The translations under genes were made by a program, and so were the position numbers. DNA of 32,906 nucleotides, taken from the IMG/VR virus record IMGVR_UViG_3300034198_030938, positions 1-32,906 of that record; one strand, given 5' to 3'. The DNA comes from a virus. The notes under the pieces are model-generated. The model was given only the letters and a program-made list of their open reading frames with translations, did not search any database and was not told where the DNA came from. Below, in pieces: positions 1 through 32,906 of this stretch (positions are counted from its first letter, which is position 1; every line of letters begins with the position of its first letter).

Positions 1-1
1 A

Positions 2-2878
2 GGAAAGTGGACCGACAAACTCGGTACCGACTGCGAACTCGGTGGCGCACGCGTCGCCCTCGCTCGTATCGGCGAGCGCATGCAACGGATCGCTCACAGC
101 GAGAACGCTCGCGGCGACCTCCCCTCGATCGGGGAACGCCTCGAGTTCCGGATGAATCGGATGGCCGACCGCCTCAACCCGCGCGGCGAGCGTGGCGGCA
201 AGCGACGCGGTCGCGGCGTGGCGACGGTCCTCGAGGATGCCGCTGATGTGCTCGACGGCGGGCGCGGTCGGAAGCGACGTGGTCGTGGCGTTGCCACGGC
301 GCTCGAGGATGCCGCCGACGTTGTCGATGGTGGTCGTGGACGCAAGAAGCCCGGTCGTGGCGTTGCCACGGCACTGGAAGATGCCGCCAATGCCGTCGAC
401 GGCGGCAAGGGCCAGAAGCCCGGTCGTGGCGTCGCCACCGCGCTTGAGGACGCCGCCGACGCCATTGACGGGGGGAAGGGCAAGAAGCGAAAGACCGAAG
501 GGCGGCTTCCTCGCCCGAAGAAGAAGACTCGGCGTGGTGCCGCCACCGTCATGGACGATGCTGCCGACGCTCTCGACGGCGGGCAGGGCCGTCGCCGCAA
601 CGACGGTGCGCCAAACATCACCGTACGCGATCGTGGCGAAAATGCCCTTATCGAGGGCCGTCGCCTGAACGAGCAGGCGCAGCGCGTGCTCCTCGAGGAA
701 GAGCGGCGTCGTCGGGCCGCCGAAGGGCTCGATGCGCGCACCGACGTTACCGCAGCGCGCTCCATGCCCAGATTGGACTTGACTCCGAAGGATTCGTCGG
801 TGGCTCGCCGTCGTCGGCGCGCTCCGAAGTACGAAGACGTGATCGAGCGCGACGGCAAGGACATCACGAAGTTCAACGAGGACGAGTTGCGAGCGCATCG
901 CGACGTTCTTGATGGAGAACTCAAGGACCTGCAGAAGCAGCGGAATGAAGCCCGGAAACGGATGCGCGATCCTGAGGGCGCTGGTCACGGCGAGACTGTC
1001 CAGATTCAGGACTACAACGACCAGATCGAGGCGAAGCGCGCTGCGATCAAGATCATCGATCAGCAGATCGAGCAGGTGCGTCGCCCGGCAGAGACGAAGC
1101 CGGGCAACGACATCTTGCCGCCGAACTCGCCCGAGAAGCCGAAGCCCGCACCGAAGCCGCGTCCTCGCCCGAAGCGTCCGCCGCGTCCGAAGGCTCCGGC
1201 GACGCCGAAAGAGCCGAGTGCGGTCAAGCCCGACTCGCCGAAGGCGCCGTCGGGTTCGCGTCGTCCTCTCGATGAAATCGACAAGGACCTTGACGGTGCG
1301 GATCGAGAACTCAAAGAACTCGACAAACTTGTCGACTACTGGGAGAGCGAGGCGCGTCGTCCGCCGCGCCGGAACCCACCGCCTCACGTTCAGTCGAACC
1401 TGACCGAGTGGCGATCGGCAGAGCAGGATCGGCCCGAAATGGCTCGCGCGCGAGCGCGCGACTTTGCGCGCCAGCGCGACGAGAAGCGGCGAGAGGTCGA
1501 GGCACTCCGCAAGGAACGCAAGGACGCCGAAGATGCGATGAAGGCGAGTCTCGACGCGTCCATCGAGCGTCGCATGGCGGAAGATGCCGCCGGGGAAGCG
1601 TCGATTCCGCCCGCTACGCCGCCCAACCCGTCGGGTTCGACGCCCAAGCCGTCACCGAAGCCGAAGCCAAAGCCGAAGCCGAAGAAGCCGCGTCAGCCGA
1701 AACCCAAGAATCCCGCAGGGCCCGAAAACAAGGGTCCGCGCAAGATGACCTACAAAGAGGCCGAGCAGCATCTCAAGGGTGGCGGCGACATCGGTGAAGT
1801 GCCCGATGGGCTCGTCGTCGAAGCGATGCTCGACTCCAACCTGCGCATTCGGGGCAAAGCAGGGACGTTCCGATTTCAGGACGTGCTCACGCCGGACAAG
1901 CGCGAAAATCCCATCAACAAGGGCTGGTCGGCCGAGAACGATCGATTCGCATTCAAGTGCATCAAAGCCTCTAATGGCTACGACGTCTGGCACGTGTTCC
2001 AAGTCACCGACAAGAAGAACGGTCGCGTGTACTTCCTCAAGGCATCGACGTACGGCAACAACGATGCGATGCTTGAGAAGGTCGGAGCGCAGGCTCTCGA
2101 CATTCACGGTTTCCCAGTCGATCCCGAAGGGCAGGTACGCCTAGGTGGCGTGATGCGATTCCGGAACGGCAAGGAAGTCCGGTGGTCCTTGCAGCCTGCG
2201 GTGTGGGACGTCTACAAGGGTCGATACGTCGGGCAAAAGCCGGATGGCAAGTTCAAGGAAGTTGGCGAGGTAGCACACGAGCGCGCGTTCTGGGTCAACA
2301 ACAACGGGAAGGGCAAAGTCGATCCGGTTGAACTTGCCAATCTGATCATGCTCGATTTCCTGTATCAAAACGAAGACCGTCACGCCGGAAACCTTATGAT
2401 GTACCGAGGTAAAGACGGTTACGTAAACCTCGCACCCATCGATCAGGGACTGCTGTTTGGTGGGCGAATTCGTGCGGGAAACCATCGAGGAATGTCTCCG
2501 GCAGCCTTTGAGCAGCAACTTGCCGATGAGTTCGAACGAATCAAGGATTACGACGCAAAGGGTTACCGGCGATCTCCCAACAACGGTGCGGCGATGTTCC
2601 GTGCTCTTGTGGGTAAAGCCGAGCAAAATGGGCGCGCTTACAATCGAGCCGAAAAAAAAGCGATGGTTGACGAAATTACAAGACTGCAGGAGTACTACAA
2701 CACGCTAAATGCCGATGAGATGTTCGCGCCTGAAAACTTCGAAAAGGCGGGGGCTCGGTTGACGCAGAATGAGCGCATTCACTTGGAGTACATGAAACGG
2801 TTGTTTGTTGCACGTCGAGAAACTCTCAACCGACTGGGTCCGCAAGGTTTCCTCGATCAACTGATGGCAGGTATGTGA
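2..2878 (+). CDS. Repeat-bearing virion-type protein with PI3/4-kinase-like C-terminal domain (left-truncated)
   Basis: The frame is open to the left edge, so the true start lies outside; the first ATG inside is at 80. Residues below are counted from that ATG. From about residue 44 there are five copies of a 23-26 residue unit, GRGVATxLEDAADxxDGG followed by a basic GRGRK-type linker. A long charged, proline/lysine-rich and coiled-coil stretch follows to about residue 560. The C-terminal part has a candidate ATP-binding lysine (YFLKAS, K654), a catalytic-loop-like EDRHAGN (D766, N771) and a metal-binding-like IDQG (D788). This order (Lys, DRHxxN, DxG) is that of the PI3/4-kinase/HipA-like superfamily, so a protein or small-molecule kinase is plausible. 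Position just before head genes suggests a virion or MuF-like fusion protein. The N-terminus is missing, so that is inference. Kinase activity is unproven; a degenerate fold is possible. Confidence 0.75.
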   Translation, partial: GKWTDKLGTDCELGGARVALARIGERMQRIAHSENARGDLPSIGERLEFRMNRMADRLNPRGERGGKRRGRGVATVLEDAADVLDGGRGRKRRGRGVATALEDAADVVDGGRGRKKPGRGVATALEDAANAVDGGKGQKPGRGVATALEDAADAIDGGKGKKRKTEGRLPRPKKKTRRGAATVMDDAADALDGGQGRRRNDGAPNITVRDRGENALIEGRRLNEQAQRVLLEEERRRRAAEGLDARTDVTAARSMPRLDLTPKDSSVARRRRRAPKYEDVIERDGKDITKFNEDELRAHRDVLDGELKDLQKQRNEARKRMRDPEGAGHGETVQIQDYNDQIEAKRAAIKIIDQQIEQVRRPAETKPGNDILPPNSPEKPKPAPKPRPRPKRPPRPKAPATPKEPSAVKPDSPKAPSGSRRPLDEIDKDLDGADRELKELDKLVDYWESEARRPPRRNPPPHVQSNLTEWRSAEQDRPEMARARARDFARQRDEKRREVEALRKERKDAEDAMKASLDASIERRMAEDAAGEASIPPATPPNPSGSTPKPSPKPKPKPKPKKPRQPKPKNPAGPENKGPRKMTYKEAEQHLKGGGDIGEVPDGLVVEAMLDSNLRIRGKAGTFRFQDVLTPDKRENPINKGWSAENDRFAFKCIKASNGYDVWHVFQVTDKKNGRVYFLKASTYGNNDAMLEKVGAQALDIHGFPVDPEGQVRLGGVMRFRNGKEVRWSLQPAVWDVYKGRYVGQKPDGKFKEVGEVAHERAFWVNNNGKGKVDPVELANLIMLDFLYQNEDRHAGNLMMYRGKDGYVNLAPIDQGLLFGGRIRAGNHRGMSPAAFEQQLADEFERIKDYDAKGYRRSPNNGAAMFRALVGKAEQNGRAYNRAEKKAMVDEITRLQEYYNTLNADEMFAPENFEKAGARLTQNERIHLEYMKRLFVARRETLNRLGPQGFLDQLMAGM
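209..595 (+). repeat. Five in-frame tandem repeats (about 69-78 nt) in the kinase-like gene
   Basis: Each unit encodes GRGVATxLEDAADxxDGG plus a basic tail. The first three periods are 72, 72 and 69 nt. The fourth and fifth units are separated by a Lys/Arg-rich insertion. The acidic helix LEDAAD alternates with basic GRGRK linkers. Confidence 0.85.
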
Positions 2879-3267
2879 TGAGCAAGTACGTTCTTATCCG
2901 TCGTACGGACTGGCCCAAGAACGCCCCCTACTTTGGGGCGATTTACGCGGCCGACAACGGCACGCTGACGGCGTGGGGACTCTGCGCTCCGTGGATTTAC
3001 GGCTCCGTCAAGGACGTCCCCACGAAGCCCACGACCTTCGCTACGGCAACGTACAAAGAAGCAGATTCGCTCGCGCCGCTGCTGCAGATCGGCAGCCAGA
3101 CATCAGATAAGTACGACGTCGAGCAAGACGACGACGCTTCGACCGACGCGCTCGCTCGGCTCAACAGTCTGGCTTACATTATCGATCCGCCGTTCACGAA
3201 GTGGAACGACCCGACGATCTACGACGGCGCACCGTTCATGCTGTTCGATTCAGCCGCCGACGAGTAG
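2878..3267 (+). CDS. Hypothetical protein, 129 aa
   Basis: I do not recognise the family. The stop of the upstream gene and this ATG overlap as TGATG, so translation is probably coupled. An AGG sits about 6 nt before the ATG. An in-frame GTG three bases earlier (2875) is an alternative start. The protein opens MSKYVLIRRTDWPKNAPYFG and is rich in aromatic residues, with no signal peptide or membrane segment. The middle is acidic (EQDDDASTDAL). Being wedged between the kinase-like protein and the Dps-like protein, it is probably a late structural or packaging accessory; that is position-based inference only. Confidence 0.7.
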   Translation: MSKYVLIRRTDWPKNAPYFGAIYAADNGTLTAWGLCAPWIYGSVKDVPTKPTTFATATYKEADSLAPLLQIGSQTSDKYDVEQDDDASTDALARLNSLAYIIDPPFTKWNDPTIYDGAPFMLFDSAADE

Positions 3268-3275
3268 GGGCCGGA

Positions 3276-4193
3276 GTGGAGCAGAGAAGCCCCACGCGCG
3301 CTGAGGCGCTACGCCTTGCCCGGCGGCTGGGCTGCGACGGCGCTCACCAACTGCCGGACGGCAGTTGGGCACCGTGCGCTGCGCCCGATGGCCTGCAGGC
3401 TATTGTATCGGAAGGCCCAAAAGGCTACGAGAAGTGGAAAGCCACTCGGCGTCGCGAATCGCTGCGAGGCGAACACGGCATTCGAGGCATCAACACCCTA
3501 CCCGGAGGTGGACTCGTGTCCGCCTCCCCGACCGGCCCCTTCGGGGGCAAGGACGCACGCGACATGACGACCGACAGCACCAAGAACTGGGACGAGATGA
3601 GCGAGTGGCAGAACCTCGTCGGGGATCCTCCCGCCGACGACCTGTTCCTCATCGCCGACGAGGTTGACGTCAAGGATGGCATGCTCGACGCGATGATGCA
3701 GGCGATGCCCGGTCACGACGACGAGGACAGCAACGAAGGGGACAACGAGGAGGGGGAGCACGCCGTGGCGACCGCCCTTCGGGTGCTTCTCTCGGATGTC
3801 GTGTCGTTCTATCTCCGGGCGCACGGGTTCCACTGGAACGTCGAGGGACCGGACTTCTCGGAGTACCACGCTCTGTTCGAGGCGATCTACTCCGACGCGT
3901 ACGAGTCGATCGACCCGATTGCCGAGAACATCCGTAAGTTGGGCGAGTACGCACCGTTCACCCTTGCGGCGTTCGCGTCGGCTCGGACGCTCGACGACTC
4001 GCAACTCGCCAAGCCGGACGCGATCACGCTCGCCTCGGACCTGCTCGACGCGAACGAGCAGGTGCTCGACACGCTGCGGCAGACGTTCCACGCGGCGAAC
4101 GATGCCGACGAGCAGGGTGTGGCGAACTTCATCGCCGAGCGCATCGACATGCACCAGAAGTGGGCATGGCAGTTGCGTTCCTCGCTCAAGTAA
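3276..4193 (+). CDS. Head-module protein with C-terminal Dps/ferritin-like domain
   Basis: I chose the GTG at 3276 because AGGGG precedes it by 5 nt and it follows the previous stop. An upstream GTG at 3201 would overlap that gene by 67 nt. Product 305 aa. Residues 12-50 hold a small motif with paired Cys (LGCDGAH, SWAPC). Residues 95-160 form an acidic linker (HDDEDSNEGDNEEG). Residues 162-305 match Dps: HWNVEGPDF with H186, then H198, E202, D213 and E217, in the spacing of the Dps inter-subunit ferroxidase site. Dps proteins oxidise and store iron and coat DNA as dodecamers. The fused, acidic N-terminal region and the position just upstream of the capsid gene suggest a virion or scaffold-related role instead. 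The Dps assignment is strong; the role is inferred. Confidence 0.85.
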   Translation: MEQRSPTRAEALRLARRLGCDGAHQLPDGSWAPCAAPDGLQAIVSEGPKGYEKWKATRRRESLRGEHGIRGINTLPGGGLVSASPTGPFGGKDARDMTTDSTKNWDEMSEWQNLVGDPPADDLFLIADEVDVKDGMLDAMMQAMPGHDDEDSNEGDNEEGEHAVATALRVLLSDVVSFYLRAHGFHWNVEGPDFSEYHALFEAIYSDAYESIDPIAENIRKLGEYAPFTLAAFASARTLDDSQLAKPDAITLASDLLDANEQVLDTLRQTFHAANDADEQGVANFIAERIDMHQKWAWQLRSSLK

Positions 4194-4199
4194 GCGGCA

Positions 4200-4643
4200 T
4201 CAAACCCGCTTGCGGCGGGTGCGCTTGATCGGAGTCGGCTCTTCGACCGCAGCGGCCTTCTTGGTTCCGCTCTGCTCCTCGATGCACGCCTTGACCTCGC
4301 TGAGCGTTCCTTCGACGTCGGAGAGTCGTTCCTCGATCCGGTCGGACTTCTTCTGCTCCCAGAGGATGTGGGACGTCATGGCGTTCGTTAGATTGAATAC
4401 CGACTCGCTGATCGTATCGACCTGCTTCTCGATCCTCACGAGGCGTTGCCCGACTGACGGGGTTTCACCCGGTACCGGCTCCTCGTCCACCCGATTCAGC
4501 GTGTCGACCACGGCATCGATCTTGCGGGAGTTTCGGTGGATTTGTCGGTAGATGCCCCAGAGAGCGGCAATGGCACCGACCGAAGCGGTGAGCAAGGCGG
4601 CTTCATCGGCGTACGAGCCGTTACGGGAGAGGTCCGGGAACAC
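4200..4643 (-). CDS. Membrane protein with N-terminal TM and coiled coil (DUF2746-like)
   Basis: 147 aa from a GTG at 4643, with GGAG about 10 nt upstream. Residues 14-32 (AALLTASVGAIAALWGIY) form one hydrophobic helix. The remainder is a charged heptad-like region (VGQRLVRIEKQVDTISESV, SDRIEERLSDVEGTLSEV), ending in a basic tail RTRRKRV. This layout resembles small single-pass phage membrane proteins grouped as DUF2746, some of which sit near lysis genes; I could not check this. It is the only minus-strand gene in the head module. It diverges from the capsid gene across a 224-bp intergenic region that holds an inverted repeat. It might be a holin-like or signalling protein, but no function is shown. 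Confidence 0.75.
   Translation of the reverse strand: MFPDLSRNGSYADEAALLTASVGAIAALWGIYRQIHRNSRKIDAVVDTLNRVDEEPVPGETPSVGQRLVRIEKQVDTISESVFNLTNAMTSHILWEQKKSDRIEERLSDVEGTLSEVKACIEEQSGTKKAAAVEEPTPIKRTRRKRV
4204..4220. terminator. Small GC hairpin between convergent genes
   Basis: ACCCGC-TTGCG-GCGGGT, a perfect 6-bp stem, lies at the convergent ends of the Dps-like gene and the minus-strand gene. There is no T tract, so it is only a candidate. Confidence 0.35.
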
Positions 4644-4709
4644 GGAAAGCGGTCTCCGTTTTGAGGGAATGTTCTGACAATGATAGAGCAGAAGTAAGTC
4701 GTTTTTGTT

Positions 4710-4732
4710 GACCCTTTACAGAAAGTAGGGTC
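4710..4732. promoter_or_regulatory. Inverted repeat in the divergent region before the capsid gene
   Basis: GACCCT (4710-4715) and AGGGTC (4727-4732) are perfect inverted arms around an 11-nt centre. The site lies between the divergent membrane-protein and capsid genes. It could be a dimeric operator or a weak hairpin. Confidence 0.45.
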
Positions 4733-4757
4733 GATCCACTACAAGCCAACTAAATGC

Positions 4758-4766
4758 TGCTACAGT
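4758..4766 (+). promoter_or_regulatory. Candidate extended -10 for the capsid gene
   Basis: TGC-TACAGT has the TGN extension of a -10 box. No good -35 stands 16-18 nt upstream. TTGACC at 4708 is too far away. The element lies about 100 nt before the capsid start. Confidence 0.35.
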
Positions 4767-4867
4767 AACGACTCGACACGTCAGCGGTAAGGTGCTCACC
4801 TCGGCTAACGAGTCAGCAGAACCAGTCAGCAATTCCATCACCACTCTCACAGAGGAGTCACTCAGAC

Positions 4868-6187
4868 ATGAGCACCATCGACCCGAGCCGGGAGCGCGAA
4901 CTTCAGTCCGCGCTCGAGGCGAAGATGGCGGAGAACCGCTCGATCGCGGACTCGTTCCGCGTCGAGGACGGCGTCACCATCGTCTCCACCGAGCAGAAGA
5001 GCGCGTTCGACCAGAACATGCGCGACATCAAGGAGATCAAGAGCCTGATCGCTGGGCTTCAGGACCTCCGTTCCGTCGAGGACTGGCAGAGCCAGCCGAT
5101 GACCGACTCCGTGGCGGCTGCGGCTGCGGCGGGCCTCTCGATCAAGTCGGCCGGTGGCTACCGGACCGCCTCGCTCGGCGAGTTGTTCGTCGAGTCCGAC
5201 GAGTTCAAGTCGCTGCAGGGCGGCAAGGCCGGTGCGAACATGGTCGCGCCGTTCACGCTCAACACGGGCGACCTCGCGGGCACCTTCAGCAAGAAGGACG
5301 TCTACGCGGCCCTCCCGTCCGGCGACCGTCCGGGTAACTTCGGTACCCGCGAGCGCGACCCGATCGTGATCCCGCCGACTCGGACCCGTCGCATCCGCGA
5401 CCTGTTCCCGGCGCGCACGACCACCGCTGCGGTCATCGAGTACTTCCGCATGCTCGGCTTCACGACCCCCGGCACCACGGCTTCCAACGCCGCGTCGCCG
5501 GTCGCGGAGCGCTCGGGCAACGCGTTCGCCCTCAAGCCCCAGTCGTCCATGCAGTTCGAGGGTCATCAGGCTCCGATCCGGACGCTGGCCCACTGGGAGG
5601 CGGCGCACCGGAACGTCCTCGCTGACGAGCCGCAACTCCGGTCGATCATCGACAACGAGTTGCTCTACGGTCTGCGCCTGCAGGAGGACTACCAGATCCT
5701 GCAGGGCGACGGCACGGGTGAGAACCTGCTCGGCATCCTCAACACCTCGGGTGTCCAGCAGTACGACCACACCGCTGCCATCGCGTCGGACAACTACGGG
5801 GACGCGATCCGGCGAGCCGCTACGGCCTCGTTCCTCGCGTACTACGAGCCGACCGGCGTGGTCGTTCACCCGAACGACTGGGAGAAGATCGAGTTGACCA
5901 AGAACACTCAGGGCTCGTACCTGATGGCGGTCTCGATGCAGGTCGGCGCCGAGGCGCGGATCTGGCGGCTCCCGGTCATCGACACTCCGGCCATGCCGGA
6001 GGGCACCGGCCTCGTCGGTGCGTTCGGCACGGGTGCGCAGTTGTACGACCGTGAGCAGGCGACCATCCGGATCTCCGAGCAGCACGCGGACTTCTTCGTC
6101 CGCAACGCCGTGGTGATCCTTGCCGAGCAGCGTCTGGCTCTCGCCACCAAGCGGCCGGAGTCGTTCGTGCAGGTCACCTTCGCCTGA
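4868..6187 (+). CDS. Major capsid protein, HK97 family
   Basis: 439 aa from ATG 4868, preceded by GAGGAG at about 10 nt. The first ~75 residues are a charged coiled coil, like the delta (scaffold) domain of HK97-type capsid precursors. From about 170 on the HK97 fold features appear: IVIPPTRTRRIRDLFPA, EYFRMLGFTTPG, the ELLYGLRLQEDYQILQGDG stretch that precedes the A-domain, and the closing YDREQATIRISEQHADFFVR with NAVVILAEQRLALA. Size and order fit the family well. The protein forms the icosahedral shell. No separate prohead protease is seen in the window; it may lie further left. A strong terminator follows the stop. Confidence 0.95.
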   Translation: MSTIDPSRERELQSALEAKMAENRSIADSFRVEDGVTIVSTEQKSAFDQNMRDIKEIKSLIAGLQDLRSVEDWQSQPMTDSVAAAAAAGLSIKSAGGYRTASLGELFVESDEFKSLQGGKAGANMVAPFTLNTGDLAGTFSKKDVYAALPSGDRPGNFGTRERDPIVIPPTRTRRIRDLFPARTTTAAVIEYFRMLGFTTPGTTASNAASPVAERSGNAFALKPQSSMQFEGHQAPIRTLAHWEAAHRNVLADEPQLRSIIDNELLYGLRLQEDYQILQGDGTGENLLGILNTSGVQQYDHTAAIASDNYGDAIRRAATASFLAYYEPTGVVVHPNDWEKIELTKNTQGSYLMAVSMQVGAEARIWRLPVIDTPAMPEGTGLVGAFGTGAQLYDREQATIRISEQHADFFVRNAVVILAEQRLALATKRPESFVQVTFA

Positions 6188-6196
6188 TAAGCGAAG

Positions 6197-6211
6197 GCTG
6201 CGCTACGCAGC
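6197..6211. other. Short perfect hairpin after the capsid stop
   Basis: GCTGCG-CTA-CGCAGC, a 6-bp stem with a 3-nt loop, lies 10 nt after the stop and just before the main terminator. It may stabilise the capsid mRNA 3' end. Confidence 0.4.
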
Positions 6212-6222
6212 GTCATGGAGAG

Positions 6223-6250
6223 GGGGTCCGAACTTCGGTTCGGGCCCCTT
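6223..6250 (+). terminator. Strong terminator downstream of the capsid gene
   Basis: A 12-bp stem (GGGGTCCGAAC/GTTCGGGCCCC, with one G:T pair) closes on a TTCG tetraloop at 6234-6237 and is followed by TTCTTCG. It should end the head operon. Confidence 0.85.
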
Positions 6251-6264
6251 CTTCGCGTTGCGGA

Positions 6265-6624
6265 TCAGTCGTCAGCGGCGAGCGCGTCGGCGGTGCTGGT
6301 GAGGATCCAGAGGACTTCGTCGATCGTGCGGCCGGGGGCGTCGTTCCATGCTTGCGGATCGGCGTCAAGGCGCGCGTCGAGGGCCTCCCACGCGTAGAAC
6401 GCTGCGGGTCGGCGGGCGACGGGAACGTCGGCAAGGCTGGCGTCGTTGCCTTCCGGGTCGACGAGCGCCGGGGGAAGTCCGGCGGCGATGAGGATTGCGC
6501 CGAGGACGTCGACTTCTCCGGTGATCTGATCGCGAGTGATGCCGCGCGTCCAGCCGGTCGTGCCGAGCACCGTGATCGCGTCGCGCAGGATGGTGGCGGA
6601 GGGCCCGAAGGCGCGTACCGTCAC
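6265..6624 (-). CDS. DUF6197-like protein
   Basis: 119 aa. The start is the GTG at 6624, because it overlaps the upstream stop as GTGA; longer in-frame starts run through the upstream gene. The protein has an N-terminal helix (ILRDAITVLGTTGWTRG), a central DxxGxVDVLGAILIAAG segment and a C-terminal block WNDAPGRTIDEVLWILTSTA. This pattern (GW-x-G, then GA, then WND.GRT..EV) is that of DUF6197, found in many actinobacteria and their phages and of unknown function. It is the second gene of a two-gene minus operon and ends 15 nt from the capsid terminator, which can also serve it from the other side. Confidence 0.8.
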   Translation of the reverse strand: MTVRAFGPSATILRDAITVLGTTGWTRGITRDQITGEVDVLGAILIAAGLPPALVDPEGNDASLADVPVARRPAAFYAWEALDARLDADPQAWNDAPGRTIDEVLWILTSTADALAADD

Positions 6625-6878
6625 TCGTCGAGAGGGGCGTCCTCGGCCTGCTCGATGACGCGAGCCATGACGCAGGAGACGCATGCTCCGATGGGTCGCA
6701 GGAACCGGCGGCGTCCGTAGAGGATGTTCGTCCGTTCGTGGCACCGGGCGCAGCGGCCGGGTCCGCACTTGAACTCACCGCTGTCCAGCATCTCGAGGAC
6801 GAGGAGGGCAGGGATCGCCAAATCTTGCGGCGTGAGGGGGGTCATGTCGGGGTTGATGGGGTGTACGTTGGTAGGCAT
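6621..6878 (-). CDS. Small zinc-ribbon protein
   Basis: 85 aa from the ATG at 6878. This start is favoured because a -10 box ends exactly 6 nt before it, the geometry of a leaderless actinobacterial mRNA. A longer start at 6893 would lie inside that promoter. Two Cys pairs (CARC and CVSC, about 25 residues apart) make a likely zinc ribbon. The N-terminal half is a short helix (PALLVLEMLDSGEF). The stop overlaps the next gene by 4 bp, so the two are co-translated. DNA- or RNA-binding is possible but unshown. Confidence 0.75.
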   Translation of the reverse strand: MPTNVHPINPDMTPLTPQDLAIPALLVLEMLDSGEFKCGPGRCARCHERTNILYGRRRFLRPIGACVSCVMARVIEQAEDAPLDE

Positions 6879-6884
6879 AGCGAC

Positions 6885-6913
6885 AGGATACATCAGTCAA
6901 GGGGTTCTTGCAA
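6885..6913 (-). promoter_or_regulatory. Leaderless promoter of the zinc-ribbon/DUF6197 operon
   Basis: On the minus strand TTGCAA (6913-6908), a 17-nt spacer and TATCCT (6890-6885) are followed by 6 nt and then ATG (6878). Transcription would start at or next to the A of the ATG. Confidence 0.7.
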
Positions 6914-7004
6914 GTCGGTCGTGAAGATTTCTTGCCGACCCGCCGAGCCAGCATGCTTGCACAACTCCGATACTTTCGCAACTATCACCCGGAAGGAACT
7001 TTCA

Positions 7005-8117
7005 ATGGTCGACATTACGAGCGCCTACACCGACGGGGAAATCGCCTACGTCGACTCCAAGCGTGGTACCAAGACTCGCGAGCAGTATCAGCACGACCTT
7101 GCCACCGCCGGGTACGTGCCTCCGCCCCCGCAGGTCCGTCGGGCGACCCGAATGGGTTTCTCCGTCGGCTCGACCGTCGACCTCTGGACCCTCGACCGGA
7201 TCGCCGAGATCGGCTACGGCTGGGTGCGGGTATCCCACGAGATGGGTTGGACCGGCACGATCAGCGCCCTCGCCACCACGGTCACCGAAGCCCATAAGCG
7301 TGGGCTCAAGGTGATGCAGTCCCCTCAGATCAGCGGCAAGAAATACTCGACGGACGCGACGACGCTCGCGAACTGGGAGAAGTTCTGCGCCGACTGCGCC
7401 ACCGCCGGGGTGGACGCCCTGTCCATCGGGAACGAGTGGAATCATCTCAACTTCTGGCAGTCGCCGACCTCCACCGACCCGAACAGCGCCACGCGCACCA
7501 TCCCACAGTGGACGCCGACGACGCAGGCCCTGTACGTCTGGCGTGGGGCCAACGCCGCCCGGAAGGTGAACCCGAACCTGCCGATCTCGACGCCCGGCAT
7601 GAGCCCGGAATCGTCGGTCCTCAACCCGTACGGCTGGTGGCCGTCGCTCTTCGACGCCGACTCCGCCAACATGAAGGCGGCGAAACTGACGGCCGTCGAC
7701 GTCCACGCGTACGTCTGGCCGGAAGACCCGTCGACGAACCCGTACCAGTGGAACCCGGGCCTCCAGACGCCCGACATCGTGAAAGCCGCGCAACTGCGCG
7801 GCATGAGCGGCGAGGTGTGGTGGTCCGAGGTCGGCGCCCCCGGCTACCCGGCGGGCACGACCATCCCGACCGTTCGCGGGTACCTCCTCGACGAGGCGCG
7901 CCAGCAGGTCTGCTACAAGGGGTACTTCACGAACATCCGCAACTTCGAGACGCAGGGCATCAAGTTGCGGAACGTGATGTGGGTGACCATTAAGGACGGC
8001 CAGTCGGTGAGCGCTGCTGGTCCTGAGCAGTACTTCGGGATCATTCGCGCCGACGGCACGAAGAAGCCGACGTGGCAGATGCTCAAGGACTTCGGCGACG
8101 AGTTGGTGCTTGCGTGA
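7005..8117 (+). CDS. Glycoside hydrolase, clan-A-like TIM barrel
   Basis: 370 aa from ATG 7005, with GGAAGGA 7 nt upstream; the frame is open further left but without a ribosome site. The first ~45 residues are polar and end in PPPPQ, like a tethering segment. The barrel holds the expected elements in order: IGNEWN (acid/base Glu, E144), VDVHAY (His at 234) and WWSEVGAPG (nucleophile Glu, E275). This is the clan GH-A arrangement (families such as GH5, GH39, GH113), i.e. a retaining endo-glycosidase on a polysaccharide. No signal peptide is seen, so it probably reaches sugar from within the virion or after lysis. It begins a three-gene cassette with 4-bp overlaps to a dioxygenase and a methyltransferase. 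The substrate is unknown; host cell-wall glycan or capsule are the obvious options. Confidence 0.85.
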   Translation: MVDITSAYTDGEIAYVDSKRGTKTREQYQHDLATAGYVPPPPQVRRATRMGFSVGSTVDLWTLDRIAEIGYGWVRVSHEMGWTGTISALATTVTEAHKRGLKVMQSPQISGKKYSTDATTLANWEKFCADCATAGVDALSIGNEWNHLNFWQSPTSTDPNSATRTIPQWTPTTQALYVWRGANAARKVNPNLPISTPGMSPESSVLNPYGWWPSLFDADSANMKAAKLTAVDVHAYVWPEDPSTNPYQWNPGLQTPDIVKAAQLRGMSGEVWWSEVGAPGYPAGTTIPTVRGYLLDEARQQVCYKGYFTNIRNFETQGIKLRNVMWVTIKDGQSVSAAGPEQYFGIIRADGTKKPTWQMLKDFGDELVLA

Positions 8118-8902
8118 CGACGTGGACCTACGAGATGCTCGCCGTTTCGCCCCCGGAGGACGGGAACGACTGGAACGACGAGGGCGTCGTCCGCCTCGAT
8201 GGGTTCCTCGCCAACCCGTCCGGCGAAGACCTGATGAACGCGTACGCGAGCCTCTGGCTGGCCGAACACAACGACGGCAGCCTCGCACCGCCGTGGCGCG
8301 AGACCGGCGGTTGGCCCGACCCGATCCCGTACATGCGACACCCCGAGATTCGCGACCTCATGGAACCGTTCGGGGATGTCCTCGCTGAAACGATCGGCGA
8401 ACCGGCCGGGCTGCACCTCAACCTCACCGGGTGGGCGACGACAACTCGCGACTGGCATCAGGACTCATACCTGAACCCGCCGCACGTCGGTGACTACTAC
8501 GCCGCGCTATGGATTGCCCTCGAGGACATCGATCCCGACTCCGGTCCGTTCCAGTATGTGCCCGGATCGCATCGGTGGCCGCAGGTCACGCGCGATGCAA
8601 TCTGGCGCGCGCTTGATGGGTACGACGGTCCGGACTGGCCGACCCGCTCGGAGACGATCCTCACGCCGATGTTCGAACAGGTCCTCGCCGAACGGCAACC
8701 CGAGATCGTCACGTACCTACCGAAGCGCGGTGACGCGCTCATCTGGCACGGTCGACTTCTGCATCGCGGTTCGCAGGCGCGCGTGCCGGGTACGCCACGT
8801 CGCGCGATCATCTCGCACTTCTCGGGCATCAACCATCGGCAGGACATGCCAACGGTGGCGCAAGAAGGCCGCCTTCACTACTTCGTGCTACAGGGTCGAT
8901 GA
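8114..8902 (+). CDS. Phytanoyl-CoA dioxygenase (PhyH) family Fe(II)/2-oxoglutarate oxygenase
   Basis: 262 aa from GTG 8114, which overlaps the hydrolase stop as GTGA. The family marks are the HxD iron pair in WHQDSY (H115, D117), the PGSH turn at 150-153, a distal His in LLHRGSQ (H217) and an arginine about 13 residues later (R230) to bind the 2-oxoglutarate carboxylate. All key residues are present, so it should be active. PhyH enzymes hydroxylate many small molecules and some natural products. The substrate here cannot be read from sequence. The tight coupling to a methyltransferase suggests hydroxylation followed by O-methylation of the same target, perhaps a sugar, lipid or virion component. 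That is inference. Confidence 0.88.
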   Translation: MTTWTYEMLAVSPPEDGNDWNDEGVVRLDGFLANPSGEDLMNAYASLWLAEHNDGSLAPPWRETGGWPDPIPYMRHPEIRDLMEPFGDVLAETIGEPAGLHLNLTGWATTTRDWHQDSYLNPPHVGDYYAALWIALEDIDPDSGPFQYVPGSHRWPQVTRDAIWRALDGYDGPDWPTRSETILTPMFEQVLAERQPEIVTYLPKRGDALIWHGRLLHRGSQARVPGTPRRAIISHFSGINHRQDMPTVAQEGRLHYFVLQGR

Positions 8903-9435
8903 CGGCATCGAGCGGGTTCTGGCGGTCAGTACGGGATCTCGCGAATCCAGAGGTCCTCGAAATCGGCACGCGTCGCTGGGGTGTCGAACCCACCCACCAT
9001 CGCGATGAGATTCCGCACGCGCAGCGGTACGTCATGGCCGACGTCACCGAAGGTGTTGATGTTGACGTCGTCTGCGATGCCCACGACCTTGCGCCGTTCC
9101 CGGACCGGTCGTTCGACGCGGTGCTGGCGTGCTCGGTGTGGGAGCACCTCGCGCGACCGTGGATCGCCGCCGAGGCCGTCGCGCGCGTCCTCAAGCCCGG
9201 TGGGCTCGTGTACGTCGCGACGCATCAGACCTTTCCTCTCCACGGGTATCCCCACGACTACTTCCGGTTCTCGACCGAGGCGCTCGCGATCCTGTTCGGA
9301 CCGCCGCTGTTCACGCCGTCGATCACCAACTATGTGTTCCCGGCGAAGATCACGCCGCCCTCCGGGCAGGGCATCGTGTGGAATGCGGCTGCCCCCGCAT
9401 ACCTCAACGTGGAGATCCTCGCCGTCCGCAACTAG
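8899..9435 (+). CDS. Class I SAM-dependent methyltransferase
   Basis: 178 aa from ATG 8899, overlapping the upstream stop as ATGA. Motif I is LEIGT at about residues 20-24; the acidic AdoMet-contact region is ADVTEG to VVCDAHDLAPFP; then come FDAVLACSVWEHLARP and a post-motif helix ending LKPGGLVYVAT. This is the Methyltransf_11 pattern typical of small-molecule or sugar methyltransferases rather than DNA methylases: no target-recognition domain and no DPPY/NPPF motif. A long C-terminal tail (HGYPHDYFRFSTEAL) resembles methyltransferases acting near glycans. It is the last gene of the cassette; its stop codon overlaps that of the convergent ribonucleotide reductase. Confidence 0.88.
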   Translation: MTASSGFWRSVRDLANPEVLEIGTRRWGVEPTHHRDEIPHAQRYVMADVTEGVDVDVVCDAHDLAPFPDRSFDAVLACSVWEHLARPWIAAEAVARVLKPGGLVYVATHQTFPLHGYPHDYFRFSTEALAILFGPPLFTPSITNYVFPAKITPPSGQGIVWNAAAPAYLNVEILAVRN

Positions 9436-11351
9436 CGGACCGGGCACGCTCCTCCGGCGCAGTCGTCGAACAGTTCGCCATCGGCGTACGTGTCGACCAT
9501 CGGCACCGAGAAGTCGACCTTCGCGAACATCTTCTCGTACTCCGCCTCCGTGATCTCCTCGTACGGCGGGAGCGGGAAGTTGTGATCCGCGTGGAGCAGG
9601 AACGACACGCTCTTGATGCTGTCATCATAGTGCGTCGCGAGCCACTCCTTGATCGCCGGGAGTTCCTCGAGCCGGTAGTAGACGGTCACCGACACGGCGT
9701 TGTCGGCCCAGTCGGTCTGGACGCGCTTGACCCACTCCAACTGCTCGACGGCCGTCATGTCGGCAGCGAGGATCGCGTTCTCGGGAGACTTGCACGGGAA
9801 CGACACGACATATCGCGAGTGGTCCTCGCGTCCGTCGATGCCGACGTCGAAGCACACGGGGTAGCCGCGCTTGCGGCACTTGTCGACGAGCGGGTCGCTC
9901 ACGCCGAACCGGACGCGCCGGATGTAGTGCCGGGCGAACGCCGGGTGGATGCCGGGAGTGACGCCGGGCAGCAGCGACAGCGTGCCGGACGGCTGGACGG
10001 TCGTGAGCCGCACCGACGGCGGCAGGTCGTGGTGGAGCGAGTACTCGACGTCGGTGTCGACGAGCGCCCGGAACGTCGGGTCAAGCCACGCCAACTGCTC
10101 GTCGGTTGCTTGCAGCACTCCGGTGATGGACTGACCGAGACGCATGTTCTTGCGGACGACCTTGTTCGTCTTCTCGTACGGGTAGTCCATCGCGGCGATG
10201 GCTTTCTGGACCTTGTAGAGCAGCGTCGACAGTTCGATCATCTGCGCTTGCGACTCGATGTTCGGGAGGAAGATCGTCGCGAGGTTGCAAGACTCGCCGT
10301 CGGCGAGGCCGATCTCGGCGCACGGGTTGAAGCCCTCGATGCTCGGGTCGCTGTGCCGTTCACCGAGGCGTCCGACCTTGCGCGCGAGCCGCCGGTTGAT
10401 GAGGCCGTACGGTTCGCCCGTGCCGTCGTAGCCGTGCCACAACTCGGGCATGATCTCGTCGTACGCGTCGGCGTAGATGCTGTTGTTCGAGTTCGCTCGC
10501 CAGCCGGGGATGTTGCCGGAGCCCCAGTTCTTCGCCCGCATGAACAAGACGTCGTCGGGGTCGCCGATCGCGATCTGCGCGCTGCGGCGCGACGAGCCGG
10601 ACACGACGATGCGGCCGATGATGTTGCAGATGTCGAGGACGTCGATGGAGCGCAACTTCTTGCCGTCGCGATTCTCCATCACCTTGCAGATGTCGGCGAC
10701 GCCGTCGATGAGCGCGCCGGGTCCGGAGGCGGTACCGCCAAACGTCTTGAGGGGCGCACCGAACTCACGGATGAGCAGCGTCGAGTAGGAGAACGACTTG
10801 CCGGTGTAGAAGTACGACTTCAGGACCGCGTGGATGAGTCGCGACCAGCCACGACGCGAGTCGGGGACGATGAGGTCAGCGTCGTTCGTACGCTCGTGCG
10901 TGATCTTGACGCCCTTGCGGACCTTCGGGAGGTCGTGGATCTTCGCGCGCTCGACGCTGTAGCCGACGCCGCCGCCGAGCATGAGGTGATCGAAGAGGAA
11001 CTCGAAGTCCTCGATCTTCTCGATGTTTGTGAAGTAGCAGTTGTTGAGCGACGCCGCGTTGTGCGACTGGACGAGCGGGGTCCCCAACTGCCAGAGCGCA
11101 CGACCCGAGAACGAGCCGCGCAGGTGGAACACGTGGTCGAAGAGCGCCTCGGCTTCTGCGTCGGTGAAGTCCACACCGATCTCGAGCGCACCGTTCACGC
11201 AGCGGGCGACGGTCTCGTGCCAGAGTTCCTTACGGCCGAAGTCGGTGTCGCGCGCGTAGGTGCGCAGGTACACGATCTCGCCGAGGCCGCCGAAGCCCCA
11301 CGGGGGCTGCTGCAGAGCGTAGGACGCAACAAAATCAGGGCTAAGACTCAA
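9432..11351 (-). CDS. nrdJ: Adenosylcobalamin-dependent (class II) ribonucleoside-triphosphate reductase
   Basis: The start is taken at the TTG 11351, which follows GAGGAG by 7 nt and yields the usual N-terminus (LSLSPDF...PPWGFGGLGEIVYLRTYAR). A TTG at 11399 would add 16 residues running through a hairpin and lacks a ribosome site. The product is 639 aa, close to the monomeric Lactobacillus leichmannii-type enzyme. Catalytic cysteines are in place: LNNC (C105), NPCAEIGL (C344, thiyl radical) and SCNL (C355). The C-terminal CAGGACP pair (C631, C636) shuttles electrons from thioredoxin. It reduces ribonucleotides to deoxyribonucleotides using coenzyme B12 from the host, supplying phage DNA synthesis without oxygen dependence. 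It is transcribed against the neighbouring late cassette. Confidence 0.95.
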   Translation of the reverse strand: MSLSPDFVASYALQQPPWGFGGLGEIVYLRTYARDTDFGRKELWHETVARCVNGALEIGVDFTDAEAEALFDHVFHLRGSFSGRALWQLGTPLVQSHNAASLNNCYFTNIEKIEDFEFLFDHLMLGGGVGYSVERAKIHDLPKVRKGVKITHERTNDADLIVPDSRRGWSRLIHAVLKSYFYTGKSFSYSTLLIREFGAPLKTFGGTASGPGALIDGVADICKVMENRDGKKLRSIDVLDICNIIGRIVVSGSSRRSAQIAIGDPDDVLFMRAKNWGSGNIPGWRANSNNSIYADAYDEIMPELWHGYDGTGEPYGLINRRLARKVGRLGERHSDPSIEGFNPCAEIGLADGESCNLATIFLPNIESQAQMIELSTLLYKVQKAIAAMDYPYEKTNKVVRKNMRLGQSITGVLQATDEQLAWLDPTFRALVDTDVEYSLHHDLPPSVRLTTVQPSGTLSLLPGVTPGIHPAFARHYIRRVRFGVSDPLVDKCRKRGYPVCFDVGIDGREDHSRYVVSFPCKSPENAILAADMTAVEQLEWVKRVQTDWADNAVSVTVYYRLEELPAIKEWLATHYDDSIKSVSFLLHADHNFPLPPYEEITEAEYEKMFAKVDFSVPMVDTYADGELFDDCAGGACPVR

Positions 11352-11373
11352 CGGGATGCTCCTCGACCTAAGC

Positions 11374-11387
11374 GCGGCCCCTGCCGC
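11374..11387. promoter_or_regulatory. Hairpin in the nrdJ leader
   Basis: GCGGC-CCCT-GCCGC (5-bp stem, 4-nt loop) lies between the two possible nrdJ starts, 22 nt upstream of TTG 11351. It favours the downstream start and may tune expression. It does not have the size of a cobalamin riboswitch. Confidence 0.35.
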
Positions 11388-11440
11388 ACGGAGGATCAAC
11401 CATACAGTGCGTTAGCGATCTGTAGCGACAGTCGATCGGG

Positions 11441-11749
11441 TCAAATGATCCCGAGATCGCGTGCCCGATCTTGCGTCACGTACGTGCCCGCAGCGGCGAC
11501 GAGGACGCGCGCTCGCGTGAACGGCGTGATCTGGCGTTCCTCGTAGATGCTCTCCGGCACGAGCACGTCGAACGGCTTGCGTTCCGCGACCTCGACGTTG
11601 TCGCCGACGATGCGGGCGGGAGCCGGAAAATTGTCGGCGCAGTCGCCGGTCGGGTGGCCGCACACGATGCAGGGCTGCCGGTTCGCTCGCACGATCCGCA
11701 CGCCGTCGAACAGCATGTCGGCGTATTGCCCCTCGATGGCGTCATCCAT
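11441..11749 (-). CDS. Small protein with CIVCGHPTGDC motif
   Basis: 102 aa from ATG 11749. The motif CIVCGHPTGDC (residues 27-37) suggests a compact metal-binding knuckle, with Cys, Cys, His and a third Cys in eleven residues. The remainder has a DVLVPESIYEERQ stretch and a C-terminal FTRARVLVAAAGTYV. Such short Cys-knuckle proteins recur in actinophages next to nucleotide-metabolism genes, but I know no function. It lies upstream of nrdJ in the same direction, with 41-89 nt between them, so they are likely co-transcribed. Its start has no Shine-Dalgarno but sits 6 nt after a -10 box, so the mRNA is probably leaderless. Confidence 0.75.
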   Translation of the reverse strand: MDDAIEGQYADMLFDGVRIVRANRQPCIVCGHPTGDCADNFPAPARIVGDNVEVAERKPFDVLVPESIYEERQITPFTRARVLVAAAGTYVTQDRARDLGII

Positions 11750-11755
11750 CCCATG

Positions 11756-11784
11756 AGTGTACCGGGAAATCCTTCACATCGACG
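11756..11784 (-). promoter_or_regulatory. Leaderless promoter for the CIVCGHP gene/nrdJ
   Basis: Minus-strand TACACT (11761-11756), 6 nt, then ATG (11749). The -35 17 nt upstream is poor (CGTCGA). It interleaves with the plus-strand promoter at 11773-11801. Confidence 0.5.
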
Positions 11785-11801
11785 CTCACGCGCAGTATGG
11801 T
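11773..11801 (+). promoter_or_regulatory. Leaderless promoter for the 104-aa gene
   Basis: TTCACA (11773-11778), a 17-nt spacer, TATGGT (11796-11801), 6 nt, then ATG 11808. Confidence 0.7.
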
Positions 11802-11807
11802 GGCGCT

Positions 11808-12122
11808 ATGACGCAGTTCACACGTAACGACATCATCGCCGCTCGCCTCAAGTTCGAGGAACGGTTCGACGCCCTCGTGAAGAGCGCCGAAGCGCTCATG
11901 GCCCTCGCCGACCTGAAAGAACCGGACGCTCCCGGCGGCAGCCCGGAGTGGCAGGAGTTCGAGGACCACTCGATCGAGGTCTACGAGGAGCGGTTCCACT
12001 GCGAGGTCTGCATCGTACGGAACGTCCTCGAAACCGTGTACCCGGCCGTGGACGAGTACGTCGCAACCCTCGAGAAGGCGCTCGGTTTCGATGATTCCGA
12101 CGCCGATACCACTACCAAGTAG
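11808..12122 (+). CDS. Hypothetical helical protein, 104 aa
   Basis: I do not recognise it. The start at ATG 11808 is chosen because it lies 6 nt after a good promoter and not after a ribosome site; the frame is open 51 nt further left. The protein is acidic and mostly helical (ARLKFEERFDALVKSAEALMALADL, cut here for length, then EFEDHSIEVYEERF). It has a CEVC pair at about residue 65 and a C-terminal acidic tail. No membrane segment is seen. It is a single-gene unit that diverges from the nrdJ operon, with interleaved promoters, so the two may be expressed in competition. Confidence 0.7.
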   Translation: MTQFTRNDIIAARLKFEERFDALVKSAEALMALADLKEPDAPGGSPEWQEFEDHSIEVYEERFHCEVCIVRNVLETVYPAVDEYVATLEKALGFDDSDADTTTK

Positions 12123-12131
12123 TTATCCACA
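12123..12131 (+). other. Consensus DnaA box
   Basis: TTATCCACA is an exact match to the bacterial DnaA-box consensus and starts directly after the stop codon of the 104-aa gene. Only one copy was noticed. Confidence 0.45.
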
Positions 12132-12169
12132 GGCTGTCATCACGCTACGTGGTTACATCGGCACAATCG

Positions 12170-12197
12170 TTGACTCGATGACGCAGTCTGGTAAGAT
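12170..12197 (+). promoter_or_regulatory. Promoter of the transglycosylase gene
   Basis: TTGACT (12170-12175), 16-nt spacer, TAAGAT (12192-12197). It gives a leader of about 135 nt before ATG 12342. Confidence 0.65.
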
Positions 12198-12295
12198 GAA
12201 CCACGAACCGCAAGCAGCACTGTAGAAGCGTGATCGCTACCGCCAATCGGATGCGATCCCAACAGATGTAGCAGCGGTCGTCGGCTTCGGTCGAC

Positions 12296-12312
12296 CTCGC
12301 CCATGAGGCGAG
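12296..12312 (+). promoter_or_regulatory. Hairpin in the transglycosylase leader
   Basis: CTCGCC-CATGA-GGCGAG, a perfect 6-bp stem, ends about 18 nt before the GAGGAG ribosome site. It could modulate translation timing of a cell-wall enzyme. Confidence 0.4.
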
Positions 12313-12341
12313 CGCCCCTGTTCCCCGAGCGAGGAGTCGCT

Positions 12342-12974
12342 ATGCCCGCGCATACCCATACCCAAATTCGGAAAGCCATTTTCATCCTGCTACTGCTCAC
12401 CACCATCGCGTGGCTCACGTTCTTGGTCGCAGACACCAAGTCCGCCGCACCCGAGACAAGCCCCCGACAGTCCATCGCCGCCTCCCGACCCGTGCAGGTT
12501 CCCGGCTCGAGCCTCGAAGGCATCAACGAGCCGCTGAGCGCCATCATCCTCTGGCAGAACACGGTCGCTCAGAACGAGGCCGCCGCCAAAGCGCAAGCCG
12601 AAACCGCTGCGCGAGCCGCAGCCGCCGCACGCGCCACACAACGATCCGCCACGCCGAGCGCGCCGGTCGTGCGCTCCGCCCCCACCACCCGCTGCCCGGC
12701 CGAGATCGTCGATCTCATCCACAAGCACTGGGACCGCTTCGGGGTCGACGTCGCCAACTGGGCGATCGGCATCGCATGGCGCGAGTCGAACTGCCGACCC
12801 GACGTCACGAGTTCGACGGGATGTGCGGGCATCTTCCAGTTGTGGAGCGGGCATGCGGGCCTCTTCACCGCTGCCGGGTTCTCGTTCCACCCCGACGCAT
12901 GGTCGGCCGAGCCGAACATCATCGTCGCAGCGAACCTCTACGCGTCGAGCGGACCCGGACCGTGGCGCCTCTGA
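12342..12974 (+). CDS. Membrane-anchored lytic transglycosylase/lysozyme-like protein
   Basis: 210 aa from ATG 12342, 5 nt after GAGGAG. Residues 11-30 are a transmembrane or signal-anchor helix. Residues 80-120 are an Ala-rich coiled or linker region. The C-terminal ~90 residues hold an SLT/lysozyme-like core: WAIGIAWRESNC with catalytic Glu at about 148, GCAGIFQLW, and a closing NIIVAANLYASSGPGPW, the family's final helix. It should cleave peptidoglycan from the outer face of the membrane. It may serve as the endolysin (signal-anchor type) or as a host-wall remodelling factor. No separate amidase is seen. A tiny TM peptide at 13440 is close by and could be a holin partner. The ATG of the next gene overlaps its stop (TGATG). 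Confidence 0.87.
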   Translation: MPAHTHTQIRKAIFILLLLTTIAWLTFLVADTKSAAPETSPRQSIAASRPVQVPGSSLEGINEPLSAIILWQNTVAQNEAAAKAQAETAARAAAAARATQRSATPSAPVVRSAPTTRCPAEIVDLIHKHWDRFGVDVANWAIGIAWRESNCRPDVTSSTGCAGIFQLWSGHAGLFTAAGFSFHPDAWSAEPNIIVAANLYASSGPGPWRL

Positions 12975-13288
12975 TGTTCGTACGCGCCGACGGGCAACGG
13001 CCCGGCACCAGCACGAACCCGGCGCGAGCGGTCGTCACGTTCGAGTGCGGGCACATCGTTCACATGCCGACAAACATCGCGACGAAATACTGGAACGATC
13101 AGAGCATCCCCAGTACGATCGGTGCCGTTGCCGCCTGCGCAGGTTGCATCACGAAACGTCGACCCAACGGAGATCTCCAACGGGTCACTGACCTCATTAC
13201 GGAGCCACACGATGAAACAGCGACGAGCAGCGACGATCGGCCGCATCAAGGGGATGACGGCGCAGGAGCACTCGATCCGTCTCTCTGA
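12974..13288 (+). CDS. Small zinc-ribbon-like protein
   Basis: 104 aa, ATG overlapping the previous stop by one base. It carries FECGHIVHMP and, about 30 residues on, CAGC, the CxxH...CxxC arrangement seen again in the minus-strand gene at 20813. The first ~70 residues look like ordinary coding sequence. The C-terminal ~30 residues (SSDDRPHQGDDGAGALD) overlap the next gene by 77 nt and are low in complexity, so the real end of the functional part may be earlier. Function unknown; a small nucleic-acid or metal-binding protein is likely. Confidence 0.6.
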   Translation: MFVRADGQRPGTSTNPARAVVTFECGHIVHMPTNIATKYWNDQSIPSTIGAVAACAGCITKRRPNGDLQRVTDLITEPHDETATSSDDRPHQGDDGAGALDPSL

Positions 13289-13433
13289 GCACGTCAAGGA
13301 CGTCGACGCGAACCCGCGTTCGGAGCGCACCGCGCTCGGCGTGTGGTCGACCGGCAAGGGAGGCACGAGCAGCACGGCGTACGACACGCCCCCGGTGCTC
13401 ATCCCGAGCAAGCGCAAGTACCGCGGCGGGTAA
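13212..13433 (+). CDS. Hypothetical basic protein, 73 aa
   Basis: The start is ATG 13212, with ACGGAG 7 nt upstream. It is strongly basic at both ends (MKQRRAATIGRIKG, PSKRKYRGG) and has a central GVWSTGKGGTSSTAYDTPP region that looks disordered. No known motif. It overlaps the end of the upstream zinc-ribbon gene in another frame, which is common in phages. The basic, flexible character would suit nucleic-acid or membrane contact. It belongs to the transglycosylase operon. Confidence 0.6.
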   Translation: MKQRRAATIGRIKGMTAQEHSIRLSEHVKDVDANPRSERTALGVWSTGKGGTSSTAYDTPPVLIPSKRKYRGG

Positions 13434-13439
13434 GTTCAG

Positions 13440-13538
13440 ATGGATCAAAACAACGATCTGGCTGTGCTCATCATTGGTGTGGCGGTCCTCGGCATCATCG
13501 GCTACGCCACCTACTGCATGCTCGTCCTCTCCCGCTGA
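13440..13538 (+). CDS. 32-aa single-pass membrane peptide
   Basis: ATG 13440 to TGA 13538. After a short polar MDQNNDL comes a hydrophobic helix of about 23 residues (VLIIGVAVLGIIGYATYCML) ending in SR. It begins 6 nt after the previous stop and ends 8 nt before the next start, filling the gap neatly. Size and location after a cell-wall hydrolase gene make a small holin or holin-like pinhole peptide a reasonable guess. No strong ribosome site is seen, so translation would depend on coupling. Confidence 0.55.
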   Translation: MDQNNDLAVLIIGVAVLGIIGYATYCMLVLSR

Positions 13539-13546
13539 CCGGATCC

Positions 13547-14110
13547 GTGCAACTCGTTCGGGTTCGGATCACGGACGCGCATCGGGCGGACGCGCAACGG
13601 CTCTGCGACGAGCGGCCGACGTACCGGGGGTCGCATCGCGGCGCTCCCGCGAATGTCGTCGGTGCTCTCGGTGAGGTGTTAGCGCTCGAGTTTCTCACCG
13701 GCAACGGGCTCCGATTCGTCCACGACGACACGACCACCCACGACCTGCGGTTCCCGGTCGGGCACACGCTCGACGTCAAGACCAAGGATCGGACCGTCGC
13801 TCCCAAAGCCCACTACGAGTGCTCCGTCCCCCAATACAACCACGACCACCAACGCCCTAACTATTACCTATTCGTGAGCCTTCAACGCCCACGCGATATT
13901 CCCACCGGCATCACCGCTTTCCATACGGGATACATCTGTGGTGCGGCGAGCCTCGCCCAAGTCGACCGAGCCCCCCTCCGTCGCACAGGCGACATCGACC
14001 CCAGCAACGGCATCCGCTTCTGGACCGCCTGCCACAACCTGCGCATCGACCGGCTTGTCACCCCCCGCCAAGCCCTCCAACGCTGGCTCGCCGATACACA
14101 GAACCACTAA
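13547..14110 (+). CDS. PD-(D/E)XK-type nuclease-like protein
   Basis: 187 aa from GTG 13547, 8 nt after the previous stop; longer in-frame starts run antisense-like through two upstream genes. The motif series fits a PD-(D/E)XK core: an early helix with Glu (GALGEVLALEFL), Asp in TTHDLRF, then LDVKTK giving D-x-K on the next strand, and a downstream helix/strand (PNYYLFVSLQ). Members include Cas4/RecB-like nucleases, restriction-like endonucleases and Holliday-junction resolvases. The substrate is not clear. The last ~80 residues carry several His/Cys and are not recognised. It could process replication intermediates or degrade host DNA. Confidence 0.75.
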   Translation: MQLVRVRITDAHRADAQRLCDERPTYRGSHRGAPANVVGALGEVLALEFLTGNGLRFVHDDTTTHDLRFPVGHTLDVKTKDRTVAPKAHYECSVPQYNHDHQRPNYYLFVSLQRPRDIPTGITAFHTGYICGAASLAQVDRAPLRRTGDIDPSNGIRFWTACHNLRIDRLVTPRQALQRWLADTQNH

Positions 14111-14149
14111 CATCACAACACCACACCCGGCGAACACAGGGACACACCG

Positions 14150-14695
14150 ATGGACGGACACTGGCATCACGGCGTCCTCTACGCCGTCACCCCCACCGAC
14201 GACCCCATCGCCCACGCCCCCGAACCGTACCTCGCCGTCCACGTCCCCGAGACCGGCATCCGGTTCCTCTACTCACCCGACCTCGCCGAACACGGCGACG
14301 GACCCCACCCCATCGACGACCTCACCATCGAAGCCGCCGCCGACCACGGATTCACCCTCCCCGGCACCCACATCATCTCCCGATGGACCGACCGGCACAC
14401 CGCCCTCATCCACATCCTCCGACACCACGGCATCATCCCCCCCGAACCCGGACCCATCGCCGACGCCGAACGCGTCCTCCGACAAACCCACCCCGAAGGA
14501 CGCCTCGCCCAAACCCTCCAAAACAACGAACAATGGCCCGGCAGCACCCTCCACATACACCGCACCCCCCACGACACCTTCAGCAGCGCCACCTTCGTAC
14601 TCCGCACCACCAACCCCTACCAAGCCCGCCTCATCCTCATCATGCTCGGCGCCGACCGCGAAGACATCGCCACCGTCACCGGCACCACCAACTAA
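14150..14695 (+). CDS. Hypothetical protein, 181 aa, very C-rich codons
   Basis: The start is ATG 14150, with AGGGACA 7 nt upstream. Codons almost always end in C (GCC, ACC, CAC), which confirms the plus frame over longer minus-strand shadows. Domains are not recognised. There is an N-terminal WHHGVLYAVTP, a central DDLTIEAAADHGFTLPGTH and a C-terminal half with FVLRTTNPYQARLILIMLG. His is unusually frequent. It is the last protein gene of the plus run, 53 nt before the tRNA-Gln gene. Confidence 0.72.
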   Translation: MDGHWHHGVLYAVTPTDDPIAHAPEPYLAVHVPETGIRFLYSPDLAEHGDGPHPIDDLTIEAAADHGFTLPGTHIISRWTDRHTALIHILRHHGIIPPEPGPIADAERVLRQTHPEGRLAQTLQNNEQWPGSTLHIHRTPHDTFSSATFVLRTTNPYQARLILIMLGADREDIATVTGTTN

Positions 14696-14719
14696 CCCAC
14701 CAACGACACAACCCCACAA

Positions 14720-14840
14720 GTTCACACCAAACAAACGAAACCACCCGATCCGGGGTAGTGTAACGGCAGCACCAGAGGCTTTGGTCCTCTCAGTCGGGGT
14801 TCGAATCCCTGCCCCGGAGCCACGTTCACACCAAACAAAC
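14720..14840. repeat. 17-bp direct repeats flanking tRNA-Gln
   Basis: GTTCACACCAAACAAAC occurs at 14720-14736 and again at 14824-14840, 104 bp apart, with the tRNA between them. The second copy starts 2 nt after the tRNA 3' CCA. Confidence 0.85.
14749..14822 (+). tRNA. tRNA-Gln (anticodon TTG)
   Basis: Seven-bp acceptor TCCGGGG/CCCCGGA, anticodon stem AGAGG/CCTCT with loop CTTTGGT (anticodon TTG), T-loop GTTCGAATC, discriminator G and an encoded 3' CCA (14820-14822). It reads CAA codons. It is the only one of the three tRNAs here with an encoded CCA. Confidence 0.93.
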
Positions 14841-14972
14841 CAACCAACCCACCACCACCACCACCACACACTCCCCCAGCGGCGAGCACGTCGCACGACT
14901 TTTTGCGAGCGGGGCTACGGGGTACACCCCCCCTACCCCCCCCTCCTCTCCTGTTCGTTCAGACGCGACGAC

Positions 14973-15012
14973 GCCCCTCGACCTTGCCCAGTCGGGACTG
15001 GGAGGGAGGGGC
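14973..15012. terminator. Long bipartite hairpin between convergent transcription units
   Basis: Outer arms GCCCCTC (14973-14979) and GAGGGGC (15006-15012) enclose an inner CCCAGT-CGGG-ACTGGG stem (14987-15002). It separates the plus run from the minus block and can act both ways. The rest of 14841-15049 is CCA/CCC-rich low-complexity sequence with no gene seen. Confidence 0.6.
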
Positions 15013-15049
15013 GCTCGAGGAGGAGGAACGGTCCGGTGTGTTGGCCGGA

Positions 15050-15733
15050 TCAGGGAGCGGGTGGCTGAGCGGGGATCGTCCAGTAGTCGCTACCGTCGAG
15101 GTAGACGGTGAAGCCGAGTTGGTGGATGTGTTCAGCGATCACTTCTCGACAGCCTTGGAGGGAAGCGTTGGTCGGAAGCGGAGTGGGGTTGAGGTTGGTG
15201 AACGCTGAGCGCAGGACGTAGGGGAGTGTGCCCTTCACGTCGAAGTCGGCGAGTTGGTCGGGTGAGGTGTAGACGGGTTCGTCGTAGGTGACGGTGCGTC
15301 CGACGTGTTGCTGGAAGGTGAGGACTCCCATCGCTGCGTTGCCGAGTCGATCGGCGTATGCGACCCAGAGTGCTTCGTTGACGGTGGGGTCGGTCGGGTA
15401 TCGCTCGGCAAGGTGCTGGTTGTCGTCGGGTTCGGGAAACGGGTTGGCGGGTGCGCAGTAGCCCTCGGTGCTGATGGCGAGTCCGGTTGCGTGCCAGCCC
15501 GTGACCATCAGGCCTGCTGCTTGAGCGATGGTTCTGTAGAGGTGGGCGGGGGTGGGGGGTGCTTCGTGGAGGATGGCGTACCCGATGACGCTGTCTCCTT
15601 CCCAGCCGATGATGGTGGGTAGGAGTTCGCTGCCGATGCCGTCGGTTGCGACGAGTTGGGTCTTGGCGGTGCTGAGCAGCGTCAAGCAGGAGTCAACGGC
15701 GTCGGTTGCTGGGTCGGTGGGCCCGTAGTCCAT
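15050..15733 (-). CDS. Hypothetical protein, 227 aa
   Basis: ATG 15733 to the stop at 15050. I do not recognise the family. It has no signal peptide or TM helix. Conserved-looking pieces are SVIGYAILHEAPPTP, the LWVAYADRLGNAAMGVLTFQ stretch (cut), LPYVLRSAFTNLNPTPLP and a C-terminal FTVYLDGSDYWTIPA. Alternating hydrophobic segments suggest a globular alpha/beta protein. It is the last gene of the minus operon that includes the LexA-like winged helix 37 nt upstream, so it might be controlled with it. No ribosome site is strong; coupling is possible. Confidence 0.7.
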   Translation of the reverse strand: MDYGPTDPATDAVDSCLTLLSTAKTQLVATDGIGSELLPTIIGWEGDSVIGYAILHEAPPTPAHLYRTIAQAAGLMVTGWHATGLAISTEGYCAPANPFPEPDDNQHLAERYPTDPTVNEALWVAYADRLGNAAMGVLTFQQHVGRTVTYDEPVYTSPDQLADFDVKGTLPYVLRSAFTNLNPTPLPTNASLQGCREVIAEHIHQLGFTVYLDGSDYWTIPAQPPAP

Positions 15734-15770
15734 TGGCGCATCTTGGCACAGGTGTAGGGGTGTGCCGGGA

Positions 15771-15989
15771 TTAGATGCGTCCGATGTGTTGGAGGCCTGC
15801 TTGGGTGAGGGTGATGGAGCGGGTTGATCCTGCGTACTCGATGTATCCCCGCTGTTGGAGGGCAGCGATGAGGTTGTGCGCAGTGCCGATGGAGCAGCCG
15901 ATGAGCAGGGCCATCGTCCTGATTGTGGGGGGACGGCCAGTCTGCTCGATGTGTTCGACGATCCGGGTGAGGATGGTGGGTGCGTCCAT
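15771..15989 (-). CDS. LexA-like winged-helix DNA-binding protein
   Basis: 72 aa from ATG 15989. Nearly the whole protein is a LexA N-terminal-type winged helix: TILTRIVEHIEQTGRPPT, then RTMALLIGCSIGTAHNLIAAL as the helix-turn-helix, then QRGYIEYAGSTRSITLTQAG as the wing. The RPPTxR...S.GTxHxLxxLxxxGYI pattern is that of LexA domain 1. The C-terminal protease/dimer domain of LexA is absent, so it cannot self-cleave. It would act as a short repressor or competitor on LexA-type sites. Two SOS-box-like palindromes are present at 31.8 kb. No clear ribosome site precedes it; a 16-bp inverted repeat lies just upstream. Confidence 0.85.
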   Translation of the reverse strand: MDAPTILTRIVEHIEQTGRPPTIRTMALLIGCSIGTAHNLIAALQQRGYIEYAGSTRSITLTQAGLQHIGRI

Positions 15990-16001
15990 CGGAGAGAGGG
16001 T

Positions 16002-16050
16002 GTTCGAGGGGTCGGTCGGAGGCAGGGGACCTTGGACCGACCCCTCGAAC
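16002..16050. repeat. Perfect 16-bp inverted repeat
   Basis: GTTCGAGGGGTCGGTC (16002-16017) and GACCGACCCCTCGAAC (16035-16050) are exact inverted copies with 17 nt between. The site lies between the LexA-like gene and the 85-aa gene. It could be a factor-dependent terminator, an RNA stem that protects mRNA, or an operator. It has no T tract on either strand. Confidence 0.8.
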
Positions 16051-16102
16051 GGGTGGGCTGATGGTGAGCGGGCGGCTCGGTATCAGCCCACGGGGGGTGT
16101 CG

Positions 16103-16360
16103 TCACTTGCTTGCCTTGAGCGAGTCGGTGACGGCGAACTGGATGACGAGGGCGGTGCCGTCGTCGACGATGGCGGTCTTGACCTTGTAGCCGTTCTTGA
16201 CGGCGTACGAGCGGGCGTTGGTGCGCATCGTCTCGATGCCGACGGTGAAGTCCTTACCGTGGACCAACTTCCACGGCTGGCCGTCGGCCCACGACTTCCA
16301 CTCGTACTTGTAGGGACGACCGTGCTTCGGGAAGTCGAAGACTTCGAGTCGCTCTGCCAT
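16103..16360 (-). CDS. 85-aa protein, short paralogue of the triple-HTH regulator N-terminus
   Basis: ATG 16360, preceded by AGCGAAAGG about 11 nt upstream. The whole protein aligns with residues 18-84 of the gene just upstream: W-x-x-W-x-DG-x-x-W, then GKDF, then a helix with MRTNARSYAVKNGYKV, then VIQF at the end. It keeps the shared domain but has no HTH modules. A duplication followed by loss or gain of HTHs is likely. It might be a partner or a competitor of the larger protein. The domain itself is unknown to me; it looks like a small alpha/beta fold. Confidence 0.75.
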   Translation of the reverse strand: MAERLEVFDFPKHGRPYKYEWKSWADGQPWKLVHGKDFTVGIETMRTNARSYAVKNGYKVKTAIVDDGTALVIQFAVTDSLKASK

Positions 16361-16404
16361 TGGGGTACTTGCCTTTCGCTGGGGGGTTGATGGGGTTGGT
16401 GGGG

Positions 16405-17223
16405 TCAGCCCTTGCGTGGCTGGGCGATGACCGGGTTGGGACGTCGGGTGACGTTGTGGTCGATGAGGATGCGTCGGACCTTCTCTCGGTTGACGCCGTG
16501 CTTGTCGGCGACTTCTCGGAGGGTGAGGCCCTTCTTGTAGTCGGTGACGATGCGCTGCTCGAGGAGCGACCGCTTGGGGTGGCTCATCCGTCGGGTGTAG
16601 CCCGCCTGCTTGACGATGTTGTAGACGGTGGCGTCACCGATGCCGTATCGCTCGGCGATGGTGTTGGCGGTCTCGCCGTTGGCGTACGCCTCGAGGATCG
16701 CTGCGTTGCGAGTGGCGATGGCGGTGGCTCGGGCAGGGGAGGGGCCGGACCCCTTTGCCCGTCGCTCGATGCCGTTGGCGACGAGGACCTGTCGGACCTG
16801 TGTCGGGTGCATCCCGTACTTGGTGCCGACCTCCTTGAGGGAGAGGCCGGACTGGTACGCCTCGCAGACGGCGTTGATCCGTCGGGTCGAGCGGGCACGA
16901 GGGGTGCGCCCCTTGCTGGTGTTCGTCGAGTCGGTCGCCTTGGCAGGACGGGTCACCTTGGTGGAGGCGGACTCGAACTGGAACACGACGTGGGTACGTC
17001 GGGTGGGGCCGCTGCCCTCGACGATGACCTCGGAGCGGACGGCGAGGCCGTTGCGCCGGGCGTGGCTGTGGAGGGTGGTGCGGAACGACTCAGCGGGGGT
17101 GGCGAAGTCCTTGCCGGACGTTGCCTTCCACGTGCGTCCGTCGGTCCACTCGTCCCACGGGTAGAGGCGCTTGCGGTGGGAGCCGACGGTACGGAACTTG
17201 TATGCGGTGAGGACTCGAGCCAT
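16405..17223 (-). CDS. Regulator with a WxxW-DG domain and three tandem HTH modules
   Basis: 272 aa from ATG 17223; a longer frame to 17346 reads through the promoter and lacks a ribosome site. Residues 18-84 are the domain shared with the 85-aa neighbour (PWDEWTDGRTWK, GKDF, FQF). Then come three HTH units: 117-156 (AYQSGLSLKEVGTKYGMHP), 174-212 (AYANGETANTIAERYGIGD) and 222-262 (DYKKGLTLREVADKHGVNR). Each has the resolvase/sigma-r4-like layout (Y..G.t..eia..yg......v..il). Basic linkers join them. Three linked HTHs suggest binding to an extended or repeated site. Its own promoter contains a palindrome between -35 and -10, so autorepression is plausible. Confidence 0.8.
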   Translation of the reverse strand: MARVLTAYKFRTVGSHRKRLYPWDEWTDGRTWKATSGKDFATPAESFRTTLHSHARRNGLAVRSEVIVEGSGPTRRTHVVFQFESASTKVTRPAKATDSTNTSKGRTPRARSTRRINAVCEAYQSGLSLKEVGTKYGMHPTQVRQVLVANGIERRAKGSGPSPARATAIATRNAAILEAYANGETANTIAERYGIGDATVYNIVKQAGYTRRMSHPKRSLLEQRIVTDYKKGLTLREVADKHGVNREKVRRILIDHNVTRRPNPVIAQPRKG

Positions 17224-17293
17224 CTGGGGATTGGCCTTTCGTAGTAGCGGTATGTGCCAGTAGGGTCGCCCTTGTGGGGGGCTGTTGAGGATC

Positions 17294-17322
17294 ACTTTAC
17301 AGGTGCTGGTCACCTGCGTCAA
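17294..17322 (-). promoter_or_regulatory. Promoter of the triple-HTH gene with palindromic operator
   Basis: Minus-strand TTGACG (17322-17317), 17-nt spacer, TAAAGT (17299-17294). The spacer is itself a perfect palindrome, CAGGTG-N5-CACCTG (17300-17316), exactly filling it. A repressor dimer there would block polymerase. The leader to ATG 17223 is about 64 nt. Confidence 0.8.
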
Positions 17323-17385
17323 GTCGAAGCGGAACTTTTTCTGCATCCCTTGTCGGAAGGGTGAAGCAGAGGTAAGTGCGACCCT

Positions 17386-17652
17386 CTATCGGAGGGCATC
17401 CTGTAGGCGAACACGGATCTGCTCGATGCTGGCCCGCACATCGACGAGCCGACCCTGTGCAGCAGCAAGTACCTGCTCGCCCTGCTCGAGCCGACTACGA
17501 AGCGTAGCGATCTCCTGATGGAGGATGCGATTCATGTCCATCGCCTCGTCGCTGCGGGACCCCCGCTTCGAGAGGACCTGCTCGAGATGACGGACTTGAC
17601 TGTTGGCTTCCTCGAGGGCTTGCCGGTTCATCGCACACTCATCGCAGGCCAT
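17386..17652 (-). CDS. Coiled-coil protein, 88 aa
   Basis: ATG 17652 overlaps the upstream stop (TGATG). It opens MACDECAMNRQALEEANSQV, with a CxxC at the N-terminus, and continues as heptad repeats (VRHLEQVLSKRG, LHQEIATLRSRLEQGEQVL) to the C-terminus. A CxxC plus a long coiled coil suggests a metal- or disulfide-capped dimer. It is the last gene of the long minus operon that starts near 20.8 kb. A CCCTC-TATCG-GAGGG hairpin (17382-17396) overlaps its stop codon. Confidence 0.72.
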   Translation of the reverse strand: MACDECAMNRQALEEANSQVRHLEQVLSKRGSRSDEAMDMNRILHQEIATLRSRLEQGEQVLAAAQGRLVDVRASIEQIRVRLQDALR

Positions 17653-18005
17653 CAGTTGTCCTCGACTCGCAGTACGACCCTCTCGCCCTTGCGAGCGAAG
17701 CGCGGCCGTTCCATCCACAGGGACACCCACGTGGACACGCCGATCGTCGTACCCGGCTGCACGAGCAGTTCGATGATGCGTCCCTTCTTCGGCGCTTTGA
17801 ACGAAAGGGTGCAAGTGGCCGGATCGTATGAGCAGTCCAGTCGGAACACCCGTCCGTCGTCGTAGCAGACGATGGTGTCCTCAGCGTCGAGGGGCTTGAT
17901 GGAGTTGGCTGGTTCCATACGTGCGATGCGCTCCTGTAGGGCGGCGAGGGACGGCTGGGTGTGGTCGGTGACGTTGACGTCGAGGTCGACTCGATCCGTC
18001 GGCAT
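17652..18005 (-). CDS. Hypothetical protein, 117 aa
   Basis: ATG 18005 overlaps the upstream stop (TGATG); the longer frame to 18074 runs over the upstream gene. The N-terminal third is polar (MPTDRVDLDVNVTDHTQ). The C-terminal two thirds are beta-rich with alternating hydrophobics: DTIVCYDDGRVFRLDCSYD, KKGRIIELLVQPGTTIGV, WVSLWMERPRF, ERVVLRVED. It looks like a small beta-sandwich or barrel. No known motif. Confidence 0.7.
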   Translation of the reverse strand: MPTDRVDLDVNVTDHTQPSLAALQERIARMEPANSIKPLDAEDTIVCYDDGRVFRLDCSYDPATCTLSFKAPKKGRIIELLVQPGTTIGVSTWVSLWMERPRFARKGERVVLRVEDN

Positions 18006-18196
18006 CAGAACCACAGTCCGATGAGCAGGCCGGAGAGGAAGCAGATCGTTCCGAACATCAGCACCATCGTCCACGCACCGCAGCCGGTCGCTTCGTGGCG
18101 GACGGGGCTGGGGGTGGAGGGCGTGAAGACGAAGTGCCCGTTGTCGTACTTGCCGAGAGGCGTGTTGGTGCCTCCTCGGTACAACTCGTCGTTCAT
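18005..18196 (-). CDS. Tail-anchored small membrane protein, 63 aa
   Basis: ATG 18196, with GAAGGA 3 nt upstream. The first 40 residues are polar (MNDELYRGGTNTPLGKYDNG). The last ~20 (VLMFGTICFLSGLLIGLWF) form a hydrophobic helix at the very C-terminus. The protein would sit in the membrane with its N-terminus outside or inside; polarity is unknown. It is translated within the tight minus operon (TGATG at its end). Confidence 0.7.
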   Translation of the reverse strand: MNDELYRGGTNTPLGKYDNGHFVFTPSTPSPVRHEATGCGAWTMVLMFGTICFLSGLLIGLWF

Positions 18197-18207
18197 CGGT
18201 CCTTCTT

Positions 18208-18324
18208 TCACGGGTGGAGGTGTCGCTTCTCCTCGCACGACTCGCATCGCTTGCGACGCACGTCGTCGAGCAGTACGAGCGGCTTGTGGCAGCCCGGGCA
18301 GTACGGCTTCTTGATGATGCCCAT
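18208..18324 (-). CDS. 38-aa zinc-ribbon peptide
   Basis: ATG 18324 overlaps the stop of the lipoprotein gene (TGATG); the stop is TGA at 18210-18208. The sequence has MGIIKKPYCPGCHKPLVLL, then RRKRCESCEEKRHLHP: CPGC and CESC about 18 residues apart, a compact four-Cys zinc ribbon with a basic body. It is probably nucleic-acid binding. It lies between two membrane-protein genes, in frame with the overlap pattern of the operon, which makes it a convincing small gene. Confidence 0.72.
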   Translation of the reverse strand: MGIIKKPYCPGCHKPLVLLDDVRRKRCESCEEKRHLHP

Positions 18325-18830
18325 CAGGAACCAGCGAAGTCGGCAGCAGCGGACGCCCACTCCGGACAGCGGATGACGACCGCCGCTCCGAGGATGGTGC
18401 CCGCATCGCCGTAGTCGAAGTCGAACGATCCGACCGACGAGGCGACGATGACGGAACCCGCCAAGTCGAAGTCGCCGCCCTGCTCGTCGATGACCTCACA
18501 CACCGTGCCGAGCATGTCCTCGACATCGGCCCGGGTGTTGCGGGCGAGGACGGGGATGTCGGTGATGAGGAGGGCGTACGCCCGATCGGCGGGCGAGGGC
18601 GAGGGAGCGGCGGTGGGCGGCGGGACGTACACCGTCGTGGTGGTGGGCGGCACGTACTCCGTGGTCGTGGCGGTGCGCTCGACCCGCTCGCCGAGGACCT
18701 TCGTGTGGACGGCCCGATCGGACGACGGGGAGGCGCAGCCGGTGAGCAGCCACAGGCAGAGGAACACGACAGCGAGGATGACGATGCTCGAGCCGTAGGC
18801 GTTGGTCTTGATGTAGCGGGATGTGTTCAT
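18324..18830 (-). CDS. Lipoprotein
   Basis: 168 aa from ATG 18830, overlapping the upstream stop as ATGA. The N-terminus has a hydrophobic helix SSIVILAVVFLCLWLLTGC with a lipobox (LLTGC, C32), so it should be lipidated and held on the outer face of the host membrane. Residues 55-80 are a Thr/Pro-rich spacer (VPPTTTTVYVPPPT). The C-terminal ~90 residues form a small domain (LITDIPVLARNTRADVEDM, GTVCEVIDEQGG, VVIRCPEW), with two Cys that could form a disulfide, as in DUF732-like secreted actinobacterial domains. Surface display suggests superinfection exclusion or another host-surface effect; that is inference. Confidence 0.82.
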   Translation of the reverse strand: MNTSRYIKTNAYGSSIVILAVVFLCLWLLTGCASPSSDRAVHTKVLGERVERTATTTEYVPPTTTTVYVPPPTAAPSPSPADRAYALLITDIPVLARNTRADVEDMLGTVCEVIDEQGGDFDLAGSVIVASSVGSFDFDYGDAGTILGAAVVIRCPEWASAAADFAGS

Positions 18831-19063
18831 CGGGTGGGACCTTCGGTCGTGTTGTGCGGACGGATGGAGAGTTCGTCGAGGACGGCGGCGACCTCGAGGG
18901 GGTCGAGGGCGTGGCGTCGCTTGAGGAGGTCGGCGAGGGCGGTGGATCGCTGCTTCTCGGCGAGGTAGAGGCTTCGCCAGTCGGTGTGGAGGGAGCGGTC
19001 GTCCGGTTGGATGATGCCGTCGGCATCCCGGTCTCGAGCGTCGGGGGTGTAGCCGTTGGTCAC
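18827..19063 (-). CDS. 78-aa protein with DxDxDG-like motif
   Basis: GTG 19063 with GGAGGACC just upstream. The N-terminal YTPDARDRDADGIIQPDD resembles the calcium-loop-like motif (DxDxDGxxQ) also seen at the start of the ART-like protein at 26 kb. The remaining part is helical: LYLAEKQRSTALADLLKRR and LEVAAVLDELSIR. It begins the lipoprotein sub-operon after a strong hairpin. Function unknown. Confidence 0.7.
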   Translation of the reverse strand: MTNGYTPDARDRDADGIIQPDDRSLHTDWRSLYLAEKQRSTALADLLKRRHALDPLEVAAVLDELSIRPHNTTEGPTR

Positions 19064-19088
19064 GCTGGTCCTCCTTGGAGACCTGACA

Positions 19089-19116
19089 ACCCGGGGGCCC
19101 GACGGGACCCCCGGGT
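19089..19116 (-). terminator. GC-rich hairpin after the phosphatase gene
   Basis: ACCCGGGGG and CCCCCGGGT are perfect 9-bp arms around a CCCGACGGGA centre that folds further. It lies 20 nt after the phosphatase stop and before the 78-aa gene. It may be a terminator with partial read-through. Confidence 0.65.
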
Positions 19117-19136
19117 GTCGCTGGTGGATGGGTGGA

Positions 19137-19637
19137 TCACTCGCCCCACGTTGCCGGGAAGTACCCGGAGTCGAGCATCTGGTAGTGACGGTCGTCGCGG
19201 ACGAGGAACGACGTTCCGAGCAGGCTGTCCACGTGGGAGAGGATCAGCGGGTTCGGAATGAAGTCACGTCGGTTGGCGATGGCCGCTGACGGACGTTGCT
19301 GGCGGGCGATCCGCCAAGCGTCGTCCTCCGAGTAGCCCCACGAGGCGAGGATGCCGATGGTGCTGGACGTCGATCGGCTCATCCCGGCGTGGCAGTGGAT
19401 GAGGATCGAGTCGTCTCGCTTGTCGGCCGCCCAGTCGAGGATGGCGGCGACGTCGCTCTCGGTGGCGCCCTCCCAGTCGAGGCGGAGCGTGTCGTGGAAC
19501 GGAACCACCAAGTGGCTGGGGTGGTCCATGTTCTTCACCTCCCGGTACTCGGGTCCGGCGGTGATGATGTGGTCGAACGAGGGGGACAGGAGCCGTGCCT
19601 CGACGATGTTGGTGATGAGGATGTCGGGGTTCGTCAT
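19137..19637 (-). CDS. Dual-specificity protein phosphatase
   Basis: 166 aa from ATG 19637; GAAAGG is 8 nt upstream and the ATG overlaps the previous stop (ATGA). The signature HCxxGxxRS is complete in HCHAGMSRSTS, with the nucleophile C82 and R88. An upstream FHDT/LRLDW region can supply the general acid, and NIVEARLL near the start fits the fold. The family removes phosphate from Tyr and Ser/Thr, sometimes from RNA or lipids. In a phage it may reverse host signalling or counter the virion kinase-like protein at the left end; both are inference. It is not a plain metabolic gene. Confidence 0.88.
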   Translation of the reverse strand: MTNPDILITNIVEARLLSPSFDHIITAGPEYREVKNMDHPSHLVVPFHDTLRLDWEGATESDVAAILDWAADKRDDSILIHCHAGMSRSTSSTIGILASWGYSEDDAWRIARQQRPSAAIANRRDFIPNPLILSHVDSLLGTSFLVRDDRHYQMLDSGYFPATWGE

Positions 19638-20386
19638 CGGGATGACCTTTCGCTAGTAGTCGGTCGAGACCGGGTGGCCTCGATCAGGGACAACCATCGC
19701 TGGTTGGTGTGGATGCGGATCGTGGGGAACGACGGGCTGTTGGGGTGCGCCTGTCGCCAGTGGCCGTATCCGAGGACCGTCGGGGTGGTGCCGGTGCGCT
19801 CGCACTCGGCGACGTATGCCCTGATGGCGTCGAGCATCTGCTCGTGGGTCCACTTGCGGGTGGGGGCGGAGTGTCGCTTGCCGCCCCGCAGTCCTGCCTG
19901 CTTGATGGCGGTGGACCACGAACCGAACCGGAGGATGATGGTGGTCATCGACGGGTCGGTGGGGGTGCGCTGGTCTTGGTAGGCCTTCGCCGAGAGGACA
20001 CCGTCGGTGGCCTTGGAGCGGAGGGCGTCCAGCAACGCTTCGTCATTGTACATTACCGGACGGGGGGTGCGCAAGTCAAGTCGCTGCTCGGATGCTCGAT
20101 CAGCGAGAAGACGCTGGATCCACGACTTGGGGTACTCGCCTTCGAAGTGGGCGACGGTCTGGCGGATCGACTTGGTGCGGTCGAAGTGCCGGTTGACCTG
20201 CTGCCCGTGGCGAGCGACGAACGCCTCGTAGTCGCTGGTGGTGAGAGAGCCGGGGCCCCTGCGCTCGACGCCTTCCTTGAGGAGGATCTGCCGGACCCGC
20301 TCGGCGGTGAGGCCGTGGGTCTCGCCGATCTCCCGGAGGGAAGCGCCTTTCTTGTAGGCCTTGACGATGTCGGCGTTGCGAGGCAT
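19634..20386 (-). CDS. DNA-binding protein with HTH and two homing-endonuclease-associated repeats
   Basis: 250 aa from ATG 20386, with AAAGGA about 11 nt upstream; longer frames overlap the upstream gene. Residues 5-42 are an HTH (AYKKGASLREIGETHGLTAE) nearly identical in style to the modules of the triple-HTH regulator, even to the following GVERRG. Residues 115-166 and 180-237 are two homing-endonuclease-associated (HNH_repeat-type) units: FGSWSTAIKQAGL and a W-rich copy (GHWRQAHPNSPSF...RWLSLIEAT). No HNH, LAGLIDADG or GIY-YIG catalytic motif is seen, so it is a DNA-binding remnant or regulator. Its last codons pass through the ribosome site of the phosphatase gene. Confidence 0.8.
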   Translation of the reverse strand: MPRNADIVKAYKKGASLREIGETHGLTAERVRQILLKEGVERRGPGSLTTSDYEAFVARHGQQVNRHFDRTKSIRQTVAHFEGEYPKSWIQRLLADRASEQRLDLRTPRPVMYNDEALLDALRSKATDGVLSAKAYQDQRTPTDPSMTTIILRFGSWSTAIKQAGLRGGKRHSAPTRKWTHEQMLDAIRAYVAECERTGTTPTVLGYGHWRQAHPNSPSFPTIRIHTNQRWLSLIEATRSRPTTSERSSR

Positions 20387-20409
20387 TGCGTGCGTTCCTT
20401 TGGTCGGGG

Positions 20410-20739
20410 TTAGCGAGCCGTGCTCCGCTTGGGGGCACGACGCACTCGGTCGGGGTACACCGTTCGGGTGCGAGACCAGCGGCCTGCGTCCGTTTCGGCG
20501 AAGTGGATGTTGTCGATGCCGGATGGCGTGTCGACCTCGGCGTAAAGGAAGACGCCCAAGCCCCGGATGCCTTTGACCTTGATCAGGTCGCCCGATGTGA
20601 TAGTGACTCGTTCGGACAGCCGGTACTCGGCTCGGCGATCGGGGTTGAGGTTCTCCCCGCACTTCTCGCACAGGTAGATCCCGTGCGACACCTTGGTTCG
20701 TTGTTTGATGGGGTGGTTACAGGCTTTTTGGCTGGGCAC
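20410..20739 (-). CDS. Zinc-ribbon protein, 109 aa
   Basis: GTG 20739, with GGAG a few bases upstream. The N-terminus holds CNHP (Cys, His) and, about 17 residues on, CEKC, a small zinc ribbon. The middle is beta-rich (ITSGDLIKVKGIRGLGVFLYA), like a KOW/Tudor-type strand set, and the C-terminus is basic (RVRRAPKRSTAR). A ribbon plus basic tail suggests RNA or DNA contact. It is the first gene after the strong promoter at 20.8 kb. Confidence 0.75.
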   Translation of the reverse strand: MPSQKACNHPIKQRTKVSHGIYLCEKCGENLNPDRRAEYRLSERVTITSGDLIKVKGIRGLGVFLYAEVDTPSGIDNIHFAETDAGRWSRTRTVYPDRVRRAPKRSTAR

Positions 20740-20780
20740 TTGGTCTCCACGCTAGTAGTGCTCGTTCTCGTGATGAAGAC

Positions 20781-20809
20781 ACAATAACACGCCTAGTATG
20801 GCTCGTCAA
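20781..20809 (-). promoter_or_regulatory. Strong promoter of the 20.7-17.4 kb minus operon
   Basis: TTGACG (20809-20804), 17-nt spacer, TATTGT (20786-20781). The leader holds CTACTAGC (20758-20751) just before the ribosome site. Confidence 0.82.
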
Positions 20810-20812
20810 GTC

Positions 20813-21187
20813 CTAGCGCTGAATAATTTCCCGAACCTGCTCGAGATCCAACACCACGAGGACCCCAGCCAACCGGCCGCCCACCATCTGGACCGACACC
20901 GAGTCGCTGCTCACCCCGAGACCAGCAGCCAACCGTGCCCGCAGCACAGCGACCTCCTCGTCAAGGTTCGGCTCCGGCTCGAGGACCGTCGCCAGCGGGG
21001 CCCCCGCCCTTCGCTCGAACCGATCCCCCGCCTCGCAGCGCACGCACCCGATCTCGTCAGAAGGGCGACGCCGCTTCCGCTGTTCGATGTGCCCGCAGTC
21101 GAGCCGGTGATGCCAGATCGTCGTGCCGTAGTCGCCGGTCTTCCAGACCTCAACCACCCGACGGCGAGGAGCCGAGCGTGGTCCCAC
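20813..21187 (-). CDS. Zinc-ribbon protein, 124 aa
   Basis: GTG 21187. The centre has LDCGHIEQRKRRRPSDE then GCVRC, i.e. CxxH...CxxC, the same layout as the gene at 12974. The rest is a helical region (LDEEVAVLRARLAAGLGV) and a beta C-terminus (SVQMVGGRLAGVLVVLDLE). Weak ribosome site. It ends 4 nt before the next promoter's -35, closing the SSB operon. Confidence 0.72.
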   Translation of the reverse strand: MGPRSAPRRRVVEVWKTGDYGTTIWHHRLDCGHIEQRKRRRPSDEIGCVRCEAGDRFERRAGAPLATVLEPEPNLDEEVAVLRARLAAGLGVSSDSVSVQMVGGRLAGVLVVLDLEQVREIIQR

Positions 21188-21218
21188 TCACCGCCCCCAC
21201 AAGAGGGGACAGCGCAGT

Positions 21219-21635
21219 TCACGCATCGGCTTGATCAGACTGACCGTCGAGGTAGGACTTCGCCGAGAAGATGGCGTCGGGAAGTTGCTCGTCCCACGGG
21301 CGGGTCAGCAGCACTTCGCTCCACGAGGTGAAGAACCACTCCGGAACGACCGGGTCCGAGGACGACTGCCCTTCATAGGTGGGCAGCGGCTGTTCCTCAA
21401 GCAACCGGCGGTACACGGCCTCGGCATCTCGCTGAAGTTCTTCCCGTTCCTCGAGCCACGGCCCGAGCATCTCGAGGGTCTCGGCGAGCGGGGCTCGGCC
21501 GACCCACGCCTGCCGAAGATCATCGAAACCCGGACGACCCACTTCATTGTTCGTCGAGACGCTCCACGCATCCAACCAACGGGCGACTTCTTCAGGGACG
21601 GCGTCTCGAAGCGGGTTGTGAGGCGTGTTGCTCAT
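21219..21635 (-). CDS. Hypothetical acidic helical protein, 138 aa
   Basis: ATG 21635; the longer frame to 21959 is antisense-like to nothing real and overlaps SSB. The protein is acidic and rich in Trp and Glu (VPEEVARWLDAWSVST, LEMLGPWLEEREELQRDAEA). No motif is known. It sits between SSB and a zinc-ribbon gene, so a role near replication is possible but unshown. Confidence 0.7.
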   Translation of the reverse strand: MSNTPHNPLRDAVPEEVARWLDAWSVSTNNEVGRPGFDDLRQAWVGRAPLAETLEMLGPWLEEREELQRDAEAVYRRLLEEQPLPTYEGQSSSDPVVPEWFFTSWSEVLLTRPWDEQLPDAIFSAKSYLDGQSDQADA

Positions 21636-21733
21636 CGAAGTTCCGATCTCTCCGCAGCAGATGGGGGTGGAGCAGGAGGGAGGCCCACACAAGGGAGACC
21701 CGACGAAGCCCCCCTCCCGCTCTCGGACGAGGA

Positions 21734-22213
21734 CTACCCCCAGATGTCCTCGCCGTTCTGGGCGGGCCGAGCGGCCGGGCGGGCTGCCGCCGGGGCGGAG
21801 CGGGCACCGGCTCGTGCGGGCTGGCGGGCACCACCCGTGTTCGTGTCGTCCCCTCGACGGCGACGCTCGAACGACTCGATGCTGCGAGCAGCGATGCCGA
21901 TCTCGTCGGCGGTCAACTCGAAGCGGGTGCGGGTCTTGCCGGTGTCCTTGTCTTCCCACGAGACCTGATCGAAGCGCCCCGTCACCACGACCCGGACGCC
22001 CTTCTCGAGGAGGCGCTCAACGTCCTCGGCGGCGTACCGCCACGAGACGACGTCCACGTAGGAGACGGCCTTGTCCCACTCGCCCGTGTTCTCGTTCTTC
22101 CACGACCGCTCAGAGGCGATGGTGAACTTGGCGAGGGTGGCGCCGGAGCCGACGGTCTGGACCTCGGGGTCGCGAGTGAGGTTCCCGACGACGGTGACCT
22201 GAATCCCATTCAT
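21734..22213 (-). CDS. ssb: Single-stranded DNA-binding protein
   Basis: 159 aa from ATG 22213, GAAAGG about 11 nt upstream. The OB fold has the family marks: QVTVVGNLTRDPEV, ATLAKFTIASERSW, SYVDVVSWRYAAEDVERLL, GVRVVVTGRFDQVSWEDKD, then TRTRFELTADEIG. The Ala/Pro/Arg linker follows, and the end is NGEDIWG, an acidic tip that differs from the usual DDIPF but keeps the DI core, so partner binding may be altered. It protects ssDNA in phage replication. Length is normal for a bacterial/phage SSB. Confidence 0.95.
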   Translation of the reverse strand: MNGIQVTVVGNLTRDPEVQTVGSGATLAKFTIASERSWKNENTGEWDKAVSYVDVVSWRYAAEDVERLLEKGVRVVVTGRFDQVSWEDKDTGKTRTRFELTADEIGIAARSIESFERRRRGDDTNTGGARQPARAGARSAPAAARPAARPAQNGEDIWG

Positions 22214-22284
22214 GGGCGGAGTGCCTTTCGGTGGAGGGGGTGAATGAAGTAGCAGTAGATCGCTGGTGTTCGCTAACTCGATGA

Positions 22285-22313
22285 ACCATACTACGAGTCT
22301 CGAACGACCGCAA
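22285..22313 (-). promoter_or_regulatory. Promoter of ssb
   Basis: TTGCGG (22313-22308), 17-nt spacer, TATGGT (22290-22285); leader about 70 nt. It lies back-to-back with the plus-strand gene at 22341. Confidence 0.55.
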
Positions 22314-22340
22314 GTGTCGATCGCTACCCGTGGAGGAACT

Positions 22341-22586
22341 ATGTCGCAGCCGCCGAGCCCCGCCGATGCCCGCCTGAAGATCATGCGGTCGATGCAGTCG
22401 CTGTTCTCGGAGATGTTCGCCGAGACCGATGAGGAGGGGGTGCCGCTCGAGGGGCGGGACCTCGAGGACGCCCAGACGTTCGTTGACGAGATCGTCCTCG
22501 AGTTGCTCGATGTCCTTGGTCTCGAGGTGGTCTCGGTGGATGGCGACGGGTCGATGATGGTGAAGTTGACGCCCGAAGCGGACTGA
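22341..22586 (+). CDS. Hypothetical acidic protein, 81 aa
   Basis: ATG 22341, 3 nt after GGAGGAACT-type ribosome site; earlier in-frame ATGs lie in the ssb promoter. The protein is acidic and helical (LKIMRSMQSLFSEMFAETDE, FVDEIVLELLDVLGLEV) and ends in a short beta piece (GSMMVKLTPEAD). Unknown family. It diverges from ssb. Confidence 0.72.
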   Translation: MSQPPSPADARLKIMRSMQSLFSEMFAETDEEGVPLEGRDLEDAQTFVDEIVLELLDVLGLEVVSVDGDGSMMVKLTPEAD

Positions 22587-22613
22587 TCCTGCTGGCGTTC
22601 GGATAGTGCGGCG

Positions 22614-22651
22614 ACGTCACTACATACAGGGATAACGTCACAAAGTACAGG
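22614..22651 (+). repeat. Two 21-bp-spaced direct repeats upstream of a promoter
   Basis: ACGTCAC-N4-TACAGG occurs at 22614-22630 and 22635-22651. The 21-bp spacing puts both on the same face of the helix. They end 6 nt before the -35 box, as activator or repressor sites would. Confidence 0.65.
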
Positions 22652-22657
22652 AACGAC

Positions 22658-22686
22658 TTGACGTATGGTTGGTCTCGGCTTACGCT
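22658..22686 (+). promoter_or_regulatory. Promoter of the 111-aa gene
   Basis: TTGACG (22658-22663), 17-nt spacer, TACGCT (22681-22686). ATG is at 22741. Confidence 0.7.
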
Positions 22687-22740
22687 ACGAATGCTCACAC
22701 AAGCATCGTGAGCATCACATCCCCCAAGAGCGAGGACCCC

Positions 22741-23076
22741 ATGAACAACTACACCGTGGCATCCAAGCCACCCGCACGAACACCCACCACACAGAAGCGC
22801 AGCCGATGGGCAGCCCTGTTCAGCGAGTGTCGCTCCTTCCCCGGCGAGTGGCGTCGCATGATCGAACCGATGAAGAAGTCCACGGCCTCGCAGGTCGCCA
22901 GCGACATCCGCAACTCCCACACGAGGGACCTGCGGAAGTCCCGGATCCGGGGGCTCCTGCCCACCGATCGCTGGGAAGCGGCGTGGGGCCGGGACCCCGA
23001 GGACCAGAACCCCGACCACTTCTACGTGTGGCTGCGGTACGTCGCCGACGAACCGCTCGAGGACATCTGGTCCTGA
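22741..23076 (+). CDS. Hypothetical basic protein, 111 aa
   Basis: ATG 22741 with GAGGA 4 nt upstream. It is basic and helical with many Arg/Trp (RSRWAALFSECRSFPGEWRR), then a segment STASQVASDIRNSHTRDLRK that could bind nucleic acid, and an acidic/aromatic end (HFYVWLRYVADEPLEDIW). Similar PGEWR-containing small proteins occur in actinophage genomes near replication genes; function is unknown to me. It has its own promoter with tandem repeats, so it is probably tightly regulated. Confidence 0.72.
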   Translation: MNNYTVASKPPARTPTTQKRSRWAALFSECRSFPGEWRRMIEPMKKSTASQVASDIRNSHTRDLRKSRIRGLLPTDRWEAAWGRDPEDQNPDHFYVWLRYVADEPLEDIWS

Positions 23077-23093
23077 TACTCGACAACAGGTAG

Positions 23094-23166
23094 TGCGCCC
23101 AGCAGGATTCGAACCTGCAACCTTGAGATTAAAAGTCTCCTACTCTGCCAGTTGAGTTATGGGCGC
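23094..23166 (-). tRNA. tRNA-Lys (anticodon TTT)
   Basis: Acceptor GCGCCCA/TGGGCGC with discriminator A, anticodon loop CTTTTAA (TTT), T-arm GCAGG-TTCGAAT-CCTGC. The lowest pair of the anticodon stem is a G:A mismatch. CCA is not encoded. It follows the DUF932 operon in the same direction. Confidence 0.92.
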
Positions 23167-23185
23167 GTGACGACGGCTACTCCTA

Positions 23186-23500
23186 CTACGGCAAGAGCGA
23201 CCGTCGGTCAACGATGGTGAACCCGGCGGCGTCGCAGCGGAGAGCGACCCCGTCCACGACGAGTACGTCACCCACCCCGAAACCAAACCCGTGCCGCACG
23301 GCTTCCCATTGCTGGCGGAACTCGCGATCCTCGGGGGCGAGGACGGACTCTCCGTAAGCAAGGAACTTCCATGTGCGTTCGGCGATCTCGAGCGAGCCGC
23401 CGGGCCGAGGGTCGTTCCACTCGGCCCGGCGCTCGTAGCGGGGCTCCCGTCCGGGCATGCGGTGTAAGTCGTTGCGGACCCACACCTCGATGTGCGGCAT
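23186..23500 (-). CDS. Hypothetical protein, 104 aa
   Basis: ATG 23500 overlaps the DUF932 stop (TGATG). It begins MPHIEVWVRNDLHRMPGREP and has a central LEIAERTWKFLAYGESVL and a beta C-terminus (VGDVLVVDGVALRCDAAGFT). The pairing with DUF932 is tight, so the two may act together. Family not recognised. Confidence 0.75.
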   Translation of the reverse strand: MPHIEVWVRNDLHRMPGREPRYERRAEWNDPRPGGSLEIAERTWKFLAYGESVLAPEDREFRQQWEAVRHGFGFGVGDVLVVDGVALRCDAAGFTIVDRRSLLP

Positions 23501-24498
23501 CAGCGCAGGCTGAGGACAGCCTGCTGGGCTGCCAACTTGCGCTTCGTCACCCACGACGTCTCGTCCATGCTCGTGAGTGCCCGCTCCTCGGGGGTGCCGT
23601 CACGGTGGTGGTCCAAGTACTCGACCACGGCATTCCATGCGGCCCATCCGTTGGTGCCGACGATCCCGGCGTTCTTCGGTCCGGCGTAAATCGTCTTGAT
23701 GGTGTCGACGATCTCCATGCGGTTGGCAATCTGTCGGTCGGTGACGGCCTTCGCTTCGGGGAACGCTCCGTCGATGACCCGGTCGAGGCGCCCCGGGGTC
23801 ATCGGGATGAGCATCATCTGCTCGGCGGCGTTCTTGAACTCGGTGGCCCACTCGGTCGAGAGGCGGAGGACTTCCTGTGCTTCCTCGATGCGGATCGAGA
23901 AGCCGTGGGTGTGCTTGGCCTTGAACGTGGACTGCGCAGCGGCGAGCGCCATGCGGACCGTGTTCTGGCAGACCGCTCGCACGTCGGTGTTGGAGTACGT
24001 GATCGGCACGGTGCCGTCGTGCGACGAGTAGACGAGCAAGTACCGGGCGATCCGGTCTGCTGCACCCATCGGGTCGATGACGAGGGTGCCCAAGTCGATG
24101 GCGGCGAAGAAGCGACGGCCTTCGTCGAGGACCCCGAGGGTGTCGATGATGGCGTCGCCCTTCGATGCGCCGACGACGGTGAGGGCGCGCTCGAGGACCT
24201 CTCGGTTCTGGACGGGGACGTAGCGGTTGCCGACGCTGGCGAGCGGCTGGTACGCCCCGGTGTGGGGGTTCGTGCGGGCGGTGGCCTTCTTGGACTCCAA
24301 CTCGACGAACGTGCCGTCCGGGGCTTGGACGTAGAGGGGCACGACTTCGACGTCGTAGTCGGCGTGTGCTGCGGTGAGCATGGTGTCGACGGTCTGGAAG
24401 CCCGACATGGACTGGCCCGTCTGGTGCCACGGGATGCCTGCGTTCTTGTTGTAGGCGAAGGATGTCTTGCCTTCGTAGCGTTCGAGGTTGTCGCTCAT
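23500..24498 (-). CDS. DUF932 phage/plasmid protein (TIGR03299-like)
   Basis: 332 aa from ATG 24498 with AGGAG upstream. The family hallmarks are AGIPWHQTG, then a block with GNRYVPVQNREVLE, RRFFAAIDLG, RYLLVYSSHDGT, TDVRAVCQNTVRMALA, and C-terminal YLDHHR...SWVTKRKLAA. DUF932 is widespread in phages and plasmids; no biochemical role is settled, though it often lies near recombination or antirestriction genes. Its promoter has a palindrome centred on the -10, so it is likely repressed at some stage. Confidence 0.92.
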   Translation of the reverse strand: MSDNLERYEGKTSFAYNKNAGIPWHQTGQSMSGFQTVDTMLTAAHADYDVEVVPLYVQAPDGTFVELESKKATARTNPHTGAYQPLASVGNRYVPVQNREVLERALTVVGASKGDAIIDTLGVLDEGRRFFAAIDLGTLVIDPMGAADRIARYLLVYSSHDGTVPITYSNTDVRAVCQNTVRMALAAAQSTFKAKHTHGFSIRIEEAQEVLRLSTEWATEFKNAAEQMMLIPMTPGRLDRVIDGAFPEAKAVTDRQIANRMEIVDTIKTIYAGPKNAGIVGTNGWAAWNAVVEYLDHHRDGTPEERALTSMDETSWVTKRKLAAQQAVLSLR

Positions 24499-24541
24499 GG
24501 GGGTGGTTCTCCTTGTTGATTCAGTACGACATGTAGGTTAC

Positions 24542-24577
24542 TCGGTTTACTCTAACCGAAGTGAGGTGAGGTGTCAA
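24542..24577 (-). promoter_or_regulatory. DUF932 promoter with operator on the -10
   Basis: TTGACA (24577-24572), 17-nt spacer, TAGAGT (24554-24549). TCGGTT-N6-AACCGA (24542-24559) is a perfect palindrome covering the -10. Confidence 0.82.
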
Positions 24578-24659
24578 GCCGATCTCGATAAATCTTTCGA
24601 GGAGGGGCGAGAACAGCGAGACTCGAGAGCAGACCGCCCCCGAGCCCCGCCATCCGACA

Positions 24660-25841
24660 TCAGCGCTCCCACGTGTACGCGTTGTTCTTCGGGAGGAACG
24701 GCTTGTCGTCCGGGCCGCACGCATGGCCGGTCACATACGTCCACTTCCCCGGCTTGAACTGACGCCAATGCCCTCGTCGCCACCACCTGTGCGACCGCTC
24801 GAGCGCTTCGTCACCGTCGTCGCCAGTACCGACGTACTCTCGGCGACGGAGCACCACGATGCGGGGCCTCCGGGAGGCATCGAGCGGCTGCTTCCGTGCC
24901 CGAGCGAACCGTCGCAGCACCGATCGGCTCTGTCCCTCGACCACTCGAACCTCCTTCTGGGTGAGCATCAGGAGGATGGTGACGATGAATCGCTCGGTCC
25001 GAATGGCGTCAAGGGCTGACTTCCACACGGTCTTGCTGTCCAGCGCCACTTCGAAATCATCTCGTGCGGTGGCCGTGGAAACGACCCGTTCGATGACTTC
25101 ATCCGGGATGTCCAACTCCTCGGGCTGCCGCCAATGGGGTTGATCACCGAACTTCAGGCCGGTCACGTGACTCGGGAACAGACGCTGACCAAGACTGATG
25201 TTCTTCGGCCACGCAGCCCCGTCGCCCGTCGTGTCGCGCTCGTCGAGCAAGTCGCTCATATACACGAAGTCGAAACCGGGCACGGTGTCGTCGATGTGGG
25301 CGGCGGAGCGCACGATCACCGCTTTGAGGACTTGTGAGTCACCGGCCTGCGTGGTGATGGGGATGCCCTTCTCGAAGTAGAGCCACATGTTGGGTTCGAG
25401 GAGGGACTGCGGCGTCAGGTTGACGTCGTAGGGGAGAGAGTCCACGGCGATGTCGGCGAGCCGCATCATCTCCTCGGTGATGTACACGGGGGCGGCGTCG
25501 TTGAGGGTCTCGAAGACGTCGTCGGTGAACTCGAGGAGGCCGCGCATCTCTCGGACCTCTGGAGCCTCGGCGTGGCCCCGGGCGTACGCCTCGAAGACCA
25601 GCATGCGAGCGGCGTCGGCGGCGTCTTCGACGGAGAGCAGCGGGGCCTCGGGGGCGAGGCTGTGGTTGATCTTGGAGCGGAGGACCGACATGGCGAACTT
25701 GGTGTACCCGTTTGCCATGTGGGCGTTCGTGCGGAGGGTGTCGATCTGAGTGGTGAGGGTCTCGACGGCTTCGGTCCATCGGGGTGCGGCAGTCCGCAAG
25801 TCCACGGGTCCGTCGTCGTACTTCCAACGAGTCTTGGGCAC
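24660..25841 (-). CDS. Hypothetical phage protein, 393 aa
   Basis: GTG 25841, 7 nt after AAAGGA. The N-terminal half is helical (WTEAVETLTTQIDTLRTNAH, LLSVEDAADAARMLVFEAYA). The middle has VLKAVIVRSAAHIDD and WPKNISLGQRLF. The C-terminus carries basic and aromatic motifs RWWRRGHWRQF, WTYVTGHACGPDDKPFL and a final NNAYTWER. That C-terminal pattern (H/R-W-R-x-x-H-W-R...GP.D.P) is one I associate with proteins of actinobacterial plasmids and phages, of unknown function; it was not checked. Single-gene unit behind its own strong promoter. Confidence 0.78.
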   Translation of the reverse strand: MPKTRWKYDDGPVDLRTAAPRWTEAVETLTTQIDTLRTNAHMANGYTKFAMSVLRSKINHSLAPEAPLLSVEDAADAARMLVFEAYARGHAEAPEVREMRGLLEFTDDVFETLNDAAPVYITEEMMRLADIAVDSLPYDVNLTPQSLLEPNMWLYFEKGIPITTQAGDSQVLKAVIVRSAAHIDDTVPGFDFVYMSDLLDERDTTGDGAAWPKNISLGQRLFPSHVTGLKFGDQPHWRQPEELDIPDEVIERVVSTATARDDFEVALDSKTVWKSALDAIRTERFIVTILLMLTQKEVRVVEGQSRSVLRRFARARKQPLDASRRPRIVVLRRREYVGTGDDGDEALERSHRWWRRGHWRQFKPGKWTYVTGHACGPDDKPFLPKNNAYTWER

Positions 25842-25874
25842 GAGGATGTCCTTTGGTTGCTAGTAGATGATGTG

Positions 25875-25903
25875 ATGTTAGCAGCGTGATCCGGTTGAGT
25901 CAA
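25875..25903 (-). promoter_or_regulatory. Promoter of the 393-aa gene
   Basis: TTGACT (25903-25898), 17-nt spacer, TAACAT (25880-25875). CTACTAGC (25866-25859) stands at the start of the leader. Confidence 0.82.
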
Positions 25904-25922
25904 GTCTTTCGTTGATTCTTTG

Positions 25923-26005
25923 TGCGGGCGGAGGGAGTCGAACCCTCACGACCTTCCGGCCAACGGTGTTTGAGACCGTCGCGTCTGCCATTCCGCCACA
26001 CCCGC
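25923..26005 (-). tRNA. tRNA-Leu (anticodon CAA)
   Basis: 83 nt. Acceptor GCGGGTG/CGCCCGC (one T:G pair), discriminator A, anticodon stem ACGGT/ACCGT with loop CTCAAAC, long variable arm GGCCGGAAGGTC and T-arm GAGGG-TTCGACT-CCCTC. It reads TTG codons. CCA is not encoded. Confidence 0.93.
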
Positions 26006-26024
26006 CAATACGCAGAACAAACAG

Positions 26025-26030
26025 TAACCT
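26025..26030 (+). promoter_or_regulatory. Leaderless -10 of the ART-like gene
   Basis: TAACCT, then 6 nt, then GTG 26037. The -35 position is CCGCCA, which is poor and lies in the tRNA-Leu gene. Confidence 0.45.
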
Positions 26031-26036
26031 GTTCCG

Positions 26037-28106
26037 GTGACCATTCCCCGAGTCCCTCTACGCATCGAAGCGTATGACCCCGACGCCAAGGACGGCGATG
26101 GCGACGGCATCGTTCAAGACGGGACTGCGTGGGAGCGGCCCGTTGCTACTCGCATCCTCGACGAACTCGGTCGAGAGATCGCTCGAGGCCACACGAGCGC
26201 ATTTCGCCCCAAGAACCTGCGTTACGTCGACAAACACGGCAAAGACGTCAACTACACGCCGAAGCACGCCTCGCCGGAACCTCCTTCCACGACAAGTCGG
26301 ACTGCGCTGGAGCGCCTCGGCCACTCGTCCCTCGGACGTCGCAGCCCATCGATTGGTTCGAAACGACCCGGTCTCAGCGATCTGGGCCACGCCAGCATCA
26401 TTGACCGGCACGATCCGCCGAAGCCGCCGAGCCCCGGGAAGATCCCGAAGATCACCGAGTCCACTTCCTCGAGGAAGAAGGTGACCGCAGCGTTCTCCGG
26501 CGAGGACGGAGCGCTCGAGATCCTTCGTCAGCATTGGGCAGAACTCGTGGGACTCGAGCAGAACATTGCTGCGATGGATGGTCCGAACACGTTTCTAAAG
26601 GGAGAAGGCGACAAAGTCGCCGAGCGCCTCGCCCAGATTCAGGGCGGCTTCGACGGACTGCCGGTACCCATCACGAGCGAGCAGGCTCGGGCGCTCGACG
26701 CCGCCGGGGCTGAGCGGATCTTCCGAGTGATCGATGACCCGGCGTTCGTCGAGGCGCTCCGCACGGGGCAACATCGAGCGGGCACGGGGATGTGGGGTTC
26801 GGGTATTTACACGAGTCCTGATGTGGACTGGATCCAAGACTTCAGCGTAGTGAAAATTCCAACAGGTAAAGACATTGGGAAGAACTACACGATGTTTTAT
26901 CTTGACCCGAACGCTCGAGTGATTGAGGTCAGTGAACTGCGAGCGTTGCAACGACAACTTAGTGCAGAGTTGATTGATGGCGTTCCAGAACTTGCTGCGA
27001 TCAAAGCGAAGTACGCCGACCGGAAGCCCCGCACCCCCGAGGAGCAAGCCGAGTTTCGCAAGTATCTTGTTGCGTCCCAGATGATCAACAACTACGGGCG
27101 ACTTGCTGCACTACTCGGGTACGACGCCATCGACGTACAACACGACCCGTCAGCACCAACTCGACTCAAGCGCGGTCTCGCTCGAGGAAACGAAGTTGTC
27201 GTCATCAACCGCACCGCCCTGCGACTTCCGCCGCAACCTTCCGACCTCGAGTGGCGAGAACTCGGTCGCATCGCACACGGTCCACGGCTCGCCGAACGAA
27301 CGGCGCGACTGGGCATCTCCCCCGGGGCTACCCACATCCCCGAGTTCGCCACTCCAGAACAAGTCGATGAACTAATCCTCAAGAACGGTCTTGCGTTCGT
27401 TGATCTCATCAACCCAGATCTCACCGCCAACGAAGCGTTCTTCGGGCAACCCGACGAAGCACTTCGCGCCATCGTCCACATGCAAGGATTCGATGCGCCG
27501 CCGGTTCCCGTCACCAAAGCCGAGGTCGCAGCGCTCGAGGAGGCCCGAGCCCCGGTGGTGTACCGGGCGCTCGACGAGGTCGAACACGTGCGCGACCTTC
27601 GGGAGGGGTACTACTGGCCCGGGACTGGGGTTCACGGGGCGGGGATTTACGTCGCTCCTGATGCGGATGTCGTCGGCGACTACACGACGGTCGAGTTGGA
27701 CTCACATCCAAATCCGGGGAAGCACTGGACGAAGTTCTACCTTGATCCAAACGCACGAGTCATCACGTTGGAACAGGTGCGAGCGGAAGCCGAGCGGTTG
27801 CGAGCGCAACACGCACCCAGACTGACGCTCATGCAGGAGCGGCGAGAGCAGTTCAGATCAGTGCGAGAACCAGATGTACCAGCATCCGATCTGGTTGATC
27901 CCACGAAGTTGTTCGATGATTACGGGCGAGTCGCAGCGTTGCTGGGGTACGACGCCATTCTCGTCGAGGGAGACAACCCCGAGTATGTCGTGCTGAACCG
28001 GAGTGCGCTGCGGCTGCCGCCCCAGCCGTCCCGGGCGGAGTGGCGTCGCATCGGTAAAGAGGCTCGAGCAGCAGCCAACGCCGGGGTTGACTCTGCTAAC
28101 AACTAG
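26037..28106 (+). CDS. Protein with two tandem ADP-ribosyltransferase-like domains
   Basis: 689 aa from GTG 26037. Residues 13-33 hold YDPDAKDGDGDGIVQDGTAW, a calcium-loop-like motif frequent in actinophage proteins. Residues 50-150 look disordered. Then two copies of one domain follow, about 205-412 and 485-672. Each has an early Arg (IFRVID R230; VYRALD R510), a G-rich turn with GxGIY (GTGMWGSGIYTS; GTGVHGAGIYVA), FYLDPNARVI, YGRLAALLGYDA and a closing VVxINRTALRLPPQP. Arg followed by GxGIY is the NAD-binding pattern of ADP-ribosyltransferases and related folds. A clear catalytic Glu or R-S-E triad was not identified, so activity is unproven. It could be a host-directed effector delivered or expressed by the phage. 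The internal duplication is clear. Confidence 0.78.
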   Translation: MTIPRVPLRIEAYDPDAKDGDGDGIVQDGTAWERPVATRILDELGREIARGHTSAFRPKNLRYVDKHGKDVNYTPKHASPEPPSTTSRTALERLGHSSLGRRSPSIGSKRPGLSDLGHASIIDRHDPPKPPSPGKIPKITESTSSRKKVTAAFSGEDGALEILRQHWAELVGLEQNIAAMDGPNTFLKGEGDKVAERLAQIQGGFDGLPVPITSEQARALDAAGAERIFRVIDDPAFVEALRTGQHRAGTGMWGSGIYTSPDVDWIQDFSVVKIPTGKDIGKNYTMFYLDPNARVIEVSELRALQRQLSAELIDGVPELAAIKAKYADRKPRTPEEQAEFRKYLVASQMINNYGRLAALLGYDAIDVQHDPSAPTRLKRGLARGNEVVVINRTALRLPPQPSDLEWRELGRIAHGPRLAERTARLGISPGATHIPEFATPEQVDELILKNGLAFVDLINPDLTANEAFFGQPDEALRAIVHMQGFDAPPVPVTKAEVAALEEARAPVVYRALDEVEHVRDLREGYYWPGTGVHGAGIYVAPDADVVGDYTTVELDSHPNPGKHWTKFYLDPNARVITLEQVRAEAERLRAQHAPRLTLMQERREQFRSVREPDVPASDLVDPTKLFDDYGRVAALLGYDAILVEGDNPEYVVLNRSALRLPPQPSRAEWRRIGKEARAAANAGVDSANN

Positions 28107-28115
28107 CGATAGGAT
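28087..28115 (+). promoter_or_regulatory. Leaderless promoter of the 94-aa gene
   Basis: TTGACT (28087-28092), 17-nt spacer, TAGGAT (28110-28115), 6 nt, then ATG 28122. The -35 lies inside the end of the ART-like gene. Confidence 0.82.
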
Positions 28116-28121
28116 ACGACG

Positions 28122-28406
28122 ATGATGAATCGCCACCAGTTCTCTCGAGCCTCCTACGCCGCCGTGATGGTGTTGCTGAATGGCGGGATCACCCCCGAGG
28201 AGCGGTACAAAGTGGAAGATGCCCTCGCTGCCGCCGACTCGCTCGACGACTTGCCGGAGGACATCCGCAAGAAGGTGGAACCGACGTTCCGAAAGTTGGG
28301 TCTCCTCGACGAACCGGCGAAGAACCCGGACCCGCTCCCGGCGGGACAGGGCGAGGACCCCACCCTCACTGCTGACGAAGTGGCTGCTCTCGAGGGACCG
28401 CGCTGA
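28122..28406 (+). CDS. Hypothetical acidic protein, 94 aa
   Basis: ATG 28122 (a second ATG follows at once). It has a helical, charged sequence: YAAVMVLLNGGITPEERYKV, then DSLDDLPEDIRKKVEPTFRK, and a flexible PAKNPDPLPAGQGEDPTL end. No family recognised. The start lies 6 nt after a good -10, so the mRNA is leaderless. Its 3' end overlaps the convergent minus gene by 41 nt. Confidence 0.7.
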   Translation: MMNRHQFSRASYAAVMVLLNGGITPEERYKVEDALAAADSLDDLPEDIRKKVEPTFRKLGLLDEPAKNPDPLPAGQGEDPTLTADEVAALEGPR

Positions 28407-28596
28407 ACATCTCCTCGAGGGCGATCTCCTTCGAGGCCGCCGAGCCACGGCGGATCACGGCGTTGCGGTTCTCGTCGAACACGAACCAGTTCCAGTAGGA
28501 CTGGCGCTTGGCGTCGGCTCGTGGTGGGGTGACGTACACGACGTGGTACGAACGAGTGCCGTCGGGGGTGAAGTGGGAATGCTCGCCGTGTTTCAT
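28366..28596 (-). CDS. Hypothetical protein, 76 aa
   Basis: ATG 28596 overlaps the previous stop (ATGA). It carries a beta-hairpin-like YHVVYVTPPRADAK and SYWNWFVFDENRNAV, then a helix (SKEIALEEMFSAVP). No known domain. It is the last gene of the small minus operon starting at 28.79 kb and runs into the plus gene from the other side. Confidence 0.7.
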   Translation of the reverse strand: MKHGEHSHFTPDGTRSYHVVYVTPPRADAKRQSYWNWFVFDENRNAVIRRGSAASKEIALEEMFSAVPREQPLRQQ

Positions 28597-28700
28597 CGGC
28601 GGGCCTTCCGGTCGTCGAGCCAGCAGTGGAGCAACTCCATGCCGATGGCGATGACGAACGATGTGGCGAGGACGCCGCTGAGGATGAGGAAGGATTCCAT
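28593..28700 (-). CDS. 35-aa membrane peptide
   Basis: ATG 28700 overlaps the previous stop (TGATG), with AAGGTGG about 8 nt before. One helix covers most of it (FLILSGVLATSFVIAIGMEL), followed by a polar C-terminus LLHCWLDDRKARR. A small single-pass protein of unknown role. Confidence 0.68.
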   Translation of the reverse strand: MESFLILSGVLATSFVIAIGMELLHCWLDDRKARR

Positions 28701-28786
28701 CAGCGGGCCACCTTCTGGCCGAGCCACACGATGAGGATCGCGAAGCCGAGGATGTACGTTCCGCTGAGGAACTCGATCATGGTCAT
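28700..28786 (-). CDS. 28-aa membrane peptide
   Basis: ATG 28786 (or 28780) to TGA at 28702-28700. It is a hydrophobic helix (FLSGTYILGFAILIVWLG) with the polar end QKVAR. A GCGAAAGCGAG stretch provides the ribosome site. Together with the next gene it gives two tiny membrane peptides in tandem under one CCGACCC-box promoter. Confidence 0.65.
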   Translation of the reverse strand: MTMIEFLSGTYILGFAILIVWLGQKVAR

Positions 28787-28812
28787 GGGTACTCGCTTTC
28801 GCTAGTGAATAC

Positions 28813-28829
28813 ATCAGGTTCTCCCTGAT
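28813..28829 (-). promoter_or_regulatory. Leader hairpin of the small membrane-peptide operon
   Basis: ATCAGG-N5-CCTGAT, a perfect 6-bp stem, lies just downstream of the promoter and about 27 nt before the start codon. Confidence 0.45.
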
Positions 28830-28836
28830 ACAAACA

Positions 28837-28865
28837 ATACTACACGATGGGTCGGACAACGTCAA
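28837..28865 (-). promoter_or_regulatory. CCGACCC-box promoter
   Basis: TTGACG (28865-28860), spacer TTGTCCGACCCATCGTG (17 nt), TAGTAT (28842-28837). Confidence 0.85.
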
Positions 28866-28902
28866 GCATTCTCGTCCACCCACCCGATCACAGGTGCCGC
28901 CG

Positions 28903-30867
28903 ATGCCTCCCTTCCGACAGACCGGAGCGAAACAACTCCTCCTCGCCGACGATCACCTCGTCGTTGACTCCCCCTACGATGCTGCCCAAGTCGCCGACAC
29001 GAAGCGCATCCCCGGGGCTCGCTGGGACAAGGTCGCTCGAGTCTGGCGCATTCCGATGACTTCACTCGACGCCGCCCGTCGGTTCGCCGACAAGTGGGAC
29101 CTCTGGGTAGATCCCGCCGTCCTCACCTTCACCCTCCCGAACGAAGCCCAACCGTTCGTCCACGGGGGCGAAGTGCGGCTCGCCGACAACGAACTCGAGA
29201 TCTCCTTCCCCTACGACCAACTCATGGCCGAGTCCGCTCGCCGCCTCCCCCTCACCGAGTGGAACGCCGAAACCAAGACGTTCCGAGCGCCGCTGTCCGT
29301 CATCCGAGAAGTCACCGACTGGGCGGCCCGCTTCCGTGTGGACGTCCATCCCGATGTCGCTCGAGCCGCCGCCGACACACAGCAGGCCGCCGAGTCCCGC
29401 ATCGCAGCGAGTCGCGCAGAAGACGCCGACGTCGCCATCACGGGGCTCGTCGCCGAGTTGCGTCCGTTCCAACGGGCTGGTGTGGCGTATGCGCTGCACG
29501 CTCGACGTTGCTTCCTTGCTGACGACATGGGTCTCGGGAAAACGCTCATGTCGCTTGCCTCGCTGGAGGGTCTCGAGGAACGAGAACCCGGAAGTGGCTA
29601 CCCGGCAGTTGTGGTCTGCCCGGCCACCCTCACTCACAACTGGCGGGCGGAAGCAAACAGGTGGTTGCCGCATCGGACCGTACGGCTCGTGGAAGGACGG
29701 AAGCAGTTTCCCGCTAACGACGCCGACATCACGGTCGTTGGATGGGCGAACTTGTCGCACTGGGCTGACGAACTTGCTGGGTACTCCTCGTACATCTTCG
29801 ACGAGTCGCACTACGCGAAGACTCCGACGGCTGCTCGCACGAAGGCTGCGGTGAAGGTCGCCCGCCGAGCCCCGGGGGTGGTGCTGTGCCTCACCGGGAC
29901 CCCCGTGACGAACCGTCCGGCGGAGTACGCCAGCCAACTCCAGATCCTTGATCGCCTCGAGGACTTCGGTGGACGGTGGGCGTTCTACAAGAGGTACTGC
30001 AACGCGTTCCGAGATCGGTTCGGACAGTGGCACTTCGAGGGCGCGTCTCATCTGGATGAACTCAACGATCGGCTGCGTGCGACGTGTTACATCCGTCGGA
30101 CGAAAGATCAGGTGATGAGCGAGTTGCCTCCGGTGCAGCACAACCCGGTGGTGGTCGCTGGTTCGACGAAGGCGATGCGGGAATACCAAAAGGCGGAGCA
30201 AGACATCGTCGAGTACATGGTGGCTCGAGCGGCGGCCATCGCCGAGGAACTTGGCACGTCCCGTCGGAAGGCGGAGGTGGTGGCTCGGTTCCGGGTAGAG
30301 GCGGCGCAGCACATCGTGCGGATGGGCGTGTTGCGGAAGATCGCTGCGTCGGCAAAGTTGGAGGCACTCGACGAGTGGGTGAAGTCGCACCTCGAAGCGG
30401 AACGCAAGGTGGTGTTGGCGGCGCATCACCGGGATGTGGTGGATGCGTTGGCTGCGAAGTACGGGGGACTGAAGATTCAGGGAGGCCAGCCGATCTCGGA
30501 GATCGAGGAGGCGAAGGCGCGATTCCAGAACGAATCAGTTGCTTCAGCCCCAGCGATCGTTCTTTCGATTCAGGCAGCGAAGACTGGGCACACGTTGACG
30601 GCAGCCCAGAACATCTGCTTCCTCGAGTTGCCGTGGACTCCAGCGGACTTGGACCAGACGACGTCCCGTCTTCACCGCATCGGACAGCGGGGCTCGGTGG
30701 AGGCGACGTATCTGCTGGCGGAGAACACCATCGACGAGACAGTGTTTGATCTCATCGGGCTGAAGCGGAGCATCGTTGAGGTCGCCATCGAGGGGTCGGG
30801 TGAGTCCGAGAGTGGCGGGTCTATCGCTGATTTGGTGGAGCGGTTTGCTCGACTGGCGTTGGGGTGA
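28903..30867 (+). CDS. SNF2-family helicase with HARP-like N-terminus
   Basis: 654 aa from ATG 28903, preceded by AGGTG at about 6 nt; GTG 28894 is an alternative. The N-terminal ~145 residues hold two HARP-like repeats: SPYDAAQVADTKRIPGARWD and SFPYDQLMAESARRLPLTEW, each followed by a W/F-R-x-P strand. The ATPase core has ADDMGLGKT (Walker A), VVVCPATLTHNWR, DESH (Walker B), LTGTPVTNR, and in the second lobe VLAAHHRDV, IVLSIQAAKTGHTLT and QTTSRLHRIGQ (motif VI). HARP-plus-SNF2 is the layout of SMARCAL1-type annealing helicases, which rewind ssDNA/dsDNA junctions and remodel forks. It should act in phage replication, recombination or repair. No nuclease domain is fused. Confidence 0.93.
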   Translation: MPPFRQTGAKQLLLADDHLVVDSPYDAAQVADTKRIPGARWDKVARVWRIPMTSLDAARRFADKWDLWVDPAVLTFTLPNEAQPFVHGGEVRLADNELEISFPYDQLMAESARRLPLTEWNAETKTFRAPLSVIREVTDWAARFRVDVHPDVARAAADTQQAAESRIAASRAEDADVAITGLVAELRPFQRAGVAYALHARRCFLADDMGLGKTLMSLASLEGLEEREPGSGYPAVVVCPATLTHNWRAEANRWLPHRTVRLVEGRKQFPANDADITVVGWANLSHWADELAGYSSYIFDESHYAKTPTAARTKAAVKVARRAPGVVLCLTGTPVTNRPAEYASQLQILDRLEDFGGRWAFYKRYCNAFRDRFGQWHFEGASHLDELNDRLRATCYIRRTKDQVMSELPPVQHNPVVVAGSTKAMREYQKAEQDIVEYMVARAAAIAEELGTSRRKAEVVARFRVEAAQHIVRMGVLRKIAASAKLEALDEWVKSHLEAERKVVLAAHHRDVVDALAAKYGGLKIQGGQPISEIEEAKARFQNESVASAPAIVLSIQAAKTGHTLTAAQNICFLELPWTPADLDQTTSRLHRIGQRGSVEATYLLAENTIDETVFDLIGLKRSIVEVAIEGSGESESGGSIADLVERFARLALG

Positions 30868-30964
30868 GGTGGTCTTTGCGTAGTTGTCGGAGAAGTTCTG
30901 CGATGACGGCGGGTACGAGGGAGTGAAGGAGTTCCTCGAGGAGCAGGTCGGCGATGTGGTTCAT
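30821..30964 (-). CDS. Possible small helical protein, 47 aa
   Basis: ATG 30964, no strong ribosome site. The first 30 residues are a hydrophobic amphipathic helix (IADLLLEELLHSLVPAVIAE) then QLRKDH. Its last third is antisense to the helicase gene end. It could be chance. Between 30868 and 31054 nothing else is seen. Confidence 0.35.
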   Translation of the reverse strand: MNHIADLLLEELLHSLVPAVIAELLRQLRKDHLTPTPVEQTAPPNQR

Positions 30965-31042
30965 GTCTTCATGGTGCGTGTGAGGGGTGTGGCGGCAACC
31001 GGCGAGCCCCGGGGATTGTTCGTTTGAGCGGGGCGGGGTGCG

Positions 31043-31048
31043 TACTCT
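31043..31048 (+). promoter_or_regulatory. Leaderless -10 of the 56-aa zinc-knuckle gene
   Basis: TACTCT, then 6 nt, then GTG 31055. No good -35 is seen 17 nt upstream. Confidence 0.45.
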
Positions 31049-31054
31049 GGTGGG

Positions 31055-31225
31055 GTGGGGACTGCTGGGTACAGGTACTTGCCGATGAAGTGTGATGTGT
31101 GTGAGGTGTTGTGGGAGGGTGAGGAGCCGTGTTTTTTGTGCGGGGAGTCGGGCCGGTTGTTGTCGTTTCGGCGAGCAGCACCTGAGGTGACAGTTAGTGA
31201 CGAGGGTCACACAAGTAATACTTGA
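31055..31225 (+). CDS. 56-aa zinc-ribbon peptide
   Basis: GTG 31055 to TGA 31225; an internal ATG is at 31085. The peptide starts VGTAGYRYLPMKCDVCEVLW and continues with CFLC about 12 residues later, making CDVC...CFLC, a tight four-Cys ribbon, with a polar tail. The stop overlaps the -35 (TTGACG) of the next promoter. Small Cys4 peptides like this are common in actinophages. I know no function. Confidence 0.7.
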   Translation: MGTAGYRYLPMKCDVCEVLWEGEEPCFLCGESGRLLSFRRAAPEVTVSDEGHTSNT

Positions 31226-31250
31226 CGGCGCCCGACCCTTGCGCTATGAT
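31222..31250 (+). promoter_or_regulatory. Strong promoter, weak CCGACCC-box member
   Basis: TTGACG (31222-31227), spacer GCGCCCGACCCTTGCGC (17 nt), TATGAT (31245-31250). Confidence 0.88.
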
Positions 31251-31288
31251 AAGTGAGTAAGGTAAATAGTAGATAGTTAGGAGCAGTA

Positions 31289-31387
31289 ATGGAAGTCATC
31301 CGGATCGCAGCAGCGGCCGGGATCTTGATCGCAGGGCTTGCCCCCCTCGGGATCCTGATGTGGTTGCTCTACGGCGACGGTCGCTGA
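31289..31387 (+). CDS. 32-aa membrane peptide
   Basis: ATG 31289, with AGGAG 6 nt upstream. A near-continuous hydrophobic helix (IRIAAAAGILIAGLAPLGIL) then MWLLYGDGR. The strong consensus promoter 40 nt upstream and the strong terminator 30 nt downstream make it a complete monocistronic unit of about 200 nt. That arrangement implies a real gene that is expressed highly, despite its size. Role unknown; membrane modulation or exclusion is possible. Confidence 0.75.
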   Translation: MEVIRIAAAAGILIAGLAPLGILMWLLYGDGR

Positions 31388-31417
31388 GCAACCCACCGCC
31401 AACCTTCCCCCCAACCA

Positions 31418-31449
31418 GAAAGAGCGTCGCAGCGATGCGGCGCTCTTTC
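31418..31449 (+). terminator. Strong terminator of the 32-aa gene
   Basis: GAAAGAGCG/CGCTCTTTC, 9 bp, with an inner CGCA-GCGA-TGCG stem. No T tract on the plus strand beyond the stem's own CTTTC. Confidence 0.8.
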
Positions 31450-31774
31450 GCGTTCCCAGCAACTTCTCCTCGAGCGCTCACATCACGAGATCTCACCGAC
31501 TCGGAGCCCCGCACAAAGAAGGAGCCCGCTCGAGCGGCGGGCTCTGGGGAGCCCCGGGTTCGGAGGTGCGCCCCTGCGGGGCCGCCGCCCGACGGCGCTG
31601 CGAGTGGCGGAGGAGTTGCTGCGGTCGCTCGACTGAAGGGCTGAAGCAGTTGGGGACTGGGCGGAATAGTTGTTCGATAACGATTCGCAGATTCTATGGA
31701 GACTCGTAATTCCTATCGTATTGGTAGAGAAAGTATCGGAATCTCTATCGCATTAGTCGGAATAAGTGGAGTAT
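31450..31774. other. Gene-free stretch with a second hairpin and an AT-rich repeat patch
   Basis: No credible gene. At 31522-31544 GAGCCCGC/GCGGGCTC forms an 8-bp stem. From about 31660 to 31770 base composition drops well below the surroundings. CTATCGTATTGGT (31713-31725) and CTATCGCATTAGT (31745-31757) are near-identical, 32 bp apart, and TATCG recurs at 31734. Confidence 0.6.
31522..31544. terminator. GC-rich hairpin
   Basis: GAGCCCGC-TCGAGCG-GCGGGCTC, 8-bp stem, 7-nt loop. It could insulate the region upstream of 31.8 kb from read-through. Confidence 0.55.
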
Positions 31775-31806
31775 GCGAACAAGCGTTCGGGCGAACACGT
31801 GTTCGT
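31775..31806. promoter_or_regulatory. Two tandem SOS-box-like palindromes
   Basis: CGAACAAGCGTTCG (31776-31789) and CGAACACGTGTTCG (31792-31805) both fit CGAAC-N4-GTTCG, the core of the actinobacterial LexA box. Centres are 16 bp apart. The second is a perfect 14-bp palindrome and touches the CCGACCC-box promoter. Confidence 0.75.
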
Positions 31807-31827
31807 GTCCGACCCCCCTAGTAAAGT
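31805..31827 (+). promoter_or_regulatory. CCGACCC-box promoter, first of a tandem pair
   Basis: GTGTCCGACCCCCCTAG (31805-31821) then TAAAGT (31822-31827), with the box in the same phase as in the other members. The -35 position (GTGTTC) is not consensus. Confidence 0.65.
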
Positions 31828-31846
31828 CATCATCAGTAGGGAGGTA

Positions 31847-31888
31847 ATGACGCAACCGTGTCCGACCCCCTTGCTACAGTATCCATAG
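31847..31888 (+). CDS. Possible 13-aa leader peptide
   Basis: ATG 31847 directly behind GGGAGGTA, then TQPCPTPLLQYP and TAG at 31886. The short peptide spans the whole second CCGACCC promoter. The gap between GGAGG and ATG is only 2 nt, shorter than usual. It may serve as an upstream ORF that couples or attenuates expression of the next gene. Confidence 0.4.
   Translation: MTQPCPTPLLQYP
31858..31880 (+). promoter_or_regulatory. CCGACCC-box promoter, second of the pair
   Basis: GTGTCCGACCCCCTTGC (31858-31874) then TACAGT (31875-31880), preceded by TGC (extended -10). The two boxes are 53 bp apart. Confidence 0.68.
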
Positions 31889-31914
31889 TGCCTAGTAGAT
31901 AAGGAGACAACAAG

Positions 31915-32094
31915 GTGCTTTACGGATGGAAGGACCAGTCGCCGACCGACTCGCTCGACGAGTCGGAGCGGCACGGCGAGGCCGTCGTAATCCCCGACAA
32001 CCGCTTCGACGTCGAAGTCGTGGACTTCGCCGACTACGAGTGGGGCTTCGCCACCGTCGCCCCCCGAACCGATAACTGGAGGGACGACCAGTGA
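31915..32094 (+). CDS. Hypothetical acidic protein, 59 aa
   Basis: GTG 31915, with AAGGAG about 8 nt upstream. It starts VLYGWKDQSPTDSLDESERH and has a hydrophobic/acidic middle (VVIPDNRFDVEVVDFADYEW). It is strongly acidic, as are DNA-mimic and anti-repressor proteins, but I cannot assign it. GTGA overlap with the next gene. Confidence 0.72.
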   Translation: MLYGWKDQSPTDSLDESERHGEAVVIPDNRFDVEVVDFADYEWGFATVAPRTDNWRDDQ

Positions 32095-32333
32095 GACTCG
32101 AACCGATCGCATACCAGTACGAGGCCGACCGGCACTGCCCGGCGTGCGCCGAAACCCGCTTCGGTCGCGGACCCCACGGCTTCATCGCCGAGCAGTCCGT
32201 GGACTTCGAGGGCAACCCCGTCGGCGTCATCGCACCGTGGGACGAGTGGGCCGACCCCGACTGGGAGCAACCCGCAGTCCTCGCGTGCGGAACGTGCCAC
32301 GGCATCATCGCCACGATGGACTTGACCCCCTGA
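32091..32333 (+). CDS. Zinc-ribbon protein, 80 aa
   Basis: GTG 32091 in a GTGA overlap with the previous stop. CPAC (residues 16-19) and CGTC near the C-terminus form a wide zinc ribbon. The centre (FIAEQSVDFEGNPVGVIAPW) is probably a beta insert. It ends 15 nt before a very strong hairpin. Confidence 0.76.
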   Translation: MRLEPIAYQYEADRHCPACAETRFGRGPHGFIAEQSVDFEGNPVGVIAPWDEWADPDWEQPAVLACGTCHGIIATMDLTP

Positions 32334-32348
32334 TCCTCCTCGGCTTCA

Positions 32349-32388
32349 GCGACGAGACCCCCGACCCCCCCGTCGGGGGTCTCGTCGC
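32349..32388 (+). terminator. 17-bp perfect hairpin
   Basis: GCGACGAGACCCCCGAC and GTCGGGGGTCTCGTCGC are exact arms around CCCCCC. No T tract; a typical actinobacterial stem terminator. Confidence 0.82.
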
Positions 32389-32421
32389 GTCCATCCTCAG
32401 AACCAGCAGCGTCAGCGCCGC

Positions 32422-32477
32422 AGCCCCGCCCGTGGGCACCTGCGCTGGCGCTGCCTACGATCGGGCCGGGGCTTTTT
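32422..32477 (+). terminator. Terminator with T tract
   Basis: AGCCCCGCCCG (32422-32432) pairs with CGGGCCGGGGCT (32462-32473), one bulge, then TTTTT. The loop holds a smaller stem. Confidence 0.75.
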
Positions 32478-32534
32478 GTGGCGTACGGCGGCGGGGGTTT
32501 CTGCGGCGGGGCCCCCGGCGGGAGGACGCGAAAA

Positions 32535-32561
32535 GCCCCCGAGGAACTTGTCCTCGAGGGC
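32535..32561. terminator. Bidirectional hairpin with A/T flanks
   Basis: GCCCCCGAGGA/TCCTCGAGGGC, 11 bp with one mismatch, with AAAA on the left and GTTTCT on the right. It can end the minus gene that starts at 32740 (T tract on that strand). Confidence 0.72.
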
Positions 32562-32584
32562 GTTTCTAGTTGGCGGGAGGAACT

Positions 32585-32740
32585 TCAGCCCTCCATCCGG
32601 TACCACGGGTACCGGCCGGTTCGCCATCCTTCCTCGTCGTTGAGCCGACGGAGCGCTCGCTCCATCATCTCCTTGGAGGGGTAGGCGTTGATCCATCCGT
32701 GCTCGCCGTGTTGGATCCGGTACTGCTTCATCGCAGCCAT
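32585..32740 (-). CDS. Basic protein, 51 aa
   Basis: ATG 32740, with GAAGGAGA 5 nt upstream, to TGA at 32587-32585. It begins MAAMKQYRIQHGEHGWINAY and continues PSKEMMERALRRLNDEEGWR, ending TGRYPWYRMEG. It is Trp/Tyr/Arg-rich, with no metal motif. The promoter with the CCGACCC box upstream and the T-flanked hairpin downstream make it a complete unit. Confidence 0.75.
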   Translation of the reverse strand: MAAMKQYRIQHGEHGWINAYPSKEMMERALRRLNDEEGWRTGRYPWYRMEG

Positions 32741-32764
32741 CGCTGTCTCCTTCGGTTGTCAAGG

Positions 32765-32780
32765 TTGGCTGTCCTGCCAA
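32765..32780 (-). promoter_or_regulatory. Leader hairpin of the 51-aa gene
   Basis: TTGGC-N6-GCCAA, 5-bp stem, lies 25 nt before the start codon and just downstream of the promoter, as in the 28.8 kb operon. Confidence 0.45.
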
Positions 32781-32787
32781 CAAAGAT

Positions 32788-32817
32788 ACTATAGCATAGG
32801 GGTCGGACAACAGTCAA
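32788..32817 (-). promoter_or_regulatory. CCGACCC-box promoter of the 51-aa gene
   Basis: TTGACT (32817-32812), 18-nt spacer GTTGTCCGACCCCTATGC, TATAGT (32793-32788). Confidence 0.85.
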
Positions 32818-32859
32818 GCACCCCGGTGATCACCCTCCCCCCAGACTCCACTCGACGAA

Positions 32860-32906
32860 GAACTCGACCAGAAACCAGAAGAAGAACTCGAGGAACTCGA
32901 CCAGAA
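32860..32906. repeat. Direct repeat at the right edge
   Basis: GAACTCGACCAGAA occurs at 32860-32873 and 32893-32906, 33 bp apart, and GAAGAACTCGA recurs between them. The window ends here, so the array may continue. It reads acidic (Glu/Leu/Asp) in one plus frame, but no start is seen. Confidence 0.6.

Follow-up and report, generated by a model that had tools for sequence, protein, structure and literature searches.

The window analysed here is a stretch of 32,906 nucleotides (positions 1 to 32,906 of the IMG/VR virus record IMGVR_UViG_3300034198_030938), and the same phage is also present in IMG/VR as a 43.5-kb contig that is identical to it across the 12.2 kb compared. The gene under study, whose 305-aa product we call P0001, belongs to a tightly packed cluster in which the 932-aa and 130-aa genes overlap by 4 nt and the 130-aa gene is separated from P0001 by 8 nt (Table 1). 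The C-terminus of the 932-aa protein gave only a weak match to PF00454 (PI3/4-kinase-like; E 1.3e-5, below the cut-off), and an array of repeats of about 23 aa was found near its N-terminus (TRF 184-488). Large ORFs occupy the place of this gene in the related loci L088, L093, L095 and L149, and a small gene takes that of the 130-aa gene in L088 and L149. The first-pass annotation of this DNA had placed P0001 beside the major capsid protein (MCP) gene; the MCP gene does come next on its strand, 0.7 kb downstream, but a minus-strand ORF lies between the two. This ORF is 47% identical to the one found at the equivalent place in L085, the nearest relative, where the same gene order is observed, minus-strand ORF included. 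Downstream of the MCP gene, the window encodes a phage ribonucleotide reductase with features of the B12-dependent class (9432-11399, minus strand), and L086, L088, L090, L093 and L095 have a similar gene in the neighbourhood of the MCP.

Table 1. Features of P0001 and of the genes around it in the window (MCP, major capsid protein).
Feature	Position	Strand	Basis or remark
932-aa gene, repeats, weak kinase-like C-terminus	80..2878	+	First gene of the tight cluster
130-aa gene, no family match	2875..3267	+	Directly upstream of P0001
Dps fusion gene P0001, 305 aa, GTG start	3276..4193	+	ORF list
DUF3721-type module, aa 6-35	3291..3380	+	PF12518
GIRGINTLPGGGLVSA motif, aa 68-83	3477..3524	+	Alignment; common to genes directly upstream of MCP
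Linker, largely disordered in the AlphaFold model, acidic beyond about aa 100	3525..3767	+	pLDDT, charge table
Dps ferritin-like domain, aa 165-305 (about 140 C-terminal residues)	3768..4190	+	PF00210, AF2, Foldseek
H186, ferroxidase ligand	3831..3833	+	Kept in 149/150 phage Dps
H198, ferroxidase ligand	3867..3869	+	Kept in 149/150 phage Dps
D213, ferroxidase ligand	3912..3914	+	Kept in 149/150 phage Dps
E217, ferroxidase ligand	3924..3926	+	Kept in 149/150 phage Dps
ORF between Dps gene and MCP, possibly membrane/coiled-coil (by eye)	4200..4643	-	Conserved in L085
MCP, HK97 type	4868..6187	+	PF05065, E 1.3e-44; phrog_10, E 2.6e-55

Based on Pfam searches, the family PF00210 (Ferritin) covers residues 167-304 of P0001 (E 4.6e-16, 59.5 bits, cut-off 24.5). 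The protein also matches phrog_3636 in PHROGs (E 2.1e-26), and its nearest solved chain is the Pseudomonas aeruginosa Dps 8ff9 (E 2.1e-27). AlphaFold modelled the domain with a pLDDT of 92-98, and the top Foldseek matches of the model were Dps-type mini-ferritins only, 8ff9 among them with a TM-score of 0.90 on the target and 36% identity. Profile, model and structural search thus agree on a four-helix ferritin-like domain, and the assignment of the C-terminal part of P0001 to Dps, made from sequence and predicted structure, is far beyond chance. The ORF, its coordinates and the residues given in the first-pass annotation were right, as was its reading of a Dps-like domain with a complete ferroxidase set. 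H186, H198, D213 and E217 are spaced like H31, H43, D58 and E62 of Listeria Dps, the H, H, D and E of the inter-subunit site of this family, and the four residues are conserved in 149 of the 150 phage Dps domains that we collected. A basic DNA-binding tail is common among Dps proteins without being universal, and hence it is not required for membership. No Lys-rich tail of the DNA-binding type was seen in P0001; the charge table gave an acidic linker and a net charge of -11 to -12 for the Dps domain. The earlier suggestion that Dps binds DNA in the head is disfavoured by these figures: direct binding through a basic tail finds no support, and direct DNA binding is unlikely because the protein is strongly acidic.

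The part ahead of the Dps domain had been described as an acidic extension of 160 residues. Residues 100-160 are strongly acidic, yet residues 1-65 are approximately neutral to basic and hold a conserved module. PF12518 (DUF3721) matches aa 6-35 with E 2.9e-5 and 24.1 bits, slightly below the 27-bit cut-off, and reaches 27.4 bits, above the cut-off, in another record of the window's phage (G001). The module is modelled at a pLDDT of about 85, and values fall below 50 across most of aa 66-132, the region that holds the GIxTLPGGGLVSA motif. No clear equivalent of a GGLVSA-like processing site was found in the MCP of the window, and a search with PF07068 was uninformative, as it gave no match even in the controls. 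Because a scan with the N-terminal 156 aa alone matched nothing beyond the window's own phage population, we traced the module through its capsid neighbours and compared 80 loci with related MCPs over about 6 kb on each side of the MCP. Among all ORFs of these loci, the gene immediately preceding the MCP gene accounted for 51 of the 53 matches to the DUF3721-like module and for 47 of the 49 matches to the GIxTLPGGGLVSA motif. Five of the loci counted are copies of the window's phage, and some others are nearly identical to one another; without those five copies, the module count falls to about 46 of 48 and the motif count to about 42 of 44. A search of whole records of up to 138 kb, which frees the DUF3721 count from the limit of about 6 kb, found the module in 23 of 26 records, in a single ORF each, and this ORF lies upstream of the MCP in all of the approximately nine whole records checked by coordinates. 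In Roseobacter phage CRP-821 (L185, 2653-5577) a module of these upstream genes stands inside the annotated major capsid protein precursor. A 'DGDGDGIVQDGTAWERP' module opens a 689-aa protein encoded elsewhere in the window (26037-28106, plus strand; phrog_7924, E 2.7e-5) and also occurs in genes of this kind upstream of the MCP; the 689-aa protein continues with two similar halves that look ADP-ribosyltransferase-like by eye and gave no Pfam match.

What follows the shared N-terminal elements differs from one relative to another. The upstream gene of L085 is 50% identical to P0001 across aa 18-83 and different beyond that, with no Dps. Zeta_toxin domains were found in L086, L118, L128 and L149, an HTH array in L126 and DUF5824-like modules in L085, L088 and L133. 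The genes with zeta-toxin-like kinase cargo span 1182-5855 in L086, 3532-5868 in L118, 1779-5630 in L128 and 3987-5828 in L149. We define a carrier gene here as one that lies upstream of the MCP and combines DUF3721 with GIxTLPGGGLVSA, and P0001 has both elements at that place. Because relatives share these elements upstream of the MCP and exchange the rest, P0001 is, as judged from its sequence and position, a capsid-upstream carrier gene that bears Dps as its cargo, and the N-terminal DUF3721 and 'GGLVSA' would be the signature of a gene that brings in interchangeable proteins. The first-pass annotation had assigned this slot to head maturation or scaffold genes. Its link to the capsid stands, but the slot belongs to a gene with swappable cargo, and in the relatives of this lineage that were checked the S78 prohead protease is encoded some 20 kb from it. 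No Peptidase_S78 domain was detected in P0001 or anywhere in the 43.5-kb contig, and the idea that Dps occupies the protease slot in the window lineage was rejected. The cargo itself is rare: a ferritin-family match was present in only two of 50 records with window-like MCPs and absent from the other 48, and in both cases it lay within 0.9 kb of the MCP, for which random placement would have a chance of roughly 5% each (a rough estimate).

The company of toxins bears on the first of three other readings, namely that packaged Dps leaves the head together with the DNA, in the way of T4 Alt or of other carrier cargo such as the zeta toxins, and either buffers iron and peroxide or acts on DNA in the new host cell. 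We regard this as unlikely. The Dps 12-mer is wider than the typical tail channel, so that an ejected Dps would have to leave unfolded or as single subunits. Its diameter is about 9 nm (PMC10002758), and the Dps-protease fusions described below favour assembly over ejection. Nevertheless, the toxin-like enzymes of the sister carriers make most sense inside the host, injection has been proposed for polyvalent proteins (PMC5512222) and the 12-mer of PA0962, the closest solved Dps, has DNA-cleaving activity in vitro (PMC10002758).

We then looked at Dps across phages. A scan of IMG/VR with P0001 gave 390 relatives, the best 80 of which were used, and scans with divergent Dps added 58 further loci that partly overlap the first set. 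In-frame combinations with head proteins took several forms: a Dps-S78 protease fusion in L055 and its kin, a module-Dps-S78 fusion between portal and MCP in L175 and L176, an S78-Dps fusion 108 nt ahead of the MCP in L225, L228 and L229, and, in L023, L073, L202, L223, L226 and L230, a Dps close to the C-terminal end of a large S78-type polyprotein. Standalone Dps genes follow shortly after the capsid gene in L174 and L177 and directly after the protease gene in L033. L174, L175, L176 and L177 are listed as MAGs of Gammaproteobacteria, Betaproteobacteria, Actinomycetota and Proteobacteria, but they carry phage head genes and hence are phage contigs binned with bacteria. The S78-Dps arrangement bears on a second reading, in which Dps serves assembly: its oligomer would make up or seed a core or scaffold inside the head, and its iron chemistry would come second. 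S78-type proteases often have a scaffold part, and in L225 and L228 Dps comes after the protease just before the MCP; even so, we consider this reading quite improbable, since a pure scaffold would not need the ferroxidase residues that are kept in nearly every domain collected. The lack of a ferritin-family match in most related-capsid records also speaks against it, as does the fact that the MCP of the window has its own N-terminal region before the capsid domain.

Taking as head-linked any Dps fused to, or at most 3 kb from, a capsid, portal or protease gene, 24 of 36 clusters (70% identity) are head-linked, in a count where L187/L188 were tallied as 'other' in spite of a protease match in L188 and where sampling was not neutral (L134 and L149 were reached via the capsid, some fusions were found with a fusion as query, and a head-linked Dps was the query of one scan). 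However, the two largest clusters (57 and 20, or 77 of the 150 loci) hold standalone Dps genes away from head genes; most of these have terminase genes nearby, or baseplate genes on one side and replication genes on the other. The named phages examined encode Dps in the company of genes for replication or metabolism. In cultured relatives (Gordonia Chidieberevirus and Bendigovirus, Brevibacterium Cantarevirus) Dps does not lie beside the capsid gene, where a capsid maturation protease or another gene was found instead. The survey of related phages that the first-pass annotation had called for found Dps fused to or near head genes in most clusters and elsewhere in the two most populous ones. 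In a quick tree of Dps domains, which has long branches and few columns, head-linked Dps appeared in four separate places with 4 label changes, at least two of them forced by strong branches.

It is on the raw count of loci and on the named phages that the third reading draws, according to which P0001 is an ordinary auxiliary Dps against oxidative stress in the infected cell and its head-gene neighbourhood a coincidence. This is also the published explanation, in which phage Dps are intracellular oxidative-stress or iron proteins (PMC8008677, PMC6669764), encoded among replication or metabolism genes in Lactobacillus phages (PMC6669764). We find it improbable for P0001, as it leaves unexplained both the in-frame fusions to capsid-linked carriers and prohead proteases and the majority of clusters that lie near head genes.

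With some reservation, we favour the view that P0001 is a Dps directed to the head, where it would clear iron and peroxide from the vicinity of the DNA, be it in the prohead or in the virion. What the sequence itself shows is the fold, an intact ferroxidase site, the carrier module and, in other phages, the fusion of Dps to head genes or its proximity to them. Because P0001 joins a capsid-gene module to Dps and other phages fuse Dps to the protease, Dps is probably built into the head, and the near-exclusive link of the carrier region to the capsid gene suggests that this region probably takes the protein into the prohead; its targeting role is putative and is deduced from position. The carrier part would place Dps inside the prohead during assembly, in the manner of the T4 capsid-targeting sequence, and in the other phages found the protease fusion would carry it there. 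Once packaged, and presumably assembled as a 12-mer, Dps would oxidise Fe(II) with peroxide and store the iron, keeping Fenton chemistry off the DNA. The head role put forward in the first-pass annotation is supported by the capsid-linked module and by the fusions and Dps-capsid neighbours seen elsewhere, although the presence of P0001 in the virion is itself deduced from these, and the intact ferroxidase site fits the protection of packaged DNA, a function that P0001 may have. Three points run counter to the head-directed reading: translation from an internal start could yield a Dps that lacks the module, the minus-strand ORF parts P0001 from the MCP, and the two largest clusters, like the Dps of the named phages, are not associated with head genes. 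Extending the head-directed reading to other phages is more tentative, but it is quite conceivable that several lineages independently put a working Dps ferroxidase in their heads, as carrier cargo or within the protease, giving the virion a ferritin-like antioxidant core and making it the viral equivalent of an encapsulin loaded with ferritin.

The protection that a virion gives its DNA is usually regarded as purely passive. If the head-directed reading is true, a di-iron ferroxidase in the capsid would amount to active antioxidant protection of the packaged genome, which might explain part of the persistence of phages in oxidising environments. A further prediction, drawn from the carrier module encoded ahead of the MCP, is that zeta toxins, HTH arrays and Dps are loaded into heads as interchangeable cargo. 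Among the open-licence papers in PMC we found none on Dps fused to phage head proteins, an absence that is not proof, and none on DUF3721 in phages; the pattern of Dps-head-protein fusions looks new.

Among known systems, PA0962 of P. aeruginosa (8ff9; PMC10002758) shares with P0001 the fold, the ferroxidase type and the lack of a Lys-rich tail, but it is a free-standing cellular protein of about 156 aa without a capsid-linked module. The standalone Dps of phages (phrog_3636; Lactobacillus phages, PMC6669764; Gratiaviridae, PMC8008677) are phage-encoded like P0001, whereas no fusion to a head module has been reported for them. In T4, the capsid-targeting sequence takes internal proteins into the prohead (PMC9958956), and the internal proteins and Alt (PMC9958956, PMC5512222) thus offer an analogy for the logic proposed here, an N-terminal element that brings cargo into the prohead core; the T4 element has about 10 aa and is cleaved in the prohead, whereas the putative targeting region of P0001 combines the GGLVSA motif with a DUF3721 module some 30 aa long. 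Polyvalent proteins (Iyer et al. 2017, PMC5512222) are likewise modular, have virion genes as neighbours and are expected to enter the virion, but they have at least two conflict-related domains, whereas P0001 has one cargo domain and the DUF3721 module beside the MCP; that survey makes no mention of ferritin. Encapsulin shells share the HK97 fold. The closest functional parallel is the Myxococcus EncA/EncB/EncC encapsulin (PMC9321382), in which a protein shell encloses ferritin-like cargo. Encapsulins store iron for the cell and contain no genome, whereas the setting of P0001 would be a DNA-filled phage head reached by means of a different carrier element.

Follow-up and report, generated by a model that had tools for sequence, protein, structure and literature searches.

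Promoters predicted throughout the small-gene region of an uncultured phage were shown to be of the sigma-70/sigma-A type in sequence, with a decayed −35 element and a rigidly placed asymmetric box, TGTCCGACCC. The 32,906-nucleotide stretch from which the analysis started (IMG/VR record IMGVR_UViG_3300034198_030938, referred to here as the window) corresponded, in reverse complement, to a portion of a 43.5-kb contig (G001) of metagenome 3300032218, with 99.99% identity; a window position equals 43468 minus the G001 position. The last 112 bases of G001 matched exactly the first bases of a 72-kb contig from the same metagenome (G003), and the two were joined in silico into a sequence of 115,470 bp (J). 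The second junction was not spanned, and the phage measures at least 115 kb. Genes were called throughout with a simple in-house caller. WhiB genes, which among 14 control genomes were found only in Corynebacterium glutamicum, together with a terminase and capsid similar to those of Gordonia phages, pointed to an actinobacterial host. When isolated phages were searched with the window DNA, the only similarities were weak ones, to Gordonia phages and to tRNAs.

Promoters with a fixed box

A first-pass annotation of the window had described five promoters sharing a box. All five were recovered, and in each of them CCGACCC ended exactly 6 nt 5′ of a TANNNT hexamer; four carried TGTCCGACCC and one carried CGCCCGACCC, as described. 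Both promoters at 31.8 kb lacked TTGAC, again in agreement with the annotation, and the other three had it, with spacers of 17, 17, and 18 bp:

28837–28865, minus strand: box promoter TTGACG-17-TAGTAT, TGTCCGACCC at 28849–28858; predicted targets, ORFs for small membrane proteins with starts at 28786 and about 28700 (minus strand)
31222–31250, plus strand: box promoter TTGACG-17-TATGAT, degenerate box CGCCCGACCC at 31229–31238; predicted target, 32-aa ORF 31289–31387
31776–31789 and 31792–31805: two SOS-box-like palindromes, CGAAC-N4-GTTCG, immediately 5′ of the first 31.8-kb box
31806–31827, plus strand: box promoter without TTGAC, TGTCCGACCC followed by CCCTAG and TAAAGT; upstream partner in a tandem pair, 53 nt apart
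31859–31880, plus strand: box promoter without TTGAC, TGTCCGACCC followed by CCTTGC (extended −10) and TACAGT; predicted targets, ORFs 31915–32094 and 32091–32333
32788–32817, minus strand: box promoter TTGACT-18-TATAGT, TGTCCGACCC at 32800–32809; predicted target, 51-aa ORF 32740–32585 (minus strand)

The exact 10-mer occurred at no other position of the window. Since the bare 7-mer CCGACCC is common there (22 matches versus a shuffle mean of 13.6), the evidence within the window lies in the 10-mer, its intergenic location, and its spacing.

A scan of the whole of J, as the annotation had proposed, found 33 exact copies of TGTCCGACCC locked to −10 boxes. TANNNT stood at offset 6 in 32 of the 33 (base-rate expectation, 0.07) and at offset 5 or 7 in none, and the remaining copy had TTTACT at the same offset. 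With three degenerate boxes included, J contained 36 box promoters, and the orientation of the box always agreed with that of the −10. All lay 5′ of genes in the small-gene region, between position 325 and 14.6 kb and between 107 and 114.4 kb of J; the intervening 92 kb, which holds structural and replication genes, contained none. The annotation would have been contradicted by copies spread at random inside genes or by transcription starts that were not about 7 nt past the −10. Instead, all 35 scored sites had a start codon at a distance of no more than 200 nt, a single one falling inside a called gene that is probably spurious, and in five box promoters an ATG lay exactly on the predicted +1 (leaderless, 7 nt past the −10), which independently supports the assigned start site.

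The promoter consensus comprised GA at −33/−32, T or A followed by TGTCCGACCC at −28 to −19, C-Y-n-TG-n, and TAcagT. GA was present in 27 of the 36 promoters and the extended −10 TG (−15/−14) in 31, but TTGAC in only 7 (six with a 17-bp and one with an 18-bp spacer), which supported the earlier suggestion that the box may replace the −35. By sequence, these sites have the makeup of sigma-A-type extended −10 promoters (TGnTANNNT with a start ∼7 nt 3′).

Mean pairwise identity among the box promoters was 98% in the box and 57% in the gap between box and −10. In the flanks it was 28% (−80 to −40) and 28.5% (+3 to +30), compared with 27% given by composition alone, indicating that the box is selected and not carried along. 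Tandem promoters 53 to 72 nt apart, of which there were several cases, would suit recently copied or recombined promoter cassettes, the box then being a relic that nothing reads. We give this explanation next to no credence, since identity beyond the motif stays at the background level and a distant phage (see below) keeps the box at equal spacing; as the sole explanation, cassette copying is already refuted.

J also contains ordinary promoters without the box, mostly GACTTGACN-17-TANNNT. The genes behind them include g36, g37, g39, g44, g53 (HTH repeats), the WhiB operon g136-137, and the AAA gene g154. Within the window, the observation that promoter-like sites elsewhere lack the box held for the following canonical promoters, among others:

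17294–17322, minus strand: TTGACG-17-TAAAGT, before a multi-HTH gene
20781–20809, minus strand: TTGACG-17-TATTGT
24549–24577, minus strand: TTGACA-17-TAGAGT, before ORF 24498–23500
25875–25903, minus strand: TTGACT-17-TAACAT, before ORF 25841–24660
28087–28115, plus strand: TTGACT-17-TAGGAT, with a leaderless ORF at 28122

The two promoter classes have the layout expected of a host-read early class and a second class dependent on a phage factor, and from this layout we infer their timing.

Boxes of related phages

Relatives were collected in two scans, one for an SNF2-type helicase, which gave 80 loci, and one in which a conserved HA-plus-HTH protein of the J_151 family was the query, which gave 284 relatives, the best 80 of which were taken. 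When the 80 helicase loci were screened for any 7-mer held at a constant distance from TANNNT, different boxes emerged in many of them, and a box was present in most of the best 80 of the 284 HA-HTH relatives. A different box, again rigidly spaced, occurred in 11 further large contigs and in numerous shorter loci. The counts below give sites at the fixed offset over sites within four positions of that offset:

G046: box TTTGGAAATTTGGTAT, 33/33
G047: box TTTGTAAATCTGATAT, 30/30
G048: box GGTATCTGTCCTG, 32/32
G050: box CTTGTAAGCCGTCCGTAGG, 20/20
G051: box TATAACCGA, 17/17
G027: box TAAGTCTGAACC, 19/20
G049: box TACACCCC, 26/34

The best log10 p in dinucleotide-shuffled genomes never went beyond −5.8, versus −22 to −67 in the real genomes tested. 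An independent 11.4-kb phage contig (G060), whose proteins are 37 to 76% identical to those of the window's phage, carried six promoters with TGTCCGACCC and two with the variant TGTCCGAC, all spaced as in J and some with CATACT as the −10. The loci L101 and L102 had TGTCTGACCC at the equivalent place, and ACACCCC-containing boxes (G049, G055, L178, and L184) also occupied an equivalent position. Box matches found in a single copy per contig look like chance, save those of the related TGTCTGACCC family in L101 and L102. No fixed-distance box was found in the Gordonia phages ScarletRaider and GMA6 or in the large relatives G035 and G036.

The most surprising result of the analysis was a concerted change of the box between G046 and G047. 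Most core proteins of these two phages are 95 to 99% identical, and their boxes, each present at about 30 promoters, differ at three positions. Such a shift across ∼30 promoters implies a putative reader that would have changed along with the box, or variants of that reader.

Proposed reading of the box

The rigid 6-bp distance, the loss of the −35, and the extended −10 together suggest a factor that touches both box and polymerase. With moderate confidence, we propose that these are sigma-A-type extended −10 promoters in which the role of the −35 is taken by a phage-encoded, asymmetric activator. A DNA-binding protein encoded by the phage would occupy the box, on one face of the spacer, and touch sigma-A or RNA polymerase. 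By drawing the host enzyme to about 36 promoters, it would act as a temporal switch. Expression would begin with the genes behind canonical TTGAC-17-TANNNT promoters that lack the box, and the seven promoters that combine TTGAC with the box, which could act without the activator, would be used in both phases. From one phage to the next, box and reader would coevolve rapidly.

The main rival explanation, which we consider unlikely although far from negligible, makes the box an operator: a repressor of the phage, for immunity or early shut-off, would bind it as a monomer inside the promoter and block polymerase. Diversifying immunity specificities would explain why phages whose core proteins are mostly 95 to 99% identical still have divergent boxes, and repressor/operator immunity systems typically have sites that change fast from one near relative to another (PMC6550527). 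Asymmetry, phage specificity, and a copy number above 20 are also a hallmark of the repressor sites of cluster A (PMC9283540, PMC6550527), and the SOS-like palindromes, which stand beside some boxes and, in several relatives, just 5′ of the HA-HTH gene, may suit an inducible state. However, a repressor needs neither one exact −10 spacing in all 36 sites nor the loss of the −35, and every site in the 115-kb phage is promoter bound, unlike stoperators. Nor did an integrase come to attention incidentally among the genes. Strict spacing to the −10 is demanded by contact with polymerase and not by a repressor site, which favors an activator.

Between the two readers considered by the first-pass annotation, a regulator reading one strand agrees with the orientation of the box, which tracks that of the −10, and a sigma-like specificity factor fits poorly with a box 6 bp from TANNNT. 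It is quite improbable that box and −10 together form the promoter of a sigma factor encoded by the phage: with region 2 placed on TANNNT, a box 6 bp away is too near for region 4, and the −10 resembles the housekeeping type. An alternative (ECF-like) sigma factor would have the box as a −35 at ∼16 to 17 bp from the −10, as opposed to the 6 bp found here. A 149-aa protein (L121:16073-16522) that adjoins a WhiB gene has weak similarity to sigma-70 regions 2 and 4 and could be a phage sigma factor, but it was matched in 0 of 15 relatives bearing the HA-HTH gene, a count to be read with the fact that all contigs are metagenomic fragments, in which the absence of a gene proves little. Also very doubtful is a reader supplied by the host, be it a transcription factor or a sigma partner. 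The −10 elements and starts do look host-like, but close phages differ in their boxes, which a shared host factor would forbid unless hosts vary in that factor.

For the putative activator, no candidate was established among the phage proteins examined. The HA-HTH protein (J_151) is conserved, and in the genomes inspected its gene and the upstream neighbors occupy opposite strands. This protein was rejected as the reader because its recognition helix is nearly invariant while boxes vary. Its divergence was weakly linked to box distance (partial Mantel r = 0.135, p = 0.0135), and a whole-genome comparison of the two was negative. Among isolated phages, the HA-HTH protein of this phage had no match and that of a relative had short HTH matches only, in Enterococcus phages; an AlphaFold model of J_151 (pLDDT 80.8) gave no PDB match at E ≤ 0.001. 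Scanning genome contigs for HA-HTH proteins yielded 17 loci, 16 of them in metagenome-assembled bins, with no clean named host among the 17. The wHTH J_125 family was discarded, its recognition helix being invariant in most relatives shown, as were the Cro-like and other HTH proteins of G046 and G047, whose recognition region is identical; WhiB was examined and not adopted. G046_136 stood out with 66% identity versus 97 to 100% for its neighbors and was likewise set aside, a DNA-binding motif not being evident by eye. Ranking protein families by correlation with box distance produced no clear winner. The multi-HTH gene mentioned above, with a BLAST relative in G036 only among the genomes compared at that stage, encodes a possible DNA-reading regulator:

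16405–17223, minus strand: multi-HTH protein (HTH_23, sigma-70 region-4-like)

We suggest tentatively, with slightly less than even expectation, that widespread uncultured large phages of actinobacteria have a promoter code rewritten for each phage, in which one fixed spacer box common to 15 to 36 promoters would change together with the phage's reader, and that the near relatives G046 and G047, for all their genomic similarity, would transcribe orthogonally. If true, these phages would be a natural source of many orthogonal promoter/activator pairs for actinobacteria. A regulon of ∼30 promoters appears to switch specificity between close relatives, making the evolution of regulatory specificity directly testable, and the box may offer a route to the early and middle genes of never-cultured metagenomic phages.

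Comparison with known phage promoter systems

No earlier description of these boxes was found in the openly accessible papers searched. Like the operators and stoperators of cluster A mycobacteriophages, the boxes are asymmetric, oriented with transcription, present in more than 20 copies, and subject to motif drift between related phages (PMC9283540, PMC6550527). The likeness to stoperators that had been drawn at the outset stands with regard to an asymmetric, phage-specific site but fails with regard to location: stoperators are mostly not promoter associated and have a silencing role (PMC6550527), whereas the boxes are always on promoters, every copy at one fixed place (TANNNT in 32 of 33 cases and TTTACT in the last). 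Two further kinds of motif resemble the boxes as many cluster-specific copies in small gaps before nonstructural genes: the repeated intergenic motifs, of unassigned function, in clusters EC, EG, and EI of Microbacterium phages (PMC7302621) and, in cluster O mycobacteriophages, palindromes of 17 bp with about a third of their sites in genes (PMC4351075). They differ from the boxes in sequence and, in EG and O, in being palindromic, and these reports do not appear to give a fixed spacing to a −10 (PMC7302621, PMC4351075).

Closer parallels are found among activated promoters. The nearly 60 middle promoters of T4 depend on sigma appropriation by AsiA and MotA, the activator acting as a monomer, and their MotA box, (a/t)(a/t)(a/t)TGCTTtA, is centered at −30, stands 12 ± 1 bp away from the −10, and tolerates changes (PMC2988021). 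They share with the promoters described here an asymmetric phage element in place of the −35, a retained host −10, and a frequent TGn (PMC2988021). In contrast, the present box is centered at about −23.5, lies exactly 6 bp from the −10 in 32 of the 33 exact copies, is nearly invariant within the phage, and does not match the MotA box in sequence. Neither the MotA nor the AsiA family was among the best 25 families listed for 99 phage proteins.

At the late promoters of phage P1, the Lpa site is positioned near −22. These 11 promoters have in common a 9-bp inverted repeat as activator site, and resemble those described here in that a phage activator site within the promoter is shared by a promoter family (PMC10695390). 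The present box is asymmetric outside a short GTC-C-GAC core and thus not such a repeat. Judged by position, sequence, and symmetry, the box system would be a member of neither the T4 MotA nor the P1 Lpa system, but by analogy it may work like them.

SOS-box-like palindromes and the putative box-promoter switch

SOS-box-like palindromes (CGAAC-N4-GTTCG) were located mostly in intergenic regions:

Window, 31776-31805
G060 (independent contig with the window's own box), at 9241, 9741 and 10765
Phage contigs G027, G028, G029, G033, G049 and G055, upstream of the HA-HTH gene (candidate regulator)

Some box promoters were directly adjoined by such palindromes, and in the six last-named contigs a palindrome closely preceded the start of the HA-HTH gene. 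These positions in the sequence suggest LexA-type control of the putative switch.

Other repeats and hairpins

In the window phage, a run of ACATCG hexamer repeats lies 5' of the HA-HTH gene (locus L122, ~6260-6320). A 13-bp element, AGAGTAGATAACT, recurs on either strand close to GTCTGTACC box promoters in G033 and G034 (e.g., locus L065). Loci L026, L027 and L195 carry a distinct repeat, CTATACC...TACGGTGCGTTACC, whose conservation extends to both sides of a TANNNT-like core; this repeat may be something other than a promoter. Two box promoters on the minus strand of the window each have a short hairpin immediately past their predicted start (coordinates approximate):

28805-28825, minus, ATCAGG-GAGAA-CCTGAT
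32760-32785, minus, GTTGGC-AGGACA-GCCAAC

Further genes

The window encodes three tRNAs:

14749-14822, plus, tRNA Gln
23093-23166, minus, tRNA Lys
25922-26005, minus, tRNA Leu

Between the near relatives G046 and G047, the 137-aa protein G046_136 (L261:5132-5545), which has no assigned fold, shares 66% identity with its counterpart G047_122, while the genes beside them are 97-100% identical. Beyond the window, the same phage carries a WhiB gene immediately 5' of a sigma-70-like gene (the pair at L121:15738-16522, plus), the latter encoding 149 aa with weak regions 2 and 4, and a second WhiB gene (L121:17594-17845).
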